A stretch of 64,000 bases of DNA from Egibacter rhizosphaerae (GTDB taxonomy: Bacteria > Actinomycetota > Nitriliruptoria > Euzebyales > Egibacteraceae), in contig NZ_CP036402.1 in assembly GCF_004322855.1 (NCBI RefSeq), positions 2,852,001 through 2,916,000 of the forward strand, read 5' to 3'. Shown here piece after piece: positions 1-64,000 of the stretch (within the stretch, counting starts at the first letter, position 1; every line of letters begins with the position of its first letter). Under the pieces are notes generated by a model. That model was given only the letters and a program-made list of their open reading frames with translations, had not been told where the DNA came from and made no database searches. The translations under genes were made by a program, and so were the position numbers.

Positions 1-471
<471 letters not shown>

Positions 472-502
472 CGAGGCTGCCCCGTCGAGCACGCACGTCC
501 CA

Positions 503-536
503 CCGTCGGCCCCGCCCCTGTTGGCGGGGCCGACGG
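503..536. terminator. Perfect hairpin between convergent rpoC and lipoprotein gene
   Basis: Bases 503-516 and 523-536 are exact reverse complements (14 bp, nearly all G-C) around the 6-base loop CCTGTT. The hairpin lies 32 bp after the rpoC stop and 8 bp before the stop of the converging gene, where a bidirectional terminator is expected. There is no T-run on either side, as is common for very GC-rich genomes. Function is inferred from position and stem strength. Confidence 0.75.
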
Positions 537-543
537 CGGTCGG

Positions 544-1155
544 TCACTCGTCGCGGTGGGTGAGCCACCCGTCGATGACGACCCGCACGTCCCCGTCGTC
601 GAACTCCTCGCGCACCGCTGCGGCCAGCGGACCGCGCGGGTCGACGACCGTCACCTCCAAGGCGTCGCCGACGGCGCGATAGCCGAGGACCGTCGCGTCC
701 CGCTCGTCGGCCAGGTCGAGGACCGCGTCGCGCGCCTCGGCGACTGCGCCCTCGATCGGTCCACCCGTCGTGCTCGTCCCTGCGGGCTCACCCGAGACCG
801 CCGCGGGAGCTTCGGTCAGGGTAAGCCGCTCCCCGTCGAAGGTACCGGTGAGCCGCGCCGCGCCCCAGAGCACGCCCCCGTCGCGGCCGGCACCGTCGAG
901 GCCGTCGAGGTCGTCGGGATCGAGTCCCTCGATGCCGACCCCGGCACCGCACTGGGGCGGCAGCGACTCGCGAACCACCGCGCAGACCTGCGGTTCGGCC
1001 CCGTCGGCAACGATGACGGTGCCCTCCACCTCCACGAGTGGGGCATCGTCCGGCTCCCAGCCGTCATCGGTCTGCGGGTCCGCGCGGTCGTCGCTCCCGC
1101 ACGCGGCCAGCAGGAGCCCGAGGGTGAGCATCGTGCCGAGCGCGGTGCGGCGCAT
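544..1155 (-). CDS. Secreted lipoprotein of unknown function
   Basis: This 203-residue protein starts with a typical lipoprotein signal: Arg-Arg at residues 2-3, a hydrophobic stretch, and the lipobox LLAAC with the Cys at about residue 19, followed by a flexible acidic linker (GSDDRADPQTDDGWEPDD). It should be exported and lipid-anchored on the outer face of the membrane. The rest holds two more Cys residues near residues 57 and 69 and is otherwise acidic; I do not recognise a family. The ATG at 1155 is chosen because GAGGAG sits six bases upstream and the signal peptide begins there, although the frame is open much further upstream. It converges on rpoC and is transcribed away from the str operon. 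Confidence 0.75.
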   Translation of the reverse strand: MRRTALGTMLTLGLLLAACGSDDRADPQTDDGWEPDDAPLVEVEGTVIVADGAEPQVCAVVRESLPPQCGAGVGIEGLDPDDLDGLDGAGRDGGVLWGAARLTGTFDGERLTLTEAPAAVSGEPAGTSTTGGPIEGAVAEARDAVLDLADERDATVLGYRAVGDALEVTVVDPRGPLAAAVREEFDDGDVRVVIDGWLTHRDE

Positions 1156-1257
1156 GAGGGGCTCCTCGTCGATGTCGGGTTCCCGCCGCGACGGGGCGGG
1201 TGATCGTCGAGGCGCGTAGGACGTCGCCCCGCCGGCGGAGGTTCCGCCGGTCCCAAG

Positions 1258-1286
1258 TTGACATCGCCTCGCGCCACCCATAGGCT
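1258..1286 (+). promoter_or_regulatory. Strong sigma-70-type promoter for the str operon
   Basis: TTGACA at 1258-1263 is a perfect -35 box. After exactly 17 bases comes TAGGCT at 1281-1286, a good actinobacterial -10 (TANNNT). It faces rpsL, whose start is 360 bp downstream, so it predicts a leader of roughly 350 nt. It is the best promoter match in the window and lies in the only large gap before the ribosomal gene array. Confidence 0.8.
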
Positions 1287-1646
1287 TGGCGGTCGTGGTG
1301 GCGCTCGGCTCGTTCCCGGGCGCCCTCGATTCACGCCATCGACTCGTTCGAAGGCCGAACCGGGGTCCAGCCCCGGTGCAGCGAGCTGGCGCGTGCGCCG
1401 CCGCTGTCGGCCGCACCACGCAGCCCGATGAGGGGTACTGCGGGGTGAGCACCAACCGAAACGCCCGGCCCCGTGGATCGGGGTGCCCGCACCATGCGGG
1501 CGGACGACAACGATCGGGCACGGGACGCGACCGACCGCTCGGACCCGTGCCTGCACGGCCCCGGATCGACGACCCCCTGAGCGGGGGCTGACCGGGGGTG
1601 TGCGATCAGCGCCCTGCCAGCACAGACCGGAGGCGGTCCAGACGCC
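1287..1646 (+). other. Long untranslated leader of the str operon
   Basis: No convincing gene is seen between the promoter at 1258 and rpsL at 1647. The stretch contains short hairpins, the clearest being GCCCGCA / TGCGGGC (1485-1491 with 1495-1501, three-base loop), and a C5/G5 pair around 1573-1587. A leader this long before rpsL could carry attenuation or autoregulation, but no known leader motif is recognised. Small open frames inside it lack convincing ribosome-binding sites. Confidence 0.45.
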
Positions 1647-2018
1647 ATGCCAACCATCCAGCAACTCGTCCGCAAGGGACGCAAGCAGCGCGCCGAGAAG
1701 GCGACGACCCCGGCACTGAAGGGTTCCCCTCAGCGCCGAGGTGTCTGCACGCGCGTCTACACGACGACGCCGAAGAAGCCCAACTCGGCACTGCGCAAGG
1801 TGTGCCGTGTCCGGCTCACCTCGGGCATCGAGGTCACGGCTTACATCCCCGGCGAGGGCCACAACCTGCAGGAGCACTCCATCGTGCTCGTGCGTGGCGG
1901 CCGGGTGAAGGATCTGCCGGGCGTGCGCTACAAGGTCGTGCGCTCGGCCCTCGACGCGGCCGCTGTCCGGGGCCGCAAGCAGGCACGGTCGAAGTACGGC
2001 GCGAAGAGGGAGGGCTAG
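1647..2018 (+). CDS. rpsL: 30S ribosomal protein S12
   Basis: S12 is part of the decoding centre of the small subunit. The 123-residue protein has the full family sequence from [12 protein letters not shown] through [10 protein letters not shown] and [12 protein letters not shown] to a basic end. Lys43 (in TPKKPNS) and Lys88 (in GRVKDLP), the residues whose change causes streptomycin resistance or dependence, are both wild type, so the protein is predicted to be streptomycin-sensitive. A GGAGG lies 13 bases before the ATG. It is the first gene of the str operon and rpsG follows two bases after its stop. Confidence 0.98.
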
Positions 2019-2020
2019 CG

Positions 2021-2491
2021 ATGCCGCGGAAGGGCCCCGCTCCCGAGCGCAAGCTCGACCCGGACCCCAAGTTCCAGAGCGTCCTCGTCACCCAGCTCAT
2101 CAACAAGGTGATGCAGGACGGCAAGCGCTCGAAGGCCGAGGGGATCGTCTACGACGCGTTCGAGCGCGTCGAGCAGCGCACCGGCACCGACCCGGTCGCG
2201 ACGTTCAAGAAGGCGATCGAGAACACCAAGCCGGTGCTCGAGGTCAAGAGCCGACGCGTGGGCGGCGCCACCTACCAGGTGCCGATCGAGGTACGGCAGG
2301 GCCGGGGCACGACGCTGGCGCTGCGGTGGCTGTCGACCTACTCGAGGCAGCGCCGCGAGCACTCGATGGCGGACCGGCTCGCCAACGAGCTCCTCGACGC
2401 GAGCAACAACGGCGGTGCGTCGGTCAAGCGCAAGGAAGACACGCACAAGATGGCGGAAGCCAACAAGGCGTTCGCCCACTACCGCTGGTAG
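2021..2491 (+). CDS. rpsG: 30S ribosomal protein S7
   Basis: S7 is a primary 16S rRNA-binding protein that organises the 3' head domain near the E site. The protein is 156 residues, the normal length, beginning [18 protein letters not shown] and containing the conserved [19 protein letters not shown] and [12 protein letters not shown] segments; it ends FAHYRW, the typical actinobacterial end. The ATG at 2021 lies two bases after the rpsL stop with GGGAGGG inside the rpsL end, indicating translational coupling. Confidence 0.98.
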
Positions 2492-2546
2492 CGGCGACCG
2501 CGCCGCACCCGCACGTGCAACGAACACCCGAGAGGACGATCGGTAT

Positions 2547-4694
<2,148 letters not shown>

Positions 4695-4776
4695 GGATCT
4701 GATCACACCCCCGCCAAGGATGTCTTCGCGGGCGGGCACCGGACAGCGCAGACGAGCGTTCAGAGGAGCCACCGAG

Positions 4777-5964
<1,188 letters not shown>

Positions 5965-6169
5965 GCGCGGCTGTCGGGTCGGGGGCTGGTGGGCTCTCGA
6001 CCCGGCGGCCGCGGCGCCACCCGCGGCGCGTCCGAGCCTCATCCGCCGCTGCCACCACCCCCGCGACACGCCACACGCCTCGCGGGGGCACTCCCCGCCA
6101 GCCCACGAGCCACGACCAGCGCACACGGACCACCACACCCCGCGACGCGAGCACGCAGAAGGCTGAGGA

Positions 6170-6478
6170 ATGGCAGACCAGAAGATCCGCATCCGCCTGA
6201 AGGCCTACGACCACGAGGTCATCGACGCCTCGGCGCGCAAGATCGTCGACACGGTCGAGCGCACCGGCGCCCGCATCACCGGACCCGTACCCCTGCCCAC
6301 CGAGAAGAACATGTTCTGCGTGATCCGCTCGCCGCACAAGTACAAGGACTCGCGCGAGCACTTCGAGATGCGCACCCACAAGCGGCTCATCGATATCCAC
6401 GACCCGACCCAGAAGACCGTCGACTCGCTGATGCGGCTCGACCTCCCGGCGGGCGTCGACATCGAGATCAAGCTCTGA
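6170..6478 (+). CDS. rpsJ: 30S ribosomal protein S10
   Basis: S10 (NusE) binds the 30S head and also takes part in antitermination with NusB. The 102-residue sequence [18 protein letters not shown]... [31 protein letters not shown] is canonical. It opens the S10 gene array after a 205-bp gap from tuf that shows GC-rich inverted segments but no clear promoter. A GAGG-containing purine stretch precedes the ATG. Confidence 0.98.
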
Positions 6479-6607
6479 CCACACGCCGAACGGCGCCGCC
6501 GGCCATCGGCGCCGGGGTGCGCCACGACACCCCCGTGGTGGGGACGTCGGCGTACCGCCGTAGCAGCACCAACCCGGACATCGAACAGGACGCGAGGCGA
6601 GCAGACG

Positions 6608-7264
6608 ATGGTTGCACGAGGGATTCTCGGCACGAAGGTCGGGATGACGCAGGTGTTCGACGATGACGCCCACGTCATCCCGGTCACGGTCGTGCGCGCG
6701 GGGCCGTGCCCCGTCGTGCAGGTCCGCACGCCCGAGCGGGACGGCTACCACGCCGTGCAGCTGGGGTACGGCACCGACGACAACCCCACGAAGCCCGTGG
6801 CCGGACACTTCGCCGCGGCGGGCGTCGAGCCCACCGAGCACCTGGTGGAGTTGCCGCTCGAGGGCGAGTACCAGCCCGGCGACGTGGTCACCGTGGCCCA
6901 GTTCGTCGACGGGCAGCACGTCGATGTCGCCGGCACGAGCAAGGGCAAGGGTTTCGCCGGCGTGATGAAGCGCCACGGCTTCGGGGGTCAGCGCGCCAGC
7001 CACGGTGCCCACAAGACCCACCGGGCGCCCGGCGCCATCGGAGGCGCCGCGACGCCGTCGCGGGTCTTCCCCGGTAAGCGCATGGCCGGCCGCATGGGTG
7101 CCGAGCGCGTGACGGTGCAGAGCCTCGAGCTCGTGCGGGTCGATCCCGAGCGCAACCTGCTGCTGATCCGTGGGAGCGTGCCCGGGCCGAACGGCGGCCT
7201 GCTGGACATCCGTGACGCCGCCAAGCGGCCGAGCCCCGCGGGCGCCGAGGGAGGTGACGAGTGA
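6608..7264 (+). CDS. rplC: 50S ribosomal protein L3
   Basis: L3 is an early 23S rRNA-binding protein whose loop reaches the peptidyl transferase region. The 218-residue protein begins [17 protein letters not shown] and contains the conserved [24 protein letters not shown] and GKRMAGRMG segments. Its TGA overlaps the ATG of rplD by one base (TGATG at 7262-7266), so the two genes are coupled. Confidence 0.98.
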
Positions 7265-8289
7265 TGGCCCAGCACGCGACGACCGAGGTGCAGGCCGAAG
7301 TCCTCGACGAGCAGGGCGCGGTCGTCGACACGGTCGACCTCGCGCCCGAGTGGTTCGGGGTCGAGCCGAACGTGCCGGTCATGCACCAGGTGGTGACCGC
7401 GCAGCTCGCGAACGCGCGGCGCGACACCGCGAAGACGAAGACGCGCGGCGAGCGGCGCGGCGGTGGCCGCAAGCCCTGGCGCCAGAAGGGGACCGGGCGT
7501 GCCCGCCAGGGGTCCATCCGGGCGCCCCAGTGGGTCGGCGGCGGTGTCGCGCACGGCCCCACCGGCCAGCAGAACCACGGGCAGCGGGTCAACAAGAAGG
7601 TCAAGCGCAAGGCGCTGGCCGGCGCGCTCTCCGACCGTGCGGGCGAGGAGGCCCTCAAGGTCGTGCGCGGACTCGCTCCCGAGGTCCCGCGGACGAAGGC
7701 CGCGCGGGCCTTCCTCTCCGGTGCCGGGATCGAGGACGCGAAGGTCCTGCTCGTGCTGGCAGGCCGGCACGTGGGGGTGGAGAAGAGCTTCGACAACCTG
7801 CCCAACGTGCACGTGTTGATGGTCGACCAGCTGAACACGTACGACGTGCTGCGTAGCGACGTCGTCGTCGTGCAGGAGGACGCCCTGGCGTTGATCGGCA
7901 CCGGGCAGCGCGCGACCGCGACCGGGGACGACGCGGATGCGGGGGTGACGACCAGTGAGGAACGCGCGCGACGTCATCATCGCCCCGGTGGTGAGCGAGA
8001 AGAGCTACGAGCTGCTCGACGAGGGCCGCTACACGTTCCTCGTGCACCCCGAGGCGAACAAGACCGAGATCAAGCAGGCCGTCGAGGAGATCTGGGACGT
8101 GTCGGTCGCCAAGGTGAACACCTTGAACCGCAAGGGCAAGCGCAAGCGCTTCCGGTTCACCGAGGGCCGACGCAAGGACACCAAGCGCGCGATCGTGATC
8201 CTCGCCGACGGCGACGAGATCGACATCTTCGACGCCGGCCTCTAGCCGTCGGCGCGGACGACCACCCCGAGCAAGCACACGAAGGCTGA
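7264..8289 (+). CDS. rplD: 50S ribosomal protein L4, reading frame lacks its normal stop (apparent frameshift)
   Basis: L4 binds 23S rRNA and lines the nascent-peptide exit tunnel. The conserved protein is intact: [27 protein letters not shown], the tunnel-loop region, and the C-terminal [15 protein letters not shown]-like end near residue 212. After ...GDDADAG the frame does not stop but runs to 8289 through the whole of rplW in another frame, giving about 115 extra Arg-rich residues with no family similarity. If the G5 run at 7941-7945 had one G fewer, TGA at 7946-7948 would end L4 at about 227 residues, just before the rplW start. A sequencing or real single-base insertion is therefore likely. 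The ATG at 7264 is preferred to the GTG at 7261. Confidence 0.85.
7955..8245 (+). CDS. rplW: 50S ribosomal protein L23
   Basis: L23 sits at the tunnel exit and is the docking site for trigger factor and SRP. The 96-residue sequence [45 protein letters not shown] is typical, with the Val-Ser-Glu-Lys-Ser segment and a basic RKGKRKRFR loop. The start is GTG at 7955. The annotated rplD frame overlaps this gene completely because of the suspected rplD frameshift; the gene order L4-L23-L2 is normal. Confidence 0.97.
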
Positions 8290-8293
8290 GACG

Positions 8294-9127
8294 ATGGCGA
8301 TTCGCAGAGAGAAGCCGATCACCGCCGGACGGCGCGGGATGAGCACGCCGGACTTCGCCGAGGTCACTCGCGGCGAACCGGAGAAGTCGCTCACCAAGCC
8401 GAACCCGAAGCGTGCGGGGCGCAACACCCACGGGCGCATCACGACGCGCCACCAGGGTGGTGGGCACAAGCGCAAGCTGCGCGAGATCGACTTCCGCCGC
8501 ACCAAGGACGGCGTGCCCGCCAGGGTCGCGAGCATCGAGTACGACCCGAACCGGTCGGCGCGCATCGCCCTGCTGAACTATGTGGACGGCGAGAAGCGCT
8601 ACATCCTGGCGCCCGACCGTCTCAAGGTCGGCCAATGGGTCGAATCCGGCGAGGGTGCGGACATCCGCGCCGGCAACGCGTTGCCCCTGCGCAACATCCC
8701 GGTCGGAACGACCGTGCACGCCGTCGAGTTGCGTCCCGGGGGTGGCGCAAAGCTCGGGCGCAGCGCGGGTAACCGCGTGCAGTTGCTCGCCAAGGAGGGC
8801 AAGAAGGCCGCGGTGCGTCTGCCCTCCGGTGAGGTCCGCCTGGTCCTCGCGGATTGCCGGGCCACCGTCGGCTCGGTGGGCAACGCGGAGCACGAGCTCG
8901 TGCAGGTCGGCAAGGCCGGCCGCAGCCGGTGGAAGAACCAGCGGCCGACGACCCGGGGTGTCGCGATGAACCCGGCCGACCACCCGCTCGGTGGCGGCGA
9001 GGGCAAGAGCTCGGGTGGGCGGCACCCCACAAACCCCAAGGGCAAGCCCGAGGGCCGCACCCGCAAGGCCAAGAAGGCGTCCGACGCCGACATCATCCGC
9101 CGGCGCGGCAAGCGCCGTCGTCGCTAG
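8294..9127 (+). CDS. rplB: 50S ribosomal protein L2
   Basis: L2 is needed for subunit association and peptidyl transferase assembly. The 277-residue protein has [26 protein letters not shown] near the N-terminus and the C-terminal [21 protein letters not shown] signature containing the conserved His implicated in activity, followed by a basic tail. The ATG at 8294 follows a GAAGGCTGAG purine stretch. Confidence 0.98.
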
Positions 9128-9148
9128 GGCAGAAAGGGCTGACACGCC

Positions 9149-9439
9149 ATGCCGCGCAGCGTCAAGAAGGGTCCGTTCGTCGATCTGCATCTCGAGAAGA
9201 AGGTCGACGAGCTCAACCGCAAGAACGAGAAGCGCGTCATCAAGACCTGGTCGCGCCGCTCGGAGATCTCGCCCGAGATGGTCGGCCACACGATCGCGGT
9301 GCACGACGGCCGGAAGCACGTGCCGGTGTTCATCAGCGAGTCGATGGTCGGGCACAAGCTCGGTGAGTTCGCGCCCACGCGCGCCATCAAGTGGCGCGGA
9401 GCGGGGGAGAAGCAGCAGGTCCGAGGCAAGCGCCGGTAG
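9149..9439 (+). CDS. rpsS: 30S ribosomal protein S19
   Basis: S19 binds 16S rRNA in the head with S13 and contacts the A-site finger. The 96 residues [23 protein letters not shown]... [32 protein letters not shown] are canonical for the family. AGAAAGG lies upstream. It follows rplB by 21 bases. Confidence 0.98.
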
Positions 9440-9506
9440 ACCCTCGGAGCCGGTTCGTCCGGCCCGGGACAACGATTGCTGGGAAAGAACCAGGCAAGGA
9501 GTCACG

Positions 9507-9971
9507 ATGCAGGCGAAGGCCACGCTCCGCTACGCGCGGGTCGCGCCACCGAAGGTGCGCCAGATCACGCGCGATCTGCGTGGGCTCGGCGTCGAGGAGG
9601 CCCGCGCCGTCCTCGACCTCGAGACCAAGGGCGCGGCGCGAGATGTCCGCAAGACCTTGGACTCGGCCGCCGCCAACGCGGAGAACAACCACGAGCTCGA
9701 TCCCGAGGACCTCGTGATCGAGCGGATCGTGGTCGAGGAGGGCCCCGTCCTGCGGCGGTTCCGGCCGCGCGCGATGGGGCGCGCGACGCGGATCCGCAAG
9801 CGCACCACCCACCTCACCGTGGTCCTCACCGACGGCGAGGACGAGGAGCCCGCCCCGTCACGGGGCAAGGGCGCCTCCAAGGCGGCGGCAGCCGCCGCGA
9901 CGGGGGCGGCCGCCGGTGAGGGCGAGCACGAGTCCAGCCAGTCCGACGGCGACGACGCCGGCAGCGCGTAG
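9507..9971 (+). CDS. rplV: 50S ribosomal protein L22 with C-terminal extension
   Basis: L22 spans the large subunit and lines the exit tunnel. Residues 1-110 are the normal family (QAKATLRYARVAPPKVRQI at the start, then RRFRPRAMGRATRIRKRTTHLTVVL for the tunnel hairpin and end). Residues 111-154 are an added Ala/Gly/Ser/Glu/Asp-rich tail of about 44 residues. The ATG at 9507 has AAGGAG eight bases upstream. The low-complexity tail is probably disordered and lies outside the tunnel domain; similar tails occur on S3, L30 and L17 here. Confidence 0.96.
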   Translation: MQAKATLRYARVAPPKVRQITRDLRGLGVEEARAVLDLETKGAARDVRKTLDSAAANAENNHELDPEDLVIERIVVEEGPVLRRFRPRAMGRATRIRKRTTHLTVVLTDGEDEEPAPSRGKGASKAAAAAATGAAAGEGEHESSQSDGDDAGSA

Positions 9972-9989
9972 GCCGCAGAGGAGATCGAA

Positions 9990-11102
<1,113 letters not shown>

Positions 11103-11134
11103 CGCGCCCCCCGAGCGAACGAGGAGCAACGGCG

Positions 11135-11548
11135 ATGCTAGCCCCCAGGAAGGTCTACTACCGCAAGCAGCACCGTGGCCGCACCCGCGGCCTGTCGAAG
11201 GGGCACACCGAGATCGCGTTCGGCGACTACGGGCTGCAGACGCTCGACCCGGGCTGGATCACGAACCGTCAGATCGAGGCGGCCCGTATCGCCATGACCC
11301 GGTACATCAAGCGACAGGGGAAGGTCTGGATCACGATCTTCCCGCACAAGGCGTACACGAAGAAGCCGGCCGAGACCCGCATGGGCTCGGGCAAGGGCTC
11401 GCCCGAGGGCTGGGTCGCGGTGGTCAAGCCGGGGCGGATCATGTTCGAGCTCTCCGGCGTGAACCACGAGACCGCTCGCGAGGCGATGCGCCTCGCGGGG
11501 CACAAGCTGCCCGTCCGTACCAGGTTCGTCGCACGCGAGAGCGAGTAG
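11135..11548 (+). CDS. rplP: 50S ribosomal protein L16
   Basis: L16 helps form the A-site and binds tRNA on the large subunit. The 137-residue sequence has [14 protein letters not shown], the [19 protein letters not shown] segment and [24 protein letters not shown], the conserved loop close to the peptidyl transferase centre. The N-terminus [11 protein letters not shown] differs slightly from the usual MLMPKRVKYRK. GAGGAG precedes the ATG. Confidence 0.97.
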
Positions 11549-11648
11549 GCCAACACGCGGGTCGCCGAACACCGCGTCGGCCGGCGTCCCGCTTTGTCAC
11601 CGGCGCGACGCGGCCCGCCCGGCGCGAGCCCGAGAGGAGACCGACACC

Positions 11649-11858
11649 ATGAACGCACAGGAGCTCCGGGAGCTCTCCGATGAGGAGCTCGTCGAGCAGC
11701 ACGACGAGCTGAAGGAGGAGCTGTTCAACCTGCGCTTCCAGATGGCGACCGGCCAGCTCGACAACCCGCGTCGGTTGCAGCAGGTCCGCCGCGACATCGC
11801 GCGTGTCCTGACCGTGCAGCGCGAACGGGAGCTGTCGGCCGCCCGTTCCGACGCGTAG
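11649..11858 (+). CDS. rpmC: 50S ribosomal protein L29
   Basis: L29 lies beside L23 at the tunnel exit. The 69-residue protein is a short helical hairpin with the family segment [44 protein letters not shown] lies upstream of the ATG. It is 100 bp after rplP in the usual L16-L29-S17 order. Confidence 0.97.
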
Positions 11859-11927
11859 CCGGCCCGCGCGTCCGGGCGTCCGCGCGCCCGACCCCGATCC
11901 CGAGAACGACCCCTGAGGAGGACCAGC

Positions 11928-12212
11928 GTGAGCACCGAGACCGCTCCGGAGCCGGAGCGACCGCTCAACGAGCGGAAAGTGCGGCAGGGCATCGTCGTGA
12001 GCGACAAGATGGACAAGACCGTCGTCGTGCTCGTCGAGCGTCGCACCACTCACCCGCTCTACCACAAGATCATCAAGAAGAGCGAGAAGTTCCACGCCCA
12101 CGACGAGGACAACGACGCTCGCGAGGGCGATCGTGTGCGGATCTCCGAGACGCGCCCGTTGTCGAAGCGCAAGCGCTGGCGGCTCGTCGGGGTCCTCGAG
12201 CGCGCCAAGTAG
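11928..12212 (+). CDS. rpsQ: 30S ribosomal protein S17
   Basis: S17 is a primary 16S rRNA-binding protein with an OB fold. The 94-residue protein contains [27 protein letters not shown] and the C-terminal [21 protein letters not shown], both typical. It has a 15-residue acidic/Pro N-terminal lead. The start is GTG at 11928 after GAGGAGGA. Confidence 0.97.
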
Positions 12213-12329
12213 GCGCGCCGACCCAACTGGGCCGCGCCGCGCAGCGCGCGGCCGAAGGAAGGAGCGCGCGGCGCCGGACGCGCCGCGTGACAGCGAAGTT
12301 CACCGCGAACGAGCAGGAAGAGCGAACCG

Positions 12330-12698
12330 ATGATCCAGCAGGAATCGAGGTTGCGGGTCGCCGACAACACGGGCGCCCGCGAGGTGTTGTGCGTCCGTGT
12401 GCTCGGGGGATCCGGGCGGCGGTACGCCTCGCTCGGCGACGAGATCGTCGCGACGGTCAAGCAGGCGATCCCCGCCGCCGGGGTGAAGCGCGGCGACGTC
12501 GTCCACGCGGTCGTCGTGCGCACCCGCAAGGAGCGCCGACGCAACGACGGCACCTACATCCGCTTCGACGACAACGCCTGCGTGCTCGTGAACAACACCG
12601 GCGCGCCGCGCGGCACCCGCATCTTCGGCCCCGTGGCACGGGAGCTGCGGCAGCGGCGGTTCATGCGGATCGTGTCGCTCGCGCCCGAGGTGCTGTAG
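12330..12698 (+). CDS. rplN: 50S ribosomal protein L14
   Basis: L14 forms bridges to the small subunit and is the binding site for RsfS. The 122-residue protein [28 protein letters not shown]... and [34 protein letters not shown] is fully canonical, ending with [23 protein letters not shown] lies upstream. Confidence 0.98.
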
Positions 12699-12762
12699 TC
12701 ACCGCCACCGGAGAGTGCCCGGCCCGCTCCGGGTCATGGGCGATGGGGAGCAGGAGAACGCT

Positions 12763-13080
12763 ATGCAGCGCATCAAGAAGGACGACCGAGTGAAGGTCAT
12801 CACCGGCAAGGACCGCGGCACGACCGGCCGGGTCGTGCGCGTCTGGCCGAGCGACGGCCGTGTCATGGTCGAGGGCGTGAACGTGCAGACCAAGCACACC
12901 CCCATCCAGCGTTCGCGCACGGGGACCACCGAGGGGGGGATCGTCCACGAGGAAGCGCCGCTGCCGGCGTCGAACGTGCTCCCGATCTGCGAGGAGTGCG
13001 GGGAGGCGACACGCGTCGGCGCCAAGTTCGTCGACGGCGTCAAGCACCGCAATTGCCGCGCCTGCGACGCGACGTTCTAG
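12763..13080 (+). CDS. rplX: 50S ribosomal protein L24
   Basis: L24 initiates large-subunit assembly. The 105-residue protein begins [22 protein letters not shown], the KOW motif region, and ends with [10 protein letters not shown]... NCRACDATF, two Cys-X2-Cys pairs that could hold zinc. The ATG at 12763 with CAGGAG upstream is chosen because the KOW motif starts there; the frame is open further upstream. Confidence 0.97.
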
Positions 13081-13091
13081 GAGCCAGCGCC

Positions 13092-13667
13092 ATGTCGACC
13101 ACTGAGACCACCAACTACGTGCCGCGGCTCAAGCAGCGGTATCACGACGAGCTACGCGATCAGCTGCAGTCGCAGCTGGGCCTCGACAACGTGATGCAGG
13201 TGCCGCGGCTCGAGAAGATCACCGTGAACATGGGCATCGGGGAGGCGGTGCAGGACGCGCGGGCGCTCGAGGGTGCCATGCGCGACCTCGCCACGATCAC
13301 CGGGCAGAAGCCCGTGGCGACCACCGCGCGCAAGTCGATCGCCGGCTTCCGCGTGCGCAAGGGCATGCCGATCGGCGCGAAGGTCACCCTGCGCGGCGAC
13401 CGCATGTGGGACTTCTTCGACCGCCTGCTGTCCGTCGCGCTGCCGCGCATCCGCGACTTCCGCGGGCTGCCGGCGCGCAGCTTCGACGGGCAGGGCAACT
13501 ACACGTTCGGCGTGACCGAACAGCTCATCTTCCCGGAGATCGACTACGACGCGATCGACCGGGTCCGCGGCATGGACATCACGATCGTCACCAGTGCCAC
13601 CAACAACGAGCACGGCCGCGCGCTGCTCGTGGCCTACGGGTTCCCGTTCAGCGACCGGACCTCCTAG
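13092..13667 (+). CDS. rplE: 50S ribosomal protein L5
   Basis: L5 binds 5S rRNA in the central protuberance. The 191-residue sequence has [59 protein letters not shown] and the [14 protein letters not shown]... [10 protein letters not shown] end, all canonical. The ATG at 13092 lies 12 bases after the rplX stop with AGGAG over the stop codon. Confidence 0.98.
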
Positions 13668-13731
13668 GTCGGCCCCGCGCGGGGCCACCGTTACCGCCGC
13701 GCCGCAACCGTGATCCGAGCAGGAGCCGTCA

Positions 13732-13917
13732 ATGGCAAAGAAGTCGAACATCGCGCAGGCGTCGCGCCCCCCGAAGTTCCGGGTGCGCGCGCACACGCGC
13801 TGCAGCCGCTGTGGGCGCTCGCGCAGCGTCTATCGCAAGTTCATGCTCTGCCGCGTCTGCTTCCGGGACCTCGCGCACAAGGGCGAGCTCCCGGGGGTGC
13901 GCAAGGCGAGCTGGTAG
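13732..13917 (+). CDS. rpsZ: 30S ribosomal protein S14, zinc-binding type
   Basis: The 61-residue S14 is the short zinc form: [21 protein letters not shown] contains the two Cys-X2-Cys pairs that bind zinc. Family form and position between L5 and S8 are the actinobacterial and firmicute norm; under zinc shortage some actinobacteria express a zinc-free paralogue elsewhere. GCAGGAG lies upstream of the ATG. Confidence 0.98.
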
Positions 13918-14033
13918 GGAGCGCACCGCCCGCGACCGCACACAGACAACGGGAAGTACGGGGCCGGGCGTCCCGAGGCATCGAGCGGATGCCCCGCCGC
14001 CGGTCCCCGCAACCCCTCGAGGAGCGATGCACG

Positions 14034-14432
14034 ATGACGATGACCGACCCGATCGCGGACATGCTCACGCGTATCCGCAACGCGAACGTCGCCTACCGCG
14101 AGGAGATCTCCATGCCCTCCTCGAAGGTGAAGGCGGCGATCGCGGACATCCTCAAGCGTGAGGGATACCTCCGCGACTTCGCGGTGGACCCGACGAAGCC
14201 ACAGGCGACGCTGCGGCTGGCGCTGAAGTACTCATCCCAACGGGAGAAGGCCATCAACGGCATCCGCCGGGTGTCGAAGCCGGGCCTGCGCGTGTACTGC
14301 CAACGCGACGAGGTGCCGCGTGTGCTGGGCGGGCTCGGGATCGCGCTGATCTCGACCTCCCGGGGCTTGATGACCGACCGCGAGGCCCGCAAGCAGGGCA
14401 TCGGCGGGGAGGTAATGGCCTACGTCTGGTAG
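14034..14432 (+). CDS. rpsH: 30S ribosomal protein S8
   Basis: S8 is a primary 16S rRNA binder and, in E. coli, represses the spc operon. The 132-residue protein begins [18 protein letters not shown] and ends with the conserved [24 protein letters not shown]. Two in-frame ATGs (14034 and 14040) are possible; 14034 is nearer to GAGGAG at about 14018-14023. Confidence 0.97.
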
Positions 14433-14500
14433 CAGTGCGGTCACGGGCGGAAGGCCCGGATCCGTGGGCGATGTCTGTGACGCGAGAGGAGCGAAGCATC

Positions 14501-15037
14501 ATGAGCCGCATCGGCAAGGAGCCGATCACCCTCCCCGACGGGGTCGACGTGACCGTCGGCCAGGGGGAGGTCACCGTGGACGGCCCCAAGGGTACGCTGT
14601 CCCAGCACGTCGACCCGGGGATGTCGATCGAGGTCGTCGACGGTCGCGTCGACATCGAGCGCCCGGACGACTCGCAGGAGAGCCGTGCGCGCCACGGCCT
14701 CACCCGCGCCCTCATCGCGAACATGGTGCACGGTGTGCACGAGGGTTGGCGCCGTGAGTTGCAGATCGTGGGCGTCGGCTACCGCGCGCAGAAGCGAGGC
14801 AGCGGGGTGCAGATCCAGGTCGGCTACAGCCACTCGGTCGACGTCGAGGCGCCCGACGGGATCGACCTCGAGGTCCCCAGCCCCACCCAGATCGTGGTGT
14901 CGGGAGCCGACAAGCAGCGGGTCGGCCAGGTCGCCGCCGACATCCGCAAAATACGCAGGCCGGAGCCGTACAAGGGCAAGGGGATCCGCTACGCCGGTGA
15001 GGAAGTCCGGCGCAAGTCCGGCAAGGCCGCCGGCTGA
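14501..15037 (+). CDS. rplF: 50S ribosomal protein L6
   Basis: L6 lies near the sarcin-ricin loop. The 178-residue protein begins [19 protein letters not shown] and shows the duplicated fold, with [16 protein letters not shown] and [24 protein letters not shown] at the end. GAGAGGAG precedes the ATG at 14501. Confidence 0.98.
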
Positions 15038-15134
15038 CCCGTCCGTCCCCCCGAGGACCGACCGCTCGATCGTTCGCGTCCCGCGCACCCGCCGGTGCCG
15101 CACGAGGCCGGCGGCCGCGGACGAGGAGGCAGTG

Positions 15135-15497
15135 ATGACGAACACGACCGACAAACGCCGCGCACGAGAGCGCCGACACCGGCGTGTCCGCGGCAAGATC
15201 CAGGGCACGGCCGAGCGGCCACGCCTCAACGTCTACCGGTCCAACCGTGCGATCTACGCGCAGGTGATCGACGACGGCGAGGGCCGTACGATCGTGGCAG
15301 CGAACAGTCTCGAGGACGGCGTCGCAGCGGAGGGCGACGGCAAGGTTGGCGCCGCGCGGGCCGTCGGCGAGCTGGTCGGCCGGCGTGCGAGCGAGGCCGG
15401 CATCGGCGAGGTCGTGTTCGACCGTGGCGGCAACCGCTACCACGGGCGTATCGCGGCCCTGGCCGACGGCGCCCGCGAAGCCGGTCTGCAGTTCTAG
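15135..15497 (+). CDS. rplR: 50S ribosomal protein L18
   Basis: L18 binds 5S rRNA with L5. The 120-residue protein has a basic N-terminus ([19 protein letters not shown]), then [20 protein letters not shown] and the C-terminal [26 protein letters not shown], typical. The start is ATG 15135 (a GTG at 15132 is possible); GAGGAGG is upstream. Confidence 0.98.
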
Positions 15498-15597
15498 CCG
15501 CCAGCCCGGCCGCGCCCCGAGCGCGGTCGGGCATCACCCGTCACACGACCCAGCCAGCGACCACGCAACAACCGGAGATCAAGGTCAGGGAGCAACC

Positions 15598-16176
15598 ATG
15601 GCAGCAGCAGGTGGACGCGGAGGCCGCGGCGGCCGCGGTCGGGGGCGCGAGGAAGAGCGCAGCCCCTACGAGGAGAAGGTCGTCGCGATCAACCGCGTGG
15701 CCAAGGTCGTCAAGGGCGGCCGCCGCTTCTCCTTCACGGCGCTCGTCGTGGTCGGCGACGGTGAAGGCACCGTCGGCGTCGGCTACGGCAAGGCCAAGGA
15801 AGTCCCCGCGGCGATCCAGAAGGGCGTCGAGGAGGGCAAGAAGAACCTGTTCAAGGTTCCGATGATCCAGCGCACGATCGTCCACGAGGTCACTGCCCGC
15901 GACGATGCGGGCTGGGTCGTGCTGAAGCCTGCCGCGCCCGGGACCGGTGTCATCGCGGGCGGGCCGATGCGCGCCGTGCTCGAGTCCGCCGGGATCGGTG
16001 ACGTGCTCGCGAAGTCGATGGGCACGGCCAACGCCCTCAACGTGGTCGGCGCCACGGTCAGCGCGCTCAAGTCGCTGCGTTGGCCCGAGGAGGTCGCTCG
16101 GCTGCGTGACGTGGAGCTGGAGGAGATCCTGCCCCGCAAGATGCTCGAGAACATGAAGGCGCCGACCGATGCGTGA
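15598..16176 (+). CDS. rpsE: 30S ribosomal protein S5
   Basis: S5 lies at the mRNA entry channel and influences accuracy. The 192-residue protein has a Gly/Arg-rich N-terminus ([14 protein letters not shown]), then [31 protein letters not shown] and [25 protein letters not shown]. The first ATG at 15598 has CAGGGAG upstream. Its end overlaps rpmD by eight bases. Confidence 0.98.
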
Positions 16177-16615
16177 GCTCGAGGTCACCCAGGTCCGCTC
16201 GACGAGCGGGCAGCAGGAGGGGCAGCGTCGCACGTTGCGTGCGCTGGGCCTGCGCCGCCGGCACCAGACCGTCACCCGGCCCGACCGGCCGGAGGTACGC
16301 GGGATGCTCGCGAAGGTCGCTCACCTCGTCGAGGTGCGCTACCCGGGCGAGGGCGAGGTCCTCGACCTCGAGCCGGGTCAGGAGCCGAAGGGGGTCGGGA
16401 ACCCGCCCGCCGGCCAGTCCGTTGCCGACGACGAGGCGGCCGAGATCGCGGCGGCTGAGGAGGCCGCGCTGACAGAGACCGAGTCCGAAGGCGACGTCGA
16501 CCCCGTGCCCGAGCAACTCGAGGAGGCCGACCTCGACGAGCCGGCCGACGATGAGAACGCCGAGGCGGACGACACCGCTGACACCACCGAGGACGCCGAA
16601 GAGGCAGACCGATGA
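16169..16615 (+). CDS. rpmD: 50S ribosomal protein L30 with long acidic tail
   Basis: Residues 1-60 are the complete small L30 fold: [33 protein letters not shown]... [13 protein letters not shown]. Residues 61-148 are an extra, strongly acidic tail rich in Glu, Asp and Ala, so the protein is more than twice the usual 58-62 residues. The ATG lies inside the end of rpsE and the TGA overlaps the rplO start (ATGA), so all three genes are coupled. The tail is predicted to be disordered. Confidence 0.95.
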
Positions 16616-17076
16616 AGATCCACCACTTGAAGCCCGCGCCGGGATCCCGCAAGTCACGCACCCGCAAGGGGCGCGGCGAGTCGGCCGGGAAGGGCAAGAC
16701 CGCCGGCCGTGGGATGAAGGGCACGAAGGCGCGCGGCCAGGTGCCCGCCGGCTTCGAGGGCGGGCAGCTACCGCTGCAGCGCCGCCTGCCCAAGATCGGC
16801 GGGTTCACGAACCCGAATCGTGTCGAGTACCGGACCGTCAACGTGGGCGAGCTGGAGCGCGCGTTCGCGGACGGCACCTCCGTCGGCCCCGACGAGCTGC
16901 ACGCAGCGGGGCTGGTCCGCAAGGGCGACGCCCCCGTGAAGGTGCTGGGGGACGGGGAGCTCTCGCGCGCGCTGACGGTGCGCGCGCACGCGTTCAGCGG
17001 CAGCGCCCGCCGCAAGATCGACGAGGCCGGCGGCTCGGCCGAGCAGCTGTCCCGCGAGGCCACCGGCCGCAGGTAG
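16612..17076 (+). CDS. rplO: 50S ribosomal protein L15
   Basis: L15 is a late-assembly protein of the large subunit. The 154-residue sequence has the glycine-rich N-terminal half (RTRKGRGESAGKGKTAGRGMKGTKARGQ, with GFEGGQLPLQRRLPKIGGF) and the C-terminal domain ending in basic residues. Its ATG overlaps the rpmD stop by four bases. Confidence 0.98.
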   Translation: MKIHHLKPAPGSRKSRTRKGRGESAGKGKTAGRGMKGTKARGQVPAGFEGGQLPLQRRLPKIGGFTNPNRVEYRTVNVGELERAFADGTSVGPDELHAAGLVRKGDAPVKVLGDGELSRALTVRAHAFSGSARRKIDEAGGSAEQLSREATGRR

Positions 17077-17098
17077 TCGCCCGCTCAGAGGAAACCCC

Positions 17099-18400
17099 AT
17101 GCTTCGCGCGTTCGCCAACGCCTTCAAGATCCCCGACCTTCGGGGCAAGATCTTCTTCACGATCGCGATCATCGCGGTCTACCGCCTGGGGGCGCACATC
17201 CCGACCCCGGGCGTCGACTTCGCGACCCTGCAGGGGTTCCTCGCGGGCGCACAGGCCGAGGGACCCGGCCAGCTGGTGAACCTGTTCAGCGGCGGCGCGT
17301 TCAACCAGCTGTCGGTGTTCGCCCTGGGGATCATGCCCTACATCACGGCGAGCATCATCATGCAGTTGCTCACGGTCGTGATCCCGAAGGTCGAGGAGTG
17401 GAAGAAGGAGGGCGAGACCGGGCAGAAGAAGATCAACCAGTGGACGCGCTACCTCACGGTGGCGCTCGCGCTCGTGCAGTCCACCGGGCTGATCGTCATG
17501 ATCGGGCAGGGCAACCTGCTCGGCTTCGGTCAGTTGCCCGCCGGCATCACGCTCATCCCCGAGGACTCGATCCCGCTGCGGGCCCTGATGATCCTCACGA
17601 TGACGGCCGGCACCGCGCTCATCATGTACCTGGGCGAGCTCATCAGCCAGCGCGGGGTCGGCAACGGGATGAGCCTCATCATCTTCTCGGCGATCGTCTC
17701 CGAGATCCCCAACCAGGGCAACGCGATCCTGCAGGCCGCCGGTGAGATGGTGTTCGCGGTCGCCGTGGCCGTGGGGTTGCTGCTGATCGTCGCCGTCGTC
17801 TTCGTCGAGCTGGGCCAGCGGCGGATCCCGGTCGAGTACGCCAAGCGGCAGGTCGGACGGCGCACCTACGGGGGCAGCCAGACCTACATCCCGCTCAAGG
17901 TGAACCAGTCGGGCGTCATCCCGATCATCTTCGCCTCCTCCATCCTCTTCATCCCGTCGCTCACCACCGGGCTGATCGACAACCCCGCGTTCACGCAGTT
18001 CGTCGAGCGCCACCTCAACCCCGAGAACCCGAGCTTCTGGTTCATCGCGGTGTACTTCGGGATGACGATGTTCTTCGCCTTCTTCTACACGGCGATCACG
18101 TTCAACCCGCAGGACGTGGCCGACAACATGAAGAAGTACGGCGGTTTCATCCCCGGGATCCGCCCGGGCAAGCCGACGGCCGACTACCTCGACTACGTGC
18201 TCACCCGCATCACGAGCGCCGGGTCGATCTACCTTTCGATCATCGCGGTCCTGCCGCTGATCGTCGCCGCGGCGGCGGGCCTGCCGTTCCCCTTCGGCGG
18301 GGCGATGCTGCTCATCGTGGTCGGGGTGGGGTTGAACACGATGCGCCAGATCGAGAGCCAGCTCCTGCAGCGCGACTACGAGGGTTTCATCCGCAGCTAG
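17099..18400 (+). CDS. secY: Preprotein translocase subunit SecY
   Basis: SecY forms the protein-conducting channel in the membrane with SecE and SecG. The 433-residue protein starts MLRAFANAFKIPDLRGKIFFTIAIIAVYRLGAHIPTPG and has about ten membrane segments; FALGIMPYITASIIMQLL and the C-terminal cytoplasmic loops with GGFIPGIRPGKPTADYLDYVLTRIT are hallmark sequences. It follows rplO by 22 bases with AGAGGAAA upstream and leads into adk. Confidence 0.98.
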   Translation: MLRAFANAFKIPDLRGKIFFTIAIIAVYRLGAHIPTPGVDFATLQGFLAGAQAEGPGQLVNLFSGGAFNQLSVFALGIMPYITASIIMQLLTVVIPKVEEWKKEGETGQKKINQWTRYLTVALALVQSTGLIVMIGQGNLLGFGQLPAGITLIPEDSIPLRALMILTMTAGTALIMYLGELISQRGVGNGMSLIIFSAIVSEIPNQGNAILQAAGEMVFAVAVAVGLLLIVAVVFVELGQRRIPVEYAKRQVGRRTYGGSQTYIPLKVNQSGVIPIIFASSILFIPSLTTGLIDNPAFTQFVERHLNPENPSFWFIAVYFGMTMFFAFFYTAITFNPQDVADNMKKYGGFIPGIRPGKPTADYLDYVLTRITSAGSIYLSIIAVLPLIVAAAAGLPFPFGGAMLLIVVGVGLNTMRQIESQLLQRDYEGFIRS

Positions 18401-18514
18401 CAGCGGCCGGTCCGCTCGTTCGGCCCGCGCCCGACGTACTCGAGCAGGGTCGGGCGCCGTCCGGGCCGACCCACGACTCGGTCGTCGTTCGGCCGACACA
18501 GAAGAGGAGACATC

Positions 18515-19090
18515 GTGCGACTGGTCCTTCTCGGCCCCCCGGGGGCGGGCAAAGGCACACAGGCCGAGCTGATCGCTCGCGATCACGGGATCCCACACGT
18601 CTCGACGGGCGACATCTTCCGTGCGAACGTCGGGCAGGAGACCCAGCTCGGGCTGGAGGCGACGGCCTACATGGACCGCGGCGAGCTCGTCCCCGACGAC
18701 GTCGTCAACCGGATGGTCGAGGATCGCCTCGCCCAGCCCGACGCGGCCCCGGGCTTCCTGCTGGACGGCTATCCGCGCACGACGGCGCAGGCCGAGGCCC
18801 TCGAACTCCTGCTGCAGGAGCGGGACACGCCGCTGGACGCCGTCCTACGCTTCGTGGTCCCCGAGGAGGAGTTGCTCGCCCGCCTCGAGGCCCGACGCGA
18901 GGCGGAGCACCGCAGCGACGACGACGCCGAGGTGATCCGCAAGCGCCTGGTGGAGTACCGCTCGAAGACCGCGCCGCTCGAGGACTTCTACGCCGAGCGC
19001 GGGCTCGTGCGCGACATCGACGCCGTCGGCACCGTCGAAGAGGTGCGCGAGCGGGCCGAGAAGGTGCTACAAGGCCTCAAGGGGGCGTGA
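18515..19090 (+). CDS. adk: Adenylate kinase
   Basis: Adk interconverts ATP + AMP and 2 ADP. The 191-residue protein has the P-loop GPPGAGKGTQ (residues 7-16), the AMP-site segments STGDIFR and DGYPRT, and a short LID without zinc ligands, the usual actinobacterial short form. The start is GTG at 18515 after AGAGGAGA. Its TGA overlaps a GTG at 19087, but the map start is placed further on. Confidence 0.97.
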   Translation: MRLVLLGPPGAGKGTQAELIARDHGIPHVSTGDIFRANVGQETQLGLEATAYMDRGELVPDDVVNRMVEDRLAQPDAAPGFLLDGYPRTTAQAEALELLLQERDTPLDAVLRFVVPEEELLARLEARREAEHRSDDDAEVIRKRLVEYRSKTAPLEDFYAERGLVRDIDAVGTVEEVRERAEKVLQGLKGA

Positions 19091-19161
19091 TCCGCACACC
19101 GCGCCAACGCCTCCGCCAGCTGCGGGGAGTGGCCCGCACCGACCAGCCGAAAGGCGCCCCG

Positions 19162-19998
19162 ATGATCGTCCGCAAGTCCGCCCAGGAGATCGAGGCCATG
19201 GCTCGTGCCGGGGCCGTCGCCGCCCGGGCGCACGAGGCGATGCGTGACGCCCTCGAGCCGGGCATGTCGACCGGGGACCTGGACGCCATCGCCGAGCGCG
19301 AGATCGTCGGGGCCGGTGCGCAACCCTCGTTCAAGGGCTACCGGGGCTTCCCCGGGTCCGTCTGCACCTCGGTCAACGAGCAGATCGTGCACGGGATCCC
19401 CCGGTCCGACGTGATCCTGCAGGCCGGCGACCTCGTCAAGCTCGACACCGGCGCGATCGTCGACGGGTACCACAGCGACACCGCCGTTACCTGGATCGTG
19501 GGCGGCGAGGATGCTGCCCCTCCCGAGGTCCGCGAGCTCGTGGCCCGAACCCGCGCCGCCCTGTGGGCAGGCCTGCAGGCCGCGCTCGTCGGCAACCGGA
19601 TCGGCGACATCTCCGCCGCGGTCGAGGCGCAGTCCCAATCGCGTGCGTACGGCGTCGTCAAGGAGTACGTCGGCCACGGCCTCGGCCGAGCACTCCACGA
19701 GGAGCCCCAGGTCCCGAACTACGGGCGAGCCGGACGGGGGCCCAAACTCGTGCGCGGCCTCGTCATCGCGATCGAGCCGATGTTCAACCTCGGGACCGCG
19801 GACACGGAGGTGCTCGAGGACGACTGGACCGTCGTCACCGCCGATCGGGCGCTGTCAGCCCACTGGGAACACACGGTCGCGGTCACCGACGACGGCCCGC
19901 GTGTGCTGACCGCACGCCGCGACGAACCGACGTACCCGCTCGACGAGCCCGACCGCGTGCCCGGACGCGAACTCGTCGTGGACGCCAGTAGCGCCTGA
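19162..19998 (+). CDS. map: Methionine aminopeptidase, type I
   Basis: MetAP removes the initiator Met from new proteins. The 278-residue product begins MIVRKSAQEIEAMARAG, the typical N-terminus. The metal ligands are visible: Asp in KLDTGAIVDGYHSDTAVTW (two), His in GHGLGRALHEEPQVPN, Glu in IAIEPMF and Glu in HWEHTVAV. The ATG at 19162 (GAAAGG upstream) is preferred; an alternative GTG at 19087 overlapping the adk stop would add 25 residues of no family similarity. Downstream, where infA normally lies, is a non-coding gap. Confidence 0.95.
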   Translation: MIVRKSAQEIEAMARAGAVAARAHEAMRDALEPGMSTGDLDAIAEREIVGAGAQPSFKGYRGFPGSVCTSVNEQIVHGIPRSDVILQAGDLVKLDTGAIVDGYHSDTAVTWIVGGEDAAPPEVRELVARTRAALWAGLQAALVGNRIGDISAAVEAQSQSRAYGVVKEYVGHGLGRALHEEPQVPNYGRAGRGPKLVRGLVIAIEPMFNLGTADTEVLEDDWTVVTADRALSAHWEHTVAVTDDGPRVLTARRDEPTYPLDEPDRVPGRELVVDASSA

Positions 19999-20007
19999 TG
20001 CTAGAGT
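19979..20007 (+). promoter_or_regulatory. Candidate promoter for the alpha operon
   Basis: TGGACG (19979-19984) and TAGAGT (20002-20007) are spaced by 17 bases at the very end of map. Together they could start a transcript for rpmJ-rpsM-rpsK-rpsD-rpoA-rplQ. The -35 matches four of six consensus bases. The predicted leader would be about 235 nt. Confidence 0.4.
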
Positions 20008-20244
20008 CTGAGGTCGGCCCTGGGCGGCATCCACATGTTGCCGCCTTATTGGGCCGTTCGTGTTGTCTTGAGAGCCGTTGCGGCCGATGGTCCCAGCCGC
20101 AGGGCGTCAGTGGGGCAGGTGCCAGCCTCGACGGACAACCCGGTCTCGGAGCCACGGTCTGAGGCCGCGCACCTGGGATCGCGGCGCCTCGCGCCGACCG
20201 CTGACCGAGTCCACCAGAACCGTTCGACGACAAGGGTAGAAGCC
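20008..20244 (+). other. Non-coding gap where infA is expected
   Basis: Between map and rpmJ most actinobacteria carry infA (IF-1, 72-73 residues). Here 246 bases hold no frame resembling IF-1: none of the forward frames shows its conserved start or its HISGKMR-type or GD(R/K)V-type segments. Part of the stretch (about 20030-20075) is less GC-rich than its surroundings. I see no gene in it. Confidence 0.6.
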
Positions 20245-20358
20245 GTGAAGGTCCAGCCCTCGGTGAAGCGCCAGTGTGACCGGTGCCGGATCATCCGCCG
20301 GCACGGGCGGATCATGGTGATCTGCTCGAACCCCCGCCACAAGCAGCGGCAGGGCTAG
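20245..20358 (+). CDS. rpmJ: 50S ribosomal protein L36
   Basis: L36 is the smallest ribosomal protein. The 37 residues [20 protein letters not shown]... [13 protein letters not shown] carry the zinc ligands Cys, Cys, Cys and His of the C+ form. The start is GTG at 20245. It is the first gene of the alpha operon here. Confidence 0.96.
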
Positions 20359-20391
20359 GACCGGTCCGCTGTTCGCGCCGATCCGCCACCC

Positions 20392-20440
20392 TCGTCACCC
20401 GAGCCCACCGCACCAAGTCGTCACCCGAGCCCACCGCACC
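20392..20440 (+). repeat. Tandem 26-bp direct repeat upstream of rpsM
   Basis: The 23 bases 20392-20414 recur exactly at 20418-20440, separated by three bases. The second copy runs directly into the TAGGAGAG ribosome-binding region of rpsM. It looks like a recent local duplication in the rpmJ-rpsM spacer. Confidence 0.9.
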
Positions 20441-20455
20441 TAGGAGAGCGAGCGT

Positions 20456-20842
20456 ATGGCCCGCATCGCCGGTGTCGACCTCCCGCGCGAGAAGCGTCTC
20501 GAGGTCGGCCTGACCTACATCTACGGCATCGGCCACCCGACGGCGCGCCAGATCGTCGTGCAGGCCGGAATCGACCCGCTCACCCGTGTGCGCGACCTGG
20601 ACGACGGGCAGGTCAAGGCGCTGCGGGACATCATCGACGGGGCCTTCCAGGTCGAGGGTGACCTGCGCCGCGAGGTGCAGCAGAACATCAAGCGCAAGGT
20701 CGAGATCAATTCCTACCAGGGCATTCGGCACCGCCGGGCCCTGCCGGTCAACGGCCAGCGCACGCACACGAATGCGCGTACCCGGAAGGGCCGCAAGGCC
20801 ACCGTCGGCGGCGCGGGCAAGCAGAAGAAGCGGAAGCACTGA
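20456..20842 (+). CDS. rpsM: 30S ribosomal protein S13
   Basis: S13 lies in the head and contacts L5 and the P-site tRNA. The 128-residue protein starts [26 protein letters not shown] and has the basic tail with the family motif [32 protein letters not shown] lies upstream of the ATG. Confidence 0.98.
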
Positions 20843-20849
20843 GGAGACG

Positions 20850-21251
20850 ATGGCTCAGCAGCGCAAGTCCAGCGAGCGGCGCCAGAAGAAGAAGGATCGC
20901 CGCCAGGTCGCCTACGGGCAGGCCCACGTCAAGAGTTCGTTCAACAACACGATCGTGACGATCACCGACCAGCAGGGTCACGTGCTGACCTGGTCCACGG
21001 CCGGCAACGCCGGCTTCAAGGGCAGCCGCAAGTCGACCCCGTTCGCTGCGCAACTGGCGGCCGAGCAGGCCGCGAAGCGCGCGGGGGAGTTCGGCATGCG
21101 CAAGATCGACGTGTTCGTGTCGGGCCCCGGCTCGGGGCGCGAGACCGCGATTCGTTCGCTCGCCGCGAACGGGCTCGAGGTCGCGGTCATCAAGGACGTG
21201 ACCCCGATCCCGCACAACGGCTGCCGGCCACCGAAGCGCCGCCGCGTCTGA
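20850..21251 (+). CDS. rpsK: 30S ribosomal protein S11
   Basis: S11 lies on the platform near the E-site mRNA. The 133-residue protein has [30 protein letters not shown] and the end [18 protein letters not shown], canonical. The ATG is eight bases after the rpsM stop with GAGGAG across that stop. Confidence 0.98.
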
Positions 21252-21288
21252 CGCGCCGCTTTCGACACACGCCACCACGAGGGGTTCC

Positions 21289-21915
21289 ATGGCTCGCTAC
21301 ACCGGACCGGACTGCAAGCTCTGCCGACGCGAACGGCAGAAGCTCTATCTCAAGGGCACCCGCTGCGAGGGTCCCAAGTGCGCGATCGAGAAGCGCCCCT
21401 ACCCGCCGGGAGAGCACGGCCGGGGGCGCATCCGCGAGAGCGAGTACCTGCTGCAGCTGCGCGAGAAGCAGAAGGCGCGGCGCATCTACGGGGTTCTCGA
21501 GAAGCAGTTCCGCAACTACTACGAGGAAGCCAGCCGCTACCGCGGACGTACCGGTGAGGCGCTGCTGGTGTTCCTGGAGCGCCGACTCGACAACGTCGTC
21601 TACCGGGGCGCTCTCGCCCGCAGCCGGGACGAAGCGCGGCAGGTCGTCCGCCACCGTCACGTGCTCGTGAACGGTCGGGTCGTGAACATCCCGTCCTATC
21701 TGGTGAAGGCCGGCGACGTCATCACCATCAAGGAGAAGTCGCGGGACATCCAGGCCGTCCTGGGCGCGCTCGAGATCATCGGCACGAAGACGATCCCGGG
21801 GTGGCTGTCCACCGACCAGTCGAAGCTGCAGATCACCGTGCTCGACACGCCGGAGCGCAGCCAGATCGACACGCCCGTGCAGGAACAGCTCATCGTCGAG
21901 CTCTACTCGAAGTAG
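21289..21915 (+). CDS. rpsD: 30S ribosomal protein S4, zinc-binding type
   Basis: S4 starts small-subunit assembly and is a translational repressor in some bacteria. The 208-residue protein begins [31 protein letters not shown], with four Cys residues that form the zinc site, followed by the S4 RNA-binding domain with [31 protein letters not shown]. Position before rpoA is standard. Confidence 0.98.
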
Positions 21916-21990
21916 TCGAGCGACGGTCCGAGGCCGGCGTGCCACGGACCGCCGCTCCTACCCGCGCCGTCAGGAGGAGGCCCGAGGCCC

Positions 21991-22941
21991 GTGCTGACCG
22001 TTCAGCGACCCGGTATCACCGAGGAACCCCTCGTCGAGGGCGTGCGCAGCGTGTTCGCGATCGAACCTCTCGAGCCAGGCTTCGGCTACACGCTCGGCAA
22101 CAGCCTGCGCCGCACCCTGCTGTCGTCCATCCCGGGCGCCGCGGTGACGAGCGTGCGCATCGAGGGGGTCTTGCACGAGTTCAGCTCGATCGACGGCGTC
22201 AAGGAGGATGTCACCGACATCATCCTGAACGTCAAGGATCTCGTGCTGCGCTGCCACTCCGAGGAGCCGGTCGAGATCTTCCTCGGGGGTGAGGGTCCCG
22301 GCGAGATCACCGCGGACTTCATCACCGCGCCGAGCGAGGTCGAGATCCTCAACCGCGATCATCACATCGCGACGCTCAACCGCAAGGGACGCGTCGAGAT
22401 GTACCTGACCGTCGAGCAGGGCCGCGGCTACGTGTCGGCAGAGCGCAACAAGCGCCCCGACCAGCCGATCGGCGTGATCCCTGTCGACTCGATCTACTCG
22501 CCGGTGCGCCGCGTGACTTACCGTGTGGAAGCCACCCGTGTCGAGCAGATGACCAACTACGACCGGCTGCTGCTCGACGTGGAGACCGACGGCTCGGTCA
22601 GTCCCCCGGAGACCCTCGCGTCGGCCGGATCGACGCTGCAGGACCTCTTCGGGCTCTTCAGCGGGTTCGAGGAGTCGGGCCCCGGCGGCCTGTCCATCGG
22701 CGCCGACACCGCTGCTGCCGGACCCCAGTCCCCCAACCTCATGCTGCCGATCGAGGACCTGGACCTGTCGGTGCGCAGCTACAACTGCCTGAAGCGCGAG
22801 GGCGTCGCGACCGTCGGTGAGCTGGTCCAGAAGAGCGAGCAGGACCTGCTCGACATCCGCAACTTCGGGCAGAAGTCCATCGAGGAGGTCAAGCAGAAGC
22901 TGGCCGAGATGGGGCTCTCGCTCTCCGACTACGGCGGCTAG
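21991..22941 (+). CDS. rpoA: RNA polymerase alpha subunit
   Basis: The alpha dimer nucleates RNA polymerase assembly and its C-terminal domain contacts promoter UP elements and activators. The 316-residue protein contains [25 protein letters not shown] in the N-terminal domain and the C-terminal domain helix-hairpin segment [20 protein letters not shown]... [14 protein letters not shown]. The start is GTG at 21991 with AGGAGGAGG upstream. Confidence 0.98.
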
Positions 22942-23005
22942 CCCGTACGGCTGCCCGCACCGCCCGTCACTCGCCACGAGCCTGCACGCACGAGGGAGCA
23001 CGACC

Positions 23006-23578
23006 ATGCCGACGCCCAAGAAGGGGCCCCGCTTCGGCGGTAGCCCCGGCCACCACAAGCACATGATGGCCAACCTGACCACCGAGCTGATCCGCCACGG
23101 GCGGATCCGCACGACGCAGGCACGGGCGAAGCACGTCCAGCCCCTCGCCGAGAAGATGATCACGCTCGGCAAGCGTGGTGACCTGCACGCCCGTCGGCGC
23201 GCGAACCGTGTCATCGAGGACGAGGAGGTGCTGGCGCGCCTGTTCGACGAGGTCGGGCCGGCCAACGCCGAGCGTCCCGGTGGCTACACGCGCGTCCTGA
23301 AGCTGGGGCCCCGCAAGGGGGATGCCGCACCGATGGCGCTGATCGAGCTGGTCGCCGACAGCGACGGCGACAGCGGCGAGAGCGTGCGCGAGGGGGCGGG
23401 CGCCGCTGGAGCCTGCGCCGGTCGCGGCGTGAGGAGGCGACCGGGGGAGCCCGGGCCGCGCCCGCGGCGGCCGCCACGGCCACCGCGGAGGAGCCCGAGG
23501 CCGATGCCGAAGAAGCCGAGGCCCCCGTTGACGAGTCAGCCGTGGGCGACCCGACCGACGAGAACGTCGAAGGGGTAG
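23006..23578 (+). CDS. rplQ: 50S ribosomal protein L17, C-terminal tail frameshifted
   Basis: Residues 1-117 are normal L17 (MPTPKKGPRFGGSPGHHKHMMANL to PMALIELV). After residue 129 the frame reads a Pro/Arg-rich tail and stops at 23578. One frame over, bases from about 23392 encode RRWSLRRSRREEATGG, then a long Ala/Glu/Asp-rich tail ending ...GDDEDESKG with TGA at 23641-23643. That matches the acidic tails of actinobacterial L17 and of S3 and L30 in this genome. One G missing from the G5 run 23392-23396 would explain it. The true gene probably ends at 23643 (about 211 residues). Confidence 0.9.
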   Translation: MPTPKKGPRFGGSPGHHKHMMANLTTELIRHGRIRTTQARAKHVQPLAEKMITLGKRGDLHARRRANRVIEDEEVLARLFDEVGPANAERPGGYTRVLKLGPRKGDAAPMALIELVADSDGDSGESVREGAGAAGACAGRGVRRRPGEPGPRPRRPPRPPRRSPRPMPKKPRPPLTSQPWATRPTRTSKG

Positions 23579-23675
23579 AGGCCGAGGAGGCCGACGCCTC
23601 CGAGCAGTCCGTCGGCGACGACGAGGACGAGTCCAAGGGCTGACCCTGGCGGCACGAGCGGCCCCGTACCGGCGC

Positions 23676-24437
23676 GTGCGCATCGACCTCGCGTACGACG
23701 GTTCGGGGTTCCACGGCTTCGCGGCACAGGACGGACACCGCACCGTCGAAGGCGAGTTGGCCGCCGCGCTCGAGCGGCTCGCCGGGCCGGTCTCGATCAC
23801 CGTGGCGGGGCGCACCGACGCGGGTGTGCACGCTCGGGCGCAGACCGTGCACGTCGACGTCCCCACCGACGCCCGCCTGCTCGGCGACGTGGAACGCGCC
23901 CGGCGGGCCCTCGATCGGATGCTGGGTCCGGAGATCACGATCTGGCGCGTGCGCGTGGTCCCCGCCACCTTCGACGCGCGCTTCTCGGCGACCGAGCGGC
24001 GCTACCGGTACTGGTTGTGCGACGGCCCCGCCCTGGACCCGCTCGACCGGATCGCCGTCTGGCACGTCGGCCCCCCGGCGCTCGACGTGGCGGCCATGAA
24101 CGCGGGAGGCCGGCATCTGATCGGCGAGCACGACTTCGCCTCGTTCTGCCGCCGCCGCGGGGACCAACACCTCGTCCGCCGGGTCGACGCGCTGCGGGTC
24201 CGGCGGCGTCCTCGCGGCCTGGTGGAGCTGCATGTCGCCGGGCCGGCGTTCTGCCATCAAATGGTGCGCTCGATCGCCGGGTGCCTGCTGCGCGTCGGGC
24301 GCGGCGCGCGCGGGGCCGATTGGGTCGCCGAGGCACTGGCCGCCCGGGACCGCCAGGTCGTCGGCCAGGTCGCCCCCCCACACGGGCTCGTGCTCGAGGG
24401 GGTCTCCTATGGTGGCCGCCGGACCTCACCAGGGTGA
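23676..24437 (+). CDS. truA: tRNA pseudouridine synthase A
   Basis: TruA makes pseudouridine at tRNA positions 38-40. The 253-residue protein begins MRIDLAYDGSGFHGFAAQDG and has the catalytic Asp in AGRTDAGVHARAQ, then the RYRYWL and GEHDFASFCRR segments and the dimer-type C-terminal MVRSIAGCLLRVGRG. The GTG at 23676 fits the usual N-terminus. It follows rplQ, a common actinobacterial neighbour. Confidence 0.95.
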   Translation: MRIDLAYDGSGFHGFAAQDGHRTVEGELAAALERLAGPVSITVAGRTDAGVHARAQTVHVDVPTDARLLGDVERARRALDRMLGPEITIWRVRVVPATFDARFSATERRYRYWLCDGPALDPLDRIAVWHVGPPALDVAAMNAGGRHLIGEHDFASFCRRRGDQHLVRRVDALRVRRRPRGLVELHVAGPAFCHQMVRSIAGCLLRVGRGARGADWVAEALAARDRQVVGQVAPPHGLVLEGVSYGGRRTSPG

Positions 24438-24439
24438 AG

Positions 24440-24468
24440 TTGACCGCCGTCGCGCGGGCGCGTACTGT
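24440..24468 (+). promoter_or_regulatory. Strong promoter for rplM-rpsI
   Basis: TTGACC (24440-24445) and TACTGT (24463-24468) are spaced by exactly 17 bases, starting three bases after the truA stop. The rplM start is 208 bp downstream. The intervening leader (24476-24676) is very GC-rich with many possible stems, and I see no gene in it. Confidence 0.75.
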
Positions 24469-24676
24469 AGTGGGTCGGTGCGGCGCGGTGCCGTCGTCGT
24501 GCGCGCAATCGCAGCGCCGACCCGGGCCGGTCCGGGCTGCGCGCCGTCGGGCCGGGTGACCGCACCGCCGGCTGCGCGGAGGCTCGGCCCGCCGAGTGGT
24601 CGATACCACCACCCGCCGTTCGCCGGCACGAGCAGTCCAGTCCGATCCGTCCAACACGAGCATTCGAGCCTTCACG

Positions 24677-25111
24677 ATGCGCACGTACTCGCCCCGCCCC
24701 ACCGACATCGAGCGCGCCTGGTACGTCGTCGACGCGGACGGCGAGGTGCTAGGTCGTCTCGCGTCGCGGCTCGCCCACGTCCTGCGCGGCAAGCACAAGC
24801 CGATCTACGCGCCCCACGCCGATGTCGGCGACTTCGTCATCGTCGTCAACGCCGATCGGGTCGAGCTGACCGGCCACAAGGCCGAGCAGTCGATGCGGCA
24901 CCGCCACACGGGCTACCCGGGCGGCTTGGTGTCGCTGCCGTTCGGGCGTGTCCTCGAAACCAAGCCCGAGGACCTGCTGCGCGGTGCCGTCAAGGGCATG
25001 CTGCCGCGCACGACCCCGGGTCGCGCGCAACTGAAGCGCTTGAAGGTGTACGCGGCACCCGATCACCCCCACGAGGCGCAGCAGCCGCAGCCGCTGCCCG
25101 AGCACCTCTAG
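24677..25111 (+). CDS. rplM: 50S ribosomal protein L13
   Basis: L13 is an early-assembly protein of the large subunit. The 144-residue protein starts MRTYSPRPTDIERAWYVVDADGEVLGRLASRLAHVLRGKHK and contains HTGYPGG and KGMLPRTTPGRAQLKRLKVYAAPDHPH. The ATG at 24677 has only a weak purine stretch upstream (CGAG), unusual for this cluster. rpsI follows 36 bases after its stop. Confidence 0.97.
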   Translation: MRTYSPRPTDIERAWYVVDADGEVLGRLASRLAHVLRGKHKPIYAPHADVGDFVIVVNADRVELTGHKAEQSMRHRHTGYPGGLVSLPFGRVLETKPEDLLRGAVKGMLPRTTPGRAQLKRLKVYAAPDHPHEAQQPQPLPEHL

Positions 25112-25147
25112 TCGACGCGCGGCAGCTGTCGCCGAAAGGAACGTGAG

Positions 25148-25534
<387 letters not shown>

Positions 25535-25544
25535 CCGACGGTCA

Positions 25545-26900
25545 GTGCCCGTGGGCAAGCTCTTCGGTACCGACGGGATCCGCGGCGTCGCGAACACCGA
25601 GCTGACGCCGGAGCTCGCGCTCGCGCTGGGCCGCGCCTTGGTGGGCACGCTGCGGGAACGTGGGATCGACCGGCCGCGTGTGCTCATCGGCCTCGACCCG
25701 CGGGCCAGCGGCGACATGATCCAGGCGGCGTTGGCCAGCGGCCTCGCCTCCGCCGGGGGCGACGTCACCGAGCTCGGGGTGGTGCCCACCCCCGGGGTCG
25801 CGTATCTCACGCTCGAGACGAGGGCCGACGCCGGGGCCGTGATCAGCGCCAGCCACAACCCCGTCGGTGACAACGGCATCAAGTTCTTCGGCGCGGACGG
25901 CTACAAGCTGAACGACGCGCAGGAGCGGCGGGTGGAGGAGCTGCTCGAGGGCGAGCGCGTGGACCGCCCGACCGGTGTCGACCTCGGCCGCGTGGAACGT
26001 CCGGTGGACGTGCTCGCGCCCTACCGCGACCATCTGGTCGCCGCGTCCGCGGGCGTGCGCGCCGACGGACTCGAGGTCGTCGTGGACTGCGCGAACGGGG
26101 CCGCGAGCGACCTCGCGCCCCAGGTGCTGGCTGCGTTGGGCGCGAACGTCGAGGCCATCCACGCCGAACCGAACGGTCGCAACATCAACGCGGGCTGCGG
26201 CTCGACGCATCCCGAGCCGCTGCGGGAGGCCGTCCGCCGGCGGGGCGCCGACCTGGGACTCGCCCACGACGGCGACGCCGACCGCTTGATCGCGGTCGAC
26301 GAGGCCGGGAGGGTCGTCGACGGCGACCAACTGCTCGCGATCTTCGCGACCCGGCTGCGGGCGGAGCGCGGCCTGGACACGGTCGTGACCACGGTCATGA
26401 CCAACCTCGGTTTCAAGCTCGCGATGCAGCGGGAGGGCATCGCGGTCGAGGAGACCAAGGTCGGCGATCGGTTCGTGCTCGAGGCGATGCGCCGAGGCGG
26501 TCACCTGCTGGGCGGGGAGCCGTCCGGCCACCTCATCTTCGCCGATCAGGCCACCACGGGGGACGGCATCCTCTCGGCCGTGCGGCTGCTCACGACCATG
26601 ACGGAGACCGGCTGCAAGCTCTCGGAGCTCGCCACGGTGATGGAGCAGCTGCCGCAGGTGCTCGTCAACGTCCGCGGTGTCGACCGCGACCGCCTCGGTG
26701 CCGCCGAGGGGGTCTGGGGCGCGGTTCGCGACGAGGAGGCCGCGCTGGACGGGCGTGGCCGCGTGCTCGTCCGCGCCTCGGGGACCGAGCCCCTCGTGCG
26801 CGTGATGGTCGAGGCGGACAGCGAGACCAGCGCCCGTGACGCGGCCGACCGTGTCGCCGAGCGGGTCGTGGCCGAACTCGGCGGGGAGCCCGACGGCTAG
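25545..26900 (+). CDS. glmM: Phosphoglucosamine mutase
   Basis: GlmM turns glucosamine-6-phosphate into glucosamine-1-phosphate for peptidoglycan precursors. The 451-residue protein shows KLFGTDGIRG at the N-terminus, the phosphoserine loop VISASHNPVGDNGIKFF, the metal loop HDGDADR, the sugar loop GGEPSGHL, and the phosphate-binding ASGTEPLVRVMVE near the C-terminus. The start is GTG at 25545 (GTG 25551 also possible), ten bases after rpsI, a common actinobacterial arrangement. Confidence 0.97.
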   Translation: MPVGKLFGTDGIRGVANTELTPELALALGRALVGTLRERGIDRPRVLIGLDPRASGDMIQAALASGLASAGGDVTELGVVPTPGVAYLTLETRADAGAVISASHNPVGDNGIKFFGADGYKLNDAQERRVEELLEGERVDRPTGVDLGRVERPVDVLAPYRDHLVAASAGVRADGLEVVVDCANGAASDLAPQVLAALGANVEAIHAEPNGRNINAGCGSTHPEPLREAVRRRGADLGLAHDGDADRLIAVDEAGRVVDGDQLLAIFATRLRAERGLDTVVTTVMTNLGFKLAMQREGIAVEETKVGDRFVLEAMRRGGHLLGGEPSGHLIFADQATTGDGILSAVRLLTTMTETGCKLSELATVMEQLPQVLVNVRGVDRDRLGAAEGVWGAVRDEEAALDGRGRVLVRASGTEPLVRVMVEADSETSARDAADRVAERVVAELGGEPDG

Positions 26901-27079
26901 GCCCGCTGGTCGCTCGGCGGTGGGCAGCGCCCGTCCGTGCCCGCTGGTCGCTCGGCGGTGGGCAGCGCCCGTCGGTGCCCGCTGGTCGCTCGGCGGTGGG
27001 CAGCGCCCGTCGGTGCCCGCTGGTCGCTCGGCGGTGGGCAGCGCCCGTCGGTGCCCGCTGGTCGCTCGGCGGTGGGCAG
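26901..27079. repeat. 38-bp tandem repeat, four full copies and one partial
   Basis: Copies start at 26901, 26939, 26977, 27015 and 27053; the last is cut after 27 bases. Copies are nearly identical (the first differs by one base). The array begins directly after the glmM TAG and lies between two converging genes. Each unit contains GGGC-AGC-GCCC, able to form a small hairpin. The period is not a multiple of three, so it is not a coding repeat. There are no unique spacers, so it is not CRISPR. Confidence 0.95.
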
Positions 27080-27155
27080 GCGGCCGTCTTGGCCCGACGG
27101 CCCGGCACGGCCGCGCGTGTCGCGTCCGGATCGCACGGTCTCAGGGCGCGCGGGG

Positions 27156-27587
27156 TCAGGCGGTGGACGCCTGCTCCACCCAGCCGGAGTTGGCGCACAG
27201 CACCGGACATGGCGCGCTCAACAGGACCCGCTGCGCTTCGCTGCCCATGAGCGCCTTGCCCACTCGGGACCGCTTGGTGAGGCCGATCACGATGAAGTCG
27301 GCTGCGCGCTGCTCTGCGGTGCGGACCAAGTCGCTGCCCGGGGAGACGGCCACCATGCCGACCTGGATCGGCGCCGAGAACCCCTCCCGCTCGAGCTCAT
27401 CGGCGATCGGTTGGAGGTGGCGCTGGACCCCGTCGAGGCGTTGCCGCTGGTTCTCCTCGGTGTCGACCCGGACCGCGGACACCAGATGCAGCGTTGCCGG
27501 GGGCTCGACGACCCAGCGCGCGAGCGCGAGCAGCGGGCGGGGATCGCGGTCGGGTTTGCACCCGATCAGCGCAGTTGACGGTTGCAT
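27156..27587 (-). CDS. Universal stress protein family
   Basis: The 143-residue protein has the USP fold pattern: a short first strand (STALIGCKPD), helices, and the C-terminal nucleotide-loop region VIGLTKRSRVGKALMGS followed by AQRVLLSAPCPVL. The G-S and APCPV(L) ends are typical of ATP-binding USPs. The ATG at 27587 is chosen because GGAGAAGG lies directly upstream; the frame is open eight residues further. It is monocistronic with its own candidate promoter at 27630-27658 and converges on glmM. It may be involved in stress survival; the specific role is unknown. Confidence 0.85.
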   Translation of the reverse strand: MQPSTALIGCKPDRDPRPLLALARWVVEPPATLHLVSAVRVDTEENQRQRLDGVQRHLQPIADELEREGFSAPIQVGMVAVSPGSDLVRTAEQRAADFIVIGLTKRSRVGKALMGSEAQRVLLSAPCPVLCANSGWVEQASTA

Positions 27588-27629
27588 GCCTTCTCCGTTC
27601 GGGGCCGACACGGACGCTCCGGCCGCGAG

Positions 27630-27658
27630 ATCCTATAGGAGATTGGTGAGCCTGTAAC
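27630..27658 (-). promoter_or_regulatory. Promoter candidate for the universal stress protein, with CCTATAGG palindrome
   Basis: On the minus strand GTTACA (27658-27653) and TAGGAT (27635-27630) are 17 bases apart. The -10 lies within the palindrome TCCTATAGGA (27631-27640). The same CCTATAGGA core recurs at 40098 and 46229, both upstream of other genes. Confidence 0.45.
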
Positions 27659-27684
27659 CGGGGTCCGTGCCGCCCCCGTGCCGA

Positions 27685-28935
27685 TCAGCTCGTGGTCCCG
27701 GCCGCGGGGCGCGGGGCCCCGGCCGCGTCGCTCGCGCCGAGGTCGATGCGCAGGAGCCAGCGCCCGAGCAACATGCAGAGCCCGGCCAGCAGGCCCCATC
27801 CGCCGGCAGTGAGCCAGGCGGCCTGATAGGAGAACGTGTCGACCAGGAGACCGAAGGTGAGCGGCCCGGCGACGCCTCCCAGCATGCCGCCGGGCATGAG
27901 CAGGCCGGTGGCGCTGGCCGGAGTCGCCTGGTTGAGCCGCACGATCGCCAGCCAGAACACGCCGTTGAAGCCCCACGCGAACGGGAACGCGAGCGCGGCG
28001 CCGACGAGGACCGCGGCGGGCGTGCCCACCGCGATGAGCACGTAGCCGACCGATCCGGCGAGCAGCATCAGCCCGACCGCGTGCAGGTGGCGGCCGCCGC
28101 GTTGGTCCGCCCGCGCGCCGGCGATCAGCCGCGCCCCGATCGACAGCGCGCTGCCGAAGGTGAGCAGCAGGCCGGCCGCCGCCTCGGCGAAGCCGAAAAC
28201 GGTGGCGCTCTCGACGATGTAGGTCGTGAGCGAACCGGCCGCCCCCATGCCGAAGAACAACCCGAGGGCGAGGAGTACCAGCGGGCGGCGGCCGTAGACG
28301 CGGTTGCTCGCGCCGCTGGACGTGCCGTACCGCTCCGTACGGTTGGCGGGGACCACGGCCGCGACCGCGAGCGCCAGGACCGCGGCCAGCACGAACGCCC
28401 AGCGCCATCCGATGGTCAGCGCGAGGAGCGGGACCGCGAGGCCAGCGACGAGGGAGCCGGCCGGCAGCGCCGACTGCTTGACCCCGAACGCGATTCCCTG
28501 TCGTCCGGCCCGGACGGTGCGGACGAGCGTGAGGTTCGCCGCGGTCTGCCCGAGCACGTTGGAGGCGCCCGAGAGCGCGAGGAACGCGACGAGCACGAGC
28601 CAGTCGTGTGCGAACGCGGCGATGCCCAGACCCGAGGCCGCCGCCATGCCCGCCGCGATGCGCAGGGCAGGAACGGGGCCGAGCCGATCGGCGAGGCGTC
28701 CCAGCGGCACGGACGAGGCGGCGCCCGCGACGCGGAACACCGCGACGGCGCCACCGAGCGCGACGATCGAGAAGCCGAGTTCGGCACGCATCTGCACGGC
28801 GAGCGCGCCCGTGAGCCAGAGCGGCAGCGTGCACACGATCGTGATCGCGAGCGACAGCGCGATGAGCGCCGGGTCGAAGCCGACGCCCTCGCCGTCCCTC
28901 GTCCTCACACCCAGCTGGAACCGTCCGAGCCGCAT
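27685..28935 (-). CDS. Major facilitator superfamily transporter
   Basis: This 416-residue protein has about twelve hydrophobic segments and the MFS loop signature GRLADRLGPVPALR between segments 2 and 3. The closest look is to the small-organic-acid and multidrug branches of MFS; substrate unknown. It starts at ATG 28935 with GAGGAG upstream, ten bases after the SDR gene, so the two form one operon. The pairing with an oxidoreductase and a set of acid-degrading enzymes makes uptake of a related acid plausible, but this is inference. Confidence 0.85.
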   Translation of the reverse strand: MRLGRFQLGVRTRDGEGVGFDPALIALSLAITIVCTLPLWLTGALAVQMRAELGFSIVALGGAVAVFRVAGAASSVPLGRLADRLGPVPALRIAAGMAAASGLGIAAFAHDWLVLVAFLALSGASNVLGQTAANLTLVRTVRAGRQGIAFGVKQSALPAGSLVAGLAVPLLALTIGWRWAFVLAAVLALAVAAVVPANRTERYGTSSGASNRVYGRRPLVLLALGLFFGMGAAGSLTTYIVESATVFGFAEAAAGLLLTFGSALSIGARLIAGARADQRGGRHLHAVGLMLLAGSVGYVLIAVGTPAAVLVGAALAFPFAWGFNGVFWLAIVRLNQATPASATGLLMPGGMLGGVAGPLTFGLLVDTFSYQAAWLTAGGWGLLAGLCMLLGRWLLRIDLGASDAAGAPRPAAGTTS

Positions 28936-28945
28936 TTCGATCTCC

Positions 28946-29731
28946 TCAGGGGAGGGTGGGAGCGAGCCCTCCGTCGACGAGGATGCTCTGCCCCGTCACG
29001 TAGGCCGACGCGGGGCTGGCCAGGTGGGCGACCATGGCACCGAGCTCGTGCGGCTCGCCCATCCGTCCCATCGGGATGCCGGCGACCGTGCGCGCGCGGA
29101 TGTCCTCGGAGGTGCTGCCCTCCCGCTCGGCCGCGGCGGCGTCGAGCGTCCGTGTGCGCTCGGTCTCGATCCGCCCCGGCGACACCATGTTCACGGTGAT
29201 GCCCTCGGGGCCCAACTCGGTGGCGAGGGACTTCACGAGCCCGGCGAGGCCGGGCCGCATCGCGTTGGAGCTCGTCAGCCCCGGGATCGGGCGCCGCACG
29301 CTCGACGAGCCGATCACGATCACCCGGCCACCGCCCACGGCACGGAACCGCGGCAGGGCGTGGCGGATGGACCGCACCGCGCTCATGAACGTGAGCTCGA
29401 AGGCCCGTTCCCACGCAGCGTCGTCGAGGTCGTCGAAGTTCCCCGCCGGGGGGCCGCCCGCGTTCGCGACGAGCACGTCCAGCCGCCCGAGCGCGTCGTC
29501 GACCCGAGCGAACAGCTGCGAGAGCGCGTCGGGGTCCGCGACGTCCGCGGTCACCGGCAGCGCCTCGATGCCGGCCTCCTCGAGTTGCCTCGCGGCGGCG
29601 CCGAGCGCGTCGCTGTCCCGTCCGCAGAGCGCGACGGTGTGGCCGCTGCGGCCCAGCGCCTCCGCGCTCGCGTAGCCGAGGCCCTTGCTGCCCGCCATCA
29701 CGAGGGCGGTGGGGGTGGTCGTGGTTGCCAT
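28946..29731 (-). CDS. SDR family oxidoreductase with altered active site
   Basis: The 261-residue protein is a classical-length short-chain dehydrogenase: the Rossmann motif GSKGLGYASAEAL near residues 14-26, LVANAGGPP, and the end AYVTGQSILVDGGL. The catalytic Tyr-X3-Lys is replaced: where YSASKAAL is usual, SNAMRPGL is found, so Tyr is Ser and Lys is Arg. The Ser of the triad is in IGSSSV. The enzyme may be inactive as a normal SDR or use a different mechanism. The ATG at 29731 has GAGGAGA upstream. The MFS gene follows in the same operon. Confidence 0.85.
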   Translation of the reverse strand: MATTTTPTALVMAGSKGLGYASAEALGRSGHTVALCGRDSDALGAAARQLEEAGIEALPVTADVADPDALSQLFARVDDALGRLDVLVANAGGPPAGNFDDLDDAAWERAFELTFMSAVRSIRHALPRFRAVGGGRVIVIGSSSVRRPIPGLTSSNAMRPGLAGLVKSLATELGPEGITVNMVSPGRIETERTRTLDAAAAEREGSTSEDIRARTVAGIPMGRMGEPHELGAMVAHLASPASAYVTGQSILVDGGLAPTLP

Positions 29732-29791
29732 GGTTCTCCTCACGTCCGACGGATCGGGGCCGGGCGAGCGCTCGTGGGAGCCGCCCACAAA

Positions 29792-29805
29792 ATAGTACGG
29801 GCCCC
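29792..29805. promoter_or_regulatory. Shared operator-like motif, site 1
   Basis: ATAGTACGGGCCCC lies in the divergent gap between the SDR (start 29731, minus) and the decarboxylase-like gene (start 29876, plus). It belongs to the motif ATA(G/C)T-N2-GGG-N-CC also seen at 34386, 51226, 55546 and 59816. A regulator-binding role is inferred. Confidence 0.5.
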
Positions 29806-29875
29806 ATAGCTTTTCCGCTAGCCTTCCGGATGCGGTCGGGGGGCCCGTCCGCATCCCGGCAGGAAAGGACCCAGC

Positions 29876-30394
29876 ATGAGGATCCCACCCGCGCCCGTCG
29901 ATGGTCCGGACGCCGATGCGGAGGCGGTGGCGCGCATCCGCGAGTTGCGCACGGGACGGATCTCGACGCTGTACCGGACGTTGCTGCACGCCGGGAACGT
30001 GGCGGCGGCCTGGTGCGGTCTCGGCACCGCCATCCGGTGGGAGACCTCCCTCGACGAGCGCACCCGCGAGCTCGTGACCTGTCTCGTCGCGGCCCTGTTC
30101 GACGCGGACTACGAATGGGCCAACCATGCCCCGTTGGCGGAGCGAGCGGGGGTGGCGCCGGAGCAGCTCGCCGCCCTGCCGCAGTGGCGTGATGCCGGGT
30201 TCGATGCCGGGGACGAGGCGGTGCTCGCGTTCGCGGAGGCGGTGGCCACAGGGACCGTCGACGACGCCGTGTTCGACAGAGCCAGCGCGACGCTCGACCG
30301 ACGCGTCCTCGTGGAGGTCGCCGCCACAGCGGCCTACTACGTCGCCGTCGGCCGGTTCCTCGACGCGTTCGAGGTGGGGGCCGCCGACGCCTGA
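29876..30394 (+). CDS. Carboxymuconolactone decarboxylase family protein
   Basis: The 172-residue helical protein resembles the CMD/AhpD-like family: SLDERTRELVTCLVAALFDADYEWANHAPLAERAGV is the core helix pair, where CMD proteins have a general-acid Glu and His (here EWANH). It lacks the CxxC of peroxidase-type AhpD. Family members act in protocatechuate breakdown or as thiol peroxidases; the exact reaction cannot be read here. The AGGAAAGG stretch precedes the ATG. Its 3' end overlaps the converging reductase gene by 58 bp. Confidence 0.8.
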   Translation: MRIPPAPVDGPDADAEAVARIRELRTGRISTLYRTLLHAGNVAAAWCGLGTAIRWETSLDERTRELVTCLVAALFDADYEWANHAPLAERAGVAPEQLAALPQWRDAGFDAGDEAVLAFAEAVATGTVDDAVFDRASATLDRRVLVEVAATAAYYVAVGRFLDAFEVGAADA

Positions 30395-31287
30395 GGCTCA
30401 GCGTCCGTGCCCCCGGGCGGGCCGAGCGCCTCCAGCGCGCGCAGCACGCCCGCGTGATCGTCACCCCCGTGACCCCGTGCGGCCGCGGCGTCGAAGAGTT
30501 GGGCGACCAGGCCGGTGAGCGGCACGGGCCGCGTGTGCTCCCGCGCGATCTCCAGCGCGATCCCCAGGTCCTTGCGGTGCAGGTCGACCCGTGCCCCGGG
30601 GGCGAACTCCCGGGCGTGCATGCGCGCGCCCTTCGCATCGAGGACGGCGCTCCCGGCGAGCCCGCCGGCGAGCGCCTCGAGGGCGGGAGTCACCTCGGCG
30701 CCGGCGGCCTCGAGCAGCAGCACGGCCTCCGCCACCAGGGCGAGCGTCCCGCCCACCAGCAACTGATTCGCGGCCTTGACCGTCTGTCCGGTCCCGACCG
30801 GGCCGACGTGGCGCACGGTGGCCCCGTTGACCTCGAGCATCGGGCGAACGGCGGTCACCGCGGCCGGGTCGCCCCCCGCCATCATCGTGAGCGTCCCGTC
30901 GATCGCCCCCTGTTCGCCGCCGCTCACCGGCGCGTCCACCCACGCCACGTCGCGCGCCGACGCGGTCTCCGCGAGCACGCGGGTGGTCTCGGGGTCGATG
31001 GTGCTGTGGTCGACGATGACCCCACCGGCAGGCGCGCCGGCCAGCAGCCCGTCCGAGTCGAGCGCCACCGCCCGCACCGCGTCCGGATCGGCCACGCACA
31101 GGGCGGTGTGGGTTGCGCCGGCGGCGACCTCCCGTGGGTCGTCGGCGGTGCGCGCTCCCTCGGCCGCCAGCGTCCGCGCCGGCTCGGGGGAGCGGTTGTG
31201 CACGATGACGTCGTGGCCGGCCCGCAGCAGGTTGCGGACCATCGGGCGACCCATCACCCCGAGGCCGACGAATCCGTAGGTCGTCAC
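30337..31287 (-). CDS. 2-hydroxy-3-oxopropionate reductase / 3-hydroxyisobutyrate dehydrogenase family
   Basis: This 316-residue protein is a beta-hydroxyacid dehydrogenase: the NAD(P)-binding GFVGLGVMGRPMVRNLL (residues 4-20), substrate motif DAPVSGGEQGA, VGPVGTGQTVKAANQLLVGG with the catalytic Lys, and HRKDLGIALE in the helical domain. Next to a hydroxypyruvate isomerase it most likely reduces tartronate semialdehyde to glycerate. The GTG start at 31287 has AGGAGGA upstream and overlaps the stop of the isomerase gene by four bases. The last about 20 residues are encoded opposite the converging gene and are not conserved. Confidence 0.9.
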   Translation of the reverse strand: MTTYGFVGLGVMGRPMVRNLLRAGHDVIVHNRSPEPARTLAAEGARTADDPREVAAGATHTALCVADPDAVRAVALDSDGLLAGAPAGGVIVDHSTIDPETTRVLAETASARDVAWVDAPVSGGEQGAIDGTLTMMAGGDPAAVTAVRPMLEVNGATVRHVGPVGTGQTVKAANQLLVGGTLALVAEAVLLLEAAGAEVTPALEALAGGLAGSAVLDAKGARMHAREFAPGARVDLHRKDLGIALEIAREHTRPVPLTGLVAQLFDAAAARGHGGDDHAGVLRALEALGPPGGTDAEPQASAAPTSNASRNRPTAT

Positions 31288-32159
31288 GGTTCCTCCTGCT
31301 CGTCGTGCGGCACGCCCGACACGGCGGGCGCGAGGCCGCGCTGACGCAGCCACGCGAGGCCCTCCTCGGTGGTCGTGCTCGGACGGTACTCGAGTCCGAT
31401 CCGCCCCTCGTACCCGGCCCGGGTCAACTCGGGCAGCACCCGCTCGAACGCGATCTCGCCCGTTCCGGGCTCTCCGCGGCCGGGCGCGTCGGCGACCTGC
31501 ACGTGACCGATCCGGTCGGCGTGCCGTCGGATGGTGGTGATGAGATCGCCCTCGCCGCGCTGGACGTGGTAGAGGTCGCACAGCCAGGCGAGCCGGGCGC
31601 CCGTGGCCGCCGCCACGCGGTCGAGAACCGTGCACACGTCGGTCGCGGTGCGCAGGGGATAGTGGGGATTGTCGGTGGGGTTGAGCGACTCGACCACGAC
31701 CCTCGCCCCGATCCGCTCGGCCGCACGCGCGGCGAGCGTGAGCCGCTCGGTCGCGATCTCGTCCTGCGCGGCGGGATCGACGCCGAGTACACGGTTGCCG
31801 TACAGCGCGTGCAGCACCCGGCAGCCGAGGCGCTCGGCCAGCTCCACGGCGACCGGGAGGTTCGCGCGGAACCGGCTCTCCTCCCCTGGCAGCGAGACCA
31901 GGCCGCGCTCGCCGGCGGTGAGGTCACCCCCGTCGAGGTTGAGGGCGGCCAGGCCGACCCCTTCCTCCCGACACCGGGTGACGAACGTGTCCACCGCGCG
32001 GTCGCCAGGATCGGGCCGATCGAAGGGCCACCAGACCTCCACCTCGTCGAATCCCGCTTCGGCGGCTGCGCCGACTCGGTGTTCGAACGGGAGCTCGGTG
32101 AAGAGGGTGGAGATGTTGGGGTGGGTGGATGGATGGGAGATGCTCGCTCCGTCCGGCAA
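31284..32159 (-). CDS. Hydroxypyruvate isomerase-like TIM-barrel protein
   Basis: The protein matches the Hyi/sugar-phosphate isomerase barrel: HPNISTLFTELPFEHRVGAAAEAGFDEVEVWWPFD at the N-terminus, VVVESLNPTDNPHYPL, WLCDLYHVQRGEGDL (metal-ligand Asp/His) and IGLEYRPS with a C-terminal metal Glu. Hyi interconverts hydroxypyruvate and tartronate semialdehyde, fitting the coupled reductase downstream. No ATG or GTG lies near the conserved start, so TTG at 32159 is proposed (291 residues); this start is uncertain. It is divergent from the GntR gene. Confidence 0.8.
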   Translation of the reverse strand: MPDGASISHPSTHPNISTLFTELPFEHRVGAAAEAGFDEVEVWWPFDRPDPGDRAVDTFVTRCREEGVGLAALNLDGGDLTAGERGLVSLPGEESRFRANLPVAVELAERLGCRVLHALYGNRVLGVDPAAQDEIATERLTLAARAAERIGARVVVESLNPTDNPHYPLRTATDVCTVLDRVAAATGARLAWLCDLYHVQRGEGDLITTIRRHADRIGHVQVADAPGRGEPGTGEIAFERVLPELTRAGYEGRIGLEYRPSTTTEEGLAWLRQRGLAPAVSGVPHDEQEEP

Positions 32160-32271
32160 CCGCTGCCATACGGTTCTACAAGATATACTGAGCGCCAGTT
32201 TCCGCCGAGACGAGCGGCTCGCTTCCCGGCGTGTCCGGCCGAGAGGGTGGCAGGTAGCCGCGGGGGTACGC

Positions 32272-32952
32272 ATGAGCAGTGACGACGCTCTGGTGAGCGG
32301 GCTCCCCGGCCCGCCCACGAGCAAGACGGCTTACGTCCTCGAGCGTCTGCGCGCCGAGATCGCCCGCGGCGAGGTGCAACCGGGCGATCCGCTGCGCCAG
32401 TCGGACCTCGCCCATCGGTTCGGGGTGAGTCCCACCCCGGTGCGCGAGGCGCTGCGCCTGCTCGAGGCCGAGGGGTCGGTCAGCTACTCCCCGCACCGTG
32501 GGGCCACGGTCAACGAGCTCAGCCATGAGCACCTGGGCGACTTGTACGAGCTGCGGGCGACCGTCGAAGCGCTCGGTGCGCGCCTGGCCGCGGGGCGCAT
32601 GACCGACGAGCAGCTCGCGCGGGCCCGCGAGCTGCACGAGCGCACGGTGGCCGCGTCGTCGATCGAGGACCGCAAGCAGCTCGGAGCCTGGAACCGCGAG
32701 CTGCACCTGCTCATCTGCCGCAGCGGCTCCGACCTCGTGGCGGAGCACTCGGAGTCCCTGTGGCGCATGATCCCCACCCGCCTCACGTTGATGAACGACC
32801 CGGCGATCACCGACGAGTTCAACGAGCAGCACGAACAGCTCATCGTCGCCCTCGAGCACGGGGACGGAGACCGAGCGGAGGAGATCATGCGCGAGCACAT
32901 CATGAGCGCTGCCGCGCACCGCCGTGACATCGTCGAGCGCGGGGCGAGCTGA
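32272..32952 (+). CDS. GntR family transcriptional regulator, FCD type
   Basis: The 226-residue protein has the N-terminal winged helix (residues about 17-80) with the GntR hallmark GDPLRQSDLAHRFGVSPTPVREALRLLEAEG, and an all-helical FCD ligand domain (about 90-220) with acidic and His residues that commonly bind a metal and an organic acid. It is divergent from the isomerase-reductase pair and precedes the lyase-cyclase-dehydrogenase genes, so it may control these in response to a carboxylic acid. The ATG at 32272 is chosen as the first Met before the domain. Confidence 0.9.
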   Translation: MSSDDALVSGLPGPPTSKTAYVLERLRAEIARGEVQPGDPLRQSDLAHRFGVSPTPVREALRLLEAEGSVSYSPHRGATVNELSHEHLGDLYELRATVEALGARLAAGRMTDEQLARARELHERTVAASSIEDRKQLGAWNRELHLLICRSGSDLVAEHSESLWRMIPTRLTLMNDPAITDEFNEQHEQLIVALEHGDGDRAEEIMREHIMSAAAHRRDIVERGAS

Positions 32953-33015
32953 CCCACGCGAGCCTTCCGCGACTCCACCTTCGCCAGCCCTCGTCGCACG
33001 GGTCCAGGAGCCTGC

Positions 33016-34365
33016 ATGAGCATCGCGTGGACGGCCACGACCGACGAGATGGCCGCCTGCTTCACGGACGCCCGCGAGGTGCAGGCCTGGCTCGACGTGG
33101 AGGCCGCCCTCGCCCGCGCGGAGGCGCGGCTGGGGCTCGTCCCCTCGGAGGCTGCGGAGCAGATCACCGCGCGCGCCCGCGTCGACGAGTACGACCTCGA
33201 CGCCCTGCGCGCGGAGATCCGTCACGCCGTGCACCCCGTGATGCCGCTCGTGCGGGCGCTGGCCGATCGGTGCGCGGGCGGGGCCGGCGAGTACGTGCAC
33301 TGGGGCGCGACGACCCAGGACGTCCTCGACACGGGGCTCGTGCTGCGGCTGGCGGAGGCCGAGGAGCTGCTCAGCCGCGACCTCGCCCGGCTGATCGACA
33401 TCCTCGAGGGACTCGCCCGCGCCCACCGCGGGACGCCGATGGCCGGGCGCACCCACGGCCAGCAGGCCGTGCCGATCACGTTCGGCTACAAGGTCGCCGT
33501 CTGGGTGGACGAGCTGCGCCGCCACGCCCGCACCTTGGCGAGCCTGCGGACCGAGACGTTCGTCGTGCAGTTCGGCGGGGCCGCCGGAACGCTCGCGTCG
33601 CTCGGACCGGTCGGACTCGAGGTGCGCGCCGCCCTCGCGGACGAGCTCGACCTCGGCGAGGCGCTGATCACGTGGCACACGAGCCGCGACCGCGCCGCCC
33701 ATCTGGCGTTCGTGGTCGCGATGGTCGCGGGCGCCGTGCAGCGCGCCGCCGCGGAGGTCGTCGCGCTGCAGCGCACCGAGGTCGGCGAGGTCGCCGAGCC
33801 CGCCCACGCCGGTAAGGTCGGTTCGAGCACGATGCCGCACAAGCACAACCCCGCGACCTGCGAGGCGATCTGGACGCTCGGCGAGCTCGTCCTGGGCGAC
33901 GTGCGGACCGGCCTCTCGGGGTTCGGCTCGCTGCACGAGCGCGACAAGGCCGTCTACACCGTCGACGTCGACTACCTGCCGCGCGTCTTCGGTCACACCC
34001 ACCGCATGCTCGAACTGGCCACCGAGGTGTTCGCCGGACTCACGGTGGACCGCGGACGCATGCGCGCGAACCTCGACGCGAGCCGCGGCGGGGTGTTCAG
34101 CGAGCGCGCGATGATGGTGCTCGCCGACCGGATCGGGCGCCAGCGAGCCCACGACCTCGTGTCCGCGGCCGCGCGGAGCGCCACCGACCACGGCGGGCAC
34201 CTGCGGGACGCCCTGCACGCGCACCCGGAGGTCGCCACGGTGCTGGGCGTCTCGGAGATCGACGGGCTGTTCGATCCCGAGCCCCTGACCGAGGCCGCCG
34301 TCGCGATGGTCGATCGGGTCTGTCCGCCGTCGCGGTCCGCCGACGAGCCCGCGACCACTGGTTGA
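33016..34365 (+). CDS. Lyase of the adenylosuccinate lyase / carboxymuconate cycloisomerase superfamily
   Basis: The 449-residue protein carries the superfamily signatures: HWGATTQDVLDT, GRTHGQQAVPITFG, and GSSTMPHKHNPATCE, the flexible catalytic loop with its Ser. The superfamily covers fumarase, argininosuccinate lyase, adenylosuccinate lyase and 3-carboxy-cis,cis-muconate cycloisomerase; overall form is closest to the PcaB/PurB branch. Because it sits among catabolic genes with a cyclase and an aldehyde dehydrogenase, a role in acid breakdown is more likely than purine synthesis. A second homologue is at 51267-52658. Confidence 0.8.
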   Translation: MSIAWTATTDEMAACFTDAREVQAWLDVEAALARAEARLGLVPSEAAEQITARARVDEYDLDALRAEIRHAVHPVMPLVRALADRCAGGAGEYVHWGATTQDVLDTGLVLRLAEAEELLSRDLARLIDILEGLARAHRGTPMAGRTHGQQAVPITFGYKVAVWVDELRRHARTLASLRTETFVVQFGGAAGTLASLGPVGLEVRAALADELDLGEALITWHTSRDRAAHLAFVVAMVAGAVQRAAAEVVALQRTEVGEVAEPAHAGKVGSSTMPHKHNPATCEAIWTLGELVLGDVRTGLSGFGSLHERDKAVYTVDVDYLPRVFGHTHRMLELATEVFAGLTVDRGRMRANLDASRGGVFSERAMMVLADRIGRQRAHDLVSAAARSATDHGGHLRDALHAHPEVATVLGVSEIDGLFDPEPLTEAAVAMVDRVCPPSRSADEPATTG

Positions 34366-34390
34366 CAGCCGTGTCGTGGTTCTGGATAGT
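34362..34390 (+). promoter_or_regulatory. Promoter of the cyclase-ALDH operon, overlapped by an inverted repeat
   Basis: TTGACA (34362-34367) and GATAGT (34385-34390) are 17 bases apart, facing the cyclase gene whose ATG is at 34439. The -10 lies in an imperfect inverted repeat from 34386 to 34406 with arms ATAGT and ACTAT at its ends and CGGG / CCCG inside. A repressor bound there would block the promoter. Confidence 0.7.
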
Positions 34391-34406
34391 TCGGGTGCCC
34401 GACTAT
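34386..34406. promoter_or_regulatory. Shared operator-like motif, site 2
   Basis: The site reads ATAGTTCGGGTGCCC then GACTAT; 8 of 10 base pairs match across the dyad. It is the most symmetrical member of the group at 29792, 51226, 55546 and 59816 and overlaps the -10 box. Confidence 0.55.
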
Positions 34407-34438
34407 GAAGGTCCCGAAGATCTGAGGAGCGTGTCGCG

Positions 34439-35254
34439 ATGACCGCAGCGCCGTTGTGGCAGCGCGTCGCGGGTAGCGAGGTGGTGGACCTCGCGCACGC
34501 GCTCCGTCGCGGGATCCCGGCGTCACCGAACCACCCGCCGTTCCAGTTCGCGCTGCAGCGCCGTCACGGTGACATGGTCCGCGACGACGGGGGCTCCGCC
34601 GCGAACGAGATCATCGTCACCGGGGGGCACGTCGGCACGCACGTCGACGCCCTCGCCCACATCTCGCAGGACGGGAGACTGCACGGCGGGCTCGACGCCG
34701 CCGAGGTGACTGGCAACGACGGCTTCACGCGACTGGGCATCGACGAGTTCCCCCCGTTCGCGGGCAGGGGCGTGCTGCTGGACGTCGCGGGGGTTCGTGG
34801 CGTCGACGTGCTCCCTGCCGGCGAGGAGGTCACCCCGGCCGACCTCGCCGCGGCGGAGGAGGCGGCCGGTACTGCGGTCGGCGAGGGCGATGCCGTCCTC
34901 CTGCGGACCGGCTGGTCCGAGCACATCGCCGCTCCCGAACGGTTCCGGGGCGACCGTGACGGGACCCCGGGACCCGGGGAGGCCGCGGGCTCCTGGCTCG
35001 CCGCCCGGGGGGTCTCGGTGGTCGGCGGGGAAACGATCTCCTTCGAGGCCATCCAGCCGTGGACCGGTGTTCGGGCGCTGCCGGTGCACCGCCAACTGCT
35101 CGTGGACGCCGGGATCAACATCATCGAGGTCATGGATCTGCGTGGCCTCGCCGGGCGAGGGCTCGGTGCGTTCACGTTCCTGCTCGCGCCGCTGAAGATC
35201 GCCGGTGGCACCGGCGCGCCCGCGCGCCCGCTCGCGCTGATCGAGCCCTCGTGA
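34439..35254 (+). CDS. Cyclase family protein (kynurenine formamidase-like)
   Basis: The 271-residue protein has the metal motif GGHVGTHVDALAH, the cyclase/KynB HxGTHxDxxxH signature, and later DAVLLRTGW and GGETISFE. These enzymes hydrolyse amides or lactone-like bonds using zinc or manganese. The substrate is unknown; isatin hydrolases and 2-aminobenzoyl-type hydrolases share the fold. GAGGAG precedes the ATG. It starts the operon with the aldehyde dehydrogenase 45 bp downstream. Confidence 0.85.
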   Translation: MTAAPLWQRVAGSEVVDLAHALRRGIPASPNHPPFQFALQRRHGDMVRDDGGSAANEIIVTGGHVGTHVDALAHISQDGRLHGGLDAAEVTGNDGFTRLGIDEFPPFAGRGVLLDVAGVRGVDVLPAGEEVTPADLAAAEEAAGTAVGEGDAVLLRTGWSEHIAAPERFRGDRDGTPGPGEAAGSWLAARGVSVVGGETISFEAIQPWTGVRALPVHRQLLVDAGINIIEVMDLRGLAGRGLGAFTFLLAPLKIAGGTGAPARPLALIEPS

Positions 35255-35299
35255 AGCGCCGCGTCCTGCCGTCCACCGACGACCGCGAGGTGTAGACCG

Positions 35300-36718
35300 A
35301 TGGTCACCGCCAGACTGTTCATCGATGGGACCTGGGTCGAGGGGGCCGAGCGCGGCACCGTCGAGCACAAGTTCACCGGGGAGCCGCTGGCCGAGCTGCA
35401 CCATGCGAGCGCCGATCAGGTGGCCGCGGCGGTCGCGGCCCTGGTGCGCGGGCAGGCGACCGCCGGGCTGGGCCCGCGCGAGCGCTTCTCCGTGCTGTCG
35501 CGCGCGGCCGAGCTCGTCGGTGCCCGACGCGACGAACTGCGACGCACGATCGTCGACGAGACCGGCTTCGCGCACCGGGACGCCGAGGGGGAGATCAACC
35601 GCGCGATCGAGACGCTGCGGCTGTCCGGCGAGGAGGCCGCGCGCCTGACCGGGGAGATGGTCCCGCTCGAGGCAGCGCCCGGCGTCCAGCGGCGGATCGG
35701 CTACACGATGCGGGTTCCCGTGGGGGTCGTCGCGGCGATCACGCCGTTCAACTCCCCGCTCAACACCGTGTGCCACAAGGTGGGCCCGGCGCTGGCGGCC
35801 GGTAACGCCGTCGCGCTCAAGCCCTCGGCGTACACCCCGCTGACGGCCGAGCTGCTCGTCGAGATCCTGCTGGAGGCCGGCCTGCCCACGTCGTTGATCG
35901 CACTGGTGCACGGTCCCGGCAGCCAGGCCGGTCAGGCGCTGCTGATCGACGAGCGGATCGGCTACTACACGTTCACCGGCAGTACCGAGGTCGGCCGTCA
36001 CATCCGCGCGACCGTGGGCCTGCGCGGCGCGCAGCTGGAGCTCGGCAGCCTGTCGAGCTCGCTCGTGTGCGCCGACGCGGACGTCGACACCACGGTCGCG
36101 AAGTGCGCGAACGCCGCGTTCCGCAAAGCCGGCCAGGTGTGCACGAGCGTGCAGCGGCTCTACGTGCACGAGGACGTCGCGGACGCGTTCGAGGCGGGGC
36201 TCACCGCGGCCGCGGAGGCACTCACCTGCGGGGACCCGCGCGATCCGGCGACCGAGGTGGGCCCGTTGATCAGTGAGCCCGAGGCGGAGCGGGTCGAGCG
36301 GTGGATCGAGCGGGCGGCCGAGCGCGGCGCGCGGGTGCTCACGGGCGGCACCCGTGAGGGACGGGTGGTGCGCCCGACCGTGCTGACCGATGTCGACGCC
36401 GCCGCCGAGCTGATGTGCCGCGAGCTGTTCGGGCCCGCCGTCGTCATCCGGCGCTTCGAGGACCTCGACGAGGCGATCGCCGAGGCCAACGACACGCCCT
36501 ACGGGCTCGCGGCCGGGGTGTTCACGCGTGACCTGCACCGCGCGTTCGAGTGCGTGGGACGGCTGCACATGGGTTCGGTGCACATCAACGAGACCTCGTC
36601 CAGCCGTATCGACCTCATGCCCTACGGCGGCGTCAAGGACTCCGGGTCCGGCAAGGAGGGCCCCCGCTACGCGATCCGCGAGATGACCGAGGAGCGGCTC
36701 GTCACGATCGCCTACTGA
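35300..36718 (+). CDS. NAD(P)-dependent aldehyde dehydrogenase
   Basis: The 472-residue enzyme has VPVGVVAAITPFNSPLN, LKPS, FTGSTEVGRHI (cofactor loop), the catalytic Glu in LELGSLS, and the catalytic Cys in KAGQVCTSVQRLYV. The end PYGGVKDSGSGKEGPRYAI is typical of the lactaldehyde / succinate-semialdehyde dehydrogenase branch. The canonical LELGGK is LELGSL here. The substrate is probably an aldehyde made by the preceding lyase or cyclase steps. Confidence 0.9.
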   Translation: MVTARLFIDGTWVEGAERGTVEHKFTGEPLAELHHASADQVAAAVAALVRGQATAGLGPRERFSVLSRAAELVGARRDELRRTIVDETGFAHRDAEGEINRAIETLRLSGEEAARLTGEMVPLEAAPGVQRRIGYTMRVPVGVVAAITPFNSPLNTVCHKVGPALAAGNAVALKPSAYTPLTAELLVEILLEAGLPTSLIALVHGPGSQAGQALLIDERIGYYTFTGSTEVGRHIRATVGLRGAQLELGSLSSSLVCADADVDTTVAKCANAAFRKAGQVCTSVQRLYVHEDVADAFEAGLTAAAEALTCGDPRDPATEVGPLISEPEAERVERWIERAAERGARVLTGGTREGRVVRPTVLTDVDAAAELMCRELFGPAVVIRRFEDLDEAIAEANDTPYGLAAGVFTRDLHRAFECVGRLHMGSVHINETSSSRIDLMPYGGVKDSGSGKEGPRYAIREMTEERLVTIAY

Positions 36719-36748
36719 GCCGGGACACCCGGGCGCCACCGCGGGGTG

Positions 36749-38398
36749 CTAGAGCCGGGGCAGGATCACCTTGAGGGCGAGCACCTCGTCGGCGCCCTCG
36801 AAGATCGAGAGGACGCGAGCATCGACGAACAGCCGGCTCACCGGATACTCCTCGGCGTAGCCCATCCCGCCGTGCAGCTGCTGGGCCTCCCGGGTGACCC
36901 GCTCCGCGGCGGCGCACGCCATCGACTTCGCGAGGGCGGCATCGACCCCCGGGTCGCCCTCGTCGGCGTTCCCGTGGCGCAGCGCCGCCGCGTCCCCGAG
37001 CGCACGCGCTGCCGCGAGGTCGGCGGCCATGCGGGCGACCTTCGCGCGGGTGAGCGGCTGTTCGGCGAGGGGCACGCCGAACACGTGCCGGTCCCGAACG
37101 TAGGCTGTGGCCTCGTCGAGGGCGGCCTGCATCACACCGGTCGCTCGTGCGACCGTCTGCAACCGCCCGGTCGCGAACGCCCGCATCTGCAGGTAGAAGC
37201 CGCGCCCCTCGCCCTCGTCCCCGCCGACGATGGCGTCGCCGGGCATCCGGAGCCCGTCGATCGCGAGGTCGAAGCTGTGCATCCCCCGGTAGCCGATCGT
37301 GGGGATCGCGCGCGCGGTCAGGCGCCCGCCGCGGGCCTGCTCGTGGGTCCACGCACGACCCGGGTAGGGGGGCTTCTCGAGGACGAACAGCGAGAGCCCG
37401 CGGTGGCGGTCCCCGGGTGCGCCCGTGCGCGCGAGCAACAGGATCAGGTCGGCCCGACCGGCGAACGTACACCACGTCTTGCGTCCGTCCAGCACCCAGT
37501 CCCCGTCCGGGCCGCCCGCGTCGGCCACCCGCCGTGCGCGGGTGGTCAGGTTCGCGACGTCGGAGCCGTGATCGGGTTCGGTCACCGCGATCGCGCACAT
37601 GGCGTCCCCGCCCGCGATCGCCGGCAGCCACCGCTGCCGCTGCGCCTCGGTGCCGCCCTCGAGCAGCGCCCCGGCGAGCATCTCCGGGCGGGTGATCAGG
37701 CTGCCGGCCGCGCCCAGCGAGGCGCGCGACAACTCCTCGGTGACCACCAGCATCCGCTGCAGGGCGTGCCCTCGATCGCCCGTGTCGGGCAGGGAGCCCC
37801 CGTAGGCCTCCGGGATGCTCAGGCCGAAGCACCCGAGGTCCGCGAGCTCGCGGATCAGCCACTCGGGAACGTCGGCGTCCTCGCGATGGATCCGCTGGGC
37901 CTCCGGCGCGACCCGGTCGCGCGCGTGCTCGCGCACCCCGGCGCGGATCAGCGCGGCGTCCTCGTCCAGCGGGCGCGGCACGCCCTCGGCGAGGGTCCGG
38001 GCGCCCACGGCGTCGAGCCGAACGGGGTCGGTGGCGCGCGCCAGCGCATGGTGCACGGCTGCCGGCGGTGGCTCCGGCCCGATGGCCGGCCGACCGGTGA
38101 GGTCGGCGGCGGCGAGCCCCGCGGCCACGAGCGCGAGGGTGGCGGGCGTGTCGTCGGTCGCGGCGTCGAGCAGGGCTGCCGCGGCCCGGGCGCGGCCCGC
38201 GGCCACGACGAGGTCGTAGCCGGCGACCTGTTCGGCGGCCGGGTCGGCCTCGGCACGCAGCGCCCCGGCGCGTGCAGCGATCGTGGTCCGGCACCAGTCG
38301 AGAAGCGTGTCCGCGTCGTGGCGGTCGTCCATGCGCAGGCCCCGGGCTCCTCGCGCCAGCGTCGCGCGGCTGATATGACCTGCCGGTAGCGGTTCCAT
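36749..38398 (-). CDS. Long acyl-CoA dehydrogenase
   Basis: The 549-residue flavoprotein has the usual ACAD parts from about residue 150: IRELADLGCFGLSIPEAYGG, AIAVTEPDHGSDVANL (FAD and substrate binding), TWCTFAGRADLILLLART, RDRHVFGVPLAEQPLTRAKVA, QLHGGMGYAEEYPVSRL, and SIFEGADEV with the catalytic Glu. The first 145 residues are an extra Ala-rich helical domain not seen in the 380-residue enzymes. The ATG at 38398 has GGAGG upstream. It stands alone, converging on the aldehyde dehydrogenase and divergent from the insertion element. Confidence 0.9.
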   Translation of the reverse strand: MEPLPAGHISRATLARGARGLRMDDRHDADTLLDWCRTTIAARAGALRAEADPAAEQVAGYDLVVAAGRARAAAALLDAATDDTPATLALVAAGLAAADLTGRPAIGPEPPPAAVHHALARATDPVRLDAVGARTLAEGVPRPLDEDAALIRAGVREHARDRVAPEAQRIHREDADVPEWLIRELADLGCFGLSIPEAYGGSLPDTGDRGHALQRMLVVTEELSRASLGAAGSLITRPEMLAGALLEGGTEAQRQRWLPAIAGGDAMCAIAVTEPDHGSDVANLTTRARRVADAGGPDGDWVLDGRKTWCTFAGRADLILLLARTGAPGDRHRGLSLFVLEKPPYPGRAWTHEQARGGRLTARAIPTIGYRGMHSFDLAIDGLRMPGDAIVGGDEGEGRGFYLQMRAFATGRLQTVARATGVMQAALDEATAYVRDRHVFGVPLAEQPLTRAKVARMAADLAAARALGDAAALRHGNADEGDPGVDAALAKSMACAAAERVTREAQQLHGGMGYAEEYPVSRLFVDARVLSIFEGADEVLALKVILPRL

Positions 38399-38497
38399 GG
38401 GTTTCGCCTCCGGAGGTGTCAGAAGGGACCCGCACAGGTTCCGAGGGTCGGGCGTTGTCGCGCCTGGTTCTCCTGACACCACCGGGAGGTGGGCTTG

Positions 38498-39763
38498 ATG
38501 ATGCACATGCATGGTATTCGAGCGCAGCAACTTTCGGCGCGGACGGTCGGCGTGGGGTTGGATCGGCTGGTGGCGGTGCCGGTGGATGTGGGCAAGTCGG
38601 CGGCGATGGCGATGGTGGTCGACTTCTCGGGTCGGCGGCTGGCCGCGCCGTTCGAGTTCGCTCTCGACCGGTCGGGGGTGGCGGGGTTCGTCGCTCGGGT
38701 CGAGCGGGTTCTGCCGGCGGAGACGGCGTTGGTGCGGGTGGGGGTGGAGGCGTGCGGGCACTACCACCGGCCGCTGGTCGCCTCGAGGGTGCTGCCCGGG
38801 CACTGGCAGCTGGTGGAGCACAACCCGGCGTGGGTGTCAGCCCAGCGGCGGGTCAACGGCACGGGTCGGACCAAGACCGACCCGATCGACTTGACCGCGA
38901 TCGCGGATCTGCTGCTGGCCGGCCGCGGCTACGAGGTGGCCGTCGGTGATGAGCTGCTGGTCGAGCTGAGCGCGTGGGCGGCGCATCGCCGCCGGCGGGT
39001 GCAGGCCCGCTCGGCGGTCAAGAACCAGCTGACCGGTCAGCTGGACCGCTGCTTTCCCGGGCTGGGCGCGAGTCTGTCGAGCGTGCTGGGCACCAAGGTC
39101 GGCCGCCTTGTCGCGGCCGAGTTCTCAGACCCCGATCGGCTCGCCCGGCTCGGCGTGGCCCGCTTCCGGGCGTTCGCGGCGCGCCGCGACGTGCGCGTGA
39201 GCGTGGCGCTGGCCGAGCGCCTCGTGGCCGCGGCCCGCGACGCGCTGCCCACGCCCGACGCGGCGGTGGCCCGTCAGGTCCTGGCCGCCGATCTGGCGCT
39301 GCTCGACGGCCTGGACGGCCAACTCGCCGAGGTCGACGCGCGCATCGACGCGCTCGTGCCCGCCACCCGCTACCGCGTGCTGACGTCGGGGCCGGGCTGG
39401 GGGGCGGTCCGCGCGGCCGGCTACGCCGCCGGCGTCGGCGACCCGGCACGCTGGCCCTCGCACCGGCAGGTGTACCGCGCCGCCGGGCTGAACCCCGCCC
39501 AGTACGAGTCCGCCGGTCGACGGCGTGACAGCGGCATCAGCCGGGAGGGATCGGTGCCGCTGCGCCGGGCGATCCTCGACCTCGGCGTGGGCCTGTGGCA
39601 CCAAGATCCCGCCGCCCGCCGCTACGCCGCCGGGCTGCGCGAGCGCGGCAAGCCCGGCGCGATCATCGCCACCGCCCTGGCCCGCCGGGCGAACAAGATC
39701 GCCTTCGCGATGGTCCGCGACCAGACGCTGTACGACCCCGCCTGCTGGGCCAGCAAGGAGTAG
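38498..39763 (+). mobile_element. IS110-family transposase (DEDD recombinase)
   Basis: The 421-residue protein has the IS110 layout: an N-terminal RuvC-like domain with VDVGKSAAMAMVVD (first Asp), RVGVEACGHYH (Glu) and GRTKTDPIDLTAIADLL (last Asp pair), a coiled middle, and the C-terminal Transposase_20 domain RQVYRAAGLNPAQYES... GISREGSVPLRRAIL with its Ser. Such enzymes use a bridge RNA encoded beside the gene to choose donor and target DNA. The ATG at 38498 follows GGGAGG at eight bases. It looks intact. No terminal inverted repeats can be defined, as expected. The left flank to the neighbouring gene is only about 100 bp, so the non-coding part must be downstream. Confidence 0.92.
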
Positions 39764-39804
39764 GACACCGGACCCTTCCCATCCGCGGTCGATCGTGCGA
39801 GGCT

Positions 39805-39900
39805 CGCGGACAGGAAGGCCGGATCAGACGTCGTACCGGCTATGGCGGACTCGTTCGCGGGTCACGCCGCTCCTAGCTTGACGCCCGGCCTTCCACCCGT
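39805..39900 (+). ncRNA. Candidate IS110/IS1111 bridge RNA
   Basis: Forty-nine bases after the transposase stop, GGAAGGCCGG (39813-39822) pairs perfectly with CCGGCCTTCC (39885-39894). Inside, GCTA (39839-39842) pairs with TAGC (39874-39877) and GCGG (39845-39848) with CCGC (39867-39870), leaving a large internal loop. A basal stem with an internal loop is what bridge RNAs of IS110 elements look like, and the IS1111 group carries them downstream of the transposase. No covariation or expression data support it, so it is a prediction. Confidence 0.4.
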
Positions 39901-40079
39901 CTCAGAGCCCGAACGAAGCCAGCTGACCCCACCCTCAGTGGAGGTCGCATAGATCAGCGTGGGCCTACGGCCCCGCCGACCTCGCACCCCACCGCCACAC
40001 AAGCATCCCGCCAGCCCCCGCGCACACCGGGGGCTGCCAAGGATGTCGTACACGATGCTTGACAAGACCTACGGCCAGC
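39901..40079 (+). other. Structured non-coding flank of the insertion element
   Basis: I see no gene here. It holds GGGCC-TAC-GGCCC (39961-39973) and a nine-base-pair hairpin (40012-40020 with 40028-40036, loop CGCACAC) that could act as a terminator. The right end of the element probably lies in or just after this stretch; its exact position is not visible. A TTGACA at 40059-40064 has no good -10 at the right distance. Confidence 0.4.
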
Positions 40080-40108
40080 TAGGCAGTGGCCCCCACATCC
40101 TATAGGAT
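40080..40108 (+). promoter_or_regulatory. Candidate promoter of the gamma-glutamyltransferase gene with palindrome
   Basis: TAGGCA (40080-40085) and TAGGAT (40103-40108) are 17 bases apart. The -10 is part of ATCCTATAGGAT (40097-40108), a perfect 12-bp palindrome shared in its core with 27631 and 46229. It may be an operator or only a promoter style. Confidence 0.4.
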
Positions 40109-40172
40109 TGGCCGGTGCGGTTGAATGCCGTGTCGCTGGGCGGAACCGACGGAACCTCGAGGGATCCAGGTC

Positions 40173-41954
40173 ATGATCACCACACGTCCGGAGTTGCAGG
40201 GCACACACGGCATGGTGTCGTCGACCCACTGGTTGGCGTCGGGGGTCGGCATGGCCGCGCTCGAGGCGGGTGGCAACGCGTTCGACGCCGCCGTGGCCGC
40301 GGGGCTCACGCTGCAGGTCGTCGAGCCGCACCTCAATGGTCCTGCCGGCGAGGTGCCCATCATGGTGTACGACGCCGCGATCGACGCCGTCGAGGTCGTC
40401 GCGGGGCAGGGCGTCGCGCCGGCGGCCGCGTCGGTCGAGCACTTCCACGACCTCGGCCTCGACCGCGTGCCCGGCACGGGGCCCCTGGCAGCGTGCGTGC
40501 CGGGCGCGTTCGACGCGTGGATGCGCCTCGCTCTGGAACGTGGTCGGCTGCCGCTGCGGGACCTGATGAGCCCCGCGATCGAGTACGCGACGCGCGGGTT
40601 CCCGATCCTGCCCCGCATCAACGCCGTCCTGGAGGCCGTGGCGCCGAAGTTCCGCGAGGACTGGCCCGAGTCGGCCGCCCTGTGGCTCGCCGACGGCGTG
40701 CCCCGAGCGGGCGACTGGTTCGCCAACACCGACCTCGCGGCGACTTACACGCGCATCCTCGAGGAGGCCGAGGCCGCGGGGTCCGGCCGGGAGGCCCAGA
40801 TCCAGGCCGCGCGGGACGCCTTCTACCGCGGGTTCGTCGCCGAGCGGATCGTCGAGTTCCATCGCTCGACGCCGCGGGTCGACACCTCGGGTGCGGCGCA
40901 CACCGGCCTGCTGACCGAGCAGGACCTCGCGGCCTACGAGGCGCCGGTCGAGACCCCGCTCTCGGTCGACTACCACGGGTGGACCGTGTACAAGCCGCAC
41001 GCATGGAGTCAGGCTCCGGTGTTCCTGCAGCAGCTGCGGTTGCTCGAGGGGTTCGACCTCGATCCGACCGCGCCGGACGATCCGGGGTTCGTGCACCTCG
41101 TGGTCGAGGCGGCGAAGCTCGCGTTCGCCGACCGTGAGGCCTGGTACGGCGATCCCGCCTTCGTGGACGTCCCGACCGACGACCTGCTCGACCCCGCGTA
41201 CGCGGACCAGCGGCGCCGGCTCATCGGCGACGACGCCTCGCTCGAGCTGCGACCCGGCGCGCCCGGCGGACGCGAGCCCGTGCTCCCCCCCGAACTGCCA
41301 CCCACGCAGGGCACCGGCAACGCGCTCGGCATCGGCGAGCCGACCGTCGACAGCGAGGGCGAGAGTCCGGGCGACACCTGCCACGTCGACGTCGTCGACG
41401 CGGAGGGGAACATGGTGTCCGCCACCCCGAGCGGAGGGTGGCTGCAGAGCTCACCGGTCGTACCCGGCCTCGGGTTCGCACTGGGCACGCGCGCGCAGAT
41501 GTTCTGGCTCGACCCGCAGCACCCGAACGCGCTGGAGGGGGGCAAGCGACCGCGCACGACGCTGACGGCGGGCATCGCGCGACGCGACGGGCGGGCGCGC
41601 CTCGCGTTCGGCACGCCCGGGGGCGACCGGCAGGACCAGTGGGGCCTCGTGTTCTTCCTGCGCCACCTGCACCACGGGATGAACCTGCAGGAGGCGATCG
41701 ACGCGCCCACGTTCCACTCGGACCACTTCCCGAGTTCGTTCTTCCCCCGTGACGCCTCCCCCGGGGCGCTGAGCCTCGAGGACCGGTTCCCCAAGGAGAC
41801 CGTCGCGGAGCTCGAGCGCCGAGGGCACCTCGTCACCCGTGAGGATCCCTGGTCGCTCGGGCGCCTCAGCGCGGTCTCCGCCGCCGGGGACCCGGCGCCG
41901 CTCAAGGCGGGGGCGAATCCGCGGGGCCAGCAGGGCTACGCGGCCGGCCGGTGA
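40173..41954 (+). CDS. ggt: Gamma-glutamyltransferase family protein
   Basis: The 593-residue protein has the Ntn-hydrolase layout of GGT. The large-subunit part begins SSTHWLASGVGMAALEAGGNAFDAAVAAGLTLQVVEPH. The self-cleavage site and nucleophile are the Thr in GDTCHVDVVDAEGNMVSATPS; GGKRPRTTLT and GTPGGDRQDQW follow. There is no signal peptide, so a cytoplasmic location is expected, as for several catabolic GGT-like acylases. The ATG at 40173 is preferred; an ATG at 40125 would add 16 residues. The next gene follows after 53 bp. Confidence 0.88.
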   Translation: MITTRPELQGTHGMVSSTHWLASGVGMAALEAGGNAFDAAVAAGLTLQVVEPHLNGPAGEVPIMVYDAAIDAVEVVAGQGVAPAAASVEHFHDLGLDRVPGTGPLAACVPGAFDAWMRLALERGRLPLRDLMSPAIEYATRGFPILPRINAVLEAVAPKFREDWPESAALWLADGVPRAGDWFANTDLAATYTRILEEAEAAGSGREAQIQAARDAFYRGFVAERIVEFHRSTPRVDTSGAAHTGLLTEQDLAAYEAPVETPLSVDYHGWTVYKPHAWSQAPVFLQQLRLLEGFDLDPTAPDDPGFVHLVVEAAKLAFADREAWYGDPAFVDVPTDDLLDPAYADQRRRLIGDDASLELRPGAPGGREPVLPPELPPTQGTGNALGIGEPTVDSEGESPGDTCHVDVVDAEGNMVSATPSGGWLQSSPVVPGLGFALGTRAQMFWLDPQHPNALEGGKRPRTTLTAGIARRDGRARLAFGTPGGDRQDQWGLVFFLRHLHHGMNLQEAIDAPTFHSDHFPSSFFPRDASPGALSLEDRFPKETVAELERRGHLVTREDPWSLGRLSAVSAAGDPAPLKAGANPRGQQGYAAGR

Positions 41955-42007
41955 GTCCGACGGCCGTCGCACCCTGACGCTTCACCCGCGACCCTCGGAG
42001 GTCCTGC

Positions 42008-43093
42008 ATGGTCCGTGACGACGCGCCGCGCCCCCACCGGTTGGGATTGCTCGAGGGTGACGGCATCGGCCCCGAGATCGTCCCGGCGGCGGCCGACGTC
42101 CTCGACGCGGCCATGGCCGCGGTCGGCGGCCCGGGGATCGAGTGGGTGCGTTTGCCGGTCGGCCGGGCGGCGATCGACACGCACGGCACGTCGCTGCCCG
42201 CGGAGACGGTGGAGGCGCTCGAGGCGCTCGAGGGGTGGCTACTCGGCCCGCACGACAGTGCCGCGTACCCCGAGCCCCACCGCTCGCAGCTGAACCCGAG
42301 CGGCGCGCTGCGCAAGCACTTCGACCTCTTCGCCAACATCCGTCCGGCGAAGTCGCTGGAGGGCGCCGACGCGGTCGTCGAGGGAGCGGACCTTGTCATC
42401 GCCCGGGAGAACACCGAGGGCTTCTACGCCGACCGGAACACCCACGCGGGGACCGGCGAGTTCATGCCCACGCCGGACGTCGCGATGGCCATGGGCATCA
42501 TCACCCGCCCCGCGGTCGAGCGGATCGCGCGGCAGGCCTTCGAGCTCGCCCGCGAGCGTCGCGGGCACGTCACGGTCGTGCACAAGGCGAACGTCCTGCG
42601 CCTGACCACGGGCATGTTCCACGACATCTGCCGTGAGGTCGCCGAGGACTACCCGGACGTCGTCGTCGACGACTTCCACATCGACGCGATGGCCGCGCAC
42701 CTCGTCCGACGAGCCGCCGACTTCGACGTGATCGTTGCCGAGAACATGTTCGGCGACATCCTGTCCGACCTCGCGGGCGAGCTCGTCGGGTCACTCGGCC
42801 TCGCGCCCTCGATCAACGTCTCGACCCGTCACGGGATGGCGCAGGCCGCCCACGGGTCCGCGCCCGACATCGCGGGCCGCGACATCGCCAACCCCATCGC
42901 GATGCTCCTCTCCGGTGCGATGCTGTTGCAGTGGCTCGGCGCTCGGCACGGGACGACACGTCTCGGCGAGGCGGCCACGCGGATCGATGCGGCGGTGGCC
43001 TCCACGGTGCGTGCGGGGACCCGCACGGCCGACATGGGCGGGCAGGCGGGCACGCGGGCGTTCGCCGGCGCCGTCGCCGACGCCGTCCGGTAG
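42008..43093 (+). CDS. Isocitrate/isopropylmalate dehydrogenase family protein (tartrate dehydrogenase-like)
   Basis: The 361-residue protein shows GLLEGDGIGPEIV, the NAD-dependent decarboxylating motif ARENTEGFYADRN, the catalytic Lys in VVHKANVLR, and the metal-binding Asp cluster in DDFHIDAMAAHLVRRAADFDVIVAENMFGDILSDLAGE. Members oxidise and decarboxylate 2-hydroxy acids (isopropylmalate, D-malate, tartrate). Standing apart from leu genes and next to a GGT-like gene, a catabolic role on malate or tartrate analogues is more likely than leucine synthesis. Confidence 0.88.
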   Translation: MVRDDAPRPHRLGLLEGDGIGPEIVPAAADVLDAAMAAVGGPGIEWVRLPVGRAAIDTHGTSLPAETVEALEALEGWLLGPHDSAAYPEPHRSQLNPSGALRKHFDLFANIRPAKSLEGADAVVEGADLVIARENTEGFYADRNTHAGTGEFMPTPDVAMAMGIITRPAVERIARQAFELARERRGHVTVVHKANVLRLTTGMFHDICREVAEDYPDVVVDDFHIDAMAAHLVRRAADFDVIVAENMFGDILSDLAGELVGSLGLAPSINVSTRHGMAQAAHGSAPDIAGRDIANPIAMLLSGAMLLQWLGARHGTTRLGEAATRIDAAVASTVRAGTRTADMGGQAGTRAFAGAVADAVR

Positions 43094-43098
43094 CCGCG

Positions 43099-43815
43099 CT
43101 AGATGATCTGCGCGCGGGTCGCGGGGTCGGGGGCGACGGTGACCCGGCCCGTCGTGCCGTCGACCGAGACCTCCTCACCGGGCGCCACCGCGTCGAGGAG
43201 GCCGGTGACGCCGACGACGGCGGGGATCCCGAGGGAACGCGCGAGGATCGCGGCGTGGCTGACCGGCGAGCCCTGCGCGCACGCGATGGCGCGCACGTGC
43301 TCGCGGGGGGTCCGCACGGTCTGCGAGGGCGTGAGCTCGTCGGCGACGACCACGCACGCCGCGGTCGGCACACGGGGTTCGACGCCCCCGGCGAGGGCGT
43401 CGAGGGCCTGCTCGGCGACGTCGTGGAGGTCCGCGGCCCGGGCCGCGAGGTTCTCGCTGGGGGAGCGCTCGAGCAGCTCGCGGTAGGTACCGAAGGCCGC
43501 TCGGACCGCCTGCTCGGCGCTCGCGCCCTCGGCGATGGCGTCGTCGAGGTGGCGGAGCAGCTCGGGATCGCGGGCGAACTCGGCGTGGGCACGGAAGATC
43601 TCGCAGTGCGCGACCCCCGTGTCCGCCCCGACCGTGTCGGCGAGCCCTTCGAGATCCGCGGCGACGCGCGGGAGCGCACTGGTGACGCGCTCGCGTTCGC
43701 GATCGGGATCGGAGCCGGTGTCCGGCGCCTCGCGGGCCGCTCGCGTCGGGACGACGAAGGCGGGGCCGAACGCCGTCCCGGGGGAGGCGGCGCGGCCGGT
43801 CAGTTCGGTGCGCAT
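43099..43815 (-). CDS. Free-standing PTS enzyme I-like N-terminal half
   Basis: The 238-residue protein matches only the first half of enzyme I of the phosphotransferase system: the N-terminal domain (GRAASPGTAFGPAFVV, and DLEGLADTVGADTGVAHCEIFRAHAEFARDPEL) and the phosphohistidine domain with GSPVSHAAILARSLGIPAVVG, whose His takes phosphate. The PEP-binding barrel is missing, so it cannot draw phosphate from PEP by itself. It could be a relay protein, like the EI-like part of DhaM, or a remnant. The ATG at 43815 is the first Met before the domain. The stop lies five bases after the preceding converging gene. Confidence 0.75.
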   Translation of the reverse strand: MRTELTGRAASPGTAFGPAFVVPTRAAREAPDTGSDPDRERERVTSALPRVAADLEGLADTVGADTGVAHCEIFRAHAEFARDPELLRHLDDAIAEGASAEQAVRAAFGTYRELLERSPSENLAARAADLHDVAEQALDALAGGVEPRVPTAACVVVADELTPSQTVRTPREHVRAIACAQGSPVSHAAILARSLGIPAVVGVTGLLDAVAPGEEVSVDGTTGRVTVAPDPATRAQII

Positions 43816-43894
43816 TCCCAACCCTTGGTCGCTCGGGGTCAGCCTACCCGGGTCGTGTCGGCACCGGCCGAGCGGTGACAGTAGCCTCGTCGCG

Positions 43895-44404
43895 ATGGAC
43901 ATCCGCGACGCGCGACGGGGGGACGTGCCCGCCATCGTCTCGCTGCTCGCCGACGACGAGCTCGGACGGCAGCGCGAGGACCCGAACGATCCGCTGCCGG
44001 AGGCGTACTGGGACGCGTACGCGGCCATCGAGGCCGACCCGCACAACCGTCTCGTGGTCGTCGAGGAGGCCGGTGAGGTGGTGGGGACCCTGCAGCTCAC
44101 GTTCATCCCCCACCTCGCGTTCCGTGGCGGGTGGCGTGCGCAGGTCGAGGCGGTCCGGACCGCGTCCGGCCGGCGCGGGGAAGGGGTTGGGCGCCGCCTG
44201 CTCGAGTGGGCCATCGACGAGGCTCGGGCACAAGGCTGCCACCTGATCCAGCTCACGACGAACGCCGCCCGCGACGACGCGCACCGGTTCTACGAGTCGC
44301 TGGGCTTCGAGGCGAGCCATGCGGGCATGAAGCGTTACCTGGAGGGCGACGTCCTCGGCCGCCGGCGAGCAGACGAAGTGGACGACGACGCGCCGGACGC
44401 GTGA
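43895..44404 (+). CDS. GNAT family N-acetyltransferase
   Basis: The 169-residue protein begins MDIRDARRGDVPAIVSLLADDELGRQREDP and has the acetyl-CoA motif RRGEGVGRRLLEWAIDEARAQGC and the end LTTNAARDDAHRFYESLGFEASHAGMKRYL, typical of GNAT. The substrate is unknown. There is no ribosome-binding site; TAGCCT lies 7 bases before the ATG, so the message may be leaderless. It is divergent from the PTS-like gene. Confidence 0.88.
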   Translation: MDIRDARRGDVPAIVSLLADDELGRQREDPNDPLPEAYWDAYAAIEADPHNRLVVVEEAGEVVGTLQLTFIPHLAFRGGWRAQVEAVRTASGRRGEGVGRRLLEWAIDEARAQGCHLIQLTTNAARDDAHRFYESLGFEASHAGMKRYLEGDVLGRRRADEVDDDAPDA

Positions 44405-44526
44405 CGTCGGCCGGACGGCAGATGGCTCCACACGAATGGACGGTCGCGATCGAGCGGGTCGAGGACGCCGAGGCACGGCTGGTGCTCGACGGGACCGACA
44501 GCCGCGCCGCGATCAGCCGCGAGTGA
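44401..44526 (+). CDS. Possible 41-residue protein of unknown function
   Basis: The GTG at 44401 overlaps the stop of the acetyltransferase (GTGA). The 41-residue product contains MAPHEWTVAIERVEDAEA and looks like a short beta-strand pair, somewhat like small DUF3006-type proteins but truncated. The end overlaps the converging dehydrogenase gene by 14 bp. It may be real or chance. Confidence 0.3.
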   Translation: MTSAGRQMAPHEWTVAIERVEDAEARLVLDGTDSRAAISRE

Positions 44527-45580
44527 GGGACACCCCGGCCTCCTCGCCGAGCGCGCCGAGGTCGTCGAGGGTGCGGGCCGGCAGCGGCAGGCCGTCTCGT
44601 CGGTGCCGTTGCTCGGCCAGGTGCTCGAGCTCCCCGGGGTAGTGGATCGCGTCGGCCCCCTCCGCGAGCGGCGCCGAGCGCAGTTGCGCGACGAGCTGCT
44701 CCATCCGCTCGTGGAACTCGTCCACCGGCAGGAACGAGCCGACGTCGAGGGCGAGGAACAGGTGGCCGCAGCGGCTGGGATGCTCGTGCTGGTACGGGCC
44801 CGACACCTGCGGCCCGAAACCGCTGCCGGTGAGCACGCCCGCGAGCACGTCCATCATCACCGAGATCGCGTAGCCCTTGTGCCCGGCCATCGGGGCGATG
44901 GTGCCCGCGATGGCGGCCACCGGATCGGTCGTCGTCCGCCCGTCGGGGTCGAGGGCCCAACCCTCGGGGATCGGCTCGTCGCGTTGACGGGCGAGGTAGA
45001 TCTTGCCGCGGGCGACGGCGGTGTTCGCGATGTCGAGGACCAGGGGCTCGTGCGCGCCCGCGGGAGCCGCGATGGACCACGGGTTGTTGCCGACCACCTT
45101 CTCGCGGCCGCCCCACGGCGCCATGGCGGGGCTCCCGTTGGTCACCAGCACGCCGATGCAGCCGGCGGGCGGGGCGAGGCGGGTGTAGTACGCGGCCGTG
45201 CCGAAGTGGTTCGAGTTGCGCACCCCCACCGCCCCGAGGCCGTGGCGACGCGCGCGGGCGATGGCGGTCGAGGCGGCGCGATATGCCAGCACCTGCCCGA
45301 CACCGTCGTGACCGTCGAGCACGACGACGGCGCCGGAGTCGGTGACCCACGTCGGATCGGTCACGGGCCGCATCACGCCGCTGCGGAGCCGATCGACGTA
45401 CCACGGCAGGCGCATCACCCCGTGCGACTGGTGACCCCAGAGGTCGGCGGTGACGAGGCTGTCGGCGACGATCGCCGCGTCCTCCGGCGGGACGTGCCAG
45501 GCCTCGAGCGCCGCCGTCGCGAACGAGACGAGCGCGTCGGCATCGGCCCGCTCGTAACGTTGGTCGTTCGCGCCCGTCAC
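44513..45580 (-). CDS. Ldh_2 family malate/L-lactate/ureidoglycolate dehydrogenase
   Basis: The 355-residue enzyme has the family's own NAD(P) fold: HQSHGVMRLPWYV (substrate His), GVRNSNHFGTAAYYTR, GNNPWSIAAP, VLDIANTAVARGKI and GHKGYAISVMMDVLAGVLTGSG. Members oxidise (S)-2-hydroxy acids. It starts at GTG 45580, 25 bases after the MarR gene, so both are probably one transcript and MarR may control it. A second member is at 61822-62880. Confidence 0.9.
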   Translation of the reverse strand: MTGANDQRYERADADALVSFATAALEAWHVPPEDAAIVADSLVTADLWGHQSHGVMRLPWYVDRLRSGVMRPVTDPTWVTDSGAVVVLDGHDGVGQVLAYRAASTAIARARRHGLGAVGVRNSNHFGTAAYYTRLAPPAGCIGVLVTNGSPAMAPWGGREKVVGNNPWSIAAPAGAHEPLVLDIANTAVARGKIYLARQRDEPIPEGWALDPDGRTTTDPVAAIAGTIAPMAGHKGYAISVMMDVLAGVLTGSGFGPQVSGPYQHEHPSRCGHLFLALDVGSFLPVDEFHERMEQLVAQLRSAPLAEGADAIHYPGELEHLAEQRHRRDGLPLPARTLDDLGALGEEAGVSLTRG

Positions 45581-45605
45581 GGCGCACGCTCGTCAGTGGT
45601 CGGGC

Positions 45606-46121
45606 TCACGGCGAGCCGTCGCCCTTCTCCCCCGTGCCGGGCTTGCGGGCCGCGAGCAACGCGCTGGTGACGCGGTCGGCGATCTCACGCAGGTCGTCCT
45701 CGAAGGCGACGCGATGATCGGTGACCATCAGCCCGGCGAGCAGTTCGCGGGCGGCGGCCTCGAGGAGGCGTTGCGCGTCCTCGAGCGACTTCTCGCCCTC
45801 GGTGGTGAGCTGCAACTGCACCGCCCGCCGGTCGTGCGTGTCGGCGGTGCGTTGGAGCAGCCCCTTGCGGACGAGCCCCTCGACGCTCTCGGACACCGCG
45901 GGCAACGAGATCGTCGCCAGCTTGCCGAGCGCGGTCAGGGTCGTGTGGCCCTCGGCGACGCGCCCCAGGATCCGGTACTGCCGGAACGTCAGCGGAGGGT
46001 CCACCTCGCGCAGCACCGAATTCTCGAGGCGCGTCAGTCGGGGAGCCAACTCGAAGAGCGCCAGCCCCACGCCCTCGTCGGCCTGGCGCTCGGTGTCGTG
46101 GGGATCCAACGGCTTCCTCAT
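45606..46121 (-). CDS. MarR family transcriptional regulator
   Basis: The 171-residue protein has the MarR winged helix: LTFRQYRILGRVAEGHTTLTALGKLATISLPAVSESVEGLVRKGLLQRTADTHDRRAVQLQLTTEGEKSLE, flanked by helices for dimerisation. MarR proteins usually repress neighbouring genes until an aromatic or acidic ligand binds. It is divergent from the hydroxyacid dehydrogenase gene, with the palindrome CCTATAGG (46229-46236) in the shared gap. Confidence 0.9.
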   Translation of the reverse strand: MRKPLDPHDTERQADEGVGLALFELAPRLTRLENSVLREVDPPLTFRQYRILGRVAEGHTTLTALGKLATISLPAVSESVEGLVRKGLLQRTADTHDRRAVQLQLTTEGEKSLEDAQRLLEAAARELLAGLMVTDHRVAFEDDLREIADRVTSALLAARKPGTGEKGDGSP

Positions 46122-46227
46122 CGCCGGGGCCTGCCGGGCCCGCCGCGTGCCCGCGGTCTCGTGCCTCCGAACATGAGCCTACGAGCAGCGGCGTCGGCCG
46201 TCACGTCGGTTCGCGCCGACCCCCTCG

Positions 46228-46239
46228 CCCTATAGGATT
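46228..46239 (+). promoter_or_regulatory. Candidate -10/operator of the hydroxyacid dehydrogenase gene
   Basis: CCCTATAGGATT contains TAGGAT (46233-46238), ten bases before the ATG at 46248, implying a leaderless message. TTCGCG lies 17 bases upstream as a weak -35. The CCTATAGG palindrome could be the site for the divergent MarR protein. Confidence 0.45.
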
Positions 46240-46247
46240 CATGACCC

Positions 46248-47237
46248 ATGAGCACTCAGCCTCCCTCGGTCGGTCCTGTCACGGTCCTGCTGTTCAGCGA
46301 CGGCTCGGACGCCGCGGAGATCTACCGCCAGCACCTGCCCGCCGGATGGCGACTCGAGTACCTCACCGACCGCCACGACGAGGGGGAACAACGGGCACGG
46401 CTCGCGAACGCCGACATCCTGTTGCACGTCGACGTGCCGCTCACGTCCGCGCACCTCGATGCGGCGCCCGCGCTGCGGCTCATCCACCGTCAGGGTGTCG
46501 GGCTCGACGGCCTCGAGCTCGAAGCGGTGCGCAGCCGGGGCATCCCCGTGTGCATCTGCCCGGTCGGGACTCCCGAGGCGGTGGCCGAGCACACGATCAT
46601 GCTCGCCCTCGCGTGCGGTCGGCACCTGACCGCGCTGTCCGAAGGCGTCCGCGCGAACGGCTGGCCGAAGTGGACCTACCGCCAGCGGTCGCTCGGGCTC
46701 ATGGGCGCGACCGTCGGGCTCGTCGGGTTCGGGCGCATCGCGCAGGCCGTCGCGCGGCGCCTCTTGCCGTTCGAGGCGCAGATCCTGGTCCACCGGTCGC
46801 GACCGCAGCCCCTCGACCCCGAATGGCCCGATGGGCGGGTCCGGCGGTGCGACGACCTCGACGAGCTCTTCGCGGCCAGCGACGTCGTCAGCTTGCACTG
46901 CCCCCTGACGCCCGAGACCACCGGGCTCGTGCACGCGGACCGGCTCGCCCGGATGCGTGACGGCTCGGTGCTCGTCAACACCGCCCGCGGCGGGCTCGTC
47001 GTCGAGGAGGACCTCGCCCGCGCGCTGGCGGCCGGGCGCCCCGCCGCTGCCGGACTCGACGTCCTGTCCGCCGAGCCGCCCGGCGAGGGCCACCCGCTGG
47101 TGGGGCTGCCCAACGCGCTCATCACCCCGCACTGCGCGGCGGGGGTGGCGACCGTCGTGCACCGCAAGGCCGAGGCCGTGTTCGAGAACGCCCAGCGGGC
47201 GCTGGCCGGCGAGGAGCTCTGGTACCGCGCGGCGTGA
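46248..47237 (+). CDS. D-isomer-specific 2-hydroxyacid dehydrogenase
   Basis: The 329-residue protein has the D-2-hydroxyacid dehydrogenase fold: the Rossmann motif GLVGFGRIAQAVARRLL, the Arg in LVNTARGGLVVEEDL, the Glu in LSAEPPGE, and the catalytic His in ITPHCAAGV. It oxidises or reduces D-2-hydroxy acids with NAD(P); the specific substrate is not evident. ATG 46248 is used; ATG 46241 is in another frame. No ribosome-binding site is seen, in line with a leaderless message. Confidence 0.9.
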   Translation: MSTQPPSVGPVTVLLFSDGSDAAEIYRQHLPAGWRLEYLTDRHDEGEQRARLANADILLHVDVPLTSAHLDAAPALRLIHRQGVGLDGLELEAVRSRGIPVCICPVGTPEAVAEHTIMLALACGRHLTALSEGVRANGWPKWTYRQRSLGLMGATVGLVGFGRIAQAVARRLLPFEAQILVHRSRPQPLDPEWPDGRVRRCDDLDELFAASDVVSLHCPLTPETTGLVHADRLARMRDGSVLVNTARGGLVVEEDLARALAAGRPAAAGLDVLSAEPPGEGHPLVGLPNALITPHCAAGVATVVHRKAEAVFENAQRALAGEELWYRAA

Positions 47238-47298
47238 CCCGATCATGCGGCCGGTGGAAGCGACCCCGGTCCGTGGGTGCGTGCCGCCGCGGGCCGCG

Positions 47299-48192
47299 TC
47301 AGGTGGCGGGGGCATCGTCGTCGGCCGCGCGGGCGAGGCCGGCGGGATCGGCGGGCAGCGATGCGGGGGTGGCGTCCGGCCCGAGCCCGGCCACCACGGT
47401 GCGCAACCTGGCCCCCGTCGCCCGCGCCATGTGCGGATCGAGACCCGCGGCCTCGAGCATGCGCGCGACGCCGTCGAGCTCGTGGGCGCGACGCTCGCCG
47501 TGGCGGACCGTGCGTCCCATCAGGTAGCCCGCGAACTCGTTCCACTGCTCGCCGGGCAGCGTCGTCCCGAGCGAGGCGAGGACCCGCTCCGCCTCGCCGT
47601 ACCGCTCGGCGACGATCGCCGACTCCCAGAACAGGGACTCGAGACCCTTGACGACGAGGCTGCGGGCGAGCTTCACGACGGACGCCGCGCCCACCACGTC
47701 CGACAGCACGTCGACCTCGCCCCCGAGCTGGGCCCACCAGCTCGCCGCCCGCTCGGCCCCCGGACCGCTCATCAGAACCGGCACGCGGTGCCCGGGGCCC
47801 GGCACCCCAGCCATGAGCGCGCCGTCGACGAACTCGGCGCCGCTGGGACCGAGCAGTTCGGCGACGCGCTCCATCTGGGCGGGCTCGGTGGAGTTGAGAT
47901 CGGCGTAGACCTGGCCGGCCCCGAGGTGCGGCGCCGCGTCCTGCGCAACCCGGACGGCGACGTCCGAGGTGACCAGCGAGCACACGAGGTCGCGATCGGA
48001 CAGGAGCTCGGCGGTGCCGTCGGCCAGCTCCACGCCGGCCGCGTCCGCGCGGGCGGTGACGGCGTCGGCGCGGTCCGGATCCTGGAGCGCGAGGTCGTAG
48101 GCGCGCACGGATGCGCCCGCGGCCGCGAACCCGGCCGCGATCGCCGCGCCCGCCTCGCCGAGGCCGAGGAAGCCGACGCGTGGCGTGGTCAC
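47299..48192 (-). CDS. NAD(P)-binding 6-phosphogluconate dehydrogenase-like protein
   Basis: The 297-residue protein starts VGFLGLGEAGAAIAAGFAAAG (Rossmann) and has LNSTEPAQMERVAELL, FVDGALMAGVPGPG and a helical second domain with VVKLARSLVVKGLESLFWE and a DUF1932-like C-terminus. It resembles the beta-hydroxyacid dehydrogenase superfamily, though the usual substrate motif is altered. The GTG start overlaps the stop of the MmgE/PrpD gene, so they are coupled. Confidence 0.8.
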   Translation of the reverse strand: MTTPRVGFLGLGEAGAAIAAGFAAAGASVRAYDLALQDPDRADAVTARADAAGVELADGTAELLSDRDLVCSLVTSDVAVRVAQDAAPHLGAGQVYADLNSTEPAQMERVAELLGPSGAEFVDGALMAGVPGPGHRVPVLMSGPGAERAASWWAQLGGEVDVLSDVVGAASVVKLARSLVVKGLESLFWESAIVAERYGEAERVLASLGTTLPGEQWNEFAGYLMGRTVRHGERRAHELDGVARMLEAAGLDPHMARATGARLRTVVAGLGPDATPASLPADPAGLARAADDDAPAT

Positions 48193-49547
48193 GGCCGCCC
48201 TCCCGCCAGCGGCAGCGCCGTGACGTCCGCGACGCCGGCCACCTCCCAGAGCGTCGCGAGGGCCGTTCGGGCCGCGTCGGCACCGATCACGGGCTCGGTC
48301 AGCTCGAGGAACTTGTCGCCGAGCTCGACGTCGGTGAGCGGGGACTCCGGGTCGCCCCGCCGGCTGGTGCGTTCGACCATCTCCTGCCTCCCGTCGGTGG
48401 TGGTGATCGTCACTCGCGCGCCGCGACGCCCGGGGAACGCGGCGTCGAGATCGGCATCGGTGCGCAGTCGGATGCGGTCCGTCAGCCGGGCGATCCGCTC
48501 GTCGGTGAGGCGGTCGGGCTCGAACGCCCGCAGGCGGACCGAGCCGCCCTCGAGCGCGGACGCCACGCAGAACGGGATCGAGAACTGCGCCTCGAAGGGC
48601 GTCGTCGGGTGCGGGTTGCCGGCGACCTCGATGGCCGCCCCGTAGGTCGCGACCTCGACCTCGGCCACGTCGTCGGCGCGCACACCGACCCGCTCGCGCA
48701 ACTCCAGCGCGCCGTCGATCGGCGCGAACGCATGCCCGCAGGCGGTGTGGTTCTTGAACGTGATCGCCTCGATGTTCGCGCGTTCGCCGAGATCGGCGAG
48801 CGCAGCGTCCCAGTCGACGTCGGCGCTCATCGCCGCACCGAACCCGCGCGGTCCGGCGAGCAGGCCCGGCGCGCCCGTGAGGCCCTCGCGTGCGCCGAGC
48901 GCCGCGAGCGTGCCGGCGTCGGCCGCGTGGCCGGCGTGCAAGGGCTTGCTCATGGCGTCGGAGCGGAAGGCCTGCTGCAGACCCGCAGCCAGGGTCGTGG
49001 CGTGCGCGAGCGCGTGCTCGGCCTGCGTCGCATCGGCACCGGCGAGGCGCGCGACTGCGGCCGCGGCCCCGAGGGTGCCCACGGTGCCGGTGGTGTGCCA
49101 GAAGCGGTAGTGCGCCGGTTGCACGGCCGCCGCCACGCGTGTCGACACCTCGACGCCGGTGGTGACGGCGTCGAGCAGCGCCGCGCCGTCGGCGTGGTCG
49201 CGCTGGGCGACGGCGAGGGCCGCCGCGATCGTCGGCGCGCCGGGGTGGTAGACGCCGTCGCGGAAGATGTCGTCGACCTCGGCGGTGTGCGCGGCGGTCG
49301 CGTTGACGAGCGCCGCGGCCCGCGTGCCCGCGGGAGCGCCGTCCGGGACGAGCCGGGCCGATCCGGTGCGCTCGTCGGCGAGGGCGGCTCGCAGCGCGCG
49401 GGCGGGGGGCCGGTCACCGCCCACGGCTGCGGCGGCGAACCAATCCACCACTGCTCGGGTCGCGTGGTGGGCGACGTCGGGACGCGGCCGGCTCGTGGTG
49501 GCGACGTAATCGCCGAGGCGCCCCTCGACGGTGCGGTCCTCGGCCAT
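48189..49547 (-). CDS. MmgE/PrpD family protein
   Basis: The 452-residue protein matches the PrpD/cis-aconitate decarboxylase superfamily: VVDWFAAAAVGGDRPPARAL, VNATAAHTAEVDDIF... HPGAPTIAAALAVA, FWHTTGTVGTLGAAAAVARL, KPLHAGHAADAGTLAALGAREG and FKNHTACGHAFAPIDGAL. Members dehydrate 2-methylcitrate or act on cis-aconitate or itaconate-like acids. The ATG at 49547 fits GGAG five bases upstream; a GTG at 49553 is also possible. It leads the operon with the dehydrogenase-like gene. Confidence 0.9.
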   Translation of the reverse strand: MAEDRTVEGRLGDYVATTSRPRPDVAHHATRAVVDWFAAAAVGGDRPPARALRAALADERTGSARLVPDGAPAGTRAAALVNATAAHTAEVDDIFRDGVYHPGAPTIAAALAVAQRDHADGAALLDAVTTGVEVSTRVAAAVQPAHYRFWHTTGTVGTLGAAAAVARLAGADATQAEHALAHATTLAAGLQQAFRSDAMSKPLHAGHAADAGTLAALGAREGLTGAPGLLAGPRGFGAAMSADVDWDAALADLGERANIEAITFKNHTACGHAFAPIDGALELRERVGVRADDVAEVEVATYGAAIEVAGNPHPTTPFEAQFSIPFCVASALEGGSVRLRAFEPDRLTDERIARLTDRIRLRTDADLDAAFPGRRGARVTITTTDGRQEMVERTSRRGDPESPLTDVELGDKFLELTEPVIGADAARTALATLWEVAGVADVTALPLAGGRP

Positions 49548-49569
49548 CGCCACTCCGTCCGTCGTCGCC

Positions 49570-49682
49570 GGTTCACCCGGTCCGGCCCGGGGGTTGGTTC
49601 ACCCGGTCCGGCCCGGGGGTTGCGCCAGCGCGCGCCCTGTCATTTCTTGGCGTGGGCCGCGTCATTTCTTGGCGTGGGCCGC
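49570..49682. repeat. Two adjacent tandem duplications (26 bp and 22 bp)
   Basis: Bases 49570-49595 are repeated exactly at 49596-49621. After an 18-base gap, 49640-49660 is repeated at 49662-49682 (period 22). The second pair covers the last codons and stop of the flavoprotein gene, so the stop region is present twice. Confidence 0.9.
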
Positions 49683-51149
49683 AGCCTGGTCGCCGGCGAT
49701 GCGGCCCACCACCGCGCCCCGGGTCAGCCCCGCTCCGGCCGGGTAGTTGTGGTAGAAGAACCCACCGGTCAGCTCGCCGGTCGCGTAGAGCCCGTGCATG
49801 GGCCGCCCCGCGGTGTCGATCACCCGGGCCTGCTCGTCGATGCGAACGCCGCCGTAGGTGAACGTGATGCCGCACGTCACCCGGTAGGCGACGTACGGGG
49901 GCTGGTCGAGGGGCACCGCCCAGTTCGACTTCACCGGCTGGCCCTGCGGCTCGGCACGCAGCCCGTCCTTCGAGAACGGGTCGAATCCGCCGTCCTTGGT
50001 CGCCGCGTTGAACTCCTCCACGGTCTGCTCGAGCGCATGGACGGGGATCCCGAGCTTGCCGGCGAGCTCGGCCAGCGTGTCCGCTTCCACCGGTGTGCCG
50101 GTCTCGTAACGCGGCTCGAGCAGGTGCACGGTCTTCTGGTCGAAGATCTGGGCGGCGAGCGCCTGCGGTTGCCGGCGGATCGCGCCGCCGGTCTTGGCGT
50201 ACGTGAGCCAGACCTCGTCCTCGCCCTCGTCGACGAACCGCTGCCCCTCGATGTTCACCAGGAGGCTGTAGGGGTACGAGTAGCGGCTCATCTTGTCGGT
50301 CAGCGACAGGTCGCCGACCTTCGGCGCGTCGGCGTCCAGCGGGCTCGCGTGGCAGCCGCCCCAGTGGCCCTCCGGTTGCGCCCCGGCGTCCAGTGCCTTC
50401 TGCAGCATCGTGCCGGTGTTGAACCGGGTGCCGCGCACCTTCACGAGGTCCCAGCCCGAGCCGAGGTAGCGCTCGCGCATCTCCGGGTTGGCCTCGAACC
50501 CTCCGGCGGCCAGCACGACCGTGCCGTGGAGATCGATGTCGCGGTCGATCCCGCGCACGCGGACGCCGGTGACCGTGTTTCCCTGGGTGAGCAGGTCGTC
50601 GGCCGGCGACTCGTACCAGACCTCGATGCCGGCGCGCTCGACTGCCTCGAAGAGGTTGGTCATGAGCCCCACGCCCTCGTCCACGACGCGGAGCGCGCCG
50701 CCGGCGGGCAGCACGTAGGTCTCGTCCGGGTCGATCTTGTCGGGGTCGACGAGCTTGCCGACCGTGAGCTCCCAGCGGACGCCGCGGTCGCGCATCCACT
50801 CGACCGTCTCGTAGGAGCGGCTGATGAGCAGGTCGAGGAGCTGCGGGTCGGCGCGCCCGCCCGAGGTGGCCTGCGCGTCGGCGTAGTACTCCTCCGCCGG
50901 ATAGGGGCCGACCTCGACCTGGTCCACCCAGTGGGCGAACTCCGGGTCGAGCAGGGGCCGCAGCGACTCCGGTCCATCGTGGGCGATGCGGAAGATCGCG
51001 CCCGCGAAGCGGCTGTTGCCGCCGCGTTCCTCCTTCGGCGCCGCCTCCAGCACGAGCACGCGCGCCCCCGCCTCGTGCGCGGAGAGCGCGGCGACGAGCG
51101 CGGCGTTGCCCGCTCCCACCACGATGACGTCGTAGTCGTCGTTGGCCAC
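49662..51149 (-). CDS. FAD-dependent dehydrogenase, tricarballylate dehydrogenase (TcuA)-like
   Basis: The 495-residue flavoprotein starts with the dinucleotide fold VIVVGAGNAALVAALSAHEAGARVLVLEAAPKEERGGNS, very like TcuA and related to fumarate reductase flavoproteins. GTVVLAAGGFEANPEMRERYLG, GEDEVWLTYAKTGG and the C-terminal GITFTYGGVRIDEQARV... GLYATGELTGGFFYHNYPAG are the other family landmarks. It probably oxidises a tricarboxylic or related acid, for example tricarballylate to cis-aconitate, which would feed the aconitate-type enzymes nearby. The start is GTG at 51149. Confidence 0.85.
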   Translation of the reverse strand: MANDDYDVIVVGAGNAALVAALSAHEAGARVLVLEAAPKEERGGNSRFAGAIFRIAHDGPESLRPLLDPEFAHWVDQVEVGPYPAEEYYADAQATSGGRADPQLLDLLISRSYETVEWMRDRGVRWELTVGKLVDPDKIDPDETYVLPAGGALRVVDEGVGLMTNLFEAVERAGIEVWYESPADDLLTQGNTVTGVRVRGIDRDIDLHGTVVLAAGGFEANPEMRERYLGSGWDLVKVRGTRFNTGTMLQKALDAGAQPEGHWGGCHASPLDADAPKVGDLSLTDKMSRYSYPYSLLVNIEGQRFVDEGEDEVWLTYAKTGGAIRRQPQALAAQIFDQKTVHLLEPRYETGTPVEADTLAELAGKLGIPVHALEQTVEEFNAATKDGGFDPFSKDGLRAEPQGQPVKSNWAVPLDQPPYVAYRVTCGITFTYGGVRIDEQARVIDTAGRPMHGLYATGELTGGFFYHNYPAGAGLTRGAVVGRIAGDQAAAHAKK

Positions 51150-51225
51150 GTGATCCCCATCCCTCTCCCGGAGTCTCGCGGGCGCCGACGCGCCCCGCGG
51201 CGGGCGTTCCGTGCGCCGCCCGTGG

Positions 51226-51250
51226 ACACTAAGGGTACCGAATAAAATCG
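51226..51250. promoter_or_regulatory. Shared operator-like motif, site 3
   Basis: ACACTAAGGGTACC then GAATAAAATC. It matches 20 of 25 bases with site 5 at 59816-59840. It lies 77 bases upstream of the flavoprotein start (minus strand), where a control site is expected. Confidence 0.55.
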
Positions 51251-51266
51251 TGGTGCGCGAGGCGTT

Positions 51267-52658
51267 CTAGGAGCGGCGCAACGCCTCGCGGGTGCGGCGG
51301 TGCCCCGAGAGGGCCCGCTCGACGAACACGTCCGCGCTGCCGCGGTAGGAGAGCGGATCCAGGGCCGTTGCGAGCGCCTCGTCGGGGAGGTGGGCGGTGA
51401 CCCGGGTGTCCTCGGCGGCGGCATCCGCCAGGTGCGCACCGGCGGCGACGGCCCGCTCGCTCAACTCCGAGACGATGTGGTGGGCCTCCTCGGCGCCGAG
51501 CGCGGGGGTGAGGGCGCGGGCGAGAGACTCGGCCATCGGCAGGCCGCCCGCGGCGTCGATCGTCGCCCGCATGCGGTCGGCGCGGACGTCGAGCCCGGCG
51601 AGGGTCGCCCGGATGCCGGCGACGGCGCTGCCGGTGACCTCGAAGAGCGCCGGTACGGTCGTCCACTCCGTCTGCCAGCTGCCCACCGACCGCTCGTGCT
51701 CGATCGTCATCCCGCCGAGCAGCGTCGTGACGTGCCCGTGGGCGAGCCGCTGGGACGCGAGGGTGGCGAGCGTCTCGGTCGGGTTGCGCTTGTGCGGCAT
51801 CGCCGACGACCGGCCCTTGCCGCCCGCCGCGTCCTCGACGGCCTCGGCGACCTCGTTCTGCATGAGCAGCACGACGTCGTAGCCGATCTTGGCCATCGCC
51901 CCCGCGGTCACGGCGAGCGCGCTGCCCACGGTGGCGACCCGCGACCGATCGCTGTGCCACGGCAGGTCGGGGACCGGCAGGTCGAGCTCCTCGCCGAGCA
52001 GTTCGGCGACGCGCGGTCCGTCCTCGCCGAGCGACGCGAGCGTCCCGGCCGCGCCGCCGAACTGCAGCGCGAGCTCGCGGTCGACCAGGTCCGCGAGGCG
52101 GCGGGCCTGCCCGTCCGCCGCGGCCAGCCACTGCGCGGCCTTGAGTCCGAACGTGATCGGGATCGCCTGCTGCATGAGCGTGCGGCCGATCATCGGCGTG
52201 GCGGCGTGCCGGCTCGCGAGTTCGGCGCACGCGTCGCCGATCGCGAGGAGGTCGTCGATGAGCACGCCGAGCGCCTCGCGGGCCTGCAGCACCATCACCG
52301 TGTCGACGAGGTCCTGGCTCGTCGCGCCGAGGTGCACGTAGCGGCGGGCCTCGTCGTCCACCCGCTCGCGCAGCGCGGCGATCACGGGGACGGTGATGAC
52401 ACCCGAGACGCGCGCTTGCTCGGACAGGCCGGTGAGGTCGAGATCCCGGGGGTCCTCGGCGGCGGAGGCGATGCGCTCGGCGACCTCGGGAGGGACCAGT
52501 CCGGCCCGCGACTCGGCGCGCGCGAGCGCGGCCTCGAACGCGAACATGCGTCGCACACGCTCGGGTCCCTCGAAGATCCGCCGCATCTCGGGGGTCGTGT
52601 GCAGGGCTTGGGGGACGTCGTGCAGGCCCGCGCCCCAGTCGTGCTCGCGGTCGGTCAT
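51267..52658 (-). CDS. 3-carboxy-cis,cis-muconate cycloisomerase-like lyase (PcaB family)
   Basis: The 463-residue protein belongs to the fumarase/adenylosuccinate lyase superfamily: RYVHLGATSQDLVDT, GRTLMQQAIPITFGLKAAQWL, LALQFGGAAGTLASLGEDG and RSSAMPHKRNPTETLA. The LMQQA and AMPHKRNP forms are PcaB-like. In protocatechuate breakdown PcaB makes gamma-carboxymuconolactone; without the dioxygenase and partner genes here the substrate remains open. The ATG at 52658 has AGGAGG upstream. Confidence 0.85.
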   Translation of the reverse strand: MTDREHDWGAGLHDVPQALHTTPEMRRIFEGPERVRRMFAFEAALARAESRAGLVPPEVAERIASAAEDPRDLDLTGLSEQARVSGVITVPVIAALRERVDDEARRYVHLGATSQDLVDTVMVLQAREALGVLIDDLLAIGDACAELASRHAATPMIGRTLMQQAIPITFGLKAAQWLAAADGQARRLADLVDRELALQFGGAAGTLASLGEDGPRVAELLGEELDLPVPDLPWHSDRSRVATVGSALAVTAGAMAKIGYDVVLLMQNEVAEAVEDAAGGKGRSSAMPHKRNPTETLATLASQRLAHGHVTTLLGGMTIEHERSVGSWQTEWTTVPALFEVTGSAVAGIRATLAGLDVRADRMRATIDAAGGLPMAESLARALTPALGAEEAHHIVSELSERAVAAGAHLADAAAEDTRVTAHLPDEALATALDPLSYRGSADVFVERALSGHRRTREALRRS

Positions 52659-52677
52659 CTCTGCCCTCCTCCAGCCG

Positions 52678-53604
52678 TCACCGGTGTGCGGTTGTCGCCG
52701 CGCCGTGCTCGCGTGCGATCTGTTCGCGCACCAGCTCGGCGTACGACGCGGGCTCGGGTCGGTGCACCCGCGCGCGGGCCTGTCCGACACCGGCGACCTC
52801 GCCCGCGACGGTGTCGCCGTCAGCCAGTGCCACGGCGCCCGGCGTGCCGGTGGCGACCACGTCGCCCGGCTCCAACGGGAAGACGTGGCTCACGAAGCTG
52901 AGGATGTCGGCCGGGGAGAACGCCATGTCGGAGATCGGGGCCGAACGGTGCGGCGCGCCGTTGTGGTGGGTCGTCACGGCGAGGTCGGCCAGTGACCCGT
53001 CGGCGATCGCCTCGTCGAGCGTGACGAGGTCCCGACCCAGGACGAGGAACCCCGCGTAGTTCTTCGAACGAGTGAGGAAGCGCACGTTGACCTGCAGCTG
53101 GTCCTCGGCGGTCTGGTCCAGCACGGCGCAGACCCCGGCGAGGTGGCCGAGCGCTTCCTCGGGGGAGGCCCGAAAGCAGGGCCGCCCCACGACGAGCGCG
53201 AGCTCCCCCTCGGCAGTGGTGTTCGCGCTCTCGGGCGGGAGGTGGATCGTCGAGCCCGTCGACACCGCCGTGCGGGCGAGCTTGGTGAAGAAGCCCGGCG
53301 CCGGTGGCGTCGCAGCGCCGATCTCGGCCGCGTGGCTCTGGTAGTTGAGCCCCACGCCGGCGATCGCCCCGGGCACGAACGGTCGGCCCCACGCCTCCTC
53401 GTCGGCCGGTGGCTCGAGCCGCTCGGCGGACTCCTCGATCGCGACCGTGAGCGCCTCCCGGCTCACTGGGTCGGCGAGCGCGCCGAGAACGCCCGCCTCC
53501 CCGGCGACGAGGTCGGCGGGGAGGGCGCGCAGCGGCACGATCGTCCCGGCGTGGTGCAGGACGGCCAGTTCGCCGGCCTCCTCGCGGATCACGGACAGGC
53601 GCAT
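52678..53604 (-). CDS. Fumarylacetoacetate hydrolase family protein
   Basis: The 308-residue protein has the FAH fold: IAGVGLNYQSHAAEIG, KLARTAVSTGSTIHLPP, the metal-binding Glu pair in TTAEGELALVVGRP, TRSKNYAGFLVLGRDLV and GDVVATGTPGAVAL. Members hydrolyse or decarboxylate oxo-acids (for example 2-hydroxyhepta-diene-dioate isomerases, oxaloacetate decarboxylases). The ATG at 53604 with AAGGAGG upstream begins the family N-terminus MRLSVIREEAGE. The PcaB-like gene is 19 bp downstream. Confidence 0.9.
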   Translation of the reverse strand: MRLSVIREEAGELAVLHHAGTIVPLRALPADLVAGEAGVLGALADPVSREALTVAIEESAERLEPPADEEAWGRPFVPGAIAGVGLNYQSHAAEIGAATPPAPGFFTKLARTAVSTGSTIHLPPESANTTAEGELALVVGRPCFRASPEEALGHLAGVCAVLDQTAEDQLQVNVRFLTRSKNYAGFLVLGRDLVTLDEAIADGSLADLAVTTHHNGAPHRSAPISDMAFSPADILSFVSHVFPLEPGDVVATGTPGAVALADGDTVAGEVAGVGQARARVHRPEPASYAELVREQIAREHGAATTAHR

Positions 53605-53744
53605 GACGGCCTCCTTGGATCGACGTGGCTCGTGTCCGGGCGGGGTGGTGCTCGGTGAGGCACACGCAGCCGCCCGAGTGGCGTCCCGCGCTGGGACCTG
53701 GGCGGGATCGTGCTCACTCATGCACAGGAAGCTGCCCGGGCGGC

Positions 53745-54791
53745 TCATGGCAGCAGCTGCAACAACAGCGGCAGCGACCCGATCACGAGCAGCAGCCGCA
53801 CGGTGTGGAACAGGGCGACCTGCACGACCCCGTCGCCACGGTCGATCGCGGCCGCGCTCACGGCCTCGAGGGCCCCGGGGGAGGTCGCGAGCACGTCCCC
53901 CGGCGGGGCGTGGCCGATCGCCCGCAGCAGGAACGCCACCCCGACCCCCGCGAGGAGCATCAGCACCGCGGCGAGCACGGCGGGACCCGTGGCCTGGCCG
54001 AGCGCCACGAGCGTGTCGGGCGTGATGAGCGTCCCGATCATGCAGCCGAGACCGACCTGGGCCGCAGTCCGCACGAGCTTCGGGGTCTGCGCGGTGGAGC
54101 GGAACGTCGCGGTCACGATCGCCGCGCCCACCGTCGTCCCGAAGATCAACGCCCCGTCGAGGTCGGCGAGTAGTGCCAGTTGCCCACCCGCGATCGCGCC
54201 CACCGCGATGGCCCCGAGCCGGACCGCCTCCGACCGGCGATCGCCCGTCCGGCCCCCGAGTTGAGGGGCGAAGGCGTCCGGATCGTCGGTCGGTCCGCCG
54301 GTGCGCGCCGGCGCGGGCGGCAGCAGCCGCAGCACCAGCGGCAGGGTGAGCAGGATGAGCACGATGCGGGTGACGTGGAACAGGGCCACGGTCGGCGCCC
54401 CGGCGTTCTGCTCCGCGGCGGCGCCCGCGAGCACCGACAGGGCCCCGGGGGAGGTGGCGAGCACGTCGCCCTCGGGTGCCATCCCGAGTGCTCGCAGCAG
54501 GAGGGCGATGAGCAGGCCGGCGAGGATCAGCAGCGCACCCGAGGCCACCGCCGGGAGCAGGGCCGGTCGCAGCGCCCGCAGCATCTCGCGCGTGACCTGG
54601 GAGCCGATCATCACGCCGACCGCGGTGAGCACGACGGTGCGGAAGGCCTCGGGCAGCTCGATCCCGCCGACCCAGAGGCTCGCCGCGGCGGCACCGACCA
54701 TCGCGCCGACGATCATCCCGCCGGGCAGCCGTAGCAGCCGCGCGACGACACCGCCGGCGAGGGCGGCGGCGACGCACAGGACGATCAGCAT
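53745..54791 (-). CDS. AbrB family membrane protein (putative ammonia monooxygenase/regulator fold)
   Basis: The 348-residue protein has about ten membrane segments in two homologous halves, each with a GDVLATSPGAL motif (about residues 107 and 300), the mark of the AbrB (PF05145) family. LFHVTRIVLILLTLPLVLRLL and LFHTVRLLLVIGSLPLLLQLL repeat too. These proteins are poorly understood; transport of organic acids has been proposed for similar tripartite-linked proteins. It precedes the FAH gene on the same strand after a 140-bp gap. Confidence 0.85.
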   Translation of the reverse strand: MLIVLCVAAALAGGVVARLLRLPGGMIVGAMVGAAAASLWVGGIELPEAFRTVVLTAVGVMIGSQVTREMLRALRPALLPAVASGALLILAGLLIALLLRALGMAPEGDVLATSPGALSVLAGAAAEQNAGAPTVALFHVTRIVLILLTLPLVLRLLPPAPARTGGPTDDPDAFAPQLGGRTGDRRSEAVRLGAIAVGAIAGGQLALLADLDGALIFGTTVGAAIVTATFRSTAQTPKLVRTAAQVGLGCMIGTLITPDTLVALGQATGPAVLAAVLMLLAGVGVAFLLRAIGHAPPGDVLATSPGALEAVSAAAIDRGDGVVQVALFHTVRLLLVIGSLPLLLQLLP

Positions 54792-54828
54792 TGCCCGCCC
54801 CGGGACGCGCGGGGGTCACGACGTCCCC

Positions 54829-55506
54829 TCACGGCATGTGGTCGACCATCTCGAGGTCGACGGCCGCGTCGAGCCAGCTCGTGTCCAGCTCCCCTGCCCG
54901 CGCCTGGGCGATGGAGCGCTCCTCCTTGGCCAGCTGGGCCTGCGCGCCGGCGAAGATGTCGTCGATACGGTCCGGGCGGGCCACGACCACACCGTCGGGG
55001 TCCCCGACGATGAAGTCGCCTTGGCGCACGGCCGTCCCACCGACCGAGATCGGGCCGCGCAGCTCTCCGGGCCCGCTCTTGTACGGACCGAGTGGGCTCG
55101 CGCCGCGGGCGTAGACGGGGAGGCTGCCGCGGGCGATGTCCGCGACGTCGCGGACGACCCCATCGGCGACGATGCCGGCCGCGCCCTGCGACGCCGCGTG
55201 CAGGCAGACGATCTCGCCGGCGATGGCGCGATCGGTGGCGCCGCCGCCGTCGATCACCAGGACGTCGCCGGGCTCGATCAGGTCGATCGCCTTGTAGATG
55301 GCGAGGTTGTCGCCCGGGCGGGTCCGCACCGTGAAGGCGGGGCCGGCGAGGATCCCGAGCTCCGGGCCCGTGATCGGGTGTAGCCCGTGCATCGCGCCGG
55401 CGCGCTCGAGCTGGTCCGAGACGATCGTCGTCGGGAGCTCTCGCAATCGGGAGACGACGCTCTCGTCGGGGCGTGGGGTGGCGGGGTGGATGCGGCAACG
55501 GTTCAC
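54829..55506 (-). CDS. RraA-like protein (HMG/CHA aldolase family)
   Basis: The 225-residue protein has the RraA/aldolase pattern: TTIVSDQLERAGAMHGL, GPAFTVRTRPGDNLAIYKAIDLIEPGDVLVIDGGG, GIVADGVVRDVADI and GDFIVGDPDGVVVARPD. The GVVRDV Arg-Asp pair is the metal and substrate site of 4-hydroxy-4-methyl-2-oxoglutarate / 4-carboxy-4-hydroxy-2-oxoadipate aldolases, which end the protocatechuate 4,5-cleavage and gallate routes. The start is GTG at 55506. The AbrB gene follows on the same strand 37 bp away. Confidence 0.85.
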   Translation of the reverse strand: MNRCRIHPATPRPDESVVSRLRELPTTIVSDQLERAGAMHGLHPITGPELGILAGPAFTVRTRPGDNLAIYKAIDLIEPGDVLVIDGGGATDRAIAGEIVCLHAASQGAAGIVADGVVRDVADIARGSLPVYARGASPLGPYKSGPGELRGPISVGGTAVRQGDFIVGDPDGVVVARPDRIDDIFAGAQAQLAKEERSIAQARAGELDTSWLDAAVDLEMVDHMP

Positions 55507-55545
55507 GATCGCCTCCGAGGCCTGACTTGGGTAGGGTGCCGAGTG

Positions 55546-55556
55546 ATAGTGGGCCC
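55546..55556. promoter_or_regulatory. Shared operator-like motif, site 4
   Basis: ATAGTGGGCCC then AAATGGTTC lies in the 212-bp divergent gap between the aldolase (start 55506) and the isomerase-like gene (start 55719). It is the most divergent of the five sites, lacking two bases in the middle. Confidence 0.4.
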
Positions 55557-55718
55557 AAATGGTTCGGGGCGCAAACTATCTGATCTGACTCGCCCGACGC
55601 CCGCCCCATCGTGCGTGATACCCGGGCGGGCACGGCGACCTGGTCGGAAGGTTGCCGCGGTGGAGGAGGCACGCGTTGATCGCTGTCCACGAACGTACCG
55701 ATCGCCGGGATCCGCGCG

Positions 55719-56576
55719 GTGGCTGAGCCCTCCGCGCCCGGAGGAGGCGGTGCCTGGCTCCTGGCCTACACGGTGACGACACCCGACTGTGCGGCGTCGA
55801 GCTCGATGGGCTATCGGGCGCCGCTGGACGAGGCCGCGCCCCGGCTCGCCGAGCTCGGGTACGACGGGGTGGAGGCGTGGGTGCGCGACGCTCGCGAGGT
55901 GGACCGGGAGGCGCTGCAGCGCACGCTCGACCGATCCCGGCTGAGACTGGCGGCGGTGGGTACCGGACCGATCGCCGCGGAGGACGGGCTGACGCTCGCC
56001 GACGTCGCCGTGCCGGAGCGTCGGGAGGAGGCGATCGCGCGCATCGAGGCCGCGATCGAGCTCGCGGCCGAGCACGACGCGCTGGTCACGATCGGGCGGG
56101 TGCGCGGGAGCCCGGGAGTCGAGGAACCCGAGCGGCGCCGGGCCGTCGTGGAGGCGCTGGACCGGATCGACGCCGCCGCGGCCCGCGCCGGGGTGCGGGT
56201 CGTGCTGGAGCCGCAGAGCCGGTTGGTCGGGCCGTACCTGCGCACGGTCGCCGAGGTGGTCGAGGTGATCGACGACGCGGGCTGGCAGCGGATCGGGGTG
56301 ATGCCCGACACGTTCCACATGGGCCTGGAGGAGCGGTCGATGGTCGCCGGGCTTCTGGCCGCGGGGACGCGCCTGTGGCACGTCCAGCTGGGGGACACCG
56401 ACCGTTCGCCCCTGGGACTCGGTGCGCTCGACACCGGCCTGGTGGCGGACGCGCTCGATGGCGTCGGTTACCGCGGCTGGCTCACCATGGAGCACGACCA
56501 GCGGGGCGACTCGTTCGACGCGGCCCGCCGTTCGGCTCGCGCGGCCGCCGCGATGCGCGACCGCGTCGGACGGTAG
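55719..56576 (+). CDS. Sugar phosphate isomerase/epimerase-like TIM-barrel protein
   Basis: The 285-residue protein is a xylose-isomerase-like barrel: LAYTVTTPDCAASS, APRLAELGYDGVEAWVRDA, VRVVLEPQSRLVGPYLRTVAEVVEVIDD, VMPDTFHMGLEE (metal His) and WHVQLGDTDRSPLGLG with YRGWLTMEHDQRGDSF. Substrate unknown; the family includes hydroxypyruvate and D-tagatose isomerases. The start GTG at 55719 is uncertain. It converges on the LLM-type gene. Confidence 0.85.
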   Translation: MAEPSAPGGGGAWLLAYTVTTPDCAASSSMGYRAPLDEAAPRLAELGYDGVEAWVRDAREVDREALQRTLDRSRLRLAAVGTGPIAAEDGLTLADVAVPERREEAIARIEAAIELAAEHDALVTIGRVRGSPGVEEPERRRAVVEALDRIDAAAARAGVRVVLEPQSRLVGPYLRTVAEVVEVIDDAGWQRIGVMPDTFHMGLEERSMVAGLLAAGTRLWHVQLGDTDRSPLGLGALDTGLVADALDGVGYRGWLTMEHDQRGDSFDAARRSARAAAAMRDRVGR

Positions 56577-56608
56577 ACGAGCCCTGCGGCTCGTCCCAGC
56601 GCGTCGGT

Positions 56609-57646
56609 TCACCGCCCGGCCGCGGCCTCGCGCTGATAGTGCGGGACGAGCGTCTCGCCGATGCGGCGGATGTTGCCCAGGGCCTCCTCCTGGGGCATGC
56701 CCGGCCACTGCGCGCGCACCAGGAACGTCGTCGCGCCGAGCTCCTCGCGGTAGCGGTCGATCTCGGCGATGCACTCCTCCGGACTGCCGAGCACGAACCG
56801 GTCCCGGACGAGCTCCTCGGCCTCGTCGGCCCACTCGTCGTCGGCCGGCAGCGCCTTGTGCTGGCCCCACTGCCGGTAGTAGGTCTGGTATTTCGGGAGC
56901 AGCCACGGCGCGGCCTCGCGCATCGCCGTGGGGCGGTCGTCCGAGACGAAGATCTCCCGGCGGATCGGCATCTCGGAGGGGAAGGGCTTCCCGAGTTCCT
57001 CCAGAGCCGGGCGGTACACCTCGTTGATCTGGCGCGCCAGCGCGTCGAGGCGCCCGTGAGGGTTGATGAGCCAGGCCTCGGCCCGCTCCGCAGCCCGGCG
57101 GAGGGCCTTGTCGCTGTTGGCGCCCATCCAGAGCGGGGGGCGCGGCTGCTGGATCGTGTCGAGCCCCATGCGCACCTCGTCGAGCTTGGTGTGGGGCGCG
57201 TCGAGCGAGACCGTCTCACCCTCTAGCAGGGAGACCGCCGTGTCGACGTTCGACACGAACCGCTTCGTTCGCTCCCCCTTGGGCACGTTGAACGCGTCGA
57301 ACTCGACGTCGCGGTAGCCGAGCGCGACGCTCATGACGAACCGCCCGCGGGTGATCGCGTCCAGGGTGGCGACGTCCTCGGCGAGCTGGACCGGGTTGGT
57401 GAGCCCCGCCAGGAAGACGCAACTCGCGATCCGCATGTCCCCGGCATCCGCCGCGATCCGCGCGAGCAGCGGCACCGGCTGGAACAGCTGCAGCGGCTCG
57501 GAGAGGTAGTGGTGACCGCTGGCGATGAGATCGAAGCCGAGGTCGCGGGCCACCTGCACCTGCTCGGTGAGCTCGGCGAAACGCTCGTCCATGGGGTCGC
57601 CGGCGGGGTGTTGGTTGCACAGCATGAGGCCGAACTTGACCGTCAT
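56609..57646 (-). CDS. LLM class flavin-dependent oxidoreductase
   Basis: The 345-residue protein is a luciferase-like monooxygenase: VQVARDLGFDLIASGHHYLSEPLQLFQPVPLLARIAADAGDMRIASCV, PVQLAEDVATLDAITRGRFVMSVALGYRDVEFDAF and PLWMGANSDKALRRAAERAEAWL. It would use FMNH2 or F420H2 to oxidise an organic substrate. The start at 57646 is ATG with AGAGGAT upstream. Confidence 0.9.
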   Translation of the reverse strand: MTVKFGLMLCNQHPAGDPMDERFAELTEQVQVARDLGFDLIASGHHYLSEPLQLFQPVPLLARIAADAGDMRIASCVFLAGLTNPVQLAEDVATLDAITRGRFVMSVALGYRDVEFDAFNVPKGERTKRFVSNVDTAVSLLEGETVSLDAPHTKLDEVRMGLDTIQQPRPPLWMGANSDKALRRAAERAEAWLINPHGRLDALARQINEVYRPALEELGKPFPSEMPIRREIFVSDDRPTAMREAAPWLLPKYQTYYRQWGQHKALPADDEWADEAEELVRDRFVLGSPEECIAEIDRYREELGATTFLVRAQWPGMPQEEALGNIRRIGETLVPHYQREAAAGR

Positions 57647-57672
57647 CGCGGGATCCTCTCGTCCGTTGGTCG

Positions 57673-57775
57673 GGTCACAGCGGGGTGTCGGGTCGGGTTG
57701 GTCGTCGGTACCAGCGGGGTGTCGGGTCGGATCGGTCGTCGGGTCACAGCGGGGCGTCGGGTGAGGTCGGGGCGT
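57673..57775. repeat. Three degenerate 34-35 bp tandem repeats
   Basis: Units start at about 57673, 57707 and 57742. The first two agree at nearly all positions; the third is more diverged and runs into the last codons of the aminotransferase gene. Each contains CAGCGGGG(T/C)GTCGGGT. The array fills the space between the LLM and aminotransferase genes. Confidence 0.8.
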
Positions 57776-58943
57776 TCGGGTCGCTGAGGTGGGCGAGGTC
57801 GTCGAGGTGGGCGAGCAGCGTGTCGACGTCCTCCTCGGCGTTGAACAGGTGGACGCTGGCCCGCAGGGCGCCCCGGCGCAGAGCGAGCTTGACGCCCCGC
57901 TCCTCGAGGGCCGCGTGCAGCTGCTCGGCGCGGGGGTGGTCGAACACGACGATGCCCGCGTGCGCTGTGGGCCGGGTCGGGGTCACGACCTCGATGCCGC
58001 GATCGGTCAACCCGTCCATGAGCCGCCGCGCGAGCGCGAGGACGTGGTCGGCGATGGCGGGCTGGCCCACCTCCTCGAGCAGGCTCAGCGCGGCGTCGAG
58101 GGTGAAGACCCCGGCGAAGTTCGGGTTGCCGACCTCGAAGCGCGCCGCGCCGTCGGCCAGCCGGTAGTCGAGGCCTAGATCGGCCTCGTGGCCCTCACCC
58201 CAATCCACGCCCATCCGTGTCAGGAACGGCGGGCGGAGTTGCTCGATGCGCTCGGAACGGCACCACATGAGGCCGAGGCCGTAGGCTCCGAGGAGCATCT
58301 TCTGGGTCGCGGCGACGAGGCCGTCGACGCCCGCGGCCCGGGGGTCCATCGGCAGGGCGCCGAGCTCCTGCACGCCGTCGACGAGCAGGAACACGTCCCG
58401 GTCGCGGCACAGCGTGCCGCAGGCATCCAGGTCCGCCCGCGCACCGGTCACGAACGAGACCGACGAGAGTGCGAGCACGCGTGTGCGGGCGTCGACCGCC
58501 GCGGCGACCCGGTCGAGCGAGAGCTCCCCGCCGACCGCTTCGACCATGCGGACCTCGAGGCCCCGGTCGCGCAGGTGCAGCCACGGGTAGAGGTTGTTCG
58601 CGTGCTCGATCTCGGGGCACACGACGACGTTGTCGCCGGGGCCGAGTCCGAGCGCGTGCGCGAGTTGGTTGATCCCGTCGGACGTGCTCTTGGTGAAGGC
58701 GACCTCCTGCGGGTCGGCGTGCAGCAGCCGGGCCGTGCGGGCCCGGACCCGCTCGACCCGGTCGAGCCACTCGCCCTTGGGGACCCCCTCGGCCTGGTAG
58801 GTCGCGATGTAGTCGCCGAGCTCGGCCGCGACGCGGTCGGGCATCGGTGCGCGCGAGGCGACGTCGAGGTAGGTCCATTGCCGCGTGGCGGGGAACTCGG
58901 CGCGGGCTGTGGCCGGCGACCCGCGCGCGGCCCCGCGACTCAC
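57744..58943 (-). CDS. Class V aminotransferase (cysteine desulfurase-like)
   Basis: The 399-residue PLP enzyme has YLDVASRAPMPDRVAAELGDYI, FTKSTSDGINQLAHAL, VVCPEIEHANNLYPWLHL (PLP-stacking His), LSSVSFVTGARADLDACG and VAATQKMLLGAYGLGLMW, where Lys binds PLP. There is no catalytic Cys loop of IscS, so a catabolic aminotransferase or epimerase role is more likely. GTG 58943 is chosen because AGGAGG lies seven bases upstream; a GTG at 58970 overlapping the racemase stop would give 408 residues. Confidence 0.88.
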   Translation of the reverse strand: MSRGAARGSPATARAEFPATRQWTYLDVASRAPMPDRVAAELGDYIATYQAEGVPKGEWLDRVERVRARTARLLHADPQEVAFTKSTSDGINQLAHALGLGPGDNVVVCPEIEHANNLYPWLHLRDRGLEVRMVEAVGGELSLDRVAAAVDARTRVLALSSVSFVTGARADLDACGTLCRDRDVFLLVDGVQELGALPMDPRAAGVDGLVAATQKMLLGAYGLGLMWCRSERIEQLRPPFLTRMGVDWGEGHEADLGLDYRLADGAARFEVGNPNFAGVFTLDAALSLLEEVGQPAIADHVLALARRLMDGLTDRGIEVVTPTRPTAHAGIVVFDHPRAEQLHAALEERGVKLALRRGALRASVHLFNAEEDVDTLLAHLDDLAHLSDPNAPTSPDAPL

Positions 58944-58966
58944 GGCTGGCCCTCCTTGCCCGCGGC

Positions 58967-59761
58967 TCACGGTCGTCCCTTGCCCGCGGCGGGCGGACGC
59001 GCCGGATCGCGCGCCGGTGGGGCGCGGTCCGGCGAGGCTCGGTGCACCACGCCGGCGCGGTCGAGGGCGGCGACCGCGAGCGCGTCGAGCGGGTCGATCG
59101 TCGGCACCCCCAGGTCGTGCGTGTCGTCCGTGTCGGAGCCGGCCAGCAGGACCGAAAACTCCGTACAGCCGAGCACGAGGCTCGCCGCGCCACGCGCGAC
59201 GAGGTGTTCGGCGGCCTCCCGCGCGGGCGGCAGGGCCGAGGCGAGGTCGCCGGCCTTGACCCGCTCGATGGCGGTCATCGCGAGCTCCTGCGCGTGCGGT
59301 TCAGGGGTCAGGGCGCCGAGACCGTGGCGCGCGAACGCCTGCTGGTACAACCCCAGCGCCGTGGTCGCCGACGTGGCCAGCACGCCGACCGGAGCGTGCT
59401 CGGCCGGCACGATCGCTGCGGTCTCCTGCAACATGTGCACCAGCGGTAACCCCGCCGCGGACGCGATCTCCTCGGCATAGACGTGCGCTGTGTTGCAGGG
59501 CATGATCAGCAGATCGGCCCCGGCCCGCTCCAGGGTCCGAGCGCTGTCGAGCAGGAACGGCAGCGGGTCCGCGCCGTCGTGGAGCAGCGCCTCGGTGCGG
59601 TCGGGGACCTTCGCGTTCGAGTCGATGATCACGCGCGGGTGGCCCTGGTCGCGGGCCGCGGGCACCGCGTCGATGAGCCGCCGGTAGAGCTCCAGGGTCG
59701 CCATCGGCCCCATCCCGCCGAGCACCCCGATGACGCGCTCGTCGTGCGCCGCTGTCATCAT
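58967..59761 (-). CDS. Aspartate/glutamate racemase family protein
   Basis: The 264-residue protein has both catalytic Cys motifs of the family: IMPCNTAHVYAEEI and LVLGCTEFSVLL, and the N-terminal GVLGGMGPMATLELYRRLID. It would interconvert L and D amino acids such as aspartate, or a related acid. The start at 59761 is an ATG (ATG-ATG). It is divergent from the dehydratase gene, with a probable shared operator between them, and the aminotransferase follows with overlapping GTGA, suggesting one amino acid pathway. Confidence 0.9.
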   Translation of the reverse strand: MMTAAHDERVIGVLGGMGPMATLELYRRLIDAVPAARDQGHPRVIIDSNAKVPDRTEALLHDGADPLPFLLDSARTLERAGADLLIMPCNTAHVYAEEIASAAGLPLVHMLQETAAIVPAEHAPVGVLATSATTALGLYQQAFARHGLGALTPEPHAQELAMTAIERVKAGDLASALPPAREAAEHLVARGAASLVLGCTEFSVLLAGSDTDDTHDLGVPTIDPLDALAVAALDRAGVVHRASPDRAPPARDPARPPAAGKGRP

Positions 59762-59815
59762 CGCATCCCCGATGTCGCCGCCACGCTGGCCCGTGGCTCG
59801 TAGACTCGTTCCAGA

Positions 59816-59840
59816 ATACTAAGGGGACCAAATAGAATCC
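59816..59840. promoter_or_regulatory. Shared operator-like motif, site 5, overlapping a -10 box
   Basis: ATACTAAGGGGACC then AAATAGAATCC. TAGAAT (59833-59838) is a good -10 for the dehydratase at 59859; on the other strand TAGTAT (59821-59816) could be a -10 for the racemase. Twenty of 25 bases match site 3. Confidence 0.6.
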
Positions 59841-59858
59841 CGCGACGCAAGGAGTGCC

Positions 59859-60860
59859 ATGACCGCCCCCGCTGCCGACCGGATCATCGAGCTCGCCGAC
59901 GTGCGCGGCGCCGCCGCGCGGCTGGAGGGGATCGCCCACCGCACGCGTGTGGTCACGTCCCGCACCCTCGACGAGCTCACCGGCGCCTCGCTGTTCCTGA
60001 AGGCCGAGTGCGACCAGCGGGGCGGTGCCTTCAAGTTCCGCGGCGCCTACAACAAGGTCGCGAGCCTCGACGAAGCCGCGCGTGCCCGGGGGGTCGCCGC
60101 GTTCTCGTCCGGCAACCACGCCCAGGCGGTGGCGCTGGCCGCCGCGCTGCACGACACGCGGGCGACGATCGTGATGCCCGAGGACACCCCCCAGGCCAAG
60201 CTCGACGCGACCCGCGGGTACGGCGCGGAGGTGGTCTTCTACGACCGCTACACCGAGGACCGCGAGGAGGTGGGCCGCCGACTCGCCGCCGACCACGGCC
60301 TCACCTTGGTCCCGCCCTACGAGGATCACGAGATCATGGCCGGGCAGGGCACCGTCGCGCTGGAGCTCATCGAGGAGGTGGGCGACCTCGACGTGCTGCT
60401 CGTCTGCGTCGGCGGGGGAGGCCTCATCGCGGGGTGCTCCACCGCGGCGAAGGGGCTGTTGCCCGAGGTGGCTGTCCACGGCGTCGAACCGTCGGTGCGC
60501 GACATCACCAAGCGGTCGCTCGCGGCCGGGGAGCGGATCCGTGTACCGGTGCCCCGCACGATCGCGGACGGGCAGCAGGGCGACATCCCGGGCGCGATGA
60601 CGTTCGAGGTCAACCGCCGGCGCGTCGACGACGTCCTGCTCGTCACCGACGAGGAGATCATCGACACGATGGCGCTCTTGTTCGAACGGCTGAAGGTCGT
60701 GACCGAGCCGAGCGGCGCGTCCGCGCTCGCCGCCGCGCTCGCCGGCAGGCTCGACCTGCGCGGCCTGCGGGTGGGGGTGACGCTGTCGGGGGGCAACGTC
60801 GGCATCGATCGGTTCGGCGAACTGATGGCGCGCCGCGGCGACGGCCTCCCGCGGATCTGA
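59859..60860 (+). CDS. Threonine/serine dehydratase family PLP enzyme
   Basis: The 333-residue enzyme has the PLP Lys in GGAFKFRGAYNKV, SSGNHAQAVALAA, the glycine-rich phosphate loop VCVGGGGLIAGC and the end LSGGNVGID. It lacks the regulatory domain of IlvA and fits catabolic threonine/serine dehydratase, serine racemase or hydroxyaspartate ammonia-lyase. The divergent aspartate/glutamate racemase supports an aspartate-type substrate such as 3-hydroxyaspartate, but this is inference. AAGGAG precedes the ATG. Confidence 0.88.
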   Translation: MTAPAADRIIELADVRGAAARLEGIAHRTRVVTSRTLDELTGASLFLKAECDQRGGAFKFRGAYNKVASLDEAARARGVAAFSSGNHAQAVALAAALHDTRATIVMPEDTPQAKLDATRGYGAEVVFYDRYTEDREEVGRRLAADHGLTLVPPYEDHEIMAGQGTVALELIEEVGDLDVLLVCVGGGGLIAGCSTAAKGLLPEVAVHGVEPSVRDITKRSLAAGERIRVPVPRTIADGQQGDIPGAMTFEVNRRRVDDVLLVTDEEIIDTMALLFERLKVVTEPSGASALAAALAGRLDLRGLRVGVTLSGGNVGIDRFGELMARRGDGLPRI

Positions 60861-60939
60861 GGCCATCGCGGCTACGCGCCGCGCACCAGCGACGGCCTCC
60901 CCCGGATCTGAGGCCATCGCGGCTACGCGCCGCGCACCA
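60838..60939. repeat. 51-bp tandem duplication over two converging gene ends
   Basis: Bases 60838-60888 and 60889-60939 are identical except for one base. Each copy contains the dehydratase 3' end (with TGA) and the antisense of the SDR 3' end (with TAG). The converging genes stop inside copy one and copy two respectively. Confidence 0.95.
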
Positions 60940-61741
60940 TCGGATAGCTGCCGCCGGCCACGTAGAGCGTCTGGCCCGTCATGTAGCTCGACATCTCCGA
61001 CACCAGGAACAACGCGACCGAGGCGACCTCGTCGGGTCCCCCGAGGCGCGCCATCGGGATCCGCGAGATCCGGCGCTGGTAGAAGTCGTCGAGGTCGGGA
61101 TACCACTCCGGCGTGTGCCGTTCGGTGTCGATGACCCCGGGCACGATGCAGTTCACGGTCACGCCCTGCTCGGCGGACTCGGCCGCGAGGGCGATCGTGA
61201 GCCCCATCACGCCCCCCTTCGAGGCGGCGACGTGCGCCCGGTGCGGCTTCCCCCAGATAGCGGTGAGGCCCCCCACGTTGATGATCCGGCCCCACCCGCG
61301 CTCCTTCATGCCCGGGAGCAGTAGCTGACCGAACAGGAACGGCGCCCGCAGGTTGAGGGCCATGACGTGGTCCCACTCGTCGACGGTGAGCTCCTCGATG
61401 GCGCCGTGGGGCCGGATCGCCGCGCTGTTGACGAGGATGTCGACCGGTCCGAGGGCTGTCTCGACCTCGTCGCAGGCGCGCGTGACCTCCTGCGGGTCCG
61501 CGATGTCGGCCAGGACCCCGGCCGCGCGGCCGCCGCGCGTCTCGATGCCCGCCACGGTCGCGTCACGGGCCTCGGCGTCGGACTGCCCGACCACGCCGAC
61601 CGCCGCGCCGCAACTCGCGAACAGCTCGGCCATCTGTCGTCCGATGTTGCGGGTACCCCCGGTGACGAGCGCGACCCGGCCGGACAGGTCGAGCAGGTCG
61701 CTGGGGTTCGGGGGCGGGGTGTGCGGGGCCGGCTCGCTCAT
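60923..61741 (-). CDS. SDR family oxidoreductase without the usual catalytic Tyr
   Basis: The 272-residue protein has VALVTGGTRNIGRQMAELF, the NAG-equivalent LVNSAAIRP, MALNLRAPFLFGQLLLPGM and the end SYMTGQTLYVAGGSYPM. The catalytic region reads IINVGGLTAIWGKPHRAHVAASKGGV: the Ser is Gly, and Tyr of YxxxK is Val, while the Lys is kept. Either a shifted residue (His) substitutes or the reaction differs. The ATG at 61741 is used; the upstream frame is open but unrelated. Confidence 0.85.
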   Translation of the reverse strand: MSEPAPHTPPPNPSDLLDLSGRVALVTGGTRNIGRQMAELFASCGAAVGVVGQSDAEARDATVAGIETRGGRAAGVLADIADPQEVTRACDEVETALGPVDILVNSAAIRPHGAIEELTVDEWDHVMALNLRAPFLFGQLLLPGMKERGWGRIINVGGLTAIWGKPHRAHVAASKGGVMGLTIALAAESAEQGVTVNCIVPGVIDTERHTPEWYPDLDDFYQRRISRIPMARLGGPDEVASVALFLVSEMSSYMTGQTLYVAGGSYPMVRGA

Positions 61742-61821
61742 GGTCTGGCTCCTTGCGGTTCGCTCGCGCGGTGGGCGCCGGACGGCGATCGGGTCCGCGA
61801 GCCCGCCTCGTCGACGGCGGG

Positions 61822-62880
61822 CTACGTTGCTACGGTCAGCCCTCGGGTTTCCACCCCGAGGCGCTCGGCCACACGCGTGAGGTGCGCCAGCGTGTGGCTT
61901 CCCACCGGGATGCCGTCCCGGTGGTAGTGCTCGGCCCGCCGGTGTTCCAACTCGCCGGGGTAGAGGATCTCGTCGTGGCCCTGTGCCAGCGGGGTCTGCT
62001 TGAGGTACGCGACGAAGTCGTCGACGTCGCGTTCGAAGGCTCCCTGATCGCGGAAGGCGTCGACCGCGAAGGCGGCGATGAACACGCCGTCGTTGTGGAT
62101 GCCGTCGGGATCGGTCCCGAACCCGATGCCGGTGAGCAGCCCCGACAGCACCTCGATCATGAAGGAGAGCCCGAAGCCCTTGTACGCCTGGTCGGCGCCG
62201 AGCGGCAGGAGCGCCCCGCCCTCGTCGTAGGCGCCGGGATCGGTGGTGGGTCGCCCGTCGGCGTCGACGAGCCACCCCTCGGGCACGGTGTCCCCCCGGT
62301 CGCGGGCCACCGTGAGTTTCCCCTTGGCCGCGGTGGCGGTCGCCATGTCCAGCACGATGGGGCCGTGGCTGCCCGACGGCACGGCGATCGACAGCGGGTT
62401 GGTGCCCAGCCGTCGGCCGCGACCGCCGTACGGCGCGACCGACTTCGGCGCCCGGCCCGAGTCGGCCGTCACCAGCCCGATAAGTCCTCGCTGGGCGGCG
62501 CGCGAGCTGTAGGCACCGAGGCGCCCGATGTGGCCCTGCTGGCGCACCGTCACCGCCGCGACGCCGTGGCGCTCGGCCTTGTCGCCCGCCAGGTCGACGG
62601 CCTGCTGAGTGGCGACGAAGCCGAGGGCCCAGTGCGCGTCGATCACCGCGCTGTTCGGCCGGTCGTCGACGAGCTCGATCTCCGCGTCGGGGACGAGGTG
62701 GCCGCGCTCGATGAGCGCGACGTAGTCGGCGGTCTTCATCACCCCGTGCGACGCGTGGCCGGCAAGGTCGGCCTCGACCTGGGCGTTCGCGACGACCTCG
62801 GCGGCATCGGGCGGCACGCCGACCGCCACGTACACCTCGCGCAGCACGCCGGCGAGCGCGTCGGCGGACAGGTAGGGCAT
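61822..62880 (-). CDS. Ldh_2 family dehydrogenase (second copy)
   Basis: The 352-residue protein is homologous to the one at 44513: AGHASHGVMKTADYVALIERG, VRQQGHIGRLGAYSSRAAQ, GTNPLSIAVPSGSHGPIVLDMATATAAKGK, and AYKGFGLSFMIEVLSGLLTGIGFG. It should oxidise a 2-hydroxy acid with NAD(P). The Asn-His of GVRNSNHFG in the other copy is QQGHIG here. The ATG at 62880 follows a GAGAGGA stretch. Confidence 0.9.
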   Translation of the reverse strand: MPYLSADALAGVLREVYVAVGVPPDAAEVVANAQVEADLAGHASHGVMKTADYVALIERGHLVPDAEIELVDDRPNSAVIDAHWALGFVATQQAVDLAGDKAERHGVAAVTVRQQGHIGRLGAYSSRAAQRGLIGLVTADSGRAPKSVAPYGGRGRRLGTNPLSIAVPSGSHGPIVLDMATATAAKGKLTVARDRGDTVPEGWLVDADGRPTTDPGAYDEGGALLPLGADQAYKGFGLSFMIEVLSGLLTGIGFGTDPDGIHNDGVFIAAFAVDAFRDQGAFERDVDDFVAYLKQTPLAQGHDEILYPGELEHRRAEHYHRDGIPVGSHTLAHLTRVAERLGVETRGLTVAT

Positions 62881-62929
62881 GCGGTCCTCTCGTGGCTCGG
62901 GTAGGGCGAGAGCAGGCGGCCGGTCGCGC

Positions 62930-63826
62930 CTAGCCGCCGAGGTCCACCTCTCGCACGAAGCGGCGCTCGTGCTCGTCGTAGGAGGGGTAGTCGACGAGCT
63001 CGTACAGCTCCTCGCGGGTCTTCATGCGGTCGAGGATGTCCGCTTGCGTGCCGTGCGCGCGCAGGTGACTGAGCGCGTCGTCGACGGCCTTCAGCATCGA
63101 GCGGAACGCCAGCATCGGGAAGATCACGACGTCGTAGCCGATGGCCTCGAACTCGCTGGCCGAGAGGTAGGGGGTCCTACCGAACTCGGTCATGTTGGCG
63201 AGCAACGGGGCCCCGATCCCGGCCTCCGCGAACGTGCGGAAGTCGGCCTCGGTCGTGAGGGCCTCCGAGAAGATCACGTCCGCACCCGCGGCCGCGTATG
63301 CACGGCAGCGCTCGACCGAGGCCTCGACACCCTCGACCGCGGCGGCGTCGCTGCGGGCGATCACGACGAAGTCGTCGTCCCGGCGGGCCTCGCAGGCCGC
63401 GCGAATCTTGCCGACCATCTCGCCGGTGTCGACGATCTCCTTGCCCTCGAGGTGCCCGCAACGCTTGGGGGTCACCTGGTCCTCGAGGTGGATCCCGGCG
63501 ACGCCGGCCTGCTCGAACTCGCGGACGGTGCGCATCACATTGACGGCGTTGCCGTAGCCGGTGTCGGCATCGCAGAAGACCGGCACCGAGACCCCCTGCG
63601 CGATCCGCCGCGCGTTGTCGACGATCTCCGTCATGGTCCCGAGGCTGATGTCGGGCAGGCCGAGCTGCGCGTTCACCGTGCCGGCTCCCGTCACGTAGAC
63701 CGCGTCGAAGCCGTGCGCCTCGATCGCTCGTGCGGTGATCGCGTCGTAGGCGCCGGGCGCGACGAGGATGCCGTCGGAGGCGATGCGTTCGCGCAGCACG
63801 CGGCCGGGGCTCGGCGGGGGGCTCAT
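62930..63826 (-). CDS. PEP mutase / isocitrate lyase family protein
   Basis: The 298-residue protein has VAPGAYDAITARAIEAHGFDAVYVTGAGT, FCDADTGYGNAVNVMRTVREFEQAGVAGIHLEDQVTPKRCGHLEGKEI (metal Asp, catalytic Cys in KRCGH) and ARSDAAAVEGVEASVERCRAYAAAGADVIFSEA. The KRCGH Cys marks the lyase branch: methylisocitrate lyase, 2,3-dimethylmalate lyase or oxaloacetate decarboxylase. The ATG start overlaps the stop of the PrpF-like gene (ATGA). It fits with the MmgE/PrpD and TcuA-like genes in a tricarboxylate or methylcitrate-type route. Confidence 0.9.
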   Translation of the reverse strand: MSPPPSPGRVLRERIASDGILVAPGAYDAITARAIEAHGFDAVYVTGAGTVNAQLGLPDISLGTMTEIVDNARRIAQGVSVPVFCDADTGYGNAVNVMRTVREFEQAGVAGIHLEDQVTPKRCGHLEGKEIVDTGEMVGKIRAACEARRDDDFVVIARSDAAAVEGVEASVERCRAYAAAGADVIFSEALTTEADFRTFAEAGIGAPLLANMTEFGRTPYLSASEFEAIGYDVVIFPMLAFRSMLKAVDDALSHLRAHGTQADILDRMKTREELYELVDYPSYDEHERRFVREVDLGG

Positions 63827-64000
63827 TCGCGGACCTCCTGCGCTGCGGGGGTGGCGTTCGTGGCGTCGGGGACGGGCAGGCGGTAGTAGACCTCGCCGGC
63901 CATCAGCCGCCGGGCGGTGCGGGTCACGGCGACGGAGGTCACGTGCGGGCCGGCGGGATCCACGTCGGGGTGGGCGTCGGCGACGCCCTTGGGGTGGCCG
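63823..64000 (-). CDS. PrpF-type isomerase/tautomerase, C-terminal end (partial)
   Basis: The frame enters from the right edge and ends with TGA at 63825-63823. The last 58 residues begin GHPKGVADAHPDV and contain VAVTRTARRLMAGEVYYRLP. The GHPxG and RTARRLMxGxV segments are typical of the PrpF C-terminus (methylaconitate isomerase, or 4-oxalomesaconate tautomerase). It is coupled to the lyase gene downstream. The family call rests on a short segment. Confidence 0.65.
   Translation of the reverse strand, partial: GHPKGVADAHPDVDPAGPHVTSVAVTRTARRLMAGEVYYRLPVPDATNATPAAQEVRE

Follow-up and report, generated by a model that had tools for sequence, protein, structure and literature searches.

A stand-alone N-terminal half of PTS enzyme I in Egibacter rhizosphaerae: origin and possible exchange of phosphate with DhaM

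What can half of an enzyme I do in a genome in which the other half is missing from its side? The question is raised by a gene on the reverse strand at 43099-43815 of a 64,000-nucleotide stretch of Egibacter rhizosphaerae DNA (contig NZ_CP036402.1, 2,852,001 to 2,916,000; the whole of this stretch is called the window, and its positions are used for the locus below). The gene encodes 238 aa that the original prediction described as a free-standing N-terminal half (EIN) of PTS enzyme I.

The gene and its encoded domain

The reading frame runs from an ATG at 43815 to a TAG at 43099-43101, and AAGGG at 43822-43826 on the same reverse strand, 6 nt 5′ of the ATG, is a putative ribosome-binding site by reading of the sequence. 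Two Pfam domains, both scoring over the Pfam cut-off, were identified in the protein (P0001): PF05524 (PEP-utilisers_N, the HPr-binding helical part plus the first strand) at residues 6-126 (43438-43800, reverse strand; profile positions 1-121 of 121, E 7.2e-23), and PF00391 (the PEP-utilizers mobile phosphohistidine domain) at residues 153-223 (43147-43359, reverse strand; profile positions 4-72 of 72, E 1.1e-20), with nucleotide coordinates calculated from the residue numbers. Solved enzyme I structures match residues 3-233 in phmmer, with E values down to 7e-29. In the alignment with E. coli EIN, from which positions were counted, Arg126 pairs with Arg126, Thr166 with Thr168 and His187 with His189. 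The His187 codon, in the motif GSPVSHAAILAR, occupies 43255-43257 (reverse strand), and the residue is invariant in the clade to which the protein belongs.

The Pfam search of the 238 residues at E up to 0.001 returned no other domain, neither the C-terminal PEP-binding barrel and dimerisation domain nor EIIA-Man or HPr. The C-terminus is the end of the EIN domain, and a genome-wide six-frame search placed no PEP barrel at the locus. Against TIGR01417, the NCBIfam model of full-length PtsI, the protein scores 118.6 bits, below the cut-off of 341.7; it aligns with positions 256-472 of NF008478, the model of DhaM, and, having no EIIA-Man or HPr domain, is not a DhaM. With both EIN domains complete, His187 present and the barrel absent, the description as a free-standing N-terminal half is borne out. 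This intact truncated enzyme I is real, and it is best seen as an unusual remnant, or a minor variant, of a familiar protein and not as a new kind of system. Laboratory EIN (PDB 1zym, 3eza and 5woy, with chains of 248-258 residues) is the same domain to within some ten to twenty residues, but those are constructs, whereas P0001 comes from a natural gene. In our literature search no publication on a naturally occurring EIN of this stand-alone kind came up, which does not prove that none exists.

Descent from full-length enzymes I of fructose-type operons

The tree comprised 43 rows, made up of 52 loci less 11 partial rows, together with P0001 and DhaM; the genome's own DhaM is present twice (P0002 and L027). 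In the maximum-likelihood tree P0001 lies in a 14-row clade of full-length enzymes I (support 97/93), next to the proteins of G026 and G029 (94/87), and thus groups with fructose-type enzymes I, not with DhaM. Its best full-length matches are complete enzymes I, 48-54% identical. Since the closest relatives are full-length and P0001 lies inside their clade, it is an enzyme I cut at its C-terminal side, ending near the domain boundary. Taken together, sequence comparison, the tree and the genome searches show that the EIN gene derives from a full-length enzyme I such as is encoded in the fructose-type PTS operons of related genomes.

The PtsI proteins (TIGR01417) of such operons in G026, G029 and G001 are 50-52% identical to P0001 over the whole EIN half and share its start region and the active-site motif GSP(T/V)SHAAI, whereas P0001 has no linker and no PEP-binding/dimerisation half and is encoded outside a PTS operon. 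From our reading of the translations, enzyme I is presumably preceded by EIIBC in G026 and G029, and by what we take to be a DeoR-type regulator, a fruK-like kinase, EIIA and EIIBC in G001. We likewise take a gene in G007 to be glycerate-kinase-like, and enzyme I is presumably the only PTS gene in the readable part of that contig.

How rare is the truncated form? Matches were obtained in 21 of 30 genomes of the order (E up to 1e-8) and in 35 of 66 genomes of the class (E up to 1e-20), the latter at 44 places. We checked 37 of these places for a following PEP barrel, which is present in the same frame at 34, sometimes in part where the fetched stretch or the contig ends; the remaining three are the EIN gene itself, a match in G028 at the end of a contig and, in G002, a broken gene. 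A further seven places have open frames of 561-1030 aa and are unlikely to be stand-alone EIN, although frame length is no proof. Thus no second stand-alone EIN was confirmed among the 66 class genomes, which include no other member of the genus, and this genome is the only case found. At least 148 of 396 genomes matched in a phylum-wide search in which short frames were partly checked. A search of genome contigs with P0001 gave one distant match, and a plasmid search matched 227 records, the 25 listed being labeled ptsP or 'none' or left unannotated.

Two apparent exceptions were rejected. The short matches in G028 are two contig ends, and a DhaM locus in G010 (L024) that seemed to lack EIC has its barrel in another frame; the DhaM fusion gene there shifts frame within the EI domain, possibly through an assembly error or because the gene is broken. 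In G002, which belongs to the same family, a related enzyme I at about 8100-9120 of L045 is broken, with the N-terminal part missing and barrel pieces in different frames. The frame adjoining it is, as we read the translation, presumably methyltransferase-like.

DhaM as the candidate partner

The genome is a single contig of 4,637,169 bases and holds two matches to PF05524, namely the stand-alone EIN and an 835-aa DhaM that combines EIIA-Man, HPr and a complete enzyme I in one protein. HPr was found genome-wide in DhaM only, with no separate HPr, and the genome-wide search for PTS EIIC found none. PF02896, the PEP barrel, is found in DhaM, where it is complete, in one orphan PPDK fragment, and nowhere else in the genome. 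The original prediction that no other PTS gene is near agrees with these searches, as all other enzyme I, HPr and EIIC matches fall outside the window. Its companion statement on Dha genes needs qualification: none was found linked to the EIN gene, but a Dha operon lies about 0.21-0.24 Mb from the window, with the DhaM gene about 234 kb from the EIN gene. Near DhaM are DhaK, DhaL and GlpK, each over its NCBIfam cut-off, and a MIP-family channel over its subfamily cut-off. The proposed search for HPr or DhaKLM partners gives one possible partner, the EIIA-HPr-enzyme I fusion DhaM.

In enzyme I, EIC accepts the phosphate of PEP and the EIN histidine hands it on to HPr, according to PMC8295985 and PMC5537066, and the former describes isolated T. 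tengcongensis EIN as being phosphorylated with catalytic enzyme I, HPr and excess PEP. By this chemistry DhaM could load P0001 with phosphate. According to PMC13099321, DhaM of E. coli has a truncated EI as its last domain. That E. coli form (NF008478) resembles P0001 in having an EI domain cut short, whereas P0001 is EIN alone and carries neither EIIA nor HPr.

In this history the ancestral full-length enzyme I lost its PEP-binding half, and the gene now sits among genes of organic-acid catabolism, in a genome that lacks the rest of that PTS. It follows from established enzyme I biochemistry that an EIN lacking the barrel cannot take up phosphate from PEP by itself. If made, it would most likely exchange phosphate with the HPr domain of DhaM, as no other HPr was found genome-wide; PEP would then enter at DhaM's own EI part, and EIN would probably serve the dihydroxyacetone phosphorelay as a side pocket or modulator and would not form a pathway of its own. 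We give slightly less than even weight to this combined reading, a leftover EIN from a fructose-type enzyme I that, if made, exchanges phosphate with DhaM's HPr domain, in which we infer the expression, the binding and any effect in the cell. A stronger version, in which evolution has retained EIN as a second phosphohistidine carrier that works with the self-contained DhaM, reporting or buffering the PEP/pyruvate state and linking that state to the surrounding organic-acid cluster, seems improbable to us. Should EIN be made and phosphorylated, it would represent a natural, stand-alone form of a domain that we encountered elsewhere only in laboratory constructs or within the DhaM fusion, and an example of a phosphorelay domain outliving its pathway.

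Relic, constraint and the neighboring genes

While a role is plausible, a mere leftover is nearly as likely. The gene could be a remnant, without function, of a fructose PTS that has been lost, truncated so recently that its frame has not yet decayed, and we regard this as a serious contender that falls somewhat short of even probability; in that case the gene would mark the loss of the fructose-type PTS in this lineage. It is consistent with the stand-alone form being the only one found among the 66 class genomes, with a genome devoid of EIIC and separate HPr, with an enzyme I of the same kind broken across frames in a member of the family (G002), and with the orphan C-terminal PPDK fragment, which indicates that broken members of the superfamily persist in this genome. 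The longer branch of P0001 points the same way: its maximum-likelihood end branch is 1.03 changes per site, compared with 0.42 and 0.58 for the two sister rows when lengths are summed from the shared node, so that its evolution may have sped up somewhat. The full-length row L010 has a branch of 1.06, and relative-rate tests of P0001 with L005 and L007 against five outgroups gave 10 comparisons with p 0.20-1.0, none of them significant.

Against a relic stand the retained positions, the composition and the place of the break. Across the other 13 rows of the clade 47 columns are invariant, and P0001 keeps 42 of them (0.89, within the 0.80-1.00 of leave-one-out values for the full-length rows), including Arg126, Thr166 and His187; those lost are A17G, F111Y, D131H, A167V and A175R. 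No stop or frameshift occurs within the 238 codons, and GC at the three codon positions (0.80/0.56/0.93) is normal, lying at each within the range of 12 neighboring genes. The retained positions, the composition and the relative-rate tests together give no impression of an old pseudogene. However, an open frame alone is weak evidence in a GC-rich genome, and if the cut was recent, the retained positions and normal composition would merely have been inherited. What speaks most for a domain that has been retained, though circumstantially, is where the break lies: random truncation of a protein of ~570 residues would presumably seldom hit the EIN boundary. A truncated pseudogene with full-length enzyme I at this locus in close relatives had been named as the finding that would speak against the original prediction; full-length enzymes I of the same clade do exist in related genomes, but those examined lie at other loci, and the gene bears no sign of long decay.

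Could the partners be next door? A beta-decarboxylating dehydrogenase gene of the isopropylmalate/homoisocitrate/tartrate type (42008-43093, forward strand; below all listed cut-offs) converges on EIN, and with 5 nt between the two stops there is no room for a barrel remnant between them. On the other side a GNAT acetyltransferase gene (43895-44404, forward strand) diverges, with 79 bp between the starts. Being convergent to one neighbor and divergent from the other, EIN is not in an operon. A sigma-70 scan, ill-suited to a GC-rich genome, detected no promoter-like site for the gene, and terminator and repeat scans at the locus gave nothing useful. The surroundings have led us to consider EIN as a regulator or relay whose phosphorylation state, set by PEP/pyruvate via DhaM, controls how active a neighboring enzyme or GNAT is. 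Its position within a cluster of dehydrogenase genes that includes a TcuA-type tricarballylate dehydrogenase, and the GNAT gene starting so close by, would fit. Yet the absence of an operon speaks against it, as do the GNAT homologues of G026 and G023, which adjoin neither EIN nor another tested window gene, and we consider it very unlikely. None of 13 window genes is shared with the enzyme I loci of eight relatives. The suggestion that EIN relays phosphate in an unknown circuit, or regulates, stays a conjecture, with a candidate partner about 234 kb away, DhaM, and no arrangement with neighbors seen to recur elsewhere. A split enzyme I, with the PEP-binding half encoded elsewhere and acting in trans, is extremely improbable, since the second PF02896 match in the genome, the 222-aa orphan at G000:C1:285258-285926 (L037, L035), is the last, C-terminal part of a PPDK (TIGR01828 positions 653-865) in which some 90 positions are missing from the start of the barrel profile, and the genome search gave no other EIC outside DhaM.

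The TcuA-type gene, whose product scores above the NCBIfam cut-off for an FAD tricarballylate dehydrogenase, lies at 49662-51149 of the window, with the neighbors of its dehydrogenase cluster at 42008-49553, and the region is possibly one of tricarboxylate or organic-acid catabolism. Near this cluster, an ORF at 38489-39763 resembles what we take to be an IS110-family transposase.
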